This document shows positions 1-53,164 of a stretch of DNA of 53,164 bases, piece after piece. This stretch comes from Spirochaetota bacterium (GTDB taxonomy: Bacteria > Spirochaetota > Spirochaetia > B11-G9): positions 1 through 53,164 of the forward strand of contig JAJRQE010000203.1 in assembly GCA_024280415.1 (NCBI GenBank). The letters are read 5' to 3'. The notes under the pieces are model-generated. The model had not been told where the DNA came from, did no database searches, and worked only from the letters and a program-made list of their open reading frames with translations. Position numbers and translations under genes: made by a program. The number at the start of each line of letters is the position of its first letter. Position 1 is the stretch's first letter.

Positions 1-136
1 CTATAAGATCCCGAACTTTTGTTGCAGACCATACAAATGGTCGTTGAATTTCAGGTATAGCAATCTCTCCTGAATTTATCCATGTCAGCAATGTTTGAAT
101 TGGATGTTGATTAACGGAATAACGTTGTATTGACAT
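1..136 (-). CDS. DUF262 (GmrSD-like) protein, N-terminal part only
   Basis: The first 45 residues of a protein are visible on the minus strand; the rest lies beyond the left edge. They contain the motif [10 protein letters not shown], the hallmark of the DUF262 (ParB/sulfiredoxin-like) fold found at the N-terminus of GmrS/GmrSD type IV restriction enzymes and many other phage-defence proteins. In characterised members this domain hydrolyses nucleotides and accompanies an HNH-type nuclease domain; whether one follows here cannot be seen. The ATG at 136 is preceded by a strong ribosome binding site, AAGGAGGA, seven bases upstream. The gene follows the reverse transcriptase gene in the same direction after 158 very AT-rich bases, so the two may form one defence locus or be independent neighbours. 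Confidence 0.75.
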
Positions 137-294
137 TTAAGGTTCCTCCTTTTCCCCTCTATATTACTTTTTATAAATAGCGTACATTAGTATTGCTAAA
201 TTATATTTTAATATCTTCTATTATATTTAAAATTTAACAACCATAAATTTCTTTTTTTTTGTTAGCTCCAATAAATGTTAAAAAATATAATATT

Positions 295-3200
295 TCATTT
301 ATGTTCTTCATAGTTTTCTAAAACCCTCGAAAATGGATGACAATCAGTATCAAGTTTCAAACCCATATATAAAAAATCAAAACATCCTTTTGGTAATGAT
401 TGATAGCGTGCTATTAGATTAATACGATCTAATGAATTATTTGAATCTTTAATGAACTTGTAACTGAGGGTATTTGTATCAAGGTGGTTTAATAAATCCT
501 GCAATTCTTCTTCAGATAATAGCACATTTTTTATAATATTTTTTTCCTTTTGTCCAATTTTATCTGTAGTAGCAAATAATTCATTGTTCCCAATATTACG
601 TCCACAAATAACATCAACTAGAACATCTTCGTTAAATAACTCTTTAAATGAAATTTTAATATTTTCTATAGATTTATTTGAATACATAACAGTGCAGATG
701 TTAATTTTTTTCAGATTTTTTAATTTAGATTTTACAATAACTTTTTCATTTTCATCGTAATCGTAATAACAATTATCTCTACCATAATCATTCATATAAT
801 ATTTTAGTGCCTTAACGATTTGATTTCCTGTTATTATATTATCCACAATAATAGTAGCTTGCTCTGCAGCATCATGGATTTCAATAGGATTAAAAGAATC
901 TATTTTACGACTAATTTTTGATCCATAATTATAGATTATTCTATGTGTACCATTAAAATCACTTTGCCGTTTTATGAAAATGGGATTAGTATCTTTGTTA
1001 TTAAGACAGTATTCAATCTTATCTATAAACTTTGTAATATCTTCTTTACGCATTACTTCATGAGCTGCAATCAATATTACCAGTATTTGATGAAATTTTG
1101 ATGGTATATATTGCAACCACTTACCTAAAATACTTTCCGCGTTTCCAATATCAATGTCCCTGTGTATTGATATATTTTCAATCGCCACATTAATATTTAC
1201 TAAATCAGAGATTTTCAAATTATCTAGGATATTTTTGGGATAACTCTCAATATTTTCCTTAACTACAAAAAAATCATATCTAAATTTGATTGAATTAAAG
1301 ATTCTACTAATTGAATCATGAATAGTTATAATAAAAACTTTATTACCTTTTTCTAGAGAATAAATATGATCTGCCAAATTGATAAATACTGAATGTTTTG
1401 ATTCAAATACTTGACATTCCTCTTGAATGCTATTTATTAGTTGTACATCTTTAAAGTTATATTCAGATGTATCGATTATTATTGTTTTTTTTGTTTGTGA
1501 TACTCTAGGATATACTTTTTTAAAATCTCCCAGATTCATAGATTGATTATTGCTATCTTCAAACCTAATAATTTTTCTTATAATTTCTTTGTAAATGATA
1601 ATATCATTTTTAATGTACATAGATAATGACGATGTAACTTTATTTTCCAATATATAAAAAGCATTTTCTATGGTATCAAAAAAATCAATAGGTGTATTAT
1701 CATGAATATTCAATCCCTTATCAACACAGTATATATGTCTGTTTTTTTCTTCTTTATTAAAAAGGTGATACTGACCAACAAAGCTGTTGATTCTACTTAA
1801 TCCAGGTGATCTTTTAAGGGATTGAAATAAGGATGATGCAACCACTAAATCCAAAAAAAAGGAATTATCTAAATTTTCAAATTCATCAATATTAATAGAT
1901 AACTCTTTTAAAAAGTCTACTAAATCTATATTCTTATCTAGTTTTTGAATGTACTTCTCATAAATATTTTGTAAATCGTTATTAGTGGAACCAATAATCG
2001 GAGTTGTAAAGTAGCAAAACACAAAATTCTTTAAGTTGTTTTCAAAAGATTCAATCAACCCATAACTATTTAAAAATATTAAATTATTAGAAATACTTAA
2101 TTCCTTATTAAATACATCTAAAGTATTCTTAAATAATAATTTTTCATTACTAAATATATTAGGATAGCCATTCATTTCATCTAATGAATCAATATAATTA
2201 ACAAGTAATTTTATTTTACTCTTTATATCAATTTTAAACATATATTCATTTATTGACTGTAATTTTCCTGGATTATATTTTATGATTATTTCACTATATC
2301 CATTGATTTCATTCTTACAATTACTCGAATCTATAAAATATTCTGTTGGTTTTCTGATTAGTATTCTTTTATATTTTCTTAATAGGATTGTACTATTTTC
2401 AATAATGTTCGTTTCAAACCAATTTTTATTATCTGGGAAATAATTAACATTTTTATTTTCAATAATCCATCTATAGAATTCTGCTTTATCTTTTAATTGC
2501 TTTAATGCTTTATTTATTTCATCAATTTTATATAACAATTTATCAGAAGTGATATAAATCAATATAGCATTACTAAATTTTTCGAAAACTTTGTACTTAT
2601 CTTCAATTCCTCGTATAATTGTACCATCTACAACTGAAGCAATAATAATCATTGCTTTGGGGATATGAATATTAATGTCAGAGATTTTATCAAACCAATT
2701 AAGGCTAATAGAAGGAATTATAAATCCATTTAGGTTATTAAAAATATGTATACAGTATTTCCACATTGCTTTAAGTAATTCTGTTGATTTATCTGAATCT
2801 GAAATTGAAAAAAGACAAAGTAGAAAATAAAATTTTTCAGCTATTGAATGACTAATAATTTCAGACTGTTTATTTATTGATAAATTATCATTATTATAAT
2901 CATTTTGAAATTTCGCATAATATGCTAAAGCCAGATTATTGAGGTCTGATTTTATTATACCTGAACTGGCACATAAAGGGAAAAGAACTTCAATAAAATA
3001 CGTTATATTAGTAATATCATTTATCTCAGTATTTATATGGTTTAATAGTTTAGTTGTAACATTAAGATTTTCTGGGGAGTCAATAGATATAATACTTTTA
3101 ATAATAATTTGGGGTGAAATTTCTGTAATTTTAATATTTATAGTAAATTTTGTATATAGAAGCGATAAATGCTCATCAACAATTTCTGTTCTTTCTAATT

Positions 3201-5637
3201 TATTCTCTATAGCTTGCAGGAATTCACCAAATTGTGCATTCCTGCCTTCAGAATTTTCTAAAAAATCAATGATTGATGAAGTAATTATTTCTGATTGTAA
3301 TTTATTAAATTTATCAACCTTATAGAATAATGTCCAGTTCTCAATATCATTAAGTAAAAAATTGAACAAGTTTTTATACAAACTGCCTCTTCCTTTACCG
3401 CTTTCAATAATTGAAAGAGCTTTATCTTTACGAATATCATCAAAAGTCTTTATGCCAATTAAATGTGAATAGATAAATGATAAATCCTCATCGCAAGTAT
3501 CTGATTCAAGCAATTTCATAAATTCGTTGAGTGCTAAATCTTTTTGCTTATCTGTTGCCTCAGTGAAATTCTTAGAAATATGATCCACAGCATATTTTGA
3601 TTGAGAACGATAATTATCAAATTCTTCATTAAAATCTTTAATTTGAGAAACTATAGTTTTTTCGCTATTTATACTTAATCCTAGAGATTCTAAATCTTTT
3701 TTAAACTCATCAAAAATGGTATTTGCCAATTCTTTTGTTTTAACAATAATAAAAATATCATCTACATATCTTTGATAAAATAAAATCTGATTTGTTTGTA
3801 AATATTGATCATACTTATTGTCTAAATTATCTAAATACAACTCAGCTAAAACTCTAGCATAAGCTGGTCCCTGAGGAAGACCTACTTTTGATTCACAAAT
3901 TGTTGAAGAAAGATCCAATAGGAAATGTAAATGTTCTTTATAAAGTTTCAAAGATCTTTCATCTAATTGTGAAATTTTACTATCAATTCTAGAATTTCCA
4001 TCACCTAATAATATTCTTTTTATTCTATCATGAGAAATAGTATCATAAAATGATTTTATATCTGTTTTTATTATATAATATTCCTGATTGTCACTATTAG
4101 AAATTGCAGAACTGATATTGGAGAGAAAGTTTATCCATAAATATAACCATGGTTTAAAAATATATCCACCCGAAAAACCTGCATTAATATAATAACCATA
4201 TGAATTTTTATTAGGAATATACTCCAAATAGTAAATAAAATTCTTTATTATAGCAGATGTTAAGATTCTTTCTGTAGATCCAAGTGTAATTAGTTCTCTT
4301 TCTTTTTCATCTTCAGAACGAATGTGCTTATAATAATTGTAATGTTTTTTATTCTCCAATAAAATTGATATTTTCTGCAGGAATTTAAAACTACTTATAT
4401 TTGTTAGTTCATTGATAATTAGCCTGGATTGTACTTCGTCATTTTGAAATAAATAATTTACTTCAGCAATAGATGTTATTTCAACATCTTTTAGAGAAAT
4501 CTCTAAAGTACCATCCAGATAACTTTTAAATTTGGGAATACATTTGTTCAATAATTCTTCTAATGTTAATATTTTTTCAAATTTTATACTAATAATTTCC
4601 TCAATCTTTTGTTGGGATGGAAAATTGAAAGATGATAGAGAGTTAATTGCTTTTTCAGTTCTTTGGTAATTATAATTATCTGTTTTGCTAAATATTTGAT
4701 GCAATATAGAAAAATTAAATCTATTTTTTGATTCGATATTTCCTAGGATTCCAACTAATAATTTACGTTTCTCGTTACTTAGTTTAGCTTCACCTTCAAT
4801 ATCATCACATAATGATTGTAATGGTTTATTTTTTCTCCAATGATTAAATAATTCATCAATTGAAAAACTACCGTTCTTAATACTAATTGATTTAATTCTA
4901 TGTTTCGATAGTATATTGTCTTCTTGATATCTAATTATGATACCCAATTTTTTTTCTATATCTGAAATATCAATGCTTTCATGTTTCTTCAAGATAGAAA
5001 TATGAGTGTTAAGTATATCCTTATCAAGATTATTCACTCGATTCATATTTTCAATATTGTTATAATTCTTAAGAAGGAAAGAATAAGAATTCGATTTTGT
5101 ATGTTTAGAAAGTGGAATCTTTACTGCACTACCAACACCACTACTTGGTACTTTTGTTTTCGGGAATAAATCAATTCCAATTAGATCCTTACTGAATTTA
5201 AGGTTAACATATTCTAAAATAGTATGAAGTAAGTTGTTCCCCATTTCATATCCTATGCTATTTTTGAATGTTATCCATATATGGAACCCACGATTTCCAG
5301 AAAATTCTATTAGATAAGGTATTTCAACTTCATCAAGAGAGTGACAAAAAAATCTAACCGTACGATCTAATTCTTCTTTTGCTATAGTAGATTTTGAGTT
5401 GTTAAGGTTTTCTTGCAATATATCAAAATCGTAACAAATCCATTTTATTGATCTATCACTATTTCTTTGATAAATCGCAACAGAACCTTTGTTCTTTATA
5501 TTATTTTCTAAAAAAATAGGAGATATATTACATTGTTTCTTTTTATATGTACCATTTGGTTGTTGTTCGGCAATATAATTTTGATCAGTTGAAAATATTG
5601 AATATAAAAGAGAAGAAACATCTGAAATTAAATCCAT
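295..5637 (-). CDS. Primase (AEP)-reverse transcriptase-PRTase-like fusion protein
   Basis: A 1780-residue protein, probably cytoplasmic and acting in anti-phage defence. Seen: an archaeo-eukaryotic primase domain at about residues 45-190 with D70/D72 in YDFD, H119 in SGNRGFHIW, and VKIPLSKH at 172-179; this set resembles the primases of TOTE conflict systems. A helical PriCT-like stretch follows (about 260-350). The reverse transcriptase palm spans about 450-665, with D526 in KTDIKSFYD, GLPQGPA at 586-592 and the catalytic YVDD at 624-627. About 900 residues of unassigned sequence follow, then a phosphoribosyltransferase-like PRPP-binding motif, IVDNIITG, at about 1597-1604. The reading frame is open further upstream to 5730, but the ATG at 5637 is preceded by GAGG eight bases away and starts a more natural N-terminus. 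Primase-RT fusions are known among the UG/DRT defence reverse transcriptases (from memory UG10/DRT7); exact assignment is unproven. The gene is far richer in A+T than its neighbours, which suggests transfer. No maturase or intron ends are seen. Confidence 0.85.
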   Translation of the reverse strand: MDLISDVSSLLYSIFSTDQNYIAEQQPNGTYKKKQCNISPIFLENNIKNKGSVAIYQRNSDRSIKWICYDFDILQENLNNSKSTIAKEELDRTVRFFCHSLDEVEIPYLIEFSGNRGFHIWITFKNSIGYEMGNNLLHTILEYVNLKFSKDLIGIDLFPKTKVPSSGVGSAVKIPLSKHTKSNSYSFLLKNYNNIENMNRVNNLDKDILNTHISILKKHESIDISDIEKKLGIIIRYQEDNILSKHRIKSISIKNGSFSIDELFNHWRKNKPLQSLCDDIEGEAKLSNEKRKLLVGILGNIESKNRFNFSILHQIFSKTDNYNYQRTEKAINSLSSFNFPSQQKIEEIISIKFEKILTLEELLNKCIPKFKSYLDGTLEISLKDVEITSIAEVNYLFQNDEVQSRLIINELTNISSFKFLQKISILLENKKHYNYYKHIRSEDEKERELITLGSTERILTSAIIKNFIYYLEYIPNKNSYGYYINAGFSGGYIFKPWLYLWINFLSNISSAISNSDNQEYYIIKTDIKSFYDTISHDRIKRILLGDGNSRIDSKISQLDERSLKLYKEHLHFLLDLSSTICESKVGLPQGPAYARVLAELYLDNLDNKYDQYLQTNQILFYQRYVDDIFIIVKTKELANTIFDEFKKDLESLGLSINSEKTIVSQIKDFNEEFDNYRSQSKYAVDHISKNFTEATDKQKDLALNEFMKLLESDTCDEDLSFIYSHLIGIKTFDDIRKDKALSIIESGKGRGSLYKNLFNFLLNDIENWTLFYKVDKFNKLQSEIITSSIIDFLENSEGRNAQFGEFLQAIENKLERTEIVDEHLSLLYTKFTINIKITEISPQIIIKSIISIDSPENLNVTTKLLNHINTEINDITNITYFIEVLFPLCASSGIIKSDLNNLALAYYAKFQNDYNNDNLSINKQSEIISHSIAEKFYFLLCLFSISDSDKSTELLKAMWKYCIHIFNNLNGFIIPSISLNWFDKISDINIHIPKAMIIIASVVDGTIIRGIEDKYKVFEKFSNAILIYITSDKLLYKIDEINKALKQLKDKAEFYRWIIENKNVNYFPDNKNWFETNIIENSTILLRKYKRILIRKPTEYFIDSSNCKNEINGYSEIIIKYNPGKLQSINEYMFKIDIKSKIKLLVNYIDSLDEMNGYPNIFSNEKLLFKNTLDVFNKELSISNNLIFLNSYGLIESFENNLKNFVFCYFTTPIIGSTNNDLQNIYEKYIQKLDKNIDLVDFLKELSINIDEFENLDNSFFLDLVVASSLFQSLKRSPGLSRINSFVGQYHLFNKEEKNRHIYCVDKGLNIHDNTPIDFFDTIENAFYILENKVTSSLSMYIKNDIIIYKEIIRKIIRFEDSNNQSMNLGDFKKVYPRVSQTKKTIIIDTSEYNFKDVQLINSIQEECQVFESKHSVFINLADHIYSLEKGNKVFIITIHDSISRIFNSIKFRYDFFVVKENIESYPKNILDNLKISDLVNINVAIENISIHRDIDIGNAESILGKWLQYIPSKFHQILVILIAAHEVMRKEDITKFIDKIEYCLNNKDTNPIFIKRQSDFNGTHRIIYNYGSKISRKIDSFNPIEIHDAAEQATIIVDNIITGNQIVKALKYYMNDYGRDNCYYDYDENEKVIVKSKLKNLKKINICTVMYSNKSIENIKISFKELFNEDVLVDVICGRNIGNNELFATTDKIGQKEKNIIKNVLLSEEELQDLLNHLDTNTLSYKFIKDSNNSLDRINLIARYQSLPKGCFDFLYMGLKLDTDCHPFSRVLENYEEHK

Positions 5638-5678
5638 AATACCCGCCTCAGCACTCTCTGCCATAAAATTCTCCCACA

Positions 5679-5930
5679 TCACCCAAAATCCAACTCCTGT
5701 TCCTTCTTCTTCCCCTGCAACTCCTCCCACTTCTTAGCAGCTTCCGGATGCAGTTCCCCAAACAAATCCCTTCCCATAAACTCCCCATAATCAGAATGTG
5801 CCACGGCTAAAGAAGGATCTTTCTTTACTTTCTCCATAACCCTCTCCGGCCAGTAACGCATGGCTAGATGGGACCAGTCAAAGTCTTTCTTTCCCTTTGG
5901 ATTGGAAAGGGATATACAGCAGCTTAAAAC
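5679..5930 (-). pseudogene. C-terminal remnant of a large DNA-modification protein (possibly a BREX-type methylase)
   Basis: The minus strand stays open for 83 codons directly after the Res stop codon and in the same frame. It encodes DFDWSHLAMRYWPERV followed by a charged tail ending in ELDFG. An ATG occurs only at 5861, inside the conserved-looking stretch, and no ribosome binding site precedes it, so this is read as the surviving end of a longer gene whose 5' part is gone. The WSHLAMRYWPERV and DPSLAVAHS pattern resembles, from memory, C-termini of large N6-adenine methylases of the BREX PglX kind; this is an inference only. It ends 41 bases before the reverse transcriptase start. The same bases could also be a fused relic created when the restriction operon was inserted. 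Confidence 0.4.
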
Positions 5931-8900
5931 TTAACATAAAACTCTCTCGAATATCTTACTAATATACCTAACCGGCTCATCCTTCATAAACAGTACATTC
6001 CTGCTTTCATAATCTTCTTTAGAAAGTTTCTCCTCAGCAAACCTAAATGTAATATTCCCATATTTTGTAGTGGAAATAATAAAAGAATTAAGTTCGATAG
6101 TTGTTGATCCGGTTTGGGGAATTGATTCCTGAATAGTCTTAATGGTTTTATAGAATGAAAGCTTAGGACTGGAAGACTCATCAATATTTCGAAGTCCCTT
6201 GGGATCAATAAAGTTAAGATACTGTTTTTTACCATCTTTTATCCATAGAATAAAATCAGGGTAGAAGTTATTAGCCTCAAAAAAGCCGACACCCTTTCCT
6301 CTGGAGCTATTCCGCATAAGGTAAACTTCTTTCCCTTCCAAAAGCTGAGGACTGGAGTTGAGATATTTTTCCATATCAATAATAAAATCATATTCTTCAG
6401 GGCTGTCCAGCAATACCGGTTTAATCTCTGCGGCTTTATCTCCGAGATATATTATTGGGTTATATAGGTGGAATAAATTTACCGAGGCCTTACTGCTATG
6501 GTACTCCCAGTCTTTTTCAGCTAACTCTTCGTTTTCCCAGCTATTTTTTAAATTATAGACTTCGGAGATTAGAGATTGCTCTTCCTTTTCTACTTTAATA
6601 ATATATTCTTTAACAAGATTCTTATCATCTGAACTTAGAGGAGTATAGACCCTATTTTGGCTTTCAAACTCCTCTTTTTTGACTGAATAAAACTTATCGA
6701 TATATTTTTTAAGGAGGGCCACAGCCATCTGTTCCCATCTGCTGACTGAATCAAATGTATCCTCTACAAGCAGACTTTCACAATCTATGAGATCATACCA
6801 GTTGGAAGTACTATCAGAGTTTAAAAGCTTTTTAAGGCTTGCTAAAGAAATATTCAGGTTGAAGTAACCTTTTTCATTTTTAAATTCCAGGATCTCTGTA
6901 TAAATTTTATAAAAATCCAAAGTCTGGATATGAATTGGTTTAAAGTGACTAATTACTACATTATTGGAATTTTCCCTGGTTATGCTGGAATTACGACTGG
7001 CAACTGCCTGGATGGGATCAACCCATCTTAGTTTTATTCCTTTAATTCTGGGTATCCTTTCAAGATCTATAATTTCAGTTTTTCGGAATATCTGGCCATC
7101 TTTAAGCTTAATGGTATAAAGCTGTCTTAGTTGTCCCTCTGTTAAACTGTTCTTTACAGAGATTGTAATTGGTGGAGTATACTCCTTTTCAATTCCAACT
7201 TCCTTTTCAATCAAGTCTCGAAAGAGAGCGATGTAGTCGGCCTTAACACCAAAAATATTGAGGGTTTCCATATGTTCAAGATAATCAGGTGCGTCATACT
7301 GCCTGTAGGATCGTTTTAAAGACATATTTTTGCCTTTTAGCCGTACCCCTCTGCCAAATAACTGAATAATCTGTGAGCCTTCACTCTTTCCGATATTCAT
7401 AAGCCCAATTGCAGAAACCCTCCAGCTGGACCAGCCTTCTATAAACTTCTTTGCTCCAATAAGCATGTTTATGGAAGAATCCTGCTTATTTACATTGTTA
7501 AAGTAGGAATCGGTAAACACTTTGTTATCCTGTACTGCATAATTTACCACGTTATTTGCTTTATAATTCTCCAGTCCATGGAGCAACCCGGAAGGATCTC
7601 CTATATTAATTACCCCAAAGGGATCAGCCTGTCCAACTTTAATGGAAATTTCGCCTTCGGTTGACTTAAGATTTTCTAAATGAAGCAACCCTGGTGCTTC
7701 GGCATTAAAAAGCTCCAAAAGCAGATCTGCATAGAGGAGTTCTGCCCCGGAGGAACCATACCGTTCCTGTAGATAGGGAAAAGCAGCAAGAAAAACATCA
7801 TTACCGTTGGTATCCTTCAATTCCACCTTCCCTTTAAGAAGAAGACTAATAATTGTAATTACTTTTACTTTTTCTGATGAGGAAACTATACGGGAAAGAA
7901 ATAGGATAATGTCCTGAACATCTGAAAGTGTTGATTCCTCCGACTTATTAAGACCTGTTTTTTTTGAAATTACAGTGGTTCCAATAAAGAGAGTCAAAGG
8001 TTTCTCGATTAAATATTTATTGTAATCACTCTTTTTATCCTTATACAACAACAGTTGCTGGAATACAGTGACTAAGTTTGCAGTAAGATAACGTTTAAAA
8101 AGATCAGTATCTTTATTGTTATCTATATTTAATATAGAAAACTCCTTACCGTATCCATCCTTATAGAAGTACTTATAGGAATAATCTATTATAATTGAGT
8201 TCTCATAGAGATTCCGTTCACTGGATTTTTCTGACAAAACCTGCCCGAAGGTTGCAGAATATTCAAAACAAAACCCCCCGGAGGATATTTCCCGGCGATG
8301 CTTTACCCACACATCCCCACCAGATCCTTTGTGTCCCTCATCCACCAGAACAAGGTTATGTCCTTCAAAAAACTCGACTGCTACCTGGCTTACTCCATCT
8401 TCCTCCGCAAGCTTGGTTATCTCCAGCACCTCTATCTCATCACTTTTTAACTCAAGGCCGCCTGATTCCTTTCTGAAAATGCCGGCTTTTATATCAGACT
8501 CTGAAAATTCCTGACAGTGCTGGGCAGACAAGCCTGGGTTAGGAGTGAGCAGCATCGTCTTATGGATTCTTTCCGAAGGTCGTGTATAAAGATTGTGGTA
8601 AAACCAGTACTGCAGTATGTTTACATGCATAATAAGGGTTTTACCCGATCCGGTAGCACACCAGAAGGCAAGCATATCCAGATCCTTATCTTCAAAACGT
8701 TCCTCCAGTCCAAGACTGACTGACTTGTTCAGCATATCGAGCAGATTAGAGCGGGACTGAAAAAAATGGTCCAGGTAGAATTCTGTAAACATAAGTGCAA
8801 AGTATTGAAAATATTTTGGATAAACGTAGGTACCGTGCAGGTTTCTCTTCTCCGAAATACGTTTCCAATGGCGTACAACATTTGCATCGTAAAATTTAAG

Positions 8901-9122
8901 TTTGTCATCGGTTATTATAGAATTTGGATTATTTTCCTGATGGCCGAAAAGGGAGTGTTTTAGTTCCGCATAGAATCTGGTTGCACCATCGGCATGAAAA
9001 CCTTCAAGTTCTGTCTTATTGAACTGTTCTGATATCTCTTCGAAGGATGTAAAACCGAACTGTTTTATAATCCATTTATTAAGGTGCAGATTTTTAGAAA
9101 GATCGTAGGTAGTTTTTGCCAT
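5931..9122 (-). CDS. Type III restriction enzyme Res-like helicase-nuclease
   Basis: A 1063-residue DEAD/DEAH superfamily 2 protein. Seen: Walker A ATGSGKT at 156-162, DEGHKG (motif II) at 261-266, SATFGQ (motif III) near 289-294, and QLFGRGVRLKG (motif VI) in the second RecA-like domain. The C-terminus carries PDFILW followed by FIDPKG (D956 ... D973-x-K975), a PD-(D/E)xK nuclease signature. In type III systems Res translocates or diffuses on DNA and cuts when paired with Mod, which supplies sequence recognition. The ATG at 9122 has AGGAG upstream and begins nine bases after the Mod fragment ends, so it is the last gene of the XRE-TrlF-AlbA_2-Mod-Res operon. Length and motifs look complete, but its partner Mod is broken. 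Confidence 0.85.
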   Translation of the reverse strand: MAKTTYDLSKNLHLNKWIIKQFGFTSFEEISEQFNKTELEGFHADGATRFYAELKHSLFGHQENNPNSIITDDKLKFYDANVVRHWKRISEKRNLHGTYVYPKYFQYFALMFTEFYLDHFFQSRSNLLDMLNKSVSLGLEERFEDKDLDMLAFWCATGSGKTLIMHVNILQYWFYHNLYTRPSERIHKTMLLTPNPGLSAQHCQEFSESDIKAGIFRKESGGLELKSDEIEVLEITKLAEEDGVSQVAVEFFEGHNLVLVDEGHKGSGGDVWVKHRREISSGGFCFEYSATFGQVLSEKSSERNLYENSIIIDYSYKYFYKDGYGKEFSILNIDNNKDTDLFKRYLTANLVTVFQQLLLYKDKKSDYNKYLIEKPLTLFIGTTVISKKTGLNKSEESTLSDVQDIILFLSRIVSSSEKVKVITIISLLLKGKVELKDTNGNDVFLAAFPYLQERYGSSGAELLYADLLLELFNAEAPGLLHLENLKSTEGEISIKVGQADPFGVINIGDPSGLLHGLENYKANNVVNYAVQDNKVFTDSYFNNVNKQDSSINMLIGAKKFIEGWSSWRVSAIGLMNIGKSEGSQIIQLFGRGVRLKGKNMSLKRSYRQYDAPDYLEHMETLNIFGVKADYIALFRDLIEKEVGIEKEYTPPITISVKNSLTEGQLRQLYTIKLKDGQIFRKTEIIDLERIPRIKGIKLRWVDPIQAVASRNSSITRENSNNVVISHFKPIHIQTLDFYKIYTEILEFKNEKGYFNLNISLASLKKLLNSDSTSNWYDLIDCESLLVEDTFDSVSRWEQMAVALLKKYIDKFYSVKKEEFESQNRVYTPLSSDDKNLVKEYIIKVEKEEQSLISEVYNLKNSWENEELAEKDWEYHSSKASVNLFHLYNPIIYLGDKAAEIKPVLLDSPEEYDFIIDMEKYLNSSPQLLEGKEVYLMRNSSRGKGVGFFEANNFYPDFILWIKDGKKQYLNFIDPKGLRNIDESSSPKLSFYKTIKTIQESIPQTGSTTIELNSFIISTTKYGNITFRFAEEKLSKEDYESRNVLFMKDEPVRYISKIFERVLC

Positions 9123-9131
9123 TCCTATCTC

Positions 9132-9569
9132 CTACGCTTCAAACATCAGGCGGTGGAATTCGCTATCTATAAGCCGGACCTTCCACCGGTCATCGACCGT
9201 ACGGATATTTTCAAGATTATTATCCCTGTTAACGTAGATGAGATCAAATTCCATATCCCGGATTTTAATCTGCATTTTTTCTACAAAACTATTTAACTGC
9301 TCGTTGGAGATATCTTTGTCCCTCCAGATTACAAGGATTTTTTTCTCATCCCTGTTTATCCCTTCAATTACTTCGAGTCCTTTGTGGTATGCGTAACTGG
9401 AAACATTAAGGCCGATGAGGTAGTTAAAGGTTTCTACCAGATCAACTGTTTTCTCTTCAGTCTCTCCTACTACATCGGTTGCTATTTTAAGTTTGTAGTT
9501 AAAGGGTTCCTCGAACTTTTTCATGTTTAAGAGGGAGTCTCTGCTTTCAAAGTCGATCATGTAGTTCAT
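9132..9569 (-). pseudogene. C-terminal fragment of type III methyltransferase Mod
   Basis: 145 codons beginning at ATG 9569 that correspond to the C-terminal end of the long Mod proteins of this family (DFESRDSLLN, VDLVETFNYLIGL, RDMEFDLIYVN, EFHRLMF). The fragment is in a different frame from the preceding Mod piece. In its own frame the upstream bases read FQDSYV before MNYMIDF, which continues the family alignment back to about 9587. The stop of the upstream piece and this ATG overlap as ATGTAATG, so translational coupling could still make the fragment. It contains no catalytic motif. It is best read as the downstream part of one gene broken by an out-of-frame internal deletion. Confidence 0.75.
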
Positions 9570-11662
9570 TACATAACTGTCCTGAAATCATTCGCACCTT
9601 GATTATGACCAAATTGATCATGTTGCCACCAATTAGTTGCACATTGTCCTTCTTTTTCTCTCTCAAATTTGTAGTATTTCTTTCTTGGAGACCCCCTACC
9701 ATTCTTAGGGAAATACATACGACCATTTTCCTTTAATCGCTTGAACTTGGACTCTTCACCCATCCATTCTTCATTTAGTACCTTTCCAGTTGGGGTGGTG
9801 ATTTTGTAATGTGAACCGCTTTGACCAGAGCCTACTTTCCAAGGTTTGGAGGCCCAGTCACCTAGTGGATCACCGTCAGGATTAGAAAAATCTCCCGTAA
9901 GATCTAACTTCCCAACTCCAGTTTTTTTATATATAGAAGAATTTTTTGCATAACTAAGAATGTACTCAGCAACCATTCCAATCATCTTTGTTTTATCATT
10001 AGGCTGGTTATGTCTACGCCGCCATGAAATTAATCCTTCAAAATTCATTTTCTGAAATACAGTATCCATCAAAATTTTGAGTGAGGCTATTTCGTTGTGA
10101 TCAATACTAGAAAAGAAAGTAGCATCATTCCTCATAAGAGTAATTGCCCCTCTAACTCGCTCGGTCATTAATGCCAACCATGATGAGCCTTCAAAACTAT
10201 CTTTATAGATAAACTTCCCTTGTTGTCTATCTTGTTCAGTATTATAAGGCGGATCAATATACACACACTTAATCTTCTCCCTATACTTCTCCTGCAAAAG
10301 CCCCAGAGCCTGAAAGTTCTCACTATTTATAATTAACCCATCAGTCTTCTCATCAATATCATCAATAGAAGAAAGCAATGTTTTAACAAAACTCTTATCA
10401 TAGAACTTGGTATCTATTACTGCAAAAGGATTGTCCTTTATCCACGCTGGTTTATTGGAAGGAGTTTTCTCATAAAACCCTAATTCCTTCCATTCATCCC
10501 ACTGCTCTTTATTCTTAACAACATCATCCAGAAGATCCTTTGGAAGATAATCCAGAGTTACACAATAACCGGAATCGACAATAAATTTCTTCTTAAGCCA
10601 CAGCTTCTTCTGAAACTCTTCAAACTGAGTAATAAAGTCTATAATATCCTGACCAACCGCCTTAATAGCCCGAATCTGGTCAAGCTGTTGTTTTAGGGAA
10701 ACTTCTTTGGCATATTCAATATCATCAAGAAACATAACCTCATTTTTAATGTAGAAATCAAGCTCCCTCTGTAAAAAAGTCTTTATATCCTTATGGATAA
10801 AATAGTCATAACTGTTCCGGGCAGTATATTTGTAGAGCTGTTTCTGCAGAAAAGTCTGCTGTTTATCCTTTTTATCTTTAGGATTAACAATTTCCAATAA
10901 TAACTTCCAGTCATTGGCCAATTCAGATTTGGAAAAGCCCTCAACTGCTGCTTTATTCAAATTGATCTGAGCATTCTTTCCGGAAACACTCTCATTTCTA
11001 TATTCAAAGGAAAGAACCAGTTCTCTATTCTCAACGGTGAAAGGTTTCTCCTTTCGCAGAACAAAAAAACGCTTTTTATCATCCTTATTATTATCCTTCT
11101 GCTCCCCTTCAACCTCTACAATCTTAAAATGAACCTTTCGCCCATCGGATATCTTAAAAACATAATCTTTATAGTGCTCCCCTGTTTTTATGTAGTACTG
11201 ATCTGCGTTGGCCCAGTACAGTTTTACCTCTTCCCCGCTATAAGGAATAGCATAGGTATCCCCTTTATATCGACGGCGGGAGATAAAATCCCCCTTGTCA
11301 TAGTAACGGCGAAAGAATATAGCCAGATGGTTGTAAACTTCATTTTCAATATCAGAAAAATCCCGGGTATCAGTTAAAAGAGCCTTCAACTCCTTCACCT
11401 TGGGAAGCGTATCAGGATCGGCACCAAGAGCTTCTGCCTGTTTGATTGCTTCGGCCAAATCTATTTTTACTTTTTCGTGACTGTTGTCTTTGTATTCAGC
11501 CAGAATATTTTGTACTTTCTCCGGGAATTTAGTTTCTGTATAATCGGTTATTAGATCCCGTTTTACATTCATTATACGGTAGATACCGAAGTCGAGATCA
11601 GACTTATCCATCTCGAAAATTTCATTTAATATTTTTACAAACTTCTGCTGTGCTTCACCCAT
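9569..11662 (-). pseudogene. Type III site-specific DNA methyltransferase Mod, internally deleted
   Basis: The N-terminal two thirds of a type III beta-class adenine methyltransferase. Seen: the family N-terminus MGEAQQKF, the catalytic DPPY motif in CVYIDPPYN (about residue 470 from the chosen start), and a target-recognition region containing SWRRRHNQPND and WASKPWKVGSGQSG. The frame ends abruptly after FGHNQGAND and then FRTVM. In intact relatives this point is followed by about 170-200 residues that include the SAM-binding motif I (FAGSGTT type), which is absent here; the C-terminal fragment at 9132-9569 resumes after the gap. The start at 11662 is chosen because AGGAG lies six bases upstream and MGEAQQKF matches the family start; an ATG at 11689 lacks such a site. 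Without motif I, methylation is not expected. An assembly collapse is the alternative. Confidence 0.8.
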
Positions 11663-11681
11663 GAGCTTCTCCTGTGCTAAT

Positions 11682-12860
11682 TTACCCATTCAAAATATTA
11701 TTAGACAATTCACGATCTCTTCGTATAATACACTTAAAGAAGTTGCCCTCTCGATCATCAATAAAATCGATATCAGGATATTTCTCCAATGCTCGAATAA
11801 TTCCGGAACCAAAACCCCGGTAAGGCAGTATCTGATAAGCAAATGAAGTTAATACCGGATTACGCGAGTTCGAATTACCTGCCTTTATATTTTCTACAGT
11901 AAGATTGTTTGGAAGGTGTCCAGGGCTGATAATTTCTACACGGTCTAAGAAAACAAAAACCCGTATTGGTGCAGAAATAAAATAATCGCGATGAACCAGA
12001 GCATTTGTTACCAATTCTTCCAATACTGGCCTTGGAATCTCCGGAATGCCAGGACTATTTACTGACTGTTCACCTTGCACTTGTTTTAAATTAGCTAAAA
12101 TAAAACCAATTGTTTGCTGGAAAACGTCACCCATGCGCCCTGTTATATTGCGACTATCAATATAGTTGTCAGTTGCAATACTTTCCCCAGGAAATGCACC
12201 AGCTTTAATAATAAAGGAAGGAAGCCTGGATGAAGGATCTTTACTAAACAATAAGGCTCCTGTCATATTTAACTCTCCAGCTTCCCCCAGATTCATATTC
12301 GTAATGGTTTGTTCCAATGATAAATTCTGATTATCCAGAGTTTCTCCATATCTTCTTTGTAAGAAATCACGAAAATAGGGCATATCAATATCTGATATCG
12401 TTAAACCGTTTGCCGGTGCGACATCAGCATGGATCATACCTGATGCCTGAAACAAACGTTGTATTTCTTCACGGGAAGTAGCTCTTCGCTTATCTGCACC
12501 ACTTTTCACCCAGAATACACCATTTTTATCCTGGTATGGTTTGTTAAGCCCTTTAGGTACATTAATAACAAGAATTATTTTCTCAGTAATGGTAATATTC
12601 TGTGTGGTGGGATTTATAGCTGGTTCAACATTCTGACTGGCTACATTTGATATCATTTGGTTAAGGCGTTGAATATCTTCGCTTGATAATCCCGATATAG
12701 TTCCATCGTCTTCAACTCCTATAAAAATTGTACCACCCTGACCATTACTGAAAGCAACCATTTCGGCAGAAAGAGAGTCCGGATTATTTATATTCCTTTT
12801 AAACTGGTTCTGACTGTCTTCTCCCTGAGCAAGAATCTGCATAATTTCTATGGTTTCCAT
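11682..12860 (-). CDS. AlbA_2 (Schlafen-like) DNA-binding protein with RecG-like ATPase C-terminus
   Basis: A 392-residue protein. The first 120 residues hold an AlbA_2 domain (FKRNINN, AFSNGQGGTIFIGVEDDG, then KSGADKRRAT), a fold shared with Schlafen nucleases and common in transcription regulators and defence proteins. The C-terminal part (NALVHRDY, VEIISPGHLPNNLT, GFGSGIIRAL) matches the HATPase_c_4 domain usual in this family. The ATG at 12860 lies inside the end of the TrlF gene (13-base overlap) and is preceded by AAGGAGA, so the two are translationally coupled. It ends 19 bases before the chosen Mod start. Its exact job in the operon is unknown; a regulator or an RNA/DNA-processing role is possible. 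Confidence 0.8.
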   Translation of the reverse strand: METIEIMQILAQGEDSQNQFKRNINNPDSLSAEMVAFSNGQGGTIFIGVEDDGTISGLSSEDIQRLNQMISNVASQNVEPAINPTTQNITITEKIILVINVPKGLNKPYQDKNGVFWVKSGADKRRATSREEIQRLFQASGMIHADVAPANGLTISDIDMPYFRDFLQRRYGETLDNQNLSLEQTITNMNLGEAGELNMTGALLFSKDPSSRLPSFIIKAGAFPGESIATDNYIDSRNITGRMGDVFQQTIGFILANLKQVQGEQSVNSPGIPEIPRPVLEELVTNALVHRDYFISAPIRVFVFLDRVEIISPGHLPNNLTVENIKAGNSNSRNPVLTSFAYQILPYRGFGSGIIRALEKYPDIDFIDDREGNFFKCIIRRDRELSNNILNG

Positions 12861-15484
12861 ATCTGATAAATCTCCTTACGCTTATCGAAGGCTTCCCGCC
12901 CTCCTTCCATAATATTTACAATAGTTCTTTGTATAATTTGATTATCAACACTTCCACTGATAACAGTTCCTTTATCATCCATAAAGGAACAGGCATGCAC
13001 ATGCTCTGCATCACCAAGTACAGGTATATTTGGATTATGAGTAGCAAAAATGAACTGAACTTTTGACTTCATTTTACGGATCAACTTAATAACATCTTCA
13101 TATATAGTTTGATTATCTAAATCATCTTCCGGCTGATCTATAATGATAACATCATTTTCCTTTTGACTCAGTACAAAAAGAATAAGAGCTGAAGCTCTTT
13201 GACCAAGAGAGTGATGCTGCAACTCTTTCCCCCGGTACATAATTGTAAACTTATTAGGGGTCTGAAATGTAAGAAGGGTCTTAAGATTCTTCATAAAAAG
13301 GTCAGTAAGTATCTGAGGATTGCTTCCAAATAGGTTCTTTGCTTTCTCAAAGTCCTTGTATATCGAAAGAAAATCCTGATAATAGTCTACAATTCCCTTG
13401 TACGTAGTTTCTCTTATCCCGCTGCTACGGAATACATCTTTCATAAAATTTAAAAAGGCTTGTTTATCCTCTTTATATTCTGATGTAATTGAAAGAGATG
13501 AACCGTTATTTCCAACCTTGTCAAGCTCTTTCTTAATTAGATTAAATTCCAGATAACACAGTTCATTCAGGGTTTTTATTTCACTCAATAGAGTATCTTC
13601 CAATGTCTTTTTCTGATCACCGGTTTTTTCCAGTTCTTTAATCAACTGAATTGTCGTGTTCATTTTCCTCTTTAGGTTGAGAAATTCATCCGAGCTTATG
13701 TTCTGAGTTCCACTGTTTTTTAGTTCAACACCAAGTTTGCGTTCAATTTCAGCAAACTCTTCAACCATCCCTTTTCGTATATCATTGAGTTCACCCTGTA
13801 AACCGGAGAGTGCTGTCTTATGAGGAGCAAGACTGTTTACTTCCAATTTAATCTTATCTATCAGAGCATCAAAGGTATTATATTCTGCATAAAACCGATC
13901 AAATAATTCCTTATTGTGTTTTGAAGAATACCCTGAAAAGTTCTTTATATCATCTTCATGCTTTGCAAGAAGTTCTTCCAGATCAGACATAAACCCTTCT
14001 ACAAGATCTATTCCATTTTTCATGGTTCTTATGTCACTATCGAAATCAAGACGCTTTTGCAGCTTTTCTTCAACTCCATGATCGGCATAGAACTTTAGTC
14101 GATGTTCTGTATCCTTCTTTGTATTTTTCTGTTCCTCTATTTGATCCTGTACATTCGCAATTTTCAGTAAGTAATCTACAGCCTCTCCGACCTTCACTTT
14201 TTGCGTAGCAATCTTCTGACGAATCTCATCCAACTTTGATCCCATCAGCTTATCAACCAAATCCTTTTCAAAGCCTTCTCCTGTACTGGACAGATCTTTC
14301 TGACCAAAATATATAGGCTTATGTATTACGGTCTCACGAATTGAAACCCCGGGTTGTAACTTCCCGTCAATTAGAACCTCAGAAGAAGGCTCCCTCAGAA
14401 CACGCCGAATTGTATACTGTTGTCCATATCGATCAATAGCATCAATTTCTACCTTACCACCGCTCCCCAAAGTGAACTCGACAAGCTTTTCCTTGTACTT
14501 AGTATCTCCTGCTTTCTCTCCAAAAGGTATATCTAAAACATACCGAAGAACCTCCATAACGGACGACTTGCCACTACCACGAATACCAATTAGAGTATTG
14601 AGTTCAGAGGAGAAATGTAGTTCCTGTCCGGATAGAGTGCCTCCTTCAAAGCGAATATTCTTAATGTAAGAGAAGGTATGAGCAGGGTGTGTTGAAGAAA
14701 CCCGACTTCCCTGATCAACCAATGCAAATTTAACGGCATCAAACGAAAAAGCACCAATTTTTACAAAGCCTTTTTCTCCTTTACCAATGTCTGAAATAGA
14801 TTTACAGTCTGAACCTTCCAATTCAGCAGGATACCAGCTACCCAACGAACTTTTGACTTTATCTCTGTCATCCCGAGTACGCACTTTCTGAAATCCAAGA
14901 GTGCGTTTTCGAATAGTTTCATATCTGGAGGACACAAAATCACTGAGTTTACCTCCAGCCATTTCATTACAAAGCCCACTTTTCTGCTCTACGTGAGCAA
15001 AGATAAGAAAATAATCCCTTGAAGTTTTCTCAAGTTCTTCTACAACTTGAAGTATATTTTTGTCGCTCCTACCATTTTCATTTTGGTATTCTGATTCAGC
15101 TTTCCCTGGAAACATACTAGAAATAAATGGTGAAATATAGTCATTCCCGTTTTCTAACCACCTTTCACTAAACGTTATTAGAATATGAATACCATTGGCA
15201 CCGTCATTAACTGACAGCTCAACTCCCGGCAGCAAGAAGATTTCTTCCTTCTCTGCCTTTTTACGTAAAGCTTTAAACTCATCAACATCAAATTTATTGT
15301 GATTAGTTATTACACCGAGCTGTATGCCAGAAGTTTCTAATCCAGTAACATAATCAGAAACAAAACTATTATCTTCTCCAGAGTATGAAAACTCTTTATC
15401 AGCCTTTGTATGTAAATGAAAATCTGCTCTTAACCAGGTAGAACCATATTCGAACACTTCAAGTGCTTTATGCACATCACTCAT
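12848..15484 (-). CDS. TrlF-type PHP domain plus SMC-like AAA ATPase
   Basis: An 878-residue protein. Seen: an N-terminal PHP phosphoesterase domain with FHLHTKAD (H23, H25), TNHN and LPGVELSV; Walker A GIRGSGKSS near residue 300; a long charged coiled-coil-forming middle (about 400-690); a signature-like SLGQRAS; Walker B IIIDQPEDDLDN; and an ATHNPNIPV switch-histidine segment. This is the layout of SMC/Rad50-like ATPases with a fused nuclease-type PHP domain (TrlF family), common next to restriction genes. By analogy it may use ATP to control a PHP hydrolase acting on nucleic acid; the substrate is unknown. The start has GGAGGT six bases upstream, and the gene lies 24 bases behind the XRE gene. 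Confidence 0.8.
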   Translation of the reverse strand: MSDVHKALEVFEYGSTWLRADFHLHTKADKEFSYSGEDNSFVSDYVTGLETSGIQLGVITNHNKFDVDEFKALRKKAEKEEIFLLPGVELSVNDGANGIHILITFSERWLENGNDYISPFISSMFPGKAESEYQNENGRSDKNILQVVEELEKTSRDYFLIFAHVEQKSGLCNEMAGGKLSDFVSSRYETIRKRTLGFQKVRTRDDRDKVKSSLGSWYPAELEGSDCKSISDIGKGEKGFVKIGAFSFDAVKFALVDQGSRVSSTHPAHTFSYIKNIRFEGGTLSGQELHFSSELNTLIGIRGSGKSSVMEVLRYVLDIPFGEKAGDTKYKEKLVEFTLGSGGKVEIDAIDRYGQQYTIRRVLREPSSEVLIDGKLQPGVSIRETVIHKPIYFGQKDLSSTGEGFEKDLVDKLMGSKLDEIRQKIATQKVKVGEAVDYLLKIANVQDQIEEQKNTKKDTEHRLKFYADHGVEEKLQKRLDFDSDIRTMKNGIDLVEGFMSDLEELLAKHEDDIKNFSGYSSKHNKELFDRFYAEYNTFDALIDKIKLEVNSLAPHKTALSGLQGELNDIRKGMVEEFAEIERKLGVELKNSGTQNISSDEFLNLKRKMNTTIQLIKELEKTGDQKKTLEDTLLSEIKTLNELCYLEFNLIKKELDKVGNNGSSLSITSEYKEDKQAFLNFMKDVFRSSGIRETTYKGIVDYYQDFLSIYKDFEKAKNLFGSNPQILTDLFMKNLKTLLTFQTPNKFTIMYRGKELQHHSLGQRASALILFVLSQKENDVIIIDQPEDDLDNQTIYEDVIKLIRKMKSKVQFIFATHNPNIPVLGDAEHVHACSFMDDKGTVISGSVDNQIIQRTIVNIMEGGREAFDKRKEIYQIWKP

Positions 15485-15508
15485 AACTGACCTCCAGGTA
15501 ATTTATTA

Positions 15509-15733
15509 TTAGTCTTTTACCTCTATTTCAAGCTTTCCCTCTTCAATCTTTCTTTTACAGAATACTTCAAATTGCAGTCGAGCCAGTTTTATGGGTTTTG
15601 TCTGTCTATTCTCCCATCTATTGATAGTTGAAAAACTAACTCCTAATTCATGTGCCAATTCTTCCTGGGAAAGTCCCAGAGTCGTTCGTACTTTTTTAAC
15701 ACGTTCAGGGAAACTGTCCTTCTGTATTGCCAT
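15509..15733 (-). CDS. XRE-family helix-turn-helix regulator
   Basis: A 74-residue protein made almost entirely of one helix-turn-helix domain: FPERVKKVRTTLGLSQEELA, then GVSFSTINRWENRQ. Small XRE proteins of this size are typical controllers of restriction-modification operons, where they delay or balance expression. It is the first gene of the operon that continues with TrlF, AlbA_2 protein, Mod and Res. The promoter just upstream contains two palindromes, so autoregulation is likely. The start at 15733 is preceded by AAAGGA. Confidence 0.85.
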   Translation of the reverse strand: MAIQKDSFPERVKKVRTTLGLSQEELAHELGVSFSTINRWENRQTKPIKLARLQFEVFCKRKIEEGKLEIEVKD

Positions 15734-15773
15734 TATAATTCCTTTAATTGAAGATTACCGATACTTCTCTCGC

Positions 15774-15801
15774 ATTATAGCACACGCTATATCATATGCA
15801 A
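15774..15801 (-). promoter_or_regulatory. Promoter of the XRE-TrlF-Mod-Res operon
   Basis: On the minus strand TTGCAT (15801-15796) and a perfect TATAAT (15779-15774) are separated by 16 bases. The -10 box lies 40 bases before the XRE start codon. This is a good sigma-70 promoter and the only strong one seen for the operon. Confidence 0.65.
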
Positions 15802-15816
15802 GAATAACAATTGTTA
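15776..15816. promoter_or_regulatory. Two palindromic operator candidates for the XRE regulator
   Basis: The 16 bases at 15776-15791 form an inverted repeat, TATAGC-4-GCTATA, that overlaps the -10 box. The 12 bases at 15805-15816, TAACAATTGTTA, are a perfect palindrome just upstream of the -35 box. Their placement fits binding by a small XRE dimer that represses its own operon. The two sites are not alike in sequence, so only one may be the XRE site. Confidence 0.45.
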
Positions 15817-16005
15817 AGTTTTTTGAGCTATCTCATATTTTGGACTTTAATAGAACCATTTCTCTCATACAGAGCACTATAAATGACGGCAATAAGCTAA
15901 ATATTTTGAACATCACACAAATTTCCTGTTAAATTATAGTTGGGTAAAAAATTGGAATGAAAATTAAAAAAATCATATTCTGTGCCAACGCATTAGGGAT
16001 TGTAT

Positions 16006-16046
16006 GGGCGCGTAGCGGTCCGGGGAACCCGGACAGAACCCCAGTC
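16006..16046. repeat. GC-rich palindromic element
   Basis: Inside an AT-rich gene-free stretch (15817-16116) lies a short GC-rich block with a perfect 7-base stem and GAA loop at 16018-16034 (GTCCGGG-GAA-CCCGGAC). It starts with TGGGCG and ends with AGTCGAG, words that also flank the hairpin at 26596. This suggests a small dispersed repeat family rather than a terminator, since no T-run follows. No gene was found in the remainder of the stretch. Confidence 0.5.
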
Positions 16047-16116
16047 GAGTTAAGATAAAATTTGAGAGCCTGGAAGTTTTCATTACTAAGAACATATCTA
16101 TGATAGAAATGGCGGG

Positions 16117-16395
16117 TTAGTTCATTGCACTAATAAGTGAACTCTCTTTCAGTCTGGCTGCTTCCAGAACAGCTTCCCCTGCAGCGAGAGGAGCAATTGT
16201 TTTGCCTAATAATCTCTGGAGAAAGGCGGCACCTCCTAATTTATAGGCAGCATCGGTATTCCACCAGTTCATTAACTCTTTTTCACCAAGACGGGCAATT
16301 ATCAATTGAATGTGGAATATTTTGTCTAAATCTTTAGGCTGCACTTTTATTCTCCATACATATTTAGATTTACCTTTGAATAATTTAACTGACAT
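16117..16395 (-). pseudogene. BrxE-like protein, truncated to 92 residues
   Basis: The segment LDKIFHIQLIIARLGEKE, then LMNWWNTDAAYKLGGAAFLQRLLG and a following APLAAGEAVLEAARLKE, matches from memory the N-terminal half of BrxE family proteins (normally about 180 residues), which belong to BREX phage-defence loci. Here a stop codon follows at residue 93 and nothing homologous continues after it. The N-terminus (MSVKLFKGKSKYVW) looks unlike the family and the ribosome binding site is poor. No other BREX gene (brxA, brxB, brxC, pglZ) is present in the window. It is read as a relic of a BREX-like locus at this site; a short functional variant cannot be excluded. Confidence 0.5.
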
Positions 16396-16464
16396 ATTAC
16401 CAAAATTTGGGTAAAAAATCTATTAGAAATTTTAAATTACTGAGTCCCCAGGAAAAGTAGAAAA

Positions 16465-16569
16465 ATGCATATACTCATTCTTCTGTACTTTTTCATTCTT
16501 GGCTTATTTATCCTTTGCAGAATTTCAGAGGGGTATTCTTTCTCTAAAACAGGTTTTAAAGAAGCATGA
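16465..16569 (+). CDS. Possible 34-residue hydrophobic peptide
   Basis: A short frame encodes MHILILLYFFILGLFIL followed by a polar tail of 17 residues, which would form a single membrane segment. AGGA lies about ten bases upstream of the ATG. It sits in the leader region of glpA. There is no family match that I recognise, and such hydrophobic frames arise by chance in AT-rich DNA, so this is only a candidate. Confidence 0.2.
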   Translation: MHILILLYFFILGLFILCRISEGYSFSKTGFKEA

Positions 16570-16674
16570 ATTCCCATAACAAATGCACTTATTTGATTTA
16601 TTTTGTATTTTTATGATTGTATTATTCCAATTACTGGTTTAAAATGTCTCCAGAATAAATAAACAGGAACAGAA

Positions 16675-18186
16675 ATGATAAAAACAGATGTAATAATAAT
16701 AGGCGGAGGAGCCACAGGAACCGGAATCGCAAGGGATATGGCTCTAAGAGGAATAGACCACTGTCTTATTGAGAAAAAAGATTTTGCCGCAGGTGCCACA
16801 GGGGCATGCCATGGACTACTTCACAGCGGTGGAAGGTATACGGTAAAAGATCCTGATGCAGCTGTTGAATGTATAACGGAAAATGCAATTCTAAGGAAAA
16901 TCGGGAAGAGCTGTGTTGAACCAACAGAGGGACTGTTCGTCAGGCTCCCGGGAGATACAGAGGAATACAGAGATCAGTTTCTTTACAGCTGCAGAAAAAC
17001 TGGAATCTCCACAAAAACACTTAGTGCCTCAAAAGCTCTCAACCTTGTTCCTAACCTAAACCCCCAAATCATCGAAGCAGTAAAAGTTCCGGATGCATCC
17101 ATTGACCCGTTCCGACTCTGTATGCTGAATATAGTCTCATCAAAACGGAGAGGCGGAAAAATATTTACCCATCACAAAGTAATAGATATTGTCAAAACAA
17201 GGGGACAATGTACGGGTGTTAAGGTTCTGGACAAATTTACTTCGGAAATAATCGAAATTGAAGGAAAGGTTATAATAAATGCTACAGGAGCCTGGGGTTC
17301 CCAAATAGCAAAAATGGGTGGAAGCGACGTGCCTATGACCCTTTCAAAGGGAAGTTTAATAATTGCAAACCACAGGCTGACGAACCTTGTTATCAACAGG
17401 CTTCGCCCCTCCTCAAACGGAGACATTATTGTTCCCAATGAAACGGTAAGCCTTGCAGGAACAACATCGATCCATGTGGATGATCCTGATAATCTAACAA
17501 CTGATCCCGAAGAAATAGAACTGATCCGCACCGAAGCCGCAATGATGGTACCGGACTTTGATAGTATAAGGCTGATAAGATCCTATACAGGTGTACGTCC
17601 TCTTCTAAGAGCTGCTGATTCTTCAAAAGGAGACAGGGCAATATCCAGAGGATTCCAGATAATCGATCATAAAAACGGGATGTTCTCAATTCTCGGTGGA
17701 AAGCTGACAACCTACAGACTCATGGCCGAAAAGATAACCGACAGAATCATGGAGCATTTTGGACTCAACGAGAGATGCACCACTGCAACAACACCCCTAG
17801 AGGGGCAGGAAGATCTTGCGGGATACCCTGTATCGAAAAGGCTTGGGAAAATTGAGAAAGTAATGTGTGAATGTGAGCTTGTTCCCAGAGACAAGGTAAA
17901 AAAGGTTATTGAGGAAACGGCCACAAAGAGTATCGGTGATATTCAACACAGAACAAGACTGGGAATGGGTCCCTGTCAGGGAGGTTTCTGCACATACAGG
18001 GCTCTGGGAATGATGCAGGAGATGGGACATGTAACACCTGACGAATCCCTCGATACCTTAAAACGCTTTCTTCAAAGGCGGTATAAGGGAAGCCGGCCGC
18101 TCCTCTGGGGAGACCAGTTACGGGAAGAGCAGCTGGTGGAAGGGATCTATCTAAGTTTACTCGGGATGGCAGATCATGAAATATAA
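16675..18186 (+). CDS. glpA: Anaerobic glycerol-3-phosphate dehydrogenase subunit A
   Basis: A 503-residue FAD enzyme that oxidises glycerol-3-phosphate to dihydroxyacetone phosphate and passes electrons through GlpC to the membrane quinone pool. Seen: an N-terminal dinucleotide-binding motif, IIGGGATGTGIARDMALRG (residues 7-25); a DAO-type FAD domain (LLHSGGRY, GAWGSQIA, YTGVRPLL, ILGGKLTTYRLMAE); and a C-terminal BFD-like Cys-rich region (CECELV, then GMGPCQGGFCTYR) that may bind an Fe-S cluster. Length is close to E. coli GlpA. It begins the glpABC operon and overlaps glpB by 11 bases. No glpK or glpF is nearby. Confidence 0.93.
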   Translation: MIKTDVIIIGGGATGTGIARDMALRGIDHCLIEKKDFAAGATGACHGLLHSGGRYTVKDPDAAVECITENAILRKIGKSCVEPTEGLFVRLPGDTEEYRDQFLYSCRKTGISTKTLSASKALNLVPNLNPQIIEAVKVPDASIDPFRLCMLNIVSSKRRGGKIFTHHKVIDIVKTRGQCTGVKVLDKFTSEIIEIEGKVIINATGAWGSQIAKMGGSDVPMTLSKGSLIIANHRLTNLVINRLRPSSNGDIIVPNETVSLAGTTSIHVDDPDNLTTDPEEIELIRTEAAMMVPDFDSIRLIRSYTGVRPLLRAADSSKGDRAISRGFQIIDHKNGMFSILGGKLTTYRLMAEKITDRIMEHFGLNERCTTATTPLEGQEDLAGYPVSKRLGKIEKVMCECELVPRDKVKKVIEETATKSIGDIQHRTRLGMGPCQGGFCTYRALGMMQEMGHVTPDESLDTLKRFLQRRYKGSRPLLWGDQLREEQLVEGIYLSLLGMADHEI

Positions 18187-19360
18187 TGTGGCAGTAATAG
18201 GTTCCGGTATGTCCGGAATAATGGCATCGATCTATCTGGCAGAAAAAGGATTGAAAACTGCAGTAATTTCGAAAGGGGACCCTATATGCAGTGTTTCCAG
18301 CGGATGTATAGATATTGCCGGAACAGGATCGGATACTTTTCTGGAAATTGAAAAATTCCCGGCAGAACATCCCTACCATAAGGTTGGAAAAGAGGGAATT
18401 GCTGATTCAATTAACTATTTTAAAGAGCTAATAGGTAAATATGGGTTCATTTACTCTGGTGATATAGATAAAAACAGATCTATCCTTACCCCTATTGGCA
18501 AAAAAAGAACAACCTCTCTCGTACCCTTTCCCATGGAGTATGCAGATATTAAAGAGGGAGAAAATTTCCATATTATCTCCTTTAAGGATATAAAAGATTT
18601 CTTCCCCAGTTATGTAGTTATAAACTACCCAGGCACCAAAGTTTCTGTATTCGATGCTGAAACAGATTCAACCCTGGGAATAGCAACAAAGATGGATAAC
18701 GAAGATTTTCTTTTAACCTTTATTTCATGGATAAACAGGCAGAATATCGAAACAGATAAAGTTGGGATACCCGCTGTGCTGGGAATTAACAAAACAGATA
18801 GCATCCTGAAAAAACTGCAAGAGGAAACCGGAAAATTATTTTTTGAAATACCCACCCTGCCCCCGTCTATTCCAGGACTGCGATTATACAGAAAATTCAA
18901 GAAACTGGCCGAAAGCAAGGGTGTCTGTTTTTATGGAAATGCTGAAATCTCCAATTTTGAATCTGAGAATGATAAAATAACCGAAATAGTAATAAAAAAA
19001 CCCGGAAGACCGGATACAGTTTCTGCAGATGCATTTATTCTCGCAACAGGATCATTTGTCAGCGGAGGACTAAGGTTTAATAAAACGGAATTTATTGAAA
19101 CTGTATTCAATATTCCGGTTTATTCTCCCAATAGTACTGATCTCTTCAACAAGGATTTTTTCAAACTGGGTCATCCCATTGAGAAAGCAGGAATTCTGAT
19201 AAATGAAAATTTCAAACCCCTGGAGGCAGGATTTTCAAATCTCTTTGCGGCCGGAAGTATCCTGGCTAATTCCGAAACAATGAAGTATGGATGCGGCCAT
19301 GGCATGGCTATTTCAACAGGAGTAGCAGCTGCAAAGAATGTAGAGGAGTACTTAAAATGA
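18176..19360 (+). CDS. glpB: Anaerobic glycerol-3-phosphate dehydrogenase subunit B
   Basis: A 394-residue flavoprotein subunit (FMN-binding in E. coli). Seen: the Rossmann motif VAVIGSGMSGIMASIYLAEKG at residues 4-24, a middle region with LPPSIPGLRLYRKFK, a second dinucleotide-binding element, AFILATGSFVSGG, and a final NLFAAGSILA with GHGMAISTGVAAA typical of the FAD/NAD fold. It acts in a complex with GlpA and GlpC. The start overlaps glpA and the last bases overlap glpC as ATGA, so all three are translationally coupled. Confidence 0.9.
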   Translation: MKYNVAVIGSGMSGIMASIYLAEKGLKTAVISKGDPICSVSSGCIDIAGTGSDTFLEIEKFPAEHPYHKVGKEGIADSINYFKELIGKYGFIYSGDIDKNRSILTPIGKKRTTSLVPFPMEYADIKEGENFHIISFKDIKDFFPSYVVINYPGTKVSVFDAETDSTLGIATKMDNEDFLLTFISWINRQNIETDKVGIPAVLGINKTDSILKKLQEETGKLFFEIPTLPPSIPGLRLYRKFKKLAESKGVCFYGNAEISNFESENDKITEIVIKKPGRPDTVSADAFILATGSFVSGGLRFNKTEFIETVFNIPVYSPNSTDLFNKDFFKLGHPIEKAGILINENFKPLEAGFSNLFAAGSILANSETMKYGCGHGMAISTGVAAAKNVEEYLK

Positions 19361-20640
19361 GAGCAAGCTTTGAAAACTGTATACGGTGTACTATCTGCGT
19401 GGAAAACTGTCCCGTATTCAAGGTAAATCCGGAATATCCGGGGCCGAAGCAGGCAGGTCCGGATGCAGAACGATTCCGTCTGGATGGTATTGAAACTGTG
19501 GACAAATGGATTACCCACTGTACTCAATGCAAACGATGCGACTATTCCTGCCCCTATGGAGTTGATCCTTCCAAACTTATACTGAATGCACAGATAAGAT
19601 ACGTCAGAGAAAATAGAAAAACTCTTGCTCAAATCCTTTTTTCAAATTTCCATTATATATCCCGACTTGGTTCATTTTTTTCCATTATTACAAATATTGT
19701 TACATCCAGTCCTGTTCTAAAACCTGTATTCAAAGCAATTGGCCTCCGAAATGATATTCCCTTTCCTGTTTTTTATTTTAAAACTCTTCAAAGAAACAGA
19801 AAAAAAGCAGTAAGAACACCTTACTCTGTAGAACAAAAAACAGCAGAAAACCTGAAAATGCCTTTGGTAGTAGAAAATGAGAGGTACGGTAATATCCCGT
19901 ATATTGAACCGAAAAAACGAAAAGCTGCATTTTATCACGGTTGTTATCTGAACTCAAATGCACCGGTTGAAGGTAGAATGATTATTTCAATCCTTGAGTA
20001 CTTTGGAATAGAGGTAGCCATACCCGACCAGGTATGCTGCGGGCTACCGGCTCTTGGAAACGGTGATCTTGATAAAGCCAGGGGTTTTGCAAAGAAAAAC
20101 AGCAGGGAACTGGCAGGATATATCAATGAAGGATGGGATATACTCTATTCATGCACCTCCTGCGGGCATACTCTAATCTATGATTACCCGGAGATACTCG
20201 ATACGAAAGAGGGAGAACTTGTTTCCAAAAACACATGGAACCTGTACGAATATCTTCTTCTTCTCCAAAAAGAGGGAACTATTGAATTTAATTTCAAGCC
20301 TTTGGATAAAATGATTTCCTACCATATCCCCTGTCATCTACGGGGAAGAGGAGTGCCCTACCCGGCTGTTGAAATTTTTAATCAGATACCAGGTGTAAAT
20401 ATATTTATACAGGACGAAAACTGCTGCGGGTTCTCGGGCAGTTTTGGATTTAAGGAAAAGAATAAGACTACAACAGATACACTTGGAAGAATTGCAGTTG
20501 AATCTCTTATGGAACCGGAACCGGATACGATAATATCCGATTGCGGAGCCTGCAGAATGCAGATTTCCAACTTTACAGATACAACAATTATCGACCCGAT
20601 ACAGATACTGCATAAGGCACTGAGCCTTGACGGCAGCTAA
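19357..20640 (+). CDS. glpC: Anaerobic glycerol-3-phosphate dehydrogenase subunit C
   Basis: A 427-residue iron-sulfur subunit that anchors the GlpAB complex at the membrane and transfers electrons to quinone. Seen: two 4Fe-4S motifs, CIRCTICVENCP (from residue 7) and CTQCKRCDYSCP (about 51-62), followed by two CCG domains (VCCGLPALGNGD and NCCGFSGSFGFK) of the heterodisulfide-reductase D type. The start at 19357 is chosen over an upstream in-frame ATG because it overlaps the glpB stop in the ATGA arrangement, has GAGGAG upstream, and gives the family N-terminus. A terminator follows about 75 bases after the stop. Confidence 0.92.
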   Translation: MRASFENCIRCTICVENCPVFKVNPEYPGPKQAGPDAERFRLDGIETVDKWITHCTQCKRCDYSCPYGVDPSKLILNAQIRYVRENRKTLAQILFSNFHYISRLGSFFSIITNIVTSSPVLKPVFKAIGLRNDIPFPVFYFKTLQRNRKKAVRTPYSVEQKTAENLKMPLVVENERYGNIPYIEPKKRKAAFYHGCYLNSNAPVEGRMIISILEYFGIEVAIPDQVCCGLPALGNGDLDKARGFAKKNSRELAGYINEGWDILYSCTSCGHTLIYDYPEILDTKEGELVSKNTWNLYEYLLLLQKEGTIEFNFKPLDKMISYHIPCHLRGRGVPYPAVEIFNQIPGVNIFIQDENCCGFSGSFGFKEKNKTTTDTLGRIAVESLMEPEPDTIISDCGACRMQISNFTDTTIIDPIQILHKALSLDGS

Positions 20641-20714
20641 AGGTATTAGCATAAAGGATCCTGGAAGTTTTGTTCGATATCGAATAAACTATTTAACTTT
20701 TTCTACTAAAATTT

Positions 20715-20738
20715 AAGGGAGCATGAATCTGCTCCCTT
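20715..20738 (+). terminator. Hairpin terminator after glpABC
   Basis: A perfect 9-base stem (AAGGGAGCA / TGCTCCCTT) with a 6-base loop is followed by a T-rich tail. It is the obvious end of the glp transcript. As the stem is symmetric it may also serve the small minus-strand gene that converges on it. Confidence 0.75.
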
Positions 20739-20756
20739 TCTGAAGTTTTACCCCTC

Positions 20757-20876
20757 TTACAGATCCTCTACCCTGTGAAGTTCCGATGCGCAATTTGAGT
20801 TTTCACTATGAAGACACCACAGATAGGTACCAACAATAGCTGTGATCATCAATGTAAATGCAATTATAACTGTCAT
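20757..20876 (-). CDS. 39-residue single-pass membrane protein
   Basis: The minus strand encodes a 39-residue peptide starting MTVIIAFTLMITAIVGTYLW, one hydrophobic segment, followed by a polar tail with two cysteines (CLHSENSNCASELHRVEDL). The ATG at 20876 has a near-perfect ribosome binding site, AAGGAGAG, which supports real translation. It is convergent with glpC. Size and layout are like small accessory subunits of transporters or oxidases, but I recognise no family and propose no function. Confidence 0.6.
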   Translation of the reverse strand: MTVIIAFTLMITAIVGTYLWCLHSENSNCASELHRVEDL

Positions 20877-21137
20877 AATGCTCTCCTTATTGTGAAATTA
20901 TAAGTTTTATTATTGCATAAAACTTATAATTAAATATCTATACTTAATATAATAATATTCATATCTTTTTTCAAGTATATTCTCCTTTATTTTTATAATT
21001 ACTACATTATTTAAGCTTCACGTATATTGTACCGATTGGAAAAACTTATTCGAATAGCTAATTTTATTAATATCAAAAGAACCTGATAATATAATAAATT
21101 AATTTAAAAATCTTTTCACTCCATATAATCACATCTA

Positions 21138-21166
21138 TTGACATTTTAGCCCGTTTTACTTAGTTT
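21138..21166 (+). promoter_or_regulatory. Promoter of the HTH-EIIA / antiporter operon
   Basis: TTGACA (21138-21143) and TAGTTT (21161-21166) are separated by 17 bases, with GGGAGA and the start codon shortly after. The AT-rich stretch before it (20877-21137) holds no other gene or clear structure that I can see. Confidence 0.6.
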
Positions 21167-21188
21167 TGTATCACTAGGGAGAATAATT

Positions 21189-21836
21189 ATGGACGATACC
21201 ATCCTGACAATAGAAGAAGTAGCAAAGTATATAAAGGTTTCAGAACGGACTGTCTACGACTGGGTGCAAAAAGGAGAGATCCCTGCCGGAAAACTGGGAA
21301 ATGTCTGGAGATTTAAACAAAGCGAAATTGATCTCTGGATCAATAAAAAACTTGAATCCGGCAGTAAAAAATCCAGAGGTCTTAGTGATCTAAAACACCT
21401 TCTTGCACCTGAGAGAGTCCTGATTACCAGTTTTTCAACAAAAAGGGACACCCTTACGGCACTTATAAATAATATTTCTACAGCACCGCAGATTAAGGAT
21501 CCGAAAAAGCTGGAAGAAGCTATATGGGAAAGGGAAAGTCTTATGAGTACAGGAATAGGACTTGGTATTGGGATTCCCCATGTACGAATATACTCAGTTT
21601 CAGATATTGTCCTCTCGGTTTCGGTAAATAAAACAGATATTATTGATTACCAGACTCTGGATGATAATCCCATACGCATAGTTTTTATGGTTGCTGCAGC
21701 ATATAATCAACATGCAGAATACTTAAAACTTTTGGCATCTATAAGTAAACTTCTAAAAGATGCAGCCTTTAAAAATGAACTACTAGACTCTGATACCCCT
21801 GAGCAAATATATACACTGCTTACAAAAGGAGAGTAA
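21189..21836 (+). CDS. Helix-turn-helix plus PTS EIIA (fructose/Ntr type) protein
   Basis: A 215-residue fusion. Residues 1-55 form an excisionase/MerR-like DNA-binding domain (TIEEVAKYIKVSERTVYDW and GNVWRFKQSEIDLWI). Residues 75-210 form an EIIA domain of the fructose/nitrogen type, with the expected phosphorylation site H131 in GIGIPHVR. EIIA-Ntr proteins relay the PTS phosphorylation state and in several bacteria control potassium transport. The next gene is a cation/proton antiporter, three bases away, and then a response regulator, so a role in ion homeostasis is a reasonable inference. No PTS permease, HPr or enzyme I lies nearby. It may be a transcription factor for its own operon. 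Confidence 0.8.
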   Translation: MDDTILTIEEVAKYIKVSERTVYDWVQKGEIPAGKLGNVWRFKQSEIDLWINKKLESGSKKSRGLSDLKHLLAPERVLITSFSTKRDTLTALINNISTAPQIKDPKKLEEAIWERESLMSTGIGLGIGIPHVRIYSVSDIVLSVSVNKTDIIDYQTLDDNPIRIVFMVAAAYNQHAEYLKLLASISKLLKDAAFKNELLDSDTPEQIYTLLTKGE

Positions 21837-21839
21837 AAA

Positions 21840-23507
21840 ATGTTAAACCCACAGTCCAGTATTCTATTTATACTAGGTATCGGTGTCTTCGGCGGTATAG
21901 CAGGAGCATGGTTTTTCCAGAAAATCAAGGTACCCCAGGTACTGGGTTATCTTGTAATTGGAATAATAATCGGAAAAAGCGGGATGCACCTTATAGACAG
22001 TGATATTATTGACTCCCTTAAAGACTTTAATTACTTTGCCCTTGGTATAATTGGCTTTCTTGTTGGTGGAGAACTTCACGGCTCGACCATGAAAAAATAT
22101 GGAAAGCAGTTTTCTGCCATACTCTTTGGAGAAGGAGTCCTGGCTTTTACTCTGGTAACTATTGCAATCAGTCTTGTTCTGTATATATTTACAGGAAATT
22201 TTTCCGCTTCTCTTGCAGGGGGAATAGTATTCGGGGCAATTGCATCTGCTACTGACCCGGCATCGACAATGGCTGTTCTCTGGGAATACAGATCAAAGGG
22301 TGTTCTGACAACAACGATAATTGCCATAGTCGCACTGGATGATGCCCTTGCCATGACTCTTTATGGTCTGGGAACAGGGGTAGCTCAGATAATTATCGGA
22401 GGAGATACATCCATTTGGGAACAAGCCTTAAGAGTAAGTGTGGAACTCCTGGGTGCTGTTGCCCTTGGAGGTGCAGCAGGTTTTTTTATGAATCTTATAA
22501 TACGGTTCAGCAGTGATAAAAACAGAACAATGATCTTTACAATCGGAACCTTGCTTATTGTAATCTCTCTCTCTCTGATGCTGAATATAGATGTTATCCT
22601 TGCATCAATGACCCTGGGAATTGTCATTACCAATATGGCTCCCAACAGGAGTAAAGAGCTGTTCAGCCTGGTAAAGAATTTTGCCTCCCCTATATATGTG
22701 TTATTCTTCGTACTGGTAGGTGCAAGACTGACTCTTGAAAATATGCCTGGTTTTCTCTGGATAATTGTTGGACTCTACGTCCTGTTCCGAAGCGGAGGGA
22801 AAATGTTTGGAGCGTGGATGGGAGCAAAGCTGACAAAGGCTGATCCTGTAGTACAGAAATATACGGGAATGGGTCTGTTTGCCCAGGGAGGTGTTGCAAT
22901 AGGTCTGGCTATAATGGCAAGTCAGCATCTTGGCGAACTAAGTCTTGGAAATGGGATCAATCTTGGAGATATAATAATTTCAGGTGTTACTGCGACAACA
23001 TTTATTGTGCAGGTAATTGGTCCTTCCATGGTTAAAATAGCCATCAAACTTGCCGGTGAGTCCGGGAAAAATATAACCGAAGAAGATGTTATCGCAAAAT
23101 GGAAGGTTTCCGATGTTCTTGACACTATGGTTCCGGTAGTAAAAAAATCTGATTCCGTTAAGAATGTTGTCGGTCTGTTCTCTGAAAGTAAATATTTTTG
23201 CCTGCCTGTAACAGATCAGAAAAACAGGACAGTTGGAATGATCACGATGAATGATCTCAAGGAACTGATGATATCCCAGGATACCTGGGAATGGATTCTT
23301 GCAGAAGATATACTGACAGAGACATCGGATATATTGACAAAAGAAATGCCTCTGGAAGAAGCAATTACAATTTTACGTCAGCTTGGAAGGGAGCAGCTTC
23401 CTGTTGTAGAATCTGAGTCAAATCGTGTGCCGGCGGGGATACTGGATACCCGGGTAGTACGAAAACTTGTCAATAATGAAATAGTAGGTGTTAAACAGGT
23501 GGAATAA
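21840..23507 (+). CDS. Cation:proton antiporter (CPA2 type) with C-terminal CBS domains
   Basis: A 555-residue inner-membrane protein. The first 390 residues hold about 12 hydrophobic segments of the Na+(K+)/H+ exchanger fold, with ASATDPASTMAVL and ALDDALAMT containing the paired acidic residues expected to bind the cation. Residues about 410-550 carry two CBS motifs (VSDVLDTMVPVVKKSDSV and LVTDQ-like repeats ending in GILDTRVVRKLV), which usually sense adenine nucleotides. Ribosome binding site GGAGAG lies within the end of the preceding gene. The ion is not determinable from sequence; co-location with an EIIA protein hints at potassium. Confidence 0.85.
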   Translation: MLNPQSSILFILGIGVFGGIAGAWFFQKIKVPQVLGYLVIGIIIGKSGMHLIDSDIIDSLKDFNYFALGIIGFLVGGELHGSTMKKYGKQFSAILFGEGVLAFTLVTIAISLVLYIFTGNFSASLAGGIVFGAIASATDPASTMAVLWEYRSKGVLTTTIIAIVALDDALAMTLYGLGTGVAQIIIGGDTSIWEQALRVSVELLGAVALGGAAGFFMNLIIRFSSDKNRTMIFTIGTLLIVISLSLMLNIDVILASMTLGIVITNMAPNRSKELFSLVKNFASPIYVLFFVLVGARLTLENMPGFLWIIVGLYVLFRSGGKMFGAWMGAKLTKADPVVQKYTGMGLFAQGGVAIGLAIMASQHLGELSLGNGINLGDIIISGVTATTFIVQVIGPSMVKIAIKLAGESGKNITEEDVIAKWKVSDVLDTMVPVVKKSDSVKNVVGLFSESKYFCLPVTDQKNRTVGMITMNDLKELMISQDTWEWILAEDILTETSDILTKEMPLEEAITILRQLGREQLPVVESESNRVPAGILDTRVVRKLVNNEIVGVKQVE

Positions 23508-23508
23508 A

Positions 23509-24183
23509 ATGAAAATACTCATTGTAGAAGATGATATAAGTATCTCTGCATTTGTAGTCAAGGGTCTGAAAGAAGCAGGATTTACAGTAGACACAGCCTT
23601 TACAGGGGATGAAGGTTATATCAAACTGATAACCGGTGTATATGATGCTGCAGTAATGGATATAATGCTCCCGGAAATTGACGGACTAACTGTGATAGAG
23701 AAGATAAGATCCAAAAACATTAATACTCCCATAATTATTCTCAGTGCAAAAAGAGAAGTGGATGACAGAGTTATTGGATTTCAGAAAGGCGGTGATGACT
23801 ATCTTACAAAACCCTTCTCATTCTCTGAACTTCTAGTCCGTATTCAGGCTCTTATCCGAAGAGCAAGGAAGGGTGAAACCGTAACTTCTCTCGAATGTGC
23901 AGACCTGAAAATGGATCTTATCTCCCATAGCGTTAGCCGGGGAGAAACTTCTATAGAACTCCAGCCGAAAGAGTTTGCTGTTCTTGAATATATGCTTCAC
24001 AACAAGGGAAGGGTTATTTCGAAAACTCTGATGATGGAGGCTGTCTGGGACTACAATTTTGACCCTCAGACTAATATTGTAGATGTAGTTATATCCAGAC
24101 TCCGGAGCAAAATTGATAAAGATTTTGAGAAAAAACTCCTCCATACAGTTAGAGGAATTGGATATGTCCTGAAGGATGAATAG
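23509..24183 (+). CDS. OmpR/PhoB-family response regulator
   Basis: A 224-residue two-component regulator. The receiver domain (1-118) has the acidic pair in VEDD, phosphoacceptor D51 in VMDIMLPE, and the conserved K in YLTKPF. The winged-helix DNA-binding domain (about 130-222) shows LQPKEFAVLEYML and VVISRLRSKID with HTVRGIGYVL. The start at 23509 follows AGGTGG and overlaps nothing; a longer frame upstream runs back into the antiporter gene. It is cotranscribed with the antiporter but no histidine kinase is adjacent, so its partner lies elsewhere or is absent. Confidence 0.9.
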   Translation: MKILIVEDDISISAFVVKGLKEAGFTVDTAFTGDEGYIKLITGVYDAAVMDIMLPEIDGLTVIEKIRSKNINTPIIILSAKREVDDRVIGFQKGGDDYLTKPFSFSELLVRIQALIRRARKGETVTSLECADLKMDLISHSVSRGETSIELQPKEFAVLEYMLHNKGRVISKTLMMEAVWDYNFDPQTNIVDVVISRLRSKIDKDFEKKLLHTVRGIGYVLKDE

Positions 24184-24304
24184 GGTTCTTTTTAACTTGT
24201 AACTTATACAAAAATGCAACGGTCTTTAAATATCAAAATTTTATCTAAATTTTATTACCTCCTTACCGCAATTTACATTCTTTTTTATACTTAAAAACTT
24301 TTTC

Positions 24305-24360
24305 TTGACAAGCATGTACCATAGTACTATACTTTTATTGTACTAATACTTTAATACAAT
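24305..24360 (+). promoter_or_regulatory. Promoter and operator of the GntR-slipin-ABC operon
   Basis: TTGACA (24305-24310) and TATACT (24328-24333) are separated by 17 bases. The spacer contains GTACCATAGTAC (24316-24327), a near-palindrome, and an imperfect 24-base inverted repeat (arms ATTGTA...TACAAT) lies just downstream at 24337-24360. Both are well placed for autorepression by the YtrA-type GntR regulator encoded next. Confidence 0.65.
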
Positions 24361-24384
24361 ACATTAAAAAGCAAAGGGTAAAAG

Positions 24385-24779
24385 GTGACAACAGAGACAG
24401 ATAAGACTCTTAAGTTTAACCTCGATTTTAAAAGCGGTGTTCCCTACTATAAACAGGTAATTCTCCAGGTGGAAATGGCAATTGTCGATGGAAGGCTCCG
24501 GAATGGCGACCAGCTCCCGACTGTAAGAAAACTTGCCGTAGAACTGAAGATCAACCCCAATACAGTAGCAAGAGCCTACAATGAACTGGAGATACGAGGT
24601 ATTGTAAATACCCAGCAGGGTACAGGAACTTTTATTAGCGATAAAAAATTAAACTGACAGAGGTGGAAAAAGAGAGGATCCTTTCTGAACTTACCCACCC
24701 CTACATTTCCAGTGCCAGAGCATATGGGTTTACCCTGGAAGATCTGATCAGACATTTAAAAAATATGGCAGCATTATGA
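24385..24779 (+). pseudogene. GntR/YtrA-family regulator, frameshifted near the C-terminus
   Basis: A short GntR-family repressor. The first 90 codons (GTG start after AAAGGGTAAAAG) encode the winged-helix domain: VPYYKQVILQVEMAIVDGRL, LPTVRKLAVELKINPNTVARAY and TQQGTGTFI. That frame ends at 24657. The -1 frame continues without a break as LTEVEKERILSELTHPYISS and then YGFTLEDLIRHLKNM to a stop at 24777, which is the usual YtrA-type C-terminal helix region. Adding one A to TTAAAC near 24652 would restore a 131-residue protein. The DNA-binding domain is intact, but the dimerisation helices are lost if the shift is real. It heads the slipin-ABC operon. Confidence 0.8.
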
Positions 24780-24832
24780 AAGAAAAAATAAAATTACAGG
24801 AAACTATAATCGACCCATGCTAAGGAGAGAAT

Positions 24833-25921
24833 ATGAAATTAGGGAAAAATAGATTTAACAGAATTAAGAATGTACAGGGATATTCATTAAAAAAGGACTT
24901 TATCTTTAATGTATTCTCCTTCATGATTCTTGCAATATTTTTTGGCATTGCCTTACTTGTGCAGAATCTTTTTTTTGGTTCTGTAGGGTCATTAATAATG
25001 GGAAAAACAGCAGGAAGTATAATAGCTGCCGGAATTATTCTAATGCTTGTACCTCTATGGTCAGCTGTAATTTTAATGGTAATACTAATCTGGGCAGGAA
25101 TGATGGCAGCAGAACTTACCGGACTATACCCGATGTTTGCAATAATCTCTATGGGCTTAATTCTGGCTCCTGCATTCCAGATAATACAGGAGTGGGACAA
25201 AGCAGTCATACTGCGCCTGGGGAAATTTAGAAAAGTATATGGTCCGGGAATATTCTTTATTGTACCGGTAATTGATAGAATCGCCATGGAAATTGATACC
25301 AGAATAAGAGCCACAGATTTTACCGCAGAAAAAACACTTACAAAAGACACTGTACCGGTACATGTGGATGCTCTTGCTTTCTGGATGATATGGGATGCTC
25401 AGAAAGCAGTTCTGGAGGTTGAAAATTTTCTTGAAGCAATAACTCTGTCTGCCCAGACGGCTCTACGTGCATCAATTGGAAAAAATAAACTTACCACTCT
25501 CCTTTCGGATAAGGAATTTATCTGTAATGAAATTCAGCAGATGCTGGATGAAAAAACAAACTCCTGGGGCATTTCAATTATGTCAGTGGAAATTACAGAT
25601 ATCGTTATTCCCGAAAACCTTGAAGATGCCATGAGCAAGGTGGCCCAGGCAGAGCGGGAAAAAGAATCCAGAGTTATTCTGGGATCTGCAGAAGTGGAAA
25701 TTGCTGAAAAATTTGAAAAAGCAGCCGAACGATACAAAGACAACCCTACTGCACTTCAGCTCAGAGCTATGAACATGGCCTACGAAGGCTTACGTCAAAA
25801 AGGGTCTTTGATGGTACTTCCTTCCTCTGCTCTGGACAGTATGAATATTGGAGCAACCATGGGTATGGCGGCATTAAATCAGACTAATAAAATAGAGAAG
25901 GAACTGGGAGGAGATAAATGA
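24833..25921 (+). CDS. Slipin / SPFH (Band 7) membrane protein
   Basis: A 362-residue protein with three hydrophobic segments in the first 120 residues and then an SPFH domain: EWDKAVILRLGKFRKVYGPG, IDTRIRATDF, VPVHVDALAFWMIWD, and a helical region with VAQAEREKESRVI. Slipins/stomatins assemble on membranes and scaffold protein complexes. Relatives usually start directly before the SPFH domain with one anchor; here the N-terminus is longer. The ATG follows AAGGAGAG. Its stop overlaps the ABC ATPase gene as ATGA, so a structural link with the exporter is likely. Confidence 0.85.
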   Translation: MKLGKNRFNRIKNVQGYSLKKDFIFNVFSFMILAIFFGIALLVQNLFFGSVGSLIMGKTAGSIIAAGIILMLVPLWSAVILMVILIWAGMMAAELTGLYPMFAIISMGLILAPAFQIIQEWDKAVILRLGKFRKVYGPGIFFIVPVIDRIAMEIDTRIRATDFTAEKTLTKDTVPVHVDALAFWMIWDAQKAVLEVENFLEAITLSAQTALRASIGKNKLTTLLSDKEFICNEIQQMLDEKTNSWGISIMSVEITDIVIPENLEDAMSKVAQAEREKESRVILGSAEVEIAEKFEKAAERYKDNPTALQLRAMNMAYEGLRQKGSLMVLPSSALDSMNIGATMGMAALNQTNKIEKELGGDK

Positions 25922-26595
25922 TTAATGTAAAAGACGTTGAGAGAAACTACCAGACAGGCGAGACAGTAGTAAAAGCTTTGCGAGGTGTTAATCTCGATAT
26001 AGGAAAAGGTGAGTTTATGTCAATTGCAGGTCCTTCAGGATCGGGTAAAACAACTCTGCTCAATTTGATTGGATGTATTGATAAGATGGATGCAGGTGAA
26101 ATTTCCATAAAAGATGAAGCTGTCTCAAAAATGAAAAAGAAAGAGAAAACAAACTTCAGAAGGAAATACCTGGGTTTTATTTTTCAAACCTATAATTTAA
26201 TACCTGTACTGACTGCTTATGAAAACGTAGCTTTTGTTCTGTCTCTGTTGAATGTTAATGAGAAAGAAATTGAACTAAGAACAATGGCTATTTTAAAAGA
26301 GGTTGGCCTCGAAGGAATGGAGCATAGAAGACCGGGAAAGCTTTCCGGCGGACAACAGCAGCGTGTTGCTATTGCAAGGGCTTTAATAAAAAACCCGGAG
26401 ATTGTACTGGCAGATGAACCTACAGCTAATCTCGATTCCAATACAGGAAAAGAAATTCTTGAACTTATGAAACGGATGAATAAAAAGCATCAGACTACAT
26501 TTATCTTCTCAACCCATGACCAAATGGTTATGGATTATGCAGACAGACTTGTAATACTCCATGATGGTCAGATTGTTAGTGATGAAAAAAGATAA
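25918..26595 (+). CDS. ABC transporter ATP-binding protein (LolD/MacB type)
   Basis: A 225-residue ATPase with Walker A GPSGSGKTT (about residue 38), Q-loop FQTYNLIPVLT, signature LSGGQQQRVAIARAL, Walker B IVLADEPTANLDS and switch histidine STHDQ. This subfamily pairs with FtsX-type permeases, two of which follow, to power lipoprotein release, peptide or lipid export rather than import. It overlaps the slipin gene by four bases. Confidence 0.92.
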   Translation: MINVKDVERNYQTGETVVKALRGVNLDIGKGEFMSIAGPSGSGKTTLLNLIGCIDKMDAGEISIKDEAVSKMKKKEKTNFRRKYLGFIFQTYNLIPVLTAYENVAFVLSLLNVNEKEIELRTMAILKEVGLEGMEHRRPGKLSGGQQQRVAIARALIKNPEIVLADEPTANLDSNTGKEILELMKRMNKKHQTTFIFSTHDQMVMDYADRLVILHDGQIVSDEKR

Positions 26596-26626
26596 AATGG
26601 GCGACGTAAAGCGTCGGGATCCCATT
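26596..26626. repeat. Two-tier hairpin between ATPase and first permease
   Basis: Nested inverted repeats: outer AATGGG/CCCATT and inner CGACG/CGTCG around a 5-base loop, GC-rich compared with the flanks and lying inside an operon with no T-run after it. AGTCGAG follows shortly downstream, as in the element at 16006-16046, and TGGGCG begins both. It may stabilise or process the mRNA, or be a small dispersed repeat. Confidence 0.5.
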
Positions 26627-26649
26627 CTTAGTCGAGAAAGGAGGAAATA

Positions 26650-27897
26650 ATGAAATTTCTTATCTCCCTGGCCTTTAAAAATTTAACCAGATACAAAAGA
26701 CGAACATTAATTACTGCCGGAGCCATTGCAATAGGGCTGATGATGTACATTTTTGTTGATTCAATGCTACAGGGTGCTGAAATTGAATCTGTGAGAAATC
26801 TAAATTGGTTTGAAACCGCATCAGCAAGAATCCTGGATGATGATTACTGGGAAAGCAGATTTCAGAAACCTCTGGATCTTAATATTCCGGATCCTGATAA
26901 AATTATAAATACTCTAAATGTAAATGGAATAGCAGCAACAAAAAGAATGGTCTTTTCCGGAGACTTAATACTCAACAGTCAGGATTTCGGAGAAGACGGG
27001 AATATGGCCATTACAGTGACTGCCGTTGACCCGGAAAGAGATTTTGAAGTTTTTGAATTTGGAAGAACCTTATCAGAGGGCAGATTTCTGAAACCAGGTG
27101 AAGATGCTGTATTACTGGGTTCATGGTTTGCTGAAGATATTGGAGCTAAGGTAGGTTACTGGATTACCATTGTAACCAGAGGAAATGGAGGCTTTTACGA
27201 AGCAATGGATCTGGAAATAGTGGGTATTGTCAATTGCCCAAACCCTAATGTTAACAGATCTCTTGTTATGATGCCTTTTGGAACGGCAGATGAATATCTG
27301 GCTATGGATGGAGCAGCAACAGAAATAAATATAAAACTGCCAGATAATGCTGATGTAGATCTTGAAGTAGTTAAAATTCAAAATATGCTCAATGGTAATA
27401 ATCTAACTGTTATGAGCTGGGAAGCAATGGCTGTGGATTATCTGGCCATTGCTGAAAGTAAGCGCGGAGGATCAGGAATGATCATGTTTCTTATATTCTT
27501 AATTGCAGCTGTTGGAATATCCAATACCATGCTGATGGCAATTTTTGAACGTATTCGTGAACTGGGGATGATGAGATCCATGGGTATGTCAGATAAAGAA
27601 ATCAGAATGGCGTTTATGCTGGAAGCTGCAGGAATTGGACTGATAGGTTCAATAATGGGTATTACTTTGGGAGCTTTGGCAAATATATTTATCATCTATG
27701 TGGGAATTGATTATGGTTTTCTGTTACGGGATATGGATATAGGTTACAGAATACAGGCAATATTCCGGGGTGTCTGGAATCCGGGAACTATTGTATCTGC
27801 ATTTTTTGCAGGAATAGTAATTTCAACACTGGTAGCTTATTTTCCAACGAAAAGAGCTCTTAAGATGGATATCCCATCTTGCCTAAGACATCAGTAG
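26650..27897 (+). CDS. ABC transporter permease, FtsX/LolE-like (first)
   Basis: A 415-residue permease with one transmembrane helix near the N-terminus (AFKNLTRYKRRTLITAGAIA), a periplasmic MacB-like domain of about 220 residues, and three C-terminal helices with the FtsX signature FERIRELGMMRSMGMSDKEI. It should form a heterodimer with the next permease and work with the preceding ATPase. The start follows AAAGGAGG. Confidence 0.9.
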   Translation: MKFLISLAFKNLTRYKRRTLITAGAIAIGLMMYIFVDSMLQGAEIESVRNLNWFETASARILDDDYWESRFQKPLDLNIPDPDKIINTLNVNGIAATKRMVFSGDLILNSQDFGEDGNMAITVTAVDPERDFEVFEFGRTLSEGRFLKPGEDAVLLGSWFAEDIGAKVGYWITIVTRGNGGFYEAMDLEIVGIVNCPNPNVNRSLVMMPFGTADEYLAMDGAATEINIKLPDNADVDLEVVKIQNMLNGNNLTVMSWEAMAVDYLAIAESKRGGSGMIMFLIFLIAAVGISNTMLMAIFERIRELGMMRSMGMSDKEIRMAFMLEAAGIGLIGSIMGITLGALANIFIIYVGIDYGFLLRDMDIGYRIQAIFRGVWNPGTIVSAFFAGIVISTLVAYFPTKRALKMDIPSCLRHQ

Positions 27898-27898
27898 A

Positions 27899-27927
27899 GG
27901 CTGGTCGGGACTATGTCCCTGCTCGCC
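27899..27927. repeat. Hairpin between the two permease genes
   Basis: GGGAC-TAT-GTCCC (27907-27919) lies inside an outer GGC/GCC pair. The element occupies most of the short gap after the first permease and precedes the AAGGAGG of the second. It has no T-run and is probably an mRNA structure within the operon or a repeat of the kind at 26596. Confidence 0.45.
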
Positions 27928-27950
27928 TATGATACCTAAGGAGGTTCAAT

Positions 27951-29186
27951 ATGACAACAAAACTAGCAAAGACTGCATTAAGAAATATATCCAGAAATAA
28001 GAGACGATCAATTCTTTCAGGCACAGCAATTGGAGTGTCCGCTATGGCAATTGTATTTTTATTCTCCATTATAGGGGGAATGACCGAAGATATGGCTTTC
28101 AACCTTAAAACATATTATACAGGGGAAGTTAGAATAAGAAATATAGATTACGATAAGTATGAACGATACAATCCTCTGCACCTTACTGTAGATTGGGAAT
28201 CTGTAAAAGATTTACTGGTTGATATTGAAGATATTGATAAATTTGTTCCCAGGATTTCTTTCCCTGCAAACCTCTATATTGAAGGATCCAATTTTGGAGC
28301 TATGGGTGTGGGCGCGAATTTTAGTCTTGAAGCAGGCTTTCAGGATCTTGACGGATCTTTAAAATCAGGCAGATTACCGGAAAAAGGAAAAAATGAGATG
28401 ATTATGGGTGCTGTTCTTGCAAGAGATCTTAAACTCAATATCGGGGACAAGGTAACAGTTATGTCAACGACAGCTGCCAGGGGAACCAATGCTATAACAC
28501 TGAAAATTGTTGGCTTATTTTCATTTCCTGTAGGTGCATTGAATTCAAAATACTTCTGGCTGCCTCTGGATAGAGCACAATACTTTCTACGCATGAATGG
28601 GGGAGTTCAGGAAGTTCTAATAAAGGTGAAAGAGGGGGTTGATCCAAAAAAAGCTGCCGCCTCTATAAGCTCAGTTATAACGAATAATACAGGGAAGACT
28701 CTTGATATTCGTTCCTGGGAAGAACTGAGTACATCCTATGGTCTCATGAAAATGGCAGATATGATCTATAACTTTATTGCCATGTTCTTCTTCCTTTTAG
28801 GCAGTACAGTAATAATTAATACCACAATGATGGTGATATTTGAACGGATGAGAGAAATCGGAACTCTGGGCGCTATGGGAATGCATGGAAAAGAACTTGT
28901 AAGATTATTCTTTTTTGAGGGAACCTTTATAAGTATGATCGGCGCGGCTGTTGGTGTAGCAACAGGTATTGCCATTACCCTGTATGTTGGCAAAGTCGGG
29001 CTGGACTTTACTGATGCAATATCCGGAATGGATTTTGAAGTATCATCTATACTATATCCCAAATTAAGTATTGGAAAAACTATCTTTGTATACTTTTACT
29101 CTGTAATTATTGCAGCAGGAGCAACATTAATACCATCTAAAAAAGCAGCTAAAATTGAACCTGTAGAAGCCTTAAGATATGTTTAG
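27951..29186 (+). CDS. ABC transporter permease, FtsX/LolE-like (second)
   Basis: A 411-residue permease with the same layout as the preceding one: an N-terminal helix after LAKTALRNISRNKRRSI, a periplasmic domain with GRLPEKGKNEMIMGAVLARD, and a C-terminal FtsX domain with FERMREIGTLGAMGMHGKEL. The two are clearly related but diverged, as expected for LolC/LolE-like pairs. The start follows AAGGAGG. Confidence 0.9.
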   Translation: MTTKLAKTALRNISRNKRRSILSGTAIGVSAMAIVFLFSIIGGMTEDMAFNLKTYYTGEVRIRNIDYDKYERYNPLHLTVDWESVKDLLVDIEDIDKFVPRISFPANLYIEGSNFGAMGVGANFSLEAGFQDLDGSLKSGRLPEKGKNEMIMGAVLARDLKLNIGDKVTVMSTTAARGTNAITLKIVGLFSFPVGALNSKYFWLPLDRAQYFLRMNGGVQEVLIKVKEGVDPKKAAASISSVITNNTGKTLDIRSWEELSTSYGLMKMADMIYNFIAMFFFLLGSTVIINTTMMVIFERMREIGTLGAMGMHGKELVRLFFFEGTFISMIGAAVGVATGIAITLYVGKVGLDFTDAISGMDFEVSSILYPKLSIGKTIFVYFYSVIIAAGATLIPSKKAAKIEPVEALRYV

Positions 29187-29199
29187 GAGGACTGATAAA

Positions 29200-29937
29200 A
29201 TGAAATATAAAATAATCGTAATATTAATTTTTCTATCACTTATAATTCCGATAACGGTATTTTCTATTACCGGCGAGGAGATAATAAGAAAAGCTGATGC
29301 CATTCAGGCTTTCGACACATCCGAGGCCTATGGAGAAATTAGAGTTAAAGACCGGTTTGGAGTAAAAGTGAGCACTTTCAAGTCCTGGACCCGGGGTAAA
29401 TACGAATCCCTCCTTGAGTTTACAAGCCTTGCCGAAAGAGGTCAGAAAATTCTGAGAACAGAAGATGAACTATATCTGTTTTATCCTGATGCAGAAGAAT
29501 TAATACGAATGCAGGGGTCTATGCTTCGCCAGTCCATGCTGGGTTCCGATATCTCCTACGAAGATATGACAGGAGGAAAAGATAGAGTTTCCCAGTATGA
29601 TATTGTTCTTGAGGGCGAAGAGAAAGTTAACGGAATTGACTGCTATGTTCTGACTATGACAGCCAGAGTCAGAACAGTGCCATATCCAAAAGAGAAAGTA
29701 TGGATAGATAAAGAGACCTTTATTGTCTGGAAAGCAGAATATTATACTAAATCGGGAAGGCTGCTGAAGGAGATGGAAACACTTCGTGTTGAAGAGATCG
29801 GAGGAAGAATGATAGCAATGGAATCAAGAATTTCGGATAAAATGAAAACGGATACTGAAACTATAATGGTAATTAATAATATAAAAATAAATATTCCTCT
29901 CTCTGTAGATTTTTCACTGGATGATCTCTCATGGTAA
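29200..29937 (+). CDS. LolA-like outer-membrane lipoprotein-sorting protein
   Basis: A 245-residue secreted protein: signal peptide MKYKIIVILIFLSLIIPITV and then a LolA/LppX-type beta fold (GEIRVKDRFG, RGKYESLLEF, RTEDELYLFYPDAEEL, VWIDKETFIVWKAEYYTKSG). Such proteins bind lipid tails in the periplasm. The ATG at 29200 is preferred over an upstream start at 29179 because AGGAGG lies just before it and it gives the signal peptide directly. It probably ferries the substrate of the ABC exporter to the outer membrane. It overlaps the next gene by seven bases. Confidence 0.85.
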   Translation: MKYKIIVILIFLSLIIPITVFSITGEEIIRKADAIQAFDTSEAYGEIRVKDRFGVKVSTFKSWTRGKYESLLEFTSLAERGQKILRTEDELYLFYPDAEELIRMQGSMLRQSMLGSDISYEDMTGGKDRVSQYDIVLEGEEKVNGIDCYVLTMTARVRTVPYPKEKVWIDKETFIVWKAEYYTKSGRLLKEMETLRVEEIGGRMIAMESRISDKMKTDTETIMVINNIKINIPLSVDFSLDDLSW

Positions 29938-31106
29938 AACAAATATTTTCGTTACTGCTGATTCTGGTATCAGTACCATTTTTAGCGGCCGAAAATAATG
30001 TTTCTGTAGATATGGAGTTGTACGATACAGTTTACAGGACAAGGAACTCATCCTTCGACATATTCTGGGCTTATGGCATAACAGGGAACGGGGTAATATC
30101 ATTCAAGTCCACAGGAAATAAAAATGTCAGAGCAGATATTGTTACAGATATAACCTTCCCTGATTCATCGGGAATACCTGTTATTTTACTTAAAAAAGCT
30201 TATGTTAAGGCAAGATTCCCCTCATTCCGGGTAACCCTGGGAAAAACAAGACTAGGATGGGGCGAGGGATTCGTATTTAACTCGGGAGACGTAATTTTTG
30301 GGAGTACATCACCCTATGTAGACCTGACAGGAACTGAAATAAGATCGGAAACAGCATGGATAACATCCATTAAATATCCAATTGGCAGATTTTCCTTCCT
30401 TGAGGGAATTATTAAAATTCCTGATCCAATAAATTCCGGTTTTGGAGAAATTGCTGATACGAGTGCTGGAGTAAGGCTCTACACAAAAGCAGGCAGCATT
30501 AAGATTGAAGCCGGATATTATATTGATGGTGAAGATAAAACCTATGATATTAGTTCTACCGCCACTATTGAAAATATATCAATAGTGGCTTTTCACAGAC
30601 CATACATAAGCCTTCAGGGAAACATTGGTCCTGACTGGTATATTAATTCATCTGCTGCAATTCCCACAGGAGAAAGTATATATACTGAATTGATAGTAAA
30701 AGATACATTCAGCATCAGCTTCGGACTTTTTCATATGATAGAAGCAGGATACAACAACTCTGTCACATTCAGGATAGAAACTTCCGTTCTCCCATACCTG
30801 AACTGGAATGAAAAAAATGGAAACCCTGGATCCTATGCCATACTGATATACCCGGAAGTTTCATTAAATATGGGGTCTGCAATTAATTTATCTATTCGTT
30901 CCATTATAAGTCCTCTGGAACTCTCTGCTCAGGTTACTTCCGGATTCAGCTGGAATCTATTTGAAGGATTTAACCTGATCTCTTTTGCTACTATTAATGG
31001 AGGAGACGGGAATGATACATTTTCCTGGAATAAATCATCCTGGGATCCGGCATCAGATATTATCGACGGGATATCTGTGATGACAGGAATTAAATATATA
31101 TATTAG
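29931..31106 (+). CDS. Predicted outer-membrane beta-barrel protein
   Basis: A 391-residue protein with a signal peptide (MVKQIFSLLLILVSVPFLAA) followed by alternating hydrophobic and polar strands rich in aromatic residues and an aromatic C-terminus (MTGIKYIY), features of outer-membrane barrels. No family was recognised with certainty. It is the last gene of the slipin-ABC-LolA-like operon and overlaps the LolA-like gene, so it may be the receiving or exporting component at the outer membrane. Confidence 0.65.
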   Translation: MVKQIFSLLLILVSVPFLAAENNVSVDMELYDTVYRTRNSSFDIFWAYGITGNGVISFKSTGNKNVRADIVTDITFPDSSGIPVILLKKAYVKARFPSFRVTLGKTRLGWGEGFVFNSGDVIFGSTSPYVDLTGTEIRSETAWITSIKYPIGRFSFLEGIIKIPDPINSGFGEIADTSAGVRLYTKAGSIKIEAGYYIDGEDKTYDISSTATIENISIVAFHRPYISLQGNIGPDWYINSSAAIPTGESIYTELIVKDTFSISFGLFHMIEAGYNNSVTFRIETSVLPYLNWNEKNGNPGSYAILIYPEVSLNMGSAINLSIRSIISPLELSAQVTSGFSWNLFEGFNLISFATINGGDGNDTFSWNKSSWDPASDIIDGISVMTGIKYIY

Positions 31107-31132
31107 AAGCAGGGTCAAAAAATCTTCTGCTC

Positions 31133-32677
31133 CTACTTCTTTTTTGCAAAAAACTGCATTAACAGTACAAAATTATAGATTTTCTTGTAAACCCGGGCAA
31201 TTTCTTCTTTTACATCAAAATCAGATGAAGCTTCTATCTCTTTCCAGTTTATTATCATCTCATGGTCTTTTTTATCTTTATCTTCCAAAACTGATTTTAA
31301 ACTTCGCCCCATAATTATTAAATTCTGGGCAGCTATAGTAATAAAACCAAGAATCTCATCGTTGGTTTCCTTTAATATCTTTCTAAGTACTGAAATACTG
31401 TTCTTGTCTCTGTCAGATTTTGAGGTCAGGGTCTTTAGGGAAATGCCAAGAGTACCTTCATCCGAGAGATTCTCATCAAACTCAACAAGAGCAGTTGAAA
31501 CACCCATGACTGCATGAAAGGCATCGGATAGATGCTGGCTCGAAATAACTGTCGCCCATTTCCCCCGGATCAATAGAAGATCCATGAGGGATTTTATATC
31601 TCTTTTAAAGAAGTCGAGTAAAAAAGCCTTCAAATAATTAGCAGGATCCACATGAATGAATCCCCCAAGCATCTTTTTGGTAAACATCAAATTTGCTTTA
31701 TCAGTATAATATTTCATCCTGGAAATTGCTGTTGTTCCAAATATTTCCATAAGGAGAGCATCAACTTTTTTAGATTTGCGCTCTTTTAAGATTTTCTGCA
31801 AAGTTATCTCTGTCTGGGTTTTGATTTTATTTAGATAATCATCGACAATCTGATCATTTCTTGAGAGTGAGCTGTACTGATACTGGGGATCACTATCAAT
31901 GTGCTGTACCATTAGAACAAATATCTTTTCCTTGCTTACAATATCCAGACCCTTCACTATTTTCTTCCATCCGGCTCTGTCAACAATTTCGGCTCCCTTA
32001 TATATTCTTAAAACATCAAACAGTTCATCCCAGTTGGAATTCTTACCTGTATCGGGTATAACAGCAAGGAAATCTTTAATATCCTCCAGAATATAGTCTG
32101 CCTTTATTGGTTCGAATTTGGGATTATAAACAAAATCACGTTCAGGGAGACCCGAATCAAACTTTTTTAGAGCAAAAAAGTAATCATATCCAACCAGATC
32201 AAGAAAAGATGCAAGCTGGTTATAGAGAGTATTAATTTTACTTACCTTTTCACTGTCAAATCCTGCAAAAAAACCGACCAGATTATCTTTAAGTTCAGAA
32301 GCAAGAGCCTTTGGATCAATACTCTCTGATCTCTCTCTGATTGAATCTTCATCAAGAAGTTCTTTAATTTCCTGCTGTTCAGCAGTCATAAAGGCATCAA
32401 TGATAATTGACCGGAGAGCACCCGAAGATTCGGCATGCTCTAAAAGAACCTGAGCAGGGCTGATAATCTTGTAAATCTCATATAAAAACTTAGCCATCCC
32501 CGGGAGAGCCTCTTCACTCTTCGGGTTATAATACTTTAAACGATGTTTTTTTAAGGTTTTTGCAATTTCACGCAGAAGACGTTTCTTCTCCCTCTCGGGA
32601 TCATAACTACGCAGCAGCATTGATATAATACGCTGAAAGAAACTAGCAGGAGAGCCTTCCTGGTTACTATTACTCAT
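31133..32677 (-). CDS. DUF5312-like spirochaete protein
   Basis: A 514-residue, mainly helical, charged protein without signal peptide or membrane segment. The N-terminus FFQRIISMLLRSYDPEREKKRLLREIAK, cut here to its first elements FFQRIISMLL and YDPEREKKRLL, and the overall length resemble the DUF5312 family that is largely restricted to spirochaetes (from memory). The function is unknown. It converges on the outer-membrane protein gene and has only a weak ribosome binding site. Confidence 0.6.
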   Translation of the reverse strand: MSNSNQEGSPASFFQRIISMLLRSYDPEREKKRLLREIAKTLKKHRLKYYNPKSEEALPGMAKFLYEIYKIISPAQVLLEHAESSGALRSIIIDAFMTAEQQEIKELLDEDSIRERSESIDPKALASELKDNLVGFFAGFDSEKVSKINTLYNQLASFLDLVGYDYFFALKKFDSGLPERDFVYNPKFEPIKADYILEDIKDFLAVIPDTGKNSNWDELFDVLRIYKGAEIVDRAGWKKIVKGLDIVSKEKIFVLMVQHIDSDPQYQYSSLSRNDQIVDDYLNKIKTQTEITLQKILKERKSKKVDALLMEIFGTTAISRMKYYTDKANLMFTKKMLGGFIHVDPANYLKAFLLDFFKRDIKSLMDLLLIRGKWATVISSQHLSDAFHAVMGVSTALVEFDENLSDEGTLGISLKTLTSKSDRDKNSISVLRKILKETNDEILGFITIAAQNLIIMGRSLKSVLEDKDKKDHEMIINWKEIEASSDFDVKEEIARVYKKIYNFVLLMQFFAKKK

Positions 32678-32850
32678 AGTGTAAATCTATGGCAAATTCC
32701 ACCTCATGTCAATCTAGCTGGATACTTTTTGTGAGCCCCGGGATATCGAAGCATTGGAATTATCAACAGCAGAGAAGGACGAATTTCAAAAATCAATATT
32801 TTTGACCCCATATAAGGAATCCTGCAAAATTATCTGTTTTTTTGAATAGT

Positions 32851-33879
32851 CTAACTGTTCCCATACAATCGCCCCTGTCGGGTACCCCTTGCTGCCATCT
32901 CCCTGGTCAAAAGGTTGTAAAAAGTTCCCTTTTTAAAAAAAGTTCGCGGTGCACCCAGACGGTGTGAAGGGGTATCACATGTCAAACGGTGGATAACAGT
33001 AGAAGCAGGCAGTCGTTCAATTGCCTCAATGGTATAATCCAGATGCCGGTATCCGGATGGGACTGTCAGTTCTCCCATTAAATATTCAGAAAACAGTTCT
33101 GTTCCTATAGGAACATGGAGATTATGGATTTTAACTCCTTCCGGCTCCAGTCTGGCTACAAAATCAACACTCTCCATAATCTCCCTGTGCCCCTCTCCGG
33201 GAAGACCGAAAATCAGATGTACCGTAGTTTTAATACCAAAACCGGCCGGGAGTTCATATGCTTTTATAAAATCACCGCTTGTATGCCCTCTTTTAATACG
33301 TTTCAGAGTCCGATTATTTGAACTCTGCAGTCCAAGTTCAACCCACACATCCAGACCAGCCTTCTTATATGAGGCTAACAGCCTTACAACGGCAATTGAA
33401 AGGGAATCGGGTCGTGTAGAGATAATTAGTTCCTTAAAAGGAGCAAGGGATAAACTGTAATCATAGACCTCTTTTAATTCTGTTACAGGTGCATATGTAT
33501 TAGAAAAAGCCTGAAAGTATAACAGAAGATACTCAGTGCCATAACGCCTCTTAATAAACTGTATGCTGTTTTCCAATTGCTCTTTAATTCGTATCTTACG
33601 CTCTTCCATAGTCGGTTTATAACAGACCGAGGCTGATTTTACAGATTCAATCTGCTTCTGCAGAGATAAACTGCCTCCGTAAGCAAGATCTGCTTCCTGC
33701 CCCCTGTGATAAACAGCCATGGATCCCAGTTCATCACAGTAGGAGCATCCCCCGGTGCGGTCAGAGTTCCGATTGGGGCAGGAGAAGCCGGCGTCCACAG
33801 CAACACGATATGCTGATGTACCGTATGTTTCTTTGAGATATCTGCTGTAGCTATAAAAAGGAAAATCATCAAATTTCAT
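32851..33879 (-). CDS. Radical SAM protein, YhcC / TIGR01212 family
   Basis: A 342-residue radical SAM enzyme. Seen: FPFYSYSRYLKETYG at the N-terminus, the cluster-binding cysteines in GFSCPNRNSDRTGGCSYCDE (CPNR followed by CxxC), and later YFQAFSNTYAP, ISTRPD, ELGLQSSN and HLIFGLPGEGHREIMESV, all typical of the family. The biological reaction is not established; a link to tRNA or rRNA modification has been suggested for relatives. The ATG at 33879 is preferred to a GTG at 33903, which has no ribosome binding site. It is divergent from the solute-binding protein gene. Confidence 0.85.
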   Translation of the reverse strand: MKFDDFPFYSYSRYLKETYGTSAYRVAVDAGFSCPNRNSDRTGGCSYCDELGSMAVYHRGQEADLAYGGSLSLQKQIESVKSASVCYKPTMEERKIRIKEQLENSIQFIKRRYGTEYLLLYFQAFSNTYAPVTELKEVYDYSLSLAPFKELIISTRPDSLSIAVVRLLASYKKAGLDVWVELGLQSSNNRTLKRIKRGHTSGDFIKAYELPAGFGIKTTVHLIFGLPGEGHREIMESVDFVARLEPEGVKIHNLHVPIGTELFSEYLMGELTVPSGYRHLDYTIEAIERLPASTVIHRLTCDTPSHRLGAPRTFFKKGTFYNLLTREMAARGTRQGRLYGNS

Positions 33880-33955
33880 GATTGCATTATCCACATCAAC
33901 CACTATTCAGCAAGTGTTATTGACAATCCTCCCTCTGCATCTTAGGGTAATGGTT

Positions 33956-35191
33956 ATGAAAAGAATAACTGCCATTATTTTACCAATCATTATAATAGTC
34001 ACTTCATGTATGAATAATAGTAATTCAAACATAATTTTATGGACCGATAAACCTGAAATTGCAGCTTATGTTGAGGAATTCAACTCTACTCAGGATAAAT
34101 TCAGACTGGAAATTGTCTATAAAAAGAATCCAGGAGAAGAACTTAGAGCTTCAGAAAGCCAGCCAGATTTTATTATCTCGGATTTTCTCTCGTCTCCGGG
34201 TATAATGGAACTTTTTGCCCCCTTGGATGACCTCCTGAACGAAGAGAGACTGAACCGGAATATTTTCTATTCAGACTTCCTGAATATGGGGAAGAAAGAG
34301 GAGACCCTCCTGCTGCTGCCTGTTTCATTTAATCTTCCTGCAGTTATGTTTAACACTGAGCTGGAATCGGTAACGATTCCTCCTTTCTTCCTTAACCCTT
34401 TGGAGATGGAAACGGCAGCAAAAGAATTCAATGAAAATAGCAACTCCGGCTTTCAGGTCATGGGGTTCTCTCCAAGATGGGAAAAGGAAGTCCTCTACCT
34501 TAATTCTGTCCTGGAAAAGGCTGATTTTAAGGCTCTTAGCACAGGAGTCCTCTCCTGGAACAATGATAATGTCATGAAATCCCTTGAAGATTTAAATAGA
34601 TGGAGTGAAGATATAAACGACAGTTTTGAATCCCAGGAGGAATTTACTACTAAATTCCTTTATGACCCGGGTTATAAGCTGATTGCAGAGAAGAGGATTC
34701 TTTTTTATTATTCAGACCTTGTTGGTTTTTTCTCCATTCCTCCCGAAAAACGAAAAAATCTTGATTTCAGATGGTTTGCACTGGAGAACAAAATCCCTGT
34801 TCTGGAAGATGTTGTTTTTTCCGGTATCCCCCTGGGAGCAAAAAACAGTGAAGGAGCTGTTGAATTTATCTACTGGCTTTTTTCTCCGGATACCCAAAAA
34901 AAACTGTTAAAATCAAGCCAGATTAAGAGACTTGATACTTTTGGATTTGCAAATGGATTTTCCTCTCTGCCCAGTGTAAATAAAAATGACCTGCCAATTA
35001 TGTACCCAAAACTTGCAGGTTCTATTCCACCTGAGTCATCACTGGTTTTTCCCGATTCCCTTCCATTCTACTGGCGGGAAATAAAAAAAGATGTAATTAT
35101 TCCATGGTTTTATAACAGGACACAAAAAATACCTCAAAATATATCTCTTCAGGAAGCAATTGAAGAGTGGCTTAAACAAAGGCCCCAGTAG
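33956..35191 (+). CDS. Extracellular solute-binding lipoprotein
   Basis: A 412-residue lipoprotein with signal MKRITAIILPIIIIVTSC (lipobox VTSC) and the fold of family 1 (sugar-type) ABC solute-binding proteins: ILWTDKPEIAAYVEEFN, DFIISDFLSSPGIMELFAPL and AVEFIYWLFSPDTQKKL. The start at 33956 is chosen for the AGGG eight bases upstream. It would capture a carbohydrate or similar solute outside the inner membrane. No permease gene is next to it; a compatible ATPase gene follows but behind its own promoter. Confidence 0.75.
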   Translation: MKRITAIILPIIIIVTSCMNNSNSNIILWTDKPEIAAYVEEFNSTQDKFRLEIVYKKNPGEELRASESQPDFIISDFLSSPGIMELFAPLDDLLNEERLNRNIFYSDFLNMGKKEETLLLLPVSFNLPAVMFNTELESVTIPPFFLNPLEMETAAKEFNENSNSGFQVMGFSPRWEKEVLYLNSVLEKADFKALSTGVLSWNNDNVMKSLEDLNRWSEDINDSFESQEEFTTKFLYDPGYKLIAEKRILFYYSDLVGFFSIPPEKRKNLDFRWFALENKIPVLEDVVFSGIPLGAKNSEGAVEFIYWLFSPDTQKKLLKSSQIKRLDTFGFANGFSSLPSVNKNDLPIMYPKLAGSIPPESSLVFPDSLPFYWREIKKDVIIPWFYNRTQKIPQNISLQEAIEEWLKQRPQ

Positions 35192-35209
35192 GGCTGTTAT
35201 GGCGAGCCC
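35191..35209 (+). terminator. Hairpin after the solute-binding protein gene
   Basis: GGGCT and AGCCC pair around a 9-base loop directly after the stop codon, followed within a few bases by a T-run. This is a plausible weak terminator separating the binding protein gene from the ATPase gene. Confidence 0.4.
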
Positions 35210-35266
35210 ATAAGATTTTTACAAGTTTCTTACCTCTAAAAACTCTCTGAAGGCAAAAATCTCTGA

Positions 35267-35295
35267 TTGACATCTGTAATCATTCATAATACTCT
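35267..35295 (+). promoter_or_regulatory. Possible promoter of the MsmK/UgpC-type ATPase gene
   Basis: TTGACA (35267-35272) and a weak -10 box TACTCT (35290-35295) are separated by 17 bases. A good ribosome binding site (GGAGG) and ATG follow at 35326. Confidence 0.4.
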
Positions 35296-35325
35296 TATCC
35301 CATAAGATAAATTACGGAGGCTATT

Positions 35326-36417
35326 ATGGCAGAGGTATTGTTAAAAGGTGTTGGTAAGGTTTATGAAGGTAATGTAAGGGCAGCAACAGATGTCAACATT
35401 ACAGTAGAAGACAAGGAGTTCGTAGTACTTGTAGGTCCTTCAGGATGTGGAAAGTCAACTTCACTCCGAATGATTGCGGGACTCGAGGATATTACAGAAG
35501 GGGAAATTTCCATTGATGGAAAAATTGTTAATGATGTTCCCCCCAAGGACAGAGATATTGCAATGGTATTTCAGAACTATGCACTCTATCCCCATATGAC
35601 AGTGTACGATAATATGGCATTTGGTCTGAAAATTAGAAAATTTTCAAAGGAAGAAATTGTAAAAAGGGTTAATGACGCAGCTAAAATCCTTGATATTGAA
35701 GAACTTCTTGATAGAAAACCAAAAGCACTTTCCGGTGGACAAAGACAGAGGGTCGCTGTAGGACGTGCTATCGTAAGACAGCCCAAAGTATTCCTCTTTG
35801 ATGAACCATTGTCAAATCTGGATGCAAAATTGAGAGTACAGATGAGGGCAGAGATATCCTCTCTCCATAACAGACTTAAGGCAACAATGATCTATGTAAC
35901 ACATGATCAGGTTGAAGCTATGACTATGGCCGATAAAATTGTTGTTATGAAAGATGGATTCATACAGCAGATAGGCTCTCCCCTTGAACTCTACAACAAA
36001 CCCACAAACAGGTTTGTAGCAGGATTTATTGGCTCCCCTCCAATGAACTTCATGAATGTAACTGTCAAAGAAGAGGGCAGCAAACTTGTACTTGATGAAG
36101 GTGCATTCAGTATTGATGTTGAAGGGTGTGACTATCTGAAAAATTATGTTGGTAAGAATGTGGTATTCGGTATAAGACCGGAAGACCTGCACTTTGCAGA
36201 TAAAGAAAAAAAGGGAGAAACCATTCCCGCAAAGATTACTGTTATAGAACCTCTTGGAGCAGAGATACATCTTTATATGGATACAGATAATCATCAGTTT
36301 ATTGCAAGAACCGGGCCGGAAATTGATCTGAAAGTGGATGCAACAGTATATTTTAAACCTGATTTTGCAAAAGCAGTTTTCTTTGATCTTGAAACTGAGA
36401 AAAGAATTGATGAATAG
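35326..36417 (+). CDS. Sugar ABC transporter ATP-binding protein (MsmK/UgpC type)
   Basis: A 363-residue ATPase: Walker A GPSGCGKST (about 38-46), Q-loop FQNYALYPHMTV, signature LSGGQRQRVAVGRAI, Walker B VFLFDEPLSNLDAKLR, switch THDQVEA, and a C-terminal TOBE/OB domain (VFGIRPEDL, PLGAEIHLYM). This type often serves several carbohydrate importers at once, which fits its standing alone behind its own promoter. Confidence 0.9.
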   Translation: MAEVLLKGVGKVYEGNVRAATDVNITVEDKEFVVLVGPSGCGKSTSLRMIAGLEDITEGEISIDGKIVNDVPPKDRDIAMVFQNYALYPHMTVYDNMAFGLKIRKFSKEEIVKRVNDAAKILDIEELLDRKPKALSGGQRQRVAVGRAIVRQPKVFLFDEPLSNLDAKLRVQMRAEISSLHNRLKATMIYVTHDQVEAMTMADKIVVMKDGFIQQIGSPLELYNKPTNRFVAGFIGSPPMNFMNVTVKEEGSKLVLDEGAFSIDVEGCDYLKNYVGKNVVFGIRPEDLHFADKEKKGETIPAKITVIEPLGAEIHLYMDTDNHQFIARTGPEIDLKVDATVYFKPDFAKAVFFDLETEKRIDE

Positions 36418-36433
36418 AATTTAAAATCTTATT

Positions 36434-37852
36434 CTAATCCAAAGGGGGCAGATTTATAATGAATCTTGCTCCCTTATCATTTTCAAAATTAATTGTACCT
36501 TCAAGCTGCATAACAAGACTCAGTACAAGATTAACTCCCAGAGATTCCGCAGTTTCCAGAGAAAAATCATCCGGCAGCCCATTCCCGTTATCCGAAAATA
36601 TAATTTCGATTTCATCACCCTTTATTTTATAGCTAATAGTAATTACCCCGCTTTCCATATCTTTGAATGCATATTTTATTGCATTCGTTGTAAGCTCAGT
36701 CATTACAATTCCAAGGGGAACAGCCTTATTAACATCTATATTTATATCACCCAGACTAATTTCCGCAGATATTCGTTTGTTGTCATGAATAAGGGAATCG
36801 ATAAGATGCCCCACAAGATCTGTTAAATAGTCATCAAGATTAATTCTATTCAGATCCTTTCCCTTGAAAAGTTTTGAATGAACCATGGATATAGAGTCTA
36901 TTCGACTTCTCAGATCATTAAGGACTTCTATCTCTGTTTCGCTGCTGGTATCACTCATCTGGAGATTAATTATGCTGGAAACTATGGCAAGATTATTTTT
37001 AACCCTGTGATAAACTTCCTTAACCATCAGCTCCTTTTCATTGACCTTATCCTTAAGGTTCTCCTCTCGCTGCTTCTGCAGGGAGATATCACTTATAATT
37101 ACAACAATTGAATCGCCGTTTGAAGACTCAAGGTACTCAGCTTTAACAGAATAATACTCTTTCTCACGAAACAGCTCTATGTGAGAAGGATTCTTTCGAT
37201 CCTTTATCTGATCCAGATATTCCTCCAGATTCTGTTTCCAGAGAGGATGAACTTCTGTCAGGAGATTTTTTGCTAGGATTTCTCTTCGTTCTTTACGAAG
37301 AAATCCCAAAACAGAATTATTTACAGCGACAATTCTGTATTCCGGACTTAACTCTACAATACAGTCGGAGATAGAGTCCAAAACTAATTTCAAATGATTA
37401 TTTGAAATTATCAGTTCCTGTGTAATAGCTCTTTTATAAACATCTTCCAGTCCGATAACAGGAACATACTGCTTTTTAGTTCCATTTTGACGAATCTGAT
37501 TCAGAATAAAGGATATATGCTTCCCCATTGAATTAAAAGGGCTCTTTGCTATGCAGGCATCGGCACCCATTGCAAGGTAATCCAGTTCAACTTCCGCCGC
37601 AACACCGGAAATAATAATAATTGAAGCATCCGCAAGTTCCTCCCTGCCCCGTAGAATAGCAACAAGCTGATCACCCCTAATGTAGGGCATAATAAGATCA
37701 ACAAATATGATATCCGGTTTATAATTCTCAATCAGGTCAAGGGCTATCAGACCATTTTCCGCACTTCGTACCGAATACCCCATTTTACTCAGAAAGGAAT
37801 CCATATATTTCAGCAATACCGGATTATTATCAACAACAAGAACATTTTCCAT
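36434..37852 (-). CDS. Receiver-PAS-histidine kinase (HisKA_2 type)
   Basis: A 472-residue cytoplasmic hybrid protein. Residues 1-118 are a receiver domain with phosphoacceptor D52 in IIFVDLIMP; about 155-265 a PAS domain (ISDCIVELSPEYRIVAVNNS); then a HisKA_2 dimerisation domain with the phospho-accepting histidine in EVYHRVKNNLAIVSS; and a C-terminal ATPase domain with ELTTNAIKYAF and FSDNGNGLPDDF. The receiver at the N-terminus means that it is itself controlled by phosphotransfer. The Hpt protein encoded six bases upstream is the natural partner. It ends the operon that starts with the PRPP synthetase gene. Confidence 0.88.
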   Translation of the reverse strand: MENVLVVDNNPVLLKYMDSFLSKMGYSVRSAENGLIALDLIENYKPDIIFVDLIMPYIRGDQLVAILRGREELADASIIIISGVAAEVELDYLAMGADACIAKSPFNSMGKHISFILNQIRQNGTKKQYVPVIGLEDVYKRAITQELIISNNHLKLVLDSISDCIVELSPEYRIVAVNNSVLGFLRKERREILAKNLLTEVHPLWKQNLEEYLDQIKDRKNPSHIELFREKEYYSVKAEYLESSNGDSIVVIISDISLQKQREENLKDKVNEKELMVKEVYHRVKNNLAIVSSIINLQMSDTSSETEIEVLNDLRSRIDSISMVHSKLFKGKDLNRINLDDYLTDLVGHLIDSLIHDNKRISAEISLGDINIDVNKAVPLGIVMTELTTNAIKYAFKDMESGVITISYKIKGDEIEIIFSDNGNGLPDDFSLETAESLGVNLVLSLVMQLEGTINFENDKGARFIINLPPLD

Positions 37853-37858
37853 AACCTG

Positions 37859-38182
37859 TTACTCCACCAACTTCTCAAGATCAGAGAGTTCAGCTTCACA
37901 CTCTCGGATAATATTCTCAATATCGGTAAAAGATTCGTTTTTATTAAGTCTGCTTAAATGTTCAGTCATTCCGCTTATTACAACCAGACCCAGATTAAGG
38001 GAGGAGCCTCTGATATTATGAACAGCTGTTGAAACAGCCTGCGGTTCCTCCTTAAGAGCAGCAAGGCGGATTTTGTCCAGATCATCCCTTGTGGTATCAA
38101 CAAATAGTTGCAAAAGGGGCTTAAAGTCTTCAACATCAAACTCAATCTCAAGAGCAAGATCCTCCAGTGAATATAGACCCAC
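37859..38182 (-). CDS. Histidine phosphotransfer (Hpt) protein
   Basis: A 107-residue helical protein with the Hpt signature AVHNIRGSSLNLGL, phospho-histidine H55. It would shuttle phosphate between a sensor kinase and a receiver, probably that of the neighbouring receiver-kinase. It begins with GTG overlapping the aspartokinase stop codon by one base (TAGTG), so translation is coupled to that gene. Confidence 0.85.
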   Translation of the reverse strand: MGLYSLEDLALEIEFDVEDFKPLLQLFVDTTRDDLDKIRLAALKEEPQAVSTAVHNIRGSSLNLGLVVISGMTEHLSRLNKNESFTDIENIIRECEAELSDLEKLVE

Positions 38183-39477
38183 TATACATTTCCTACCGAT
38201 TTGTAGATTGCTGTTAAGGCATCCCGATAGAATGCTGCATCAATTCCGAGAAGCAGAGTAAGCTCAGAACCCCCGAAACTGATAAAACGGATGTTGATAT
38301 TTTCCTTTGACAGAGCAGAAAAAGCTGCTGCTGCAATTCCTGTCTTATCAATTACTCCGGAACCGACTATGCCTATAACTGCAAAAGATTCCCTGATCTC
38401 CAGAAGATCTGGTTTAAGCTGATCTGCAATTTCCCGAAGGAGAGTATCCGGAGAGTTTATCTGTTTATCCGAAACCAGAAATGAGATACTGTCAAATCCC
38501 CTGGATTCAAATTCAGGAACAATTCCAGCTTTTCCCAATAATTCCAGAAATCTCTCTCTGAACCCAGGATACCGATTAAGCATTAATTTCTCTATAAATA
38601 TATTTGTATAGGAAGTCTTACCTGAGACACCTACAACAGCTTTTTTTTTGTAATCCCTATCTGCTACTATGAAAGTACCGGGAGCATCAGGATCATTGGT
38701 ATTCCGGATATTTATGGGAATATTATGATCTTTAACAGGAGTAACTGCTTCTTCATGGAATACATTAGCCCCAATGGAGGCCAGCTCCCTGATCTCCTTA
38801 TAGGTCAATTCAGGAACTGCAACAGGATTCCTGACAATACGGGGATCGGCCATAAGAAGACCGGAAACATCTGTCCAGTTTTCATAGACCTCAGCATTAA
38901 CTGCCCTGGCGGCAATAGCACCTGTAATATCTGAGCCCCCTCTGGAAAAAGTTTTTATATTTCCATCAGGATCAGAACCGTAAAAACCCGGAAGAATATA
39001 GAGCCCATCCCCCTTAATTCTATCCTTCAGTCCGGTATAACTTGATTCTTCGATCCTTCCATCGGATGTAAGTCTGATCACCTCTGCTGCATCAATAAAT
39101 TCTGCTCCAAAAAAACCGCTCAACATCTTTGCCGCCAGATACTCACCTCTGGATGCAGCATAATCAGGACCCCGGCCTTCTTCTATTCCCGATTCAACCT
39201 CATCAAGAATAGTGCTTATTGAGTCAATTCCAAGGGTATTACATATTTCAGTGTATCTTGCCCTGATAATTTTAAAACTGCCGGCTTTATTCCCTTCTGC
39301 CACCTCATCATGACATCTATAGAGTATATCTGTAATTTTTTCATCACTATTATTTCGCTTACCAGGAGCCGAGACAACTATAAGCCTTCTCCTGGAGTCA
39401 CTCATCAGAATTTCACGCACCTTGAAAATCTGGGAGGCGTCAGCAACAGAACTCCCTCCGAACTTACAGACTATCAT
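38182..39477 (-). CDS. Aspartate kinase
   Basis: A 431-residue aspartokinase, catalysing the ATP-dependent phosphorylation of aspartate for lysine, threonine and methionine synthesis. Seen: VCKFGGSSVADASQ at the N-terminus, GRGPDYAASRGEYLAAKML, FSRGGSDITGAIAARAVNAEVYENWTDV in two pieces (FSRGGSDITG, EVYENWTDVSG), and C-terminal ACT domains (FAVIGIVGSGVID) that in relatives bind the inhibitory amino acid. The start follows GGGGAG. It is translationally coupled to the Hpt gene, which is unusual for a biosynthetic enzyme. Confidence 0.9.
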   Translation of the reverse strand: MIVCKFGGSSVADASQIFKVREILMSDSRRRLIVVSAPGKRNNSDEKITDILYRCHDEVAEGNKAGSFKIIRARYTEICNTLGIDSISTILDEVESGIEEGRGPDYAASRGEYLAAKMLSGFFGAEFIDAAEVIRLTSDGRIEESSYTGLKDRIKGDGLYILPGFYGSDPDGNIKTFSRGGSDITGAIAARAVNAEVYENWTDVSGLLMADPRIVRNPVAVPELTYKEIRELASIGANVFHEEAVTPVKDHNIPINIRNTNDPDAPGTFIVADRDYKKKAVVGVSGKTSYTNIFIEKLMLNRYPGFRERFLELLGKAGIVPEFESRGFDSISFLVSDKQINSPDTLLREIADQLKPDLLEIRESFAVIGIVGSGVIDKTGIAAAAFSALSKENINIRFISFGGSELTLLLGIDAAFYRDALTAIYKSVGNV

Positions 39478-39515
39478 GATTAATTCTCCCCTGAGTGGTA
39501 AATAGACAAGCCATT

Positions 39516-40937
39516 TTACAGGTAATCATTTCCACTCATCATCTTCACAACATCCCTGCAACGCTGATGGTAGAAATTATACCCTTCAGTATATTTTTCG
39601 TGTTCATTTTTATCCGGAATGTGTATTTTGGTAATTTTTACCAGCGATTCAGCTGATTCCTGAAGAGTATTAAAAAATCCGGCCGATGTAAACCCCGCAC
39701 AGCTGTTTCCTGTTAATTCGGTATCAATTATTGATGGAACTTCAACTGCTTTTCCGGTAATATCTGCCTTCATCTGGTTCCAGATACTGCTTCTTCCCTG
39801 ACCTCCGGAAACCCGCAGACTAGTCACACTGCAGTTATTGGCTTCAAGTGTTTCGATTAGATCTCTTACTCCATATGCAATCGCATTGGTTACGGCACGT
39901 CCCATCTCTTCCGGACCGTGGTCTGCTTCCAGACCTATAAATAATCCCCCGGAAAACTCCCAGACGGCACCTCTGTGCAGAGATGGATAAAATCCGGGAA
40001 TCGAAACAGTATGACCGACCTCTCTGATCTCTTCCAGCATAAGGGAATAATCTTTATCCTTCTGACCCGATATTCTTCTGAACCATTCAAAGATTGCACC
40101 TGTTGAAGATAATATACCAGCAGCATTAAAATAGTTATCAATTACATGAGGTAAAGTTCTTATTCGACTGTTTTCAACGGGTACAGGTGAACAGTAGTTA
40201 ATACCCTCCGAGGTACCTGCTCTGTCACAGGTTCTTCCGGGAAAAACCGAGGCTGTACCAAGAATTGCCATTATAAAATCGGATCCTCCTGCAAAAACAG
40301 GAATCCCCTCAGGAATACCCGAGAGTGTACTCCCCTTCCGGGTAACCCTCCCCATGGGATCACCTATCCTGAAAAGCTTTGGAAATTTTTCACTATCCAG
40401 ACCATAAGTCTTTATACTCTCTCCTGTCCAGATATAGGGATCAAATGCTTCGGTAGTTGTAAATCCTGCATAGGTACCAGTCAGAAGGAATGATACATAT
40501 TCAGGACAACCAAGAAAAATTTCAGTCCTGTCATAAACTGAACTTTTGTTTTCTTTGATCCAGGATGCAATGGGGAGAAAGAAGGAGCTTTCACCCTGAA
40601 TTCTCCTCTCCCGTTTATCAACCCAGAGATGAGTATTGCCTGCAGGTTTTCCGTCAGCCCCCAGAGGTACCAGAGTGGGTCCGTTCCCGCTGACAACAAC
40701 TCCTCTAATATTATACTGATTGAGTGTTTTTCTGCCGGATAAAAGATTTATTAATTCATGAAGTGCCCTGTCCCAGATTAAACTGTCCCAATCCAAAAAA
40801 TCGTTCCGGCTTGTATCTGCAAGAGGGACTCTGGTAAAAGAGAGAAGCTCTCCGGAAAGTGAAACTATCCCCCCTTTCATTGCGGAGGTTCCAATATCTA
40901 TTGATAAAATACACGGTTCCGGACCATTCATTTCCAC
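39516..40937 (-). CDS. FGGY-family carbohydrate kinase (xylulokinase-like)
   Basis: A 473-residue sugar kinase: N-terminal ATP-binding motif ILSIDIGTSAMKGGIVSL, catalytic-type aspartate region VFAGGSDFIMAILG, and C-terminal LRVSGGQGRSSIWNQMKADITG. The family phosphorylates sugars such as xylulose or gluconate; the substrate cannot be decided here. It begins three bases after the PRPP synthetase stop, with GTG at 40937 or, perhaps more likely, ATG at 40931. Confidence 0.82.
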   Translation of the reverse strand: MEMNGPEPCILSIDIGTSAMKGGIVSLSGELLSFTRVPLADTSRNDFLDWDSLIWDRALHELINLLSGRKTLNQYNIRGVVVSGNGPTLVPLGADGKPAGNTHLWVDKRERRIQGESSFFLPIASWIKENKSSVYDRTEIFLGCPEYVSFLLTGTYAGFTTTEAFDPYIWTGESIKTYGLDSEKFPKLFRIGDPMGRVTRKGSTLSGIPEGIPVFAGGSDFIMAILGTASVFPGRTCDRAGTSEGINYCSPVPVENSRIRTLPHVIDNYFNAAGILSSTGAIFEWFRRISGQKDKDYSLMLEEIREVGHTVSIPGFYPSLHRGAVWEFSGGLFIGLEADHGPEEMGRAVTNAIAYGVRDLIETLEANNCSVTSLRVSGGQGRSSIWNQMKADITGKAVEVPSIIDTELTGNSCAGFTSAGFFNTLQESAESLVKITKIHIPDKNEHEKYTEGYNFYHQRCRDVVKMMSGNDYL

Positions 40938-40940
40938 ACT

Positions 40941-42176
40941 CTAATTTTTGTTTAGAAGCTTCTGGATCATTCGACTGTTATCCAGCAGAGGGCTTAGAGA
41001 TCTTTCATGGTAGAGCCTTGAGATACTTCTTGCTATAAGATCCGAAACCGGAGCACTTATATACCACTCCCGGTCAAGCAGTTCACTGTCATGGTAAACA
41101 GCCGTAGTTCCAATAATATATTCAAACAAGCCCTCTTTATGAGCCTCATCAAAATAGTGAACTGCATCTCCGGAAAAAATAGGCAGACTTATTGAGCAGA
41201 TAATCTTTCTGGCACCAAAGCCCTTCAATGCACGCATCGCCATAATAAGGGTTCCCCCTGTCCCAAGCATATCATCTGCCATAAAAACAATCTTGTCCCT
41301 TACATCTCCCAGAAGCCGTATATCTGTAATATTGGTTTTACCAGCATTCGCGGTTACCTTTGAATAATCACGTTCTTTATAGAGCATGGCAAGGGGCTTC
41401 TGAAGATTGCCTGCAAAAAATTTATTTCGGTCAACGGCACCTGTATCCGGAGAAACAACGACAAGATCGGGATCATCAAAATCCACCAGGGTCTTTAGCT
41501 TAAGAAGAACCTGATAGGATCCATGGAGGTTCTCAAGAATAAGACCCTTAAAACTATTCTCTATCTCTTTAGAGTGGATATCAATTGTTATTATCCTGTT
41601 TGCACCCATAAATTCACATATCTGACCAAACCTGCTGGCAGTCAGAGCCTCTCTTCCCTTTTTCTTATGCTGTCGGGAATAAGGGTAAGTGGGAAGAACC
41701 AGAGTAACACTTGTAGCACCTGCCTGCCGAACAGCATCCATTGTTACAAACAGAAGAAAAATATGATCATTTACAGAAAGAATATGGGTTTCATCTTCCC
41801 CGTTGAAGCTGATAGGATAATGATTTTCCACATCCTGTATAATAAAAATATTCATCCCTTTTACAGAAGAGTTTATCTCAGCCTTGAACTCTCCATTGGC
41901 AAATCTGGTAAAGGTGACAGGAAGCTTAAATGACGGTGGTTGATATTTAGTAAAATTGCTGTTGTGGTTAAGGCGTACAGAATGAAGATCTTCATTCAGA
42001 TACATCATTTTCCAAACAGCTTCGACAGGCATATCATATTTTCGTGAAATATGAGCAGCCAGTCTGTTGTACTTCTTTGTATATTGCTTCTTTAAATGGC
42101 GAGTTACTTCTGCCGTAATTTTCTCGGTTCCAGGGCAGGAGATAACCCCAAGCTTAACAGGTTTTGTGGGACTCAT
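40941..42176 (-). CDS. prs: Ribose-phosphate pyrophosphokinase (PRPP synthetase) with N-terminal insertion
   Basis: A 411-residue enzyme that makes phosphoribosyl pyrophosphate from ribose-5-phosphate and ATP. Seen: FANGEFKAEINSSVKGMNIFII, YPYSRQHKKKGREALTASRF, VVSPDTGAVDRNKFFA, and the PRPP loop MADDMLGTGGTLIMA. It is about 95 residues longer than the usual 315-residue form; an insertion of about 60 residues lies between the first helix and the conserved FANGE motif. The start at 42176 (MSPTKP) is chosen for GGAAG six bases upstream; a longer frame would begin upstream of a likely -10 box (TATACT). First gene of a five-gene operon. Confidence 0.88.
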   Translation of the reverse strand: MSPTKPVKLGVISCPGTEKITAEVTRHLKKQYTKKYNRLAAHISRKYDMPVEAVWKMMYLNEDLHSVRLNHNSNFTKYQPPSFKLPVTFTRFANGEFKAEINSSVKGMNIFIIQDVENHYPISFNGEDETHILSVNDHIFLLFVTMDAVRQAGATSVTLVLPTYPYSRQHKKKGREALTASRFGQICEFMGANRIITIDIHSKEIENSFKGLILENLHGSYQVLLKLKTLVDFDDPDLVVVSPDTGAVDRNKFFAGNLQKPLAMLYKERDYSKVTANAGKTNITDIRLLGDVRDKIVFMADDMLGTGGTLIMAMRALKGFGARKIICSISLPIFSGDAVHYFDEAHKEGLFEYIIGTTAVYHDSELLDREWYISAPVSDLIARSISRLYHERSLSPLLDNSRMIQKLLNKN

Positions 42177-42314
42177 ATTTACTTCCATCGTTATAGACAT
42201 TATGATCAGTATAGGGTGAACATACCATAAGGACTTTTCAGAGGTCAATATGAACAGAGGTTTTTGCGCAATATCACATAGTGGATGTTAAAACAGTTCT
42301 TTCCCTATTCACCC

Positions 42315-42343
42315 TTGACAACCGCCACTATTGCTCTTATATT
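42315..42343 (+). promoter_or_regulatory. Promoter of the rfuABCD operon
   Basis: TTGACA (42315-42320) and TATATT (42338-42343) with an ideal 17-base spacer. Transcription would begin about ten bases before the FMN riboswitch. Confidence 0.8.
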
Positions 42344-42352
42344 TCAACTATA

Positions 42353-42475
42353 ATTTCTTCGAGGGAGGGACATTTTGTCCCGACCGGCGGTTAGAGTCCG
42401 CAATCCTGATTCTTTTTCAGGGTGAAACGGTGTAATTCCGTTACCGACAGTGCAAGTCTGGATGGGAGAAGAAAT
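42353..42475 (+). ncRNA. FMN riboswitch (RFN element)
   Basis: The conserved core of the RFN element is present: GTCCCGACCGGCGGT, AGAGTCCGC, GGTGAAACGGTGTAATTCCG, ACCGACAGT and AGTCTGGATGGGAG. The closing helix P1 pairs 42353-42360 with 42468-42475 over eight bases. FMN binding is expected to turn off the downstream riboflavin uptake genes. Confidence 0.95.
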
Positions 42476-42540
42476 GTTCCGGTACCGGAACTGTGTCTTT
42501 TTGTTCTCCCTGTGACAGCTCTCTTGAATTTAAGGAGAAC
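42464..42540 (+). promoter_or_regulatory. Riboswitch expression platform with a Shine-Dalgarno sequester
   Basis: TTCTCCC (42504-42510) can pair with GGGAGAA (42464-42470), part of which belongs to the aptamer's closing helix. The overlapping GTTCTCC (42503-42509) is a perfect 7-base complement of GGAGAAC (42534-42540), the ribosome binding site of rfuA. The two pairings exclude each other, giving a translational switch: FMN frees the sequester and hides the ribosome binding site. A separate palindrome, GTTCCGGTACCGGAAC (42476-42491), followed after four bases by TCTTTTTG, could add termination. Confidence 0.6.
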
Positions 42541-42545
42541 ATATT

Positions 42546-43601
42546 ATGAATAAAAGAATAGTTCCCGGCTTACTTCTTACGGCAATTTTAACTGTTCTAT
42601 TTTTTTCCAGCTGTACAAAACAAACAGAAAAAAAGGAAGCCCAATCCAAAGACTACTCGGTAGCACTCTTTATTCCTGGAGTTGTAGCAGGTAGTCCCAC
42701 TTATGAAATGATGGTCAGAGGAGCTAAAAAAGCAATTTCTGAAATACCAAATGGGAAAATTAAAGTTATTGAAGGGGGATACAATCAGGGAGAGTGGCTG
42801 GAAAAACTTACAGTCATAGCAGCTTCCAGGGAGTATGATCTCATCGTATCTACAAATCCCGCAATGCCTGCTATAAGTGCAGAAGTATCAAAACAGTTTC
42901 CGCAACAGAAATTTTTTCTTCTGGATGGATTTCTGGAAGGAAATAACAGCATCTACACCTTCAGATACAATCAGAAGGAACAGGGATTCCTGGGTGGTTA
43001 CTTTGCAGGACTGGTTACAACCAGTACAATGGAAGGGGCAAACAAAGATCTCAAAATAGGACTGATTGCCGGTCAGGAATATCCAGATATGATGCAGGCT
43101 ATTCTACCGGGATTCAAAGCCGGAGCAGCAGCAGCCAATACCAATATTTCTGTGGATTTTCGTGTAGTGGGAAATTGGTATGATGCCGAAAAGGCAAGAT
43201 CTCTGGCAGCAAGCATCTACGACAGCGGAGCTGATATTATCCTGACAATTGCAGGAGGCGCTAACCAGGGTGTAATTACTGCCGGCAGAAATTTGGGCAA
43301 ATATGTTCTCATGTATGATGTCAGTAGTTATGACGATGCTCCTGGTATAATCGCAGGATCAACCATTATCAGACAGGAGAAAGCTGCATACGAAAAAATA
43401 AAAGAAGCTATTGCAGGTAAAATGAAATTTGGAAGTGCAGACATAGCAGATGTAAAAGGGGGATGGGTTAGTTTCGACAATAAACATCCCCTCTATCAGA
43501 AGAATATTCCTCAGGATGTAAAGGATAAGCTTCAGGAGATGCTGAACAGATTTGAATCAGGAACTCTGTCTCTTAAAATGCCGGTGTATCTGGGGAAATA
43601 A
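42546..43601 (+). CDS. rfuA: Riboflavin-binding lipoprotein of the Rfu ABC transporter (BMP family)
   Basis: A 351-residue BMP-type lipoprotein with signal MNKRIVPGLLLTAILTVLFF and lipobox FSSC. Seen in the mature part: YSVALFIPGVVAGSPTYEMM, IEGGYNQGEWLEKL, FLGGYFAGLVTT, GLIAGQEYPDMM and GGANQGVI. In Treponema pallidum the equivalent RfuA (TP0298) binds riboflavin. The FMN riboswitch directly upstream makes riboflavin the likely ligand here too; without it, a nucleoside-binding BMP protein would have been equally plausible. Confidence 0.88.
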   Translation: MNKRIVPGLLLTAILTVLFFSSCTKQTEKKEAQSKDYSVALFIPGVVAGSPTYEMMVRGAKKAISEIPNGKIKVIEGGYNQGEWLEKLTVIAASREYDLIVSTNPAMPAISAEVSKQFPQQKFFLLDGFLEGNNSIYTFRYNQKEQGFLGGYFAGLVTTSTMEGANKDLKIGLIAGQEYPDMMQAILPGFKAGAAAANTNISVDFRVVGNWYDAEKARSLAASIYDSGADIILTIAGGANQGVITAGRNLGKYVLMYDVSSYDDAPGIIAGSTIIRQEKAAYEKIKEAIAGKMKFGSADIADVKGGWVSFDNKHPLYQKNIPQDVKDKLQEMLNRFESGTLSLKMPVYLGK

Positions 43602-43604
43602 AAA

Positions 43605-45104
43605 ATGGATACGCCCCTCCTTGAAATGCATGGTATTGCAAAAACCTTCCACAAAAATAGTGTAAAGGCTGTTGATGGAGCAAATCTCATTGTGGGTCAA
43701 AGTGAAATTCATATTATTATAGGTGAAAACGGAGCCGGAAAATCAACCTTAATGCATATTCTTTCCGGTGAAGTTTTTCCGGATTCCGGTAAAATTATAT
43801 TTAACAACAGAGAGGGTATACCCGGAACTCCCTCAGAAGCTCTTGGGGAAGGGATCGGTATGCTTCACCAGCACATTAAACTTATACCGGAACTGACAGT
43901 ACTGGAAAATATAATACTGGGAGCAGAGCCTTCCGGAGGATATGGTATTATTAATAGAAAAGAGGCGATAAAAAAGCTTAACCGACTTTCTGTTAAATAT
44001 GATCTTTCTGCAGAACCTGATAAACTGGTCAGTACACTAAACTCCGATGAAAAACAGAAAACAGCACTGTTGTCAATTCTGTTCCAGGATATAAAACTCC
44101 TTATTCTGGATGAGCCCACAACTTTTTTCAGTGAGCTGAAAACAGACTCCGTTTATAAACTTATCCGGAAATTAAAGAGTATAGGTAAATCGGTTGTAAT
44201 CATTACCCATAAACTGAAGGAAGCTGCTGCAATTGGTGATTTTATAACTGTAATGAGAGGGGGTAAAACCATTCTCACACTAAAGGCCTCAGAAACTGAT
44301 CCCCATAGATTATCAAATATTATCTTTGGTGATGAAAAAAATCTTTCACCTGTACGATCCGGATCAATTTTTGGCAATCCCCTTCTGGAATTGAAAAACC
44401 TGCTATTTATTAAAAACGGGAAGGAGATCCTGGATATTTCACTGACAGTCAGAGAGGGTGAAATTGTTGTGGTAACGGGAATAAGGGAAAGCGGCCTGGA
44501 AACACTGGAAAAACTATTGTCCGGAGAATATAAAGCATCTGCCGGGATAATCATGTACAAAACAGCTGAACTGTCCGGTAGAACAGAATTAAGAAAAAGA
44601 AAGGCAGGATATATCCCTTCTGACAGAATAAAAACCGGCACCAGTACAGAATCATCTATTGCTGAAAATATGATCCTTCTCAATTATAAATCATTTTCTA
44701 AATCAGGTATTTTCAGGGCTGGATCAATTAAGAAATTCGCATACACTCTTATAAAAAAATATGGAATCACAGGGGTTCCCGGACAGATAATGTCCACACT
44801 CTCGGGTGGGAATATACAACGGGTTATGATATCCAGGGAAATAGAGGCAAATCCGGAACTGCTTATTGTTGCAGAACCCTCAAGAGGACTTGATATTAAA
44901 TCAAAATCACTAATATATAATAAAATTTTCAACCTCAAAAACAAAGGATCAGGAATACTGATTATAAGCTCAGATATCGAAGAATCCCTCAGGATTGCGG
45001 ACAGACTTATTATTCTGTATGATGGAAAAGTTGCCTACAGTGGAGATGGTAAAGGTATCGACAGATCCGCACTTGGTAAAATAATGCTTGGATACGACAG
45101 ATGA
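43605..45104 (+). CDS. rfuB: Riboflavin ABC transporter ATPase, tandem nucleotide-binding domains
   Basis: A 499-residue ATPase with two fused nucleotide-binding domains. The first has Walker A GENGAGKST and Walker B LLILDEPTT, but its signature is degenerate (LNSDEKQKT). The second has a degenerate Walker A (GIRESGLET lacks the lysine) but a good signature, LSGGNIQRVMISREI, and AEPSRGLD. The two halves thus combine to one canonical ATP site, as in related Rbs/BMP-type ATPases. It starts three bases after rfuA and overlaps rfuC by four bases (ATGA). Confidence 0.9.
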   Translation: MDTPLLEMHGIAKTFHKNSVKAVDGANLIVGQSEIHIIIGENGAGKSTLMHILSGEVFPDSGKIIFNNREGIPGTPSEALGEGIGMLHQHIKLIPELTVLENIILGAEPSGGYGIINRKEAIKKLNRLSVKYDLSAEPDKLVSTLNSDEKQKTALLSILFQDIKLLILDEPTTFFSELKTDSVYKLIRKLKSIGKSVVIITHKLKEAAAIGDFITVMRGGKTILTLKASETDPHRLSNIIFGDEKNLSPVRSGSIFGNPLLELKNLLFIKNGKEILDISLTVREGEIVVVTGIRESGLETLEKLLSGEYKASAGIIMYKTAELSGRTELRKRKAGYIPSDRIKTGTSTESSIAENMILLNYKSFSKSGIFRAGSIKKFAYTLIKKYGITGVPGQIMSTLSGGNIQRVMISREIEANPELLIVAEPSRGLDIKSKSLIYNKIFNLKNKGSGILIISSDIEESLRIADRLIILYDGKVAYSGDGKGIDRSALGKIMLGYDR

Positions 45105-46129
45105 ACAGTGTTTCGGGTAGTTCGATAAAAACAGTGGCAGTAACCCTTGTGGCTGCTGTATCAATACCCGTAATTCTCCTTGCCCTATCCAGCGAAGACC
45201 CGCTGCAATCCATAACTTTCTTTTTTACCGGCCCCTTCCAAAGTACCTATAATTTAGGGAATATGCTGGACAATACAGCTATGCTGATTCTGACCGGACT
45301 TGGAATGAGTATTGCATTCAGAGCAGGTACTTTTAATCTGGGAGGAGAGGGACAGGTATATGCAGGGGCGATTACAGCAGTTATCATTTCACTCAATATA
45401 GGAAACACAGCAGGATTTACCGGAATCGTAATTGTACTGACTGCAGGCCTATTGACCGGGGCTTTAATTGCAGGGATTTCGGGGTTTCTAAAAAAACAAT
45501 GGAATACAGATGAACTTATTTCAACTTTTCTCCTATCCGGTGCAATTATCCACCTTACAGATTTTCTTATTGCAAACCCCTTCCGTGACAGAAGCAGTTT
45601 TCTTATCTCCACAGAAAAAATTCCCGAAAAGCTGTTTCTATATAAACTGATGGGTTCGTCCCATCTAAATATCAGCTTTTTTTTATCAATTGCAGCTGTA
45701 TTTCTTGCTTACATCTTTCTCTTCAAATCCACTACAGGATACGAAATCAGATTGACAGGGTTAAACAGAAAATTTGTTGAATATGGCGGCATTCCCTATA
45801 AACGACATCTGGTAATCCCCATGCTGATAAGCGGAGGAATGTACGGGCTGGCAGGTAGTTTCTCCGTTTTAGGTAATTTCCACATGGGGATAAAGGGGTT
45901 TACTGCCGGATTAGGCTGGAATGGTATTGCAGTGACACTCATTGCCGGAAACAATCCCATTTTTATTATTCCAGGAGCACTCATTTTTGCATATCTCGAA
46001 GCGGGAACCGAGGTTGCTATGATCCATTCCGATCTGTCCTTTGAGTTTAGCAATCTGATAAAAGCAGTTATATTCTTTTTGATTACTGCAAAAAGATTTA
46101 AACTCAGGAGGAAGGTAACCCTTGGGTAA
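45101..46129 (+). CDS. rfuC: Riboflavin ABC transporter permease
   Basis: A 342-residue BPD_transp_2 type permease with eight to ten hydrophobic segments and the family motif FRAGTFNLGGEGQVYAGA, followed by KKQWNTDELISTFLLSG and GLGWNGIAVTLIAGNNP. It forms the membrane channel together with RfuD. It overlaps rfuB by four bases and rfuD by eight. Confidence 0.88.
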   Translation: MNSVSGSSIKTVAVTLVAAVSIPVILLALSSEDPLQSITFFFTGPFQSTYNLGNMLDNTAMLILTGLGMSIAFRAGTFNLGGEGQVYAGAITAVIISLNIGNTAGFTGIVIVLTAGLLTGALIAGISGFLKKQWNTDELISTFLLSGAIIHLTDFLIANPFRDRSSFLISTEKIPEKLFLYKLMGSSHLNISFFLSIAAVFLAYIFLFKSTTGYEIRLTGLNRKFVEYGGIPYKRHLVIPMLISGGMYGLAGSFSVLGNFHMGIKGFTAGLGWNGIAVTLIAGNNPIFIIPGALIFAYLEAGTEVAMIHSDLSFEFSNLIKAVIFFLITAKRFKLRRKVTLG

Positions 46130-46952
46130 TGCTATTCTGGATATGACAACCCCGATAATCCTCGCAGCACTGGGAGGATTATTTACAGAACTTGGAGGAG
46201 TACTGAACATTGCCCTGGAAGGACTGATGCTGGTAGGAGCCTTTGCAGCAATACTAATTACCGAATTTACCGGAAGTACTCTCCTGGGAACTATGGGTGC
46301 TGCCCTGGCAGGTATCTCACTTGCATATATTTTTGGATTTATTACACTAAGATTTAGAGCTAATATATTTATCACAGGTCTGGGGGCAAATCTTTTTGCT
46401 CTGGGAATAACAAATTATCTCAGTTCAATTATATTTGGGACAAAGGGAGTTATACATTCACCGGAGTTTCCTTCCCTTCTCAGAATAGGAAATTACAATC
46501 TGTTCCTTTTTGCAGCAATTCTCAGCACAATAATTACTGTGTTTATTATAAATAAAACTGTTTTCGGACTCAGACTCAGGGCAACAGGGTATAACGCATC
46601 AGTTTCCCTGGTAAGGGGAGTGGACTCCTACTCTATTCAGATGAAAAGTTTATTAATTTCAGGAGCATTAAGCGGACTGGGAGGTGCGGCACTTTCACTT
46701 AGGCTTGGCGCTTATGTCCCGAATATGACAGCAGGCCGGGGATGGATAGCTCTTGTTGCAATTTACCTGGGTCGAAAACATCCGATTGGTATTTTTATTA
46801 CATGTTTAATATTGGCCGGAGCTGAATATTTTTCAAATGCTGCACAGGGAATGTTTACGATCCCCTCAGATATTCTCCTGGCATTTCCATATCTTATTAC
46901 TCTAACAGGAATGATAATTTTTTCGTTTATCAATAGAACCTTGGAAAAATAA
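46122..46952 (+). CDS. rfuD: Riboflavin ABC transporter permease
   Basis: A 276-residue permease of the same class (LGGLFTELGGVLNIALEG, ITLRFRANIFITGLGANL, GRGWIALVAIYLGR). It starts with TTG at 46122, inside the end of rfuC, with AGGAGG ten bases upstream; the next in-frame ATG at 46143 has no comparable site and would cut the first conserved helix. It completes the rfuABCD operon. Confidence 0.88.
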   Translation: MGNAILDMTTPIILAALGGLFTELGGVLNIALEGLMLVGAFAAILITEFTGSTLLGTMGAALAGISLAYIFGFITLRFRANIFITGLGANLFALGITNYLSSIIFGTKGVIHSPEFPSLLRIGNYNLFLFAAILSTIITVFIINKTVFGLRLRATGYNASVSLVRGVDSYSIQMKSLLISGALSGLGGAALSLRLGAYVPNMTAGRGWIALVAIYLGRKHPIGIFITCLILAGAEYFSNAAQGMFTIPSDILLAFPYLITLTGMIIFSFINRTLEK

Positions 46953-46987
46953 ATTTAATCATTATAATAATTAACAGGAGGACATTT

Positions 46988-48655
46988 ATGTATCAGATAC
47001 TTTCAATTGCAGGGAGTCTTGGTCTGTTTCTTTTCGGAATGAAAATAATGAGTGACGGAATTCAGAGAGCAGCAGGAAACAGACTTAAAGCCGTACTTAG
47101 TTTTATGACAACAAACAGAGTAGCCGCAGTTTTTACAGGTTTTTTTGTTACAGCCCTGATTCAATCTTCTTCTGCAACTACAGTCATGATTGTAAGTTTT
47201 GTAAATGCCGGACTTCTTAGTTTAAGCCAGGCAATCGGTGTTATTATGGGTGCAAATATAGGAACAACAGTAACCGGATGGATAGTTGCCCTGCTGGGAT
47301 TTAAGTTTAAAATCACTGCCATGGCTCTTCCTGCAATAGGACTGGGGCTGCCCTTCTACTTTTCAAAAAAAATTGATAAAAAAGAGATAGGGGAAATTTT
47401 AATAGGTTTTGGTATTCTGTTTCTTGGTCTGGGATTCTTAAAAAACTCAGTTCCGGACATAAAAAGCCACCCGGAGATTCTGGAATTCATCCAGGTACTC
47501 ACAGGCTATGGGATTGGATCGACACTTCTTTTTGTTATAATAGGCGGTCTCCTGACGGTAGTTGTTCAGAGCTCTTCTGCAGCAATGGCAATAACCCTGA
47601 CTATGGCATACTCAGGCTGGATTGATTTCCCTACTGCAGCTGCCATTGTTTTAGGTGAAAATATTGGTACTACAATTACAGCATATCTGGCCTCTATTGG
47701 GACATCAGTAAATGCCCGAAGGGCATCCAGGGCACATACTCTCTTTAATGTCTTCGGAGTTATCTGGATGATGCTTCTCTTTAAGCCTTTCCTTCTTCTG
47801 GTAGATTTTATTGTACCTGGAGATGTCTTCTCAGGAACTGATCTGACCATTCTCCCTGCTCATCTTGCAATGTTTCATACCCTCTTTAATATTGTAAATA
47901 CTACTATTAATATATTTTTTATTCCCCAGCTGAGTTACCTGGTACGAAAACTTGTACCGGAAAAGGGAGTTGAAAGCAAGGAAATCTATTCGTTTAAATA
48001 TATTTCCACAACAATACAGGACACCCCTGAATTCTTCTTAATACCAATAAAAAAAGAACTCTATAAACTCACAGAAATTGTAGAAGAGATGTTTACACGG
48101 TTCTGGAAGGTATTTCAACACCCAGATAAAAAAATGGGAACGGAAGTGGAAGACCTTAAGAAAATGGAAGATTATACGGATCAGATGCAGGAAGAGATTA
48201 CCCAGTATATACTGGATGCCTCCAATGACAGCCCTCAAAGTGGAAATGCCGAGAGGATTAATGCACTTATACGAATAGCAAATGAGCTTTAAAGTATTGG
48301 AGATGCCTGTTTTAATCTTATTCTCCTTGCAGAAAGGAGATATCAGAAAAAAATAATTATTGATGAAAAGGGTCTGGATGATCTGGCTCCATACACAAAA
48401 ACGGTAGAAGATTTTATTCTATTCATAAAAACACACCTTAACAGATATATTAATGATACTGAACTGAAGGCTGCACTGAATCTGGAAGAAGAGGTTGATA
48501 ATCAAAGAAACCTGCTCAGAAAAAAGTGCCAGCTCCGGCTGCAGAAGGGAGCAAATGTAAAAGGAGAGCTTTTATACATAGATATAGTACGTAATATTGA
48601 ACATATTGGTGACTACTCCATGAATATCGCGGAAGCCCTTAGATATCTAAGATAG
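46988..48655 (+). pseudogene. Na/Pi cotransporter family protein, interrupted by one in-frame stop
   Basis: A sodium-dependent phosphate (NptA/PhoU-fusion) transporter. Residues 1-330 hold two repeated transport units with the QSSSATT (residue about 58) and QSSSAAM signatures; the rest is a PhoU-like helical domain. A TAA at 48290-48292 stops the protein at residue 434, after RIANEL. The same frame then continues without a further stop as SIGDACFNLILLAERR and on through NIEHIGDYSMNIAEAL to a TAG at 48653, giving a normal length of 555. The lesion lies in the PhoU-like part, so the transport domain could still be made. It starts 35 bases after rfuD with AGGAGG upstream. Confidence 0.85.
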
Positions 48656-48663
48656 AGATAGAT

Positions 48664-50034
48664 CTATCCCTCAAAAGGTTTCACATCCATATCCAGAAGT
48701 CCCTTAAGGATTTTTCGGACTTTTTTCTCCTGCCGGGAGACTTTTTCGTCAAGGTCTGACAGGAAACTATCCAGTTTATCCAGCCTTAGGTTCCCTGCTG
48801 TTCCTGTACTGGTTCTGGTTTTAATCCCGTCAAGGGGGCTCATGGTTTCGACACGCTCCAGGTGGGTTCCAACCTCTTTATAGGCATCTCTGAAATTTTT
48901 TCCGGCCAATACCAGTTTAAGAGCCTCGTCAGTTGCAAATATATCAGAACTGAATGCCTTTTCGAGATTCTTTCTGTTTACTACCAGTTCAGTCACTGTC
49001 AGCTGCATTATTCTAACACTCTGCAGAGCAAGTTTTATTCCCCGGATAAAGGGCTCTTTAACTTCCTGAAAATCCCTGTTGTATCCAGTCGGCAGGGACC
49101 GGATAATATTTTTTATCTGAATGCTGTATGCAGAAAGGGATGCAGATTTTGCCCTCATAAGTTCCAGACCATCAGGATTTTTTTTCTGAGGCATAATACT
49201 GGAACCGGAACACAGCTCCGATGGAAGACTGAAATATCCAAATTCGGGGAGAGAAAACAGTATGAGATCCTGAGCCATTTTACTTAATGTCAGGAGAACC
49301 TGATCAAGGGAATCGATTATCAGGGATTCAAATTTCCCTCTGGAATTATTTACATAAAGAACATTGTTTTGTACTTTTGAAAACCCCATAAGAGAAGCTG
49401 TAAGTTCTCTATCAAGGGGAAGAGGTACTCCGTAACTTGCTGCTGAACCCAGGGGACTCTGATCGATAACATTAAGTATTGCATGTATCATTCCAATAGA
49501 ATCACCGAGCTCCTCTGCAAATGCTCCGGCCCAAAGTCCTACAGAAGAAGGCATGGCAACCTGCATATGGGTGCGTCCCGGCATAGGAGTCATTTCATGT
49601 TTAAGAGCAAATTCAAGCAAAGTTTTGGATAAAGAAATAGATTCGCTTATAAAACCGAAAAGAAAATCCCTTGAGTATATACGTAAGGCTGTAAGAACCT
49701 GATCATTTCTGCTTCTGCCGGTGTGTATTTTTTTTCCTGCATCTCCTATATGGGAAACCAGGTAATTCTCAATGGCAGTATGGCAATCCTCATCGGAAGG
49801 CGTAATGGGAAATATATTTTTTACAGATAGGTTCACAATATCTTTCAACCCTGTTTTAACAGCTTCCAGCTCCTCATCACTCAAAATACCCATGGAATTG
49901 AGCATTTCTCCATGAGCAGTACTTGCTATACAATCAGAAATTACCAAATTCTGATCCAGCTCAAAATCCCTGCCTACTGTAAACTCTTCCATTAGTTTAT
50001 TAAGTGAGTAGTTTTTCTGCCACAGCTTTCCCAT
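48664..50034 (-). CDS. argH: Argininosuccinate lyase
   Basis: A 456-residue enzyme that splits argininosuccinate into arginine and fumarate, last step of arginine synthesis. Seen: HTGRSRNDQVLTALRIYSRD, PGRTHMQVAMPSSVGLWAGA and the fumarase/lyase signature GSSIMPQKKNPDGLELMRAKS in two parts (GSSIMPQKKNPD, ELMRAKS) containing the catalytic serine loop. The length is typical. The start follows GGAAGGAG. It converges on the Na/Pi transporter gene, whose stop is nine bases away. No other arg gene is in the window. Confidence 0.95.
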   Translation of the reverse strand: MGKLWQKNYSLNKLMEEFTVGRDFELDQNLVISDCIASTAHGEMLNSMGILSDEELEAVKTGLKDIVNLSVKNIFPITPSDEDCHTAIENYLVSHIGDAGKKIHTGRSRNDQVLTALRIYSRDFLFGFISESISLSKTLLEFALKHEMTPMPGRTHMQVAMPSSVGLWAGAFAEELGDSIGMIHAILNVIDQSPLGSAASYGVPLPLDRELTASLMGFSKVQNNVLYVNNSRGKFESLIIDSLDQVLLTLSKMAQDLILFSLPEFGYFSLPSELCSGSSIMPQKKNPDGLELMRAKSASLSAYSIQIKNIIRSLPTGYNRDFQEVKEPFIRGIKLALQSVRIMQLTVTELVVNRKNLEKAFSSDIFATDEALKLVLAGKNFRDAYKEVGTHLERVETMSPLDGIKTRTSTGTAGNLRLDKLDSFLSDLDEKVSRQEKKVRKILKGLLDMDVKPFEG

Positions 50035-50119
50035 ACTAGACTCCTTCCGCAGATTTTTGAGACAACAATACCCAGGGTCCTTAAAATTGTCAACTTTAAT
50101 ACTCTTGCCCCGGCTTTAA

Positions 50120-50581
50120 CTAAAACTCCAGGATGGCAGGAAGAAGAGGAGTATCGACCCCATCACTATCCCTTAGAAGATATCGCAGACGGGTCACAAA
50201 CTTGTCTGCAAAAACAGAATAGGAATTGGTGTCGATAGTAATTCCACTCTCCCGGGGAAATTGAAAAAGAAGAGACCAGTTATCGTCCCTAAAATAAAAA
50301 GAAAACGGATCAGGGGAAACCCCCTCCAGTTCTCCCAAAAGAACCTGATTCCATTCCTCGGGTATGAGAATATTCTCCCTGGTAAACGAAATAATAATTT
50401 CATTTTCCATATACCTGTAATACCCATACCAGGTTTCTATAGCATTGGGATAAATTAAAGGGAATCCAGGGGATTTAACAGGCCCCCTGATCAGACTGGA
50501 AATCTCAGTCTCCTTTCCCGATACAGGAAACAGAATAAAAAATAAAATGAGGATAAACCAGACAGATACCTTCTTATTCAA
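50120..50581 (-). CDS. Secreted protein of unknown function
   Basis: A 153-residue protein with a clear signal peptide (MNKKVSVWFILILFFILFPV, cleavage likely after VSG). The mature part is rich in aromatic residues and predicted beta strands (IETWYGYYRYMENEIIISF, DPFSFYFRDDNWSLLFQF). I recognise no family. It starts 14 bases after the glmS stop codon and is probably cotranscribed with glmS. Confidence 0.6.
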   Translation of the reverse strand: MNKKVSVWFILILFFILFPVSGKETEISSLIRGPVKSPGFPLIYPNAIETWYGYYRYMENEIIISFTRENILIPEEWNQVLLGELEGVSPDPFSFYFRDDNWSLLFQFPRESGITIDTNSYSVFADKFVTRLRYLLRDSDGVDTPLLPAILEF

Positions 50582-50595
50582 ATCAGTAATTCCCT

Positions 50596-52418
50596 TTATT
50601 CCACAGTGACACTCTTGGCAAGATTACGAGGCTGATCTACATCCCTGTTCAGTTCCAAAGCAGAGTAAAATGCAAATAACTGCAGGGGAACAACCATAAG
50701 ATAGGGATACATTAACGGGTCAGCAGAGGGTATCCAGATTACATCATCAACAATCGCTTCAACCTCATCATCCCCTTTGACGGCTATTGCAATAACTTTA
50801 CCCTTTCTCGCCTTAACTTCCTTTATATTATTGATTACCTTATCCCGTAGATTGTCATCGGGGACAAGAAAAAGGCTTGGAGTATTTTCGTTAATAAGAG
50901 CAATTGGTCCATGTTTAATTTCAGCTGAACTGTAACCTTCAGCATGTATATAGGATATTTCCTTCAGCTTCAATGCCCCCTCTAGAGCAACCGAATAGTT
51001 TAAACCCCTTCCAAGAAACAAAAAATTCTCATATTTTGAATATTTCCGGGCTATTTTCTCTATCTCTACAGTATCTGAAAGAATTTCTTTAAGTTTTCCA
51101 GGAACCTTTCCAGGGCAGAGACTATTCTCAAGCCCTCTTCAAAGGAAAGATGCCGCATTCTTGCAAGAATAAGGGTCAGAATATAGAAAACAGTAATCTG
51201 CGAAGTAAAGGCTTTGGTGGAAGCAACTGCAATCTCCGGACCGGAATGGATGTAGACTCCCCCATCTGATTTCCGTGGAATTGTAGACCCTACAACATTG
51301 CAGACCCCAAGAACCCTTGCACCCTTCCTCTGGAGTTCTTTCATTGCATATAGGGTATCTGCAGTTTCTCCGGACTGAGAGACAACAAAATAGAGAGTAT
51401 CTGGCTGTACTACCGGATTCTTGTACCTGACTTCAGATGCAAGTTCAGTGGAAGCAGGTATTCTTGCAATACTCTCAATTAAATAGGCTCCAACCATACC
51501 CGCATAGAAGGATGTACCTGCTGCAACTATCTGAATACGTTTTACATTTAGAAGTTCCGCCGGAGTCATATTCAACCCACCGAGATGTCCCGTAGCTCCA
51601 TCCTTATCTATTCTGCCAACAAAAGCCCTTAGAATAGATTCGGGCTGTTCAAAGATCTCTTTCTCCATGAAAAATTCATGTCCGTCTTTTTCAATCTGTT
51701 CAAGATCCCACCCTATATTCTCTATTTTTTTCTGCAGTTCCTGTTCATTAAAATTAAAGGTTTTATATGTATCAGGGGTAATGACAACCAGTTCCTTATC
51801 TTCCAGATAGATAACCTGCTTTGTATGTGCCATGATCGCAGTAACATCCGAGGCAATAAACATCTCGGAATTCCCTATGCCCAGAACAAGAGGGGAACCG
51901 TTTCTGACTCCAACTATCTTATTGGGAATATCTCTGTGCATTACTGCAATACCGTAGGTTCCCTTTAGAAGAAATACTGATTCACGAACCGCATCTTCAA
52001 GATTACCGGAATAGCGGGAAGCGATAAGATGTGAGATCACTTCCGAATCTGTATCAGAAATAAATGTATGCCCCTCATCTATGAGTCTGTTCTTTATAGT
52101 CTGAAAGTTCTCAATAATACCATTATGAACAAGAACAATTTTTCCGGAATCATCGCTATGGGGGTGGGCATTTGCGTCAGTCACTTCCCCGTGAGTTGCC
52201 CATCTGGTATGACCTATACCCGTATTACCCTCCAGATCCCCTGGGACAATTTCCCTAAGATCCTTAATTTTACCCTTTCGTTTTATTGTTCTGAATTTTC
52301 CCTTATCACTTATGCAAATCCCGGCAGAGTCATATCCCCTGTATTCCAGTCTTTTCAATCCTTCCAGTAAAACTTCCGATGCCTTTTTAGGTCCACAGTA
52401 TCCTACGATTCCACACAT
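50596..52418 (-). pseudogene. glmS: Glutamine-fructose-6-phosphate aminotransferase, single frameshift
   Basis: The enzyme that makes glucosamine-6-phosphate for peptidoglycan and lipopolysaccharide. The first frame (52418 to 51066) has the nucleophile C2 in MCGIVGYCG, the glutaminase domain and the first sugar-isomerase domain (VAAGTSFYAG, SQSGETADTLYAMKEL, AVASTKAFTSQ). It runs into a stop just after FLENLKK. The -1 frame carries on as EILSDTVEIEKIARKYSKYE and then LGRGLNYSVALEGALKLKEI to the C-terminal DQPRNLAKSVTVE. Adding one A to GAAAAC near 51100 would restore 607 residues, the normal length. As glmS is normally essential, a sequencing error is likely unless a second copy exists. Start supported by AAAGGAAG. 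Confidence 0.88.
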
Positions 52419-52649
52419 TCATTCTTCCTTTAAATAAGATTTAGATCACTAAACTACAGCAGTAAAATAAAAAAACATAGTGTAATAGAGAGGTATCCTT
52501 AAAAACCAGTATATTACAAGAACTGCCATTGATAAGTTACCCCATTTCTCCTTTTTTTTCAATTATTTGAAATCACCATACATTTTTACCCCGTACTAAG
52601 AGACAGGGCTGCAGAACTATTTGGAAAAAGATTTTAAGAGGGGTAAAAG

Positions 52650-53164
52650 ATGAAGAAAATCAAAATAATATCTTTCGGGTCGTTATGGAGTTACATGCTG
52701 ATTGCTGTAATAATAAGCTGTGTTCCATTGGAAGACTACAGAAAAATTATAGAAAAGGATATCCAGCCTCCTGCTTTTATTTCCATGGGTACAGAAGATT
52801 CAAAAACTCTAATTTTACAGTTCTCAGAAGATATAAGCGTTTTGGAAAATCATATACTCATAGAACCCCTGGCAGAAATATTATCTGTTACTACTCAACA
52901 AAATATACTAAAAATAACCTTCAAAAATCCTATGGAACCGGGAAAACTCTTTAAAATAGAAATTACAGTGGAAGACCTTTCGGGAAATTCCCTTGGTATC
53001 CTCTCGGATTTTTATGGATTTAATTCGAATCTGCCGGGAATTATAATTAATGAATTTACTACCCAGGGGTCTTCAACCAACCCGGATAAAGTTGAACTGA
53101 GGGTACTGAGTCCCGGTAATACTGCAGGTTTATCTCTTTTTGAAGGGATTGACACAAACTGGGC
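52650..53164 (+). CDS. Lipoprotein with SbsA-type Ig-like domain, 5' part
   Basis: The first 171 residues of a secreted lipoprotein; the gene runs off the right edge. Seen: a signal peptide with hydrophobic MLIAVIIS and lipobox ISC, then an SbsA Ig-like domain (DSKTLILQFSEDISVLEN, VEDLSGNSLG), then IIINEFTTQGSSTNPDKVEL, which resembles the start of a lamin-tail (LTD) domain. Proteins of this build sit on the cell surface of spirochaetes and may carry a nuclease or binding domain further on. The ATG follows GAGGGG. The 231-base gap to the divergent glmS holds both promoters but no box convincing enough to mark. Confidence 0.75.
   Translation, partial: MKKIKIISFGSLWSYMLIAVIISCVPLEDYRKIIEKDIQPPAFISMGTEDSKTLILQFSEDISVLENHILIEPLAEILSVTTQQNILKITFKNPMEPGKLFKIEITVEDLSGNSLGILSDFYGFNSNLPGIIINEFTTQGSSTNPDKVELRVLSPGNTAGLSLFEGIDTNW

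Follow-up and report, generated by a model that had tools for sequence, protein, structure and literature searches.

The window analysed here, a stretch of 53,164 nucleotides from a Spirochaetota bacterium, carries near one end a minus-strand open reading frame (295..5637) with 1780 uninterrupted codons counted from an ATG at 5637, which we describe below as a DRT7 (UG10_large) gene. An alternative in-frame ATG at 5664 is preceded by a better spaced GGGAG and may be the true start of the gene, and the mechanical start of the same frame is a GTG at 5730. The GC content of the gene is 0.250 (GC3 0.167), against 0.375 in the neighbouring defence genes and 0.396 in the rest of the window, so that the strongly deviating composition claimed in the original prediction is evident (25% versus 40%).

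The same prediction placed the gene in a defence island, and its neighbours bear this out. Directly upstream lies the remnant of the C-terminus of a BREX pglX methylase (5679..5903, minus strand; PADLOC PglX, E 6e-17), which suggests that the island lost a BREX system, and it is followed by type III restriction-modification, AlbA_2 and TrlF ATPase genes. The type III methyltransferase (9132-11689, minus strand) is read as two overlapping frames of 706 and 145 aa, the longer matching its profile up to about position 593 and the shorter positions 902-1053; as it reads in the sequence, this mod gene is possibly internally deleted or split. An AlbA_2/Schlafen gene (11682-12860) adjoins the gene of a TrlF-family ATPase (12848-15484, minus strand; NCBIfam NF045780, 565 bits). 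On the downstream side, the next gene is of the GmrSD type (DUF262), of which just the start is present (1..137, minus strand), cut by the contig end.

Comparison of six UG10 loci gave no flanking ORF and no upstream element common to them, strong upstream similarity being restricted to two close Pantoea loci. Upstream of the DRT7 gene, no Rfam family was matched, and a structured leader RNA was not indicated, the fold of this region being no better than that of shuffled sequences (z +0.9). Since neither a neighbour gene common to the six loci nor an RNA element was found, DRT7 is here probably a single-gene system.

The polymerase half and its family

One polypeptide was originally proposed to hold both a primase and a reverse transcriptase (RT), and this is what is found: both Pfam domains lie in one open frame with their catalytic residues intact, and they are the only ones above the Pfam cut-offs in the window protein. 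The archaeo-eukaryotic primase (AEP) primase/polymerase domain occupies residues 33-194 (5056..5541, minus strand; Pfam AEP-TOTE, 59.3 bits, E 6e-16) and the RT domain residues 512-663 (3649..4104, minus strand; Pfam RVT_1, 56.6 bits, E 4e-15). In the alignment of six full-length proteins, the window protein included, the primase residues D70/D72, H119, D156 and K173 are invariant in all six, and so are D526 and YVDD (residues 624-627; 3757-3768, minus strand) of the RT. With a family profile, the closest solved structures to the primase domain are 7nqd/7nqf (E 1e-24), which we take to be CRISPR-associated primase-polymerases; the NCBIfam model PrimPol_Msp matches the same domain at 94.5, below its cut-off of 200. 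Only the primase and RT parts were matched among solved structures, and no whole-protein match was found there. A 934 aa RT-primase fusion at another locus (L021, 706-3510, minus strand) has the reverse order, with the RT first, and overlaps a Cas1-like gene; it looks like a CRISPR-adaptation RT-PrimPol, not a UG10 protein.

The relatedness to UG10/DRT7 was named correctly in the original prediction. The PADLOC profile RT_UG10_large (PDLC03746) matches the window protein with 1635 bits over profile positions 2-1686 of 1688, while the next unrelated RT group, RT_UG36, reaches 98.5 bits. A second PADLOC profile, UG10_small, has 824 positions and covers only the first 785 residues, its match ending before the C-terminal region; a UG10_small protein apart from the large protein itself was not found in the gammaproteobacteria searched. 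It had also been suggested that the length and the TOTE-like primase motifs might mark a distinct branch. Because UG10_large is matched end to end and other proteins share the architecture over their full length, this is not supported; by profile, not by tree, the protein falls in a characterised group with identical full-length architecture. Judged from its sequence, the window gene is thus a full-length member of the known UG10/DRT7 family.

Contig scanning and whole-genome searches returned complete homologues of 1777-1789 aa in two Pantoea genomes, one Phytobacter genome and one further gammaproteobacterial genome, to which the window protein is 37-41% identical. A homologue of 1776 aa, WP_096936834.1, is carried beside conjugation (trb) genes by E. 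coli MY203L1 and NY1601; among 5,426 complete E. coli genomes, these 2 were the ones that a distant blastn was sensitive enough to pick up. Six complete proteins could be aligned, and the full-length homologues (1776-1789 aa) share the order of domains of the window protein. By domain, identity is highest in the RT (46-57%) and lowest in the stretch preceding the C-terminal domain (20-35%). Besides these, UG10 fragments occur in two Photobacterium genomes, a copy on a Peribacillus plasmid is cut short at about 970 codons, close to an IS3 element, and one homologue has, from a reading of its ORFs, a P2-like replication gene on one side and an integrase on the other. No full-length relative was found in viral contigs or phage records. 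In a sample of 393 genomes of the host's phylum, a full-length match was obtained in the host only, and none of five congeners has one. This restriction to the host, together with the low GC content, points to acquisition of the gene by horizontal transfer.

We also considered that the genome might carry a decayed or inactive DRT7 copy, as the gene adjoins the pglX remnant and is missing from the host relatives searched. The 1780-codon open frame, the integrity of every catalytic residue tested and a length equal to that of the homologues make such decay very improbable. The gene is a well-preserved representative of an established family, and its host is unusual.

Regarding the way in which the two polymerase domains work together, the original prediction was that the primase might supply a primer, from which the RT would copy an RNA template while a phage infects the cell. 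Two polymerase domains in one chain fit this idea, and concerted priming and reverse transcription was suggested for UG10 in an older survey (PMC8934634). However, according to a paper citing a DRT7 preprint, the RT-primase-polymerase fusion makes palindromic, A/T-rich, duplex-like DNA in a protein-primed and protein-templated reaction (PMC13213688), and this account displaces the view that the primase primes the RT. Other papers that cite DRT7 preprints mention cryo-EM structures along with polymerase activity (PMC13314766) and state that the fusion holds a second domain that polymerises DNA (PMC13174585). Antiphage activity of the family is likewise reported in the preprints, as related in PMC13213688 and PMC13314766. 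Moreover, neither a template RNA nor a conserved upstream element was found at the loci compared. Therefore, we regard primer supply by the primase as improbable.

The C-terminal region

The original prediction left about 1100 residues after the RT without assignment, apart from a short C-terminal motif, and indeed a search with the window protein alone gives no meaningful Pfam or NCBIfam match there. The first part of this stretch, residues ~691-1070 (2428..3567, minus strand), is all-helical in an AlphaFold2 (AF2) model, whose pLDDT rises to 70-87 only in places between residues ~760 and ~860; its Foldseek matches to TPR, HEAT and importin folds are non-significant. It is followed by a middle region, residues ~1071-1475 (1213..2427, minus strand), which is the least conserved part of the protein. 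The AF2 models, with four sequences as input, are poor, with a mean pLDDT of 44.5 for 1091 residues, the model containing the helical region, and 53.9 for 320 residues; Foldseek on the latter placed a uracil phosphoribosyltransferase (PRTase) first, at a non-significant E of 0.12.

For the C-terminal tail, Pfam and NCBIfam return no credible family from the window protein by itself, and its assignment depends on homologues. We think that residues ~1476-1780 (298..1212, minus strand) form a PRTase-CE-like domain. The Pfam model PF24390 (PRTase-CE) has no match in the window protein itself, and it matches three homologues with 27.7, 25.4 and 24.2 bits (cut-off 27; E 3e-6, 1.6e-5 and 3.6e-5) and, in a genome search, another one with 28.7 bits. 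At E<=1 it is matched by 5 of 7 UG10 members, the window protein not being among them. One homologue also matches weakly the PADLOC retron profile PRTase_III-A (E 0.005).

The UG10 tails were compared by hhalign with seven PRTase-CE proteins, one encoded beside an ATPase gene, one from Cupriavidus, one gammaproteobacterial and four from RT-adjacent loci, at one of which the RT is that of a retron III-A (PADLOC). The score was 23.9, against 13.1 +/- 2.2 (maximum 20.1) for 200 column-shuffled alignments and 14.3 for the reversed one. As the scoring alignment spans 33 columns only and its probability is low in absolute terms, this result supports the PRTase-CE assignment and does not prove it. 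Small HMMs built from PRTase-CE proteins pick up the UG10 tails with weak scores only (E 0.02 to 0.3 among about 270 proteins), and hhalign of the tails with three uracil PRTases gave no signal. A PRTase-CE protein of 175 bits is also encoded at locus L072 (1456-2613, minus strand), between apparent type I restriction-modification methylase and specificity genes.

Local similarities point in the same direction. A PRPP-loop-like motif, IIVDNIITGNQI (residues 1596-1607; 817..852, minus strand), can be aligned by eye with VVDDAAFTGNQL of a PRTase-CE protein that scores 102.9 bits, and the loop pattern D-x-I-I-[ST]-G-x-Q of the UG10 tails resembles that of the PRTase-CE protein. The C-terminal NLIARYQSLPK...FLY of the window protein likewise resembles GTLIAFGHGCPN...ILW of the PRTase-CE protein. 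In the six complete proteins D1599, G1604 and Q1606 are invariant, which gives the acidic residue and the G-x-T/Q expected of a PRPP loop. The position that follows the first acid holds N or V in place of a second acid, and catalysis by the domain is therefore not assured. Taking all this together, it is quite likely that the C-terminal ~300 residues of the DRT7 protein are PRTase-like. The term PRTase superfamily is safer than PRTase-CE, because PF24390 also matches ordinary uracil PRTases. In the literature searched, with the DRT7 preprints and the 2022 UG/Abi survey lying outside it, no paper joins DRT7 with a phosphoribosyltransferase. Priority for the PRTase-like tail cannot be claimed; the family itself is known, and the interesting part is the assignment of an effector.

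The main rival to an effector role is that DRT7 acts wholly through its DNA product, a duplex that would be toxic or sequestering, the C-terminal domain being structural or a nucleotide-binding regulator. In papers citing the preprints, DRT7 is presented solely as a fusion of RT and primase-polymerase that produces A/T-rich duplex DNA (PMC13213688), and for other DRTs such papers report action through DNA products (PMC13213688, PMC13314766). A PRPP loop that lacks the second acid and a UG10_small profile that stops short of the C-terminal region agree with this reading as well. Against it, none of the six complete proteins has lost the tail of ~1000 residues, whose loop residues are invariant, and in the Pantoea pair purifying selection acts on the C-terminal region (dN/dS 0.19). 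We consider action through DNA alone possible, if rather doubtful.

A working model and its relation to known systems

We lean, by a small measure, towards a full-length, probably functional and horizontally acquired DRT7 single-gene antiphage system, in which the polymerase half would control a PRTase-like effector. Its components do not all stand alike: the catalytic sites appear intact by sequence, the PRTase-like domain is probable, and we infer the coupling and the effector role. In such a system, the RT would start DNA synthesis on a protein residue, with the protein setting the sequence, and the RT-primase-polymerase fusion would make A/T-rich duplex-like DNA, both steps being taken second hand from the family literature. 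The state or the DNA product of the polymerase half might then control the PRTase-like half, which would act on a nucleotide, PRPP or nucleic-acid substrate, and this action could halt phage growth, perhaps through arrest of the cell. More tentatively, UG10_large could be regarded in general as a self-contained RT-primase-effector machine, where DNA synthesis arms a fused PRTase-type effector, and hence as a single-chain counterpart of retron III-A.

For most DRTs, the way in which the DNA synthesised by the RT acts against phages is still a question. Should a PRTase-type effector form the C-terminus of the large DRT7 proteins, point mutations within one gene could separate it from the half that makes DNA, and such a separation would directly test DNA as weapon versus trigger. 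It would also link the UG RTs to retrons through a common type of effector.

With other UG10/DRT7 proteins, the window protein shares domain order, length, catalytic residues and the end-to-end profile match; it differs in being about 37-45% identical to the homologues found and in that the searched relatives of its host are without the gene. The CRISPR-associated primase-polymerases (7nqd/7nqf; NCBIfam PrimPol_Msp) resemble it in the primase domain, but no CRISPR genes are seen near the DRT7 gene. With TOTE conflict systems it has in common that Pfam AEP-TOTE matches this domain. A TOTE system was rejected for the locus: an AEP joined to helicase and nuclease modules was not encountered, no such domain being matched by Pfam in the DRT7 protein, and over its full length the protein is best matched by UG10. 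An alpha-Rep (HEAT-like) domain follows the RT in class 1 UG RTs, as mentioned in PMC13174585, and the predicted helical region of DRT7 sits in its place. A retron of type III-A was likewise rejected, given that the RT is UG10, the system probably consists of a single gene and, unlike in retron III-A, no RNA element was found at the locus. Retron III-A and DprA-PRTase systems are known to carry PRTase effectors (PMC12548924, PMC9122126). There, an RT, or a DNA-binding protein, is partnered with a PRTase-type effector, as predicted here for DRT7; in those systems the PRTase is a separate protein, whereas in DRT7 the PRTase-like domain would be fused to the RT and the primase.
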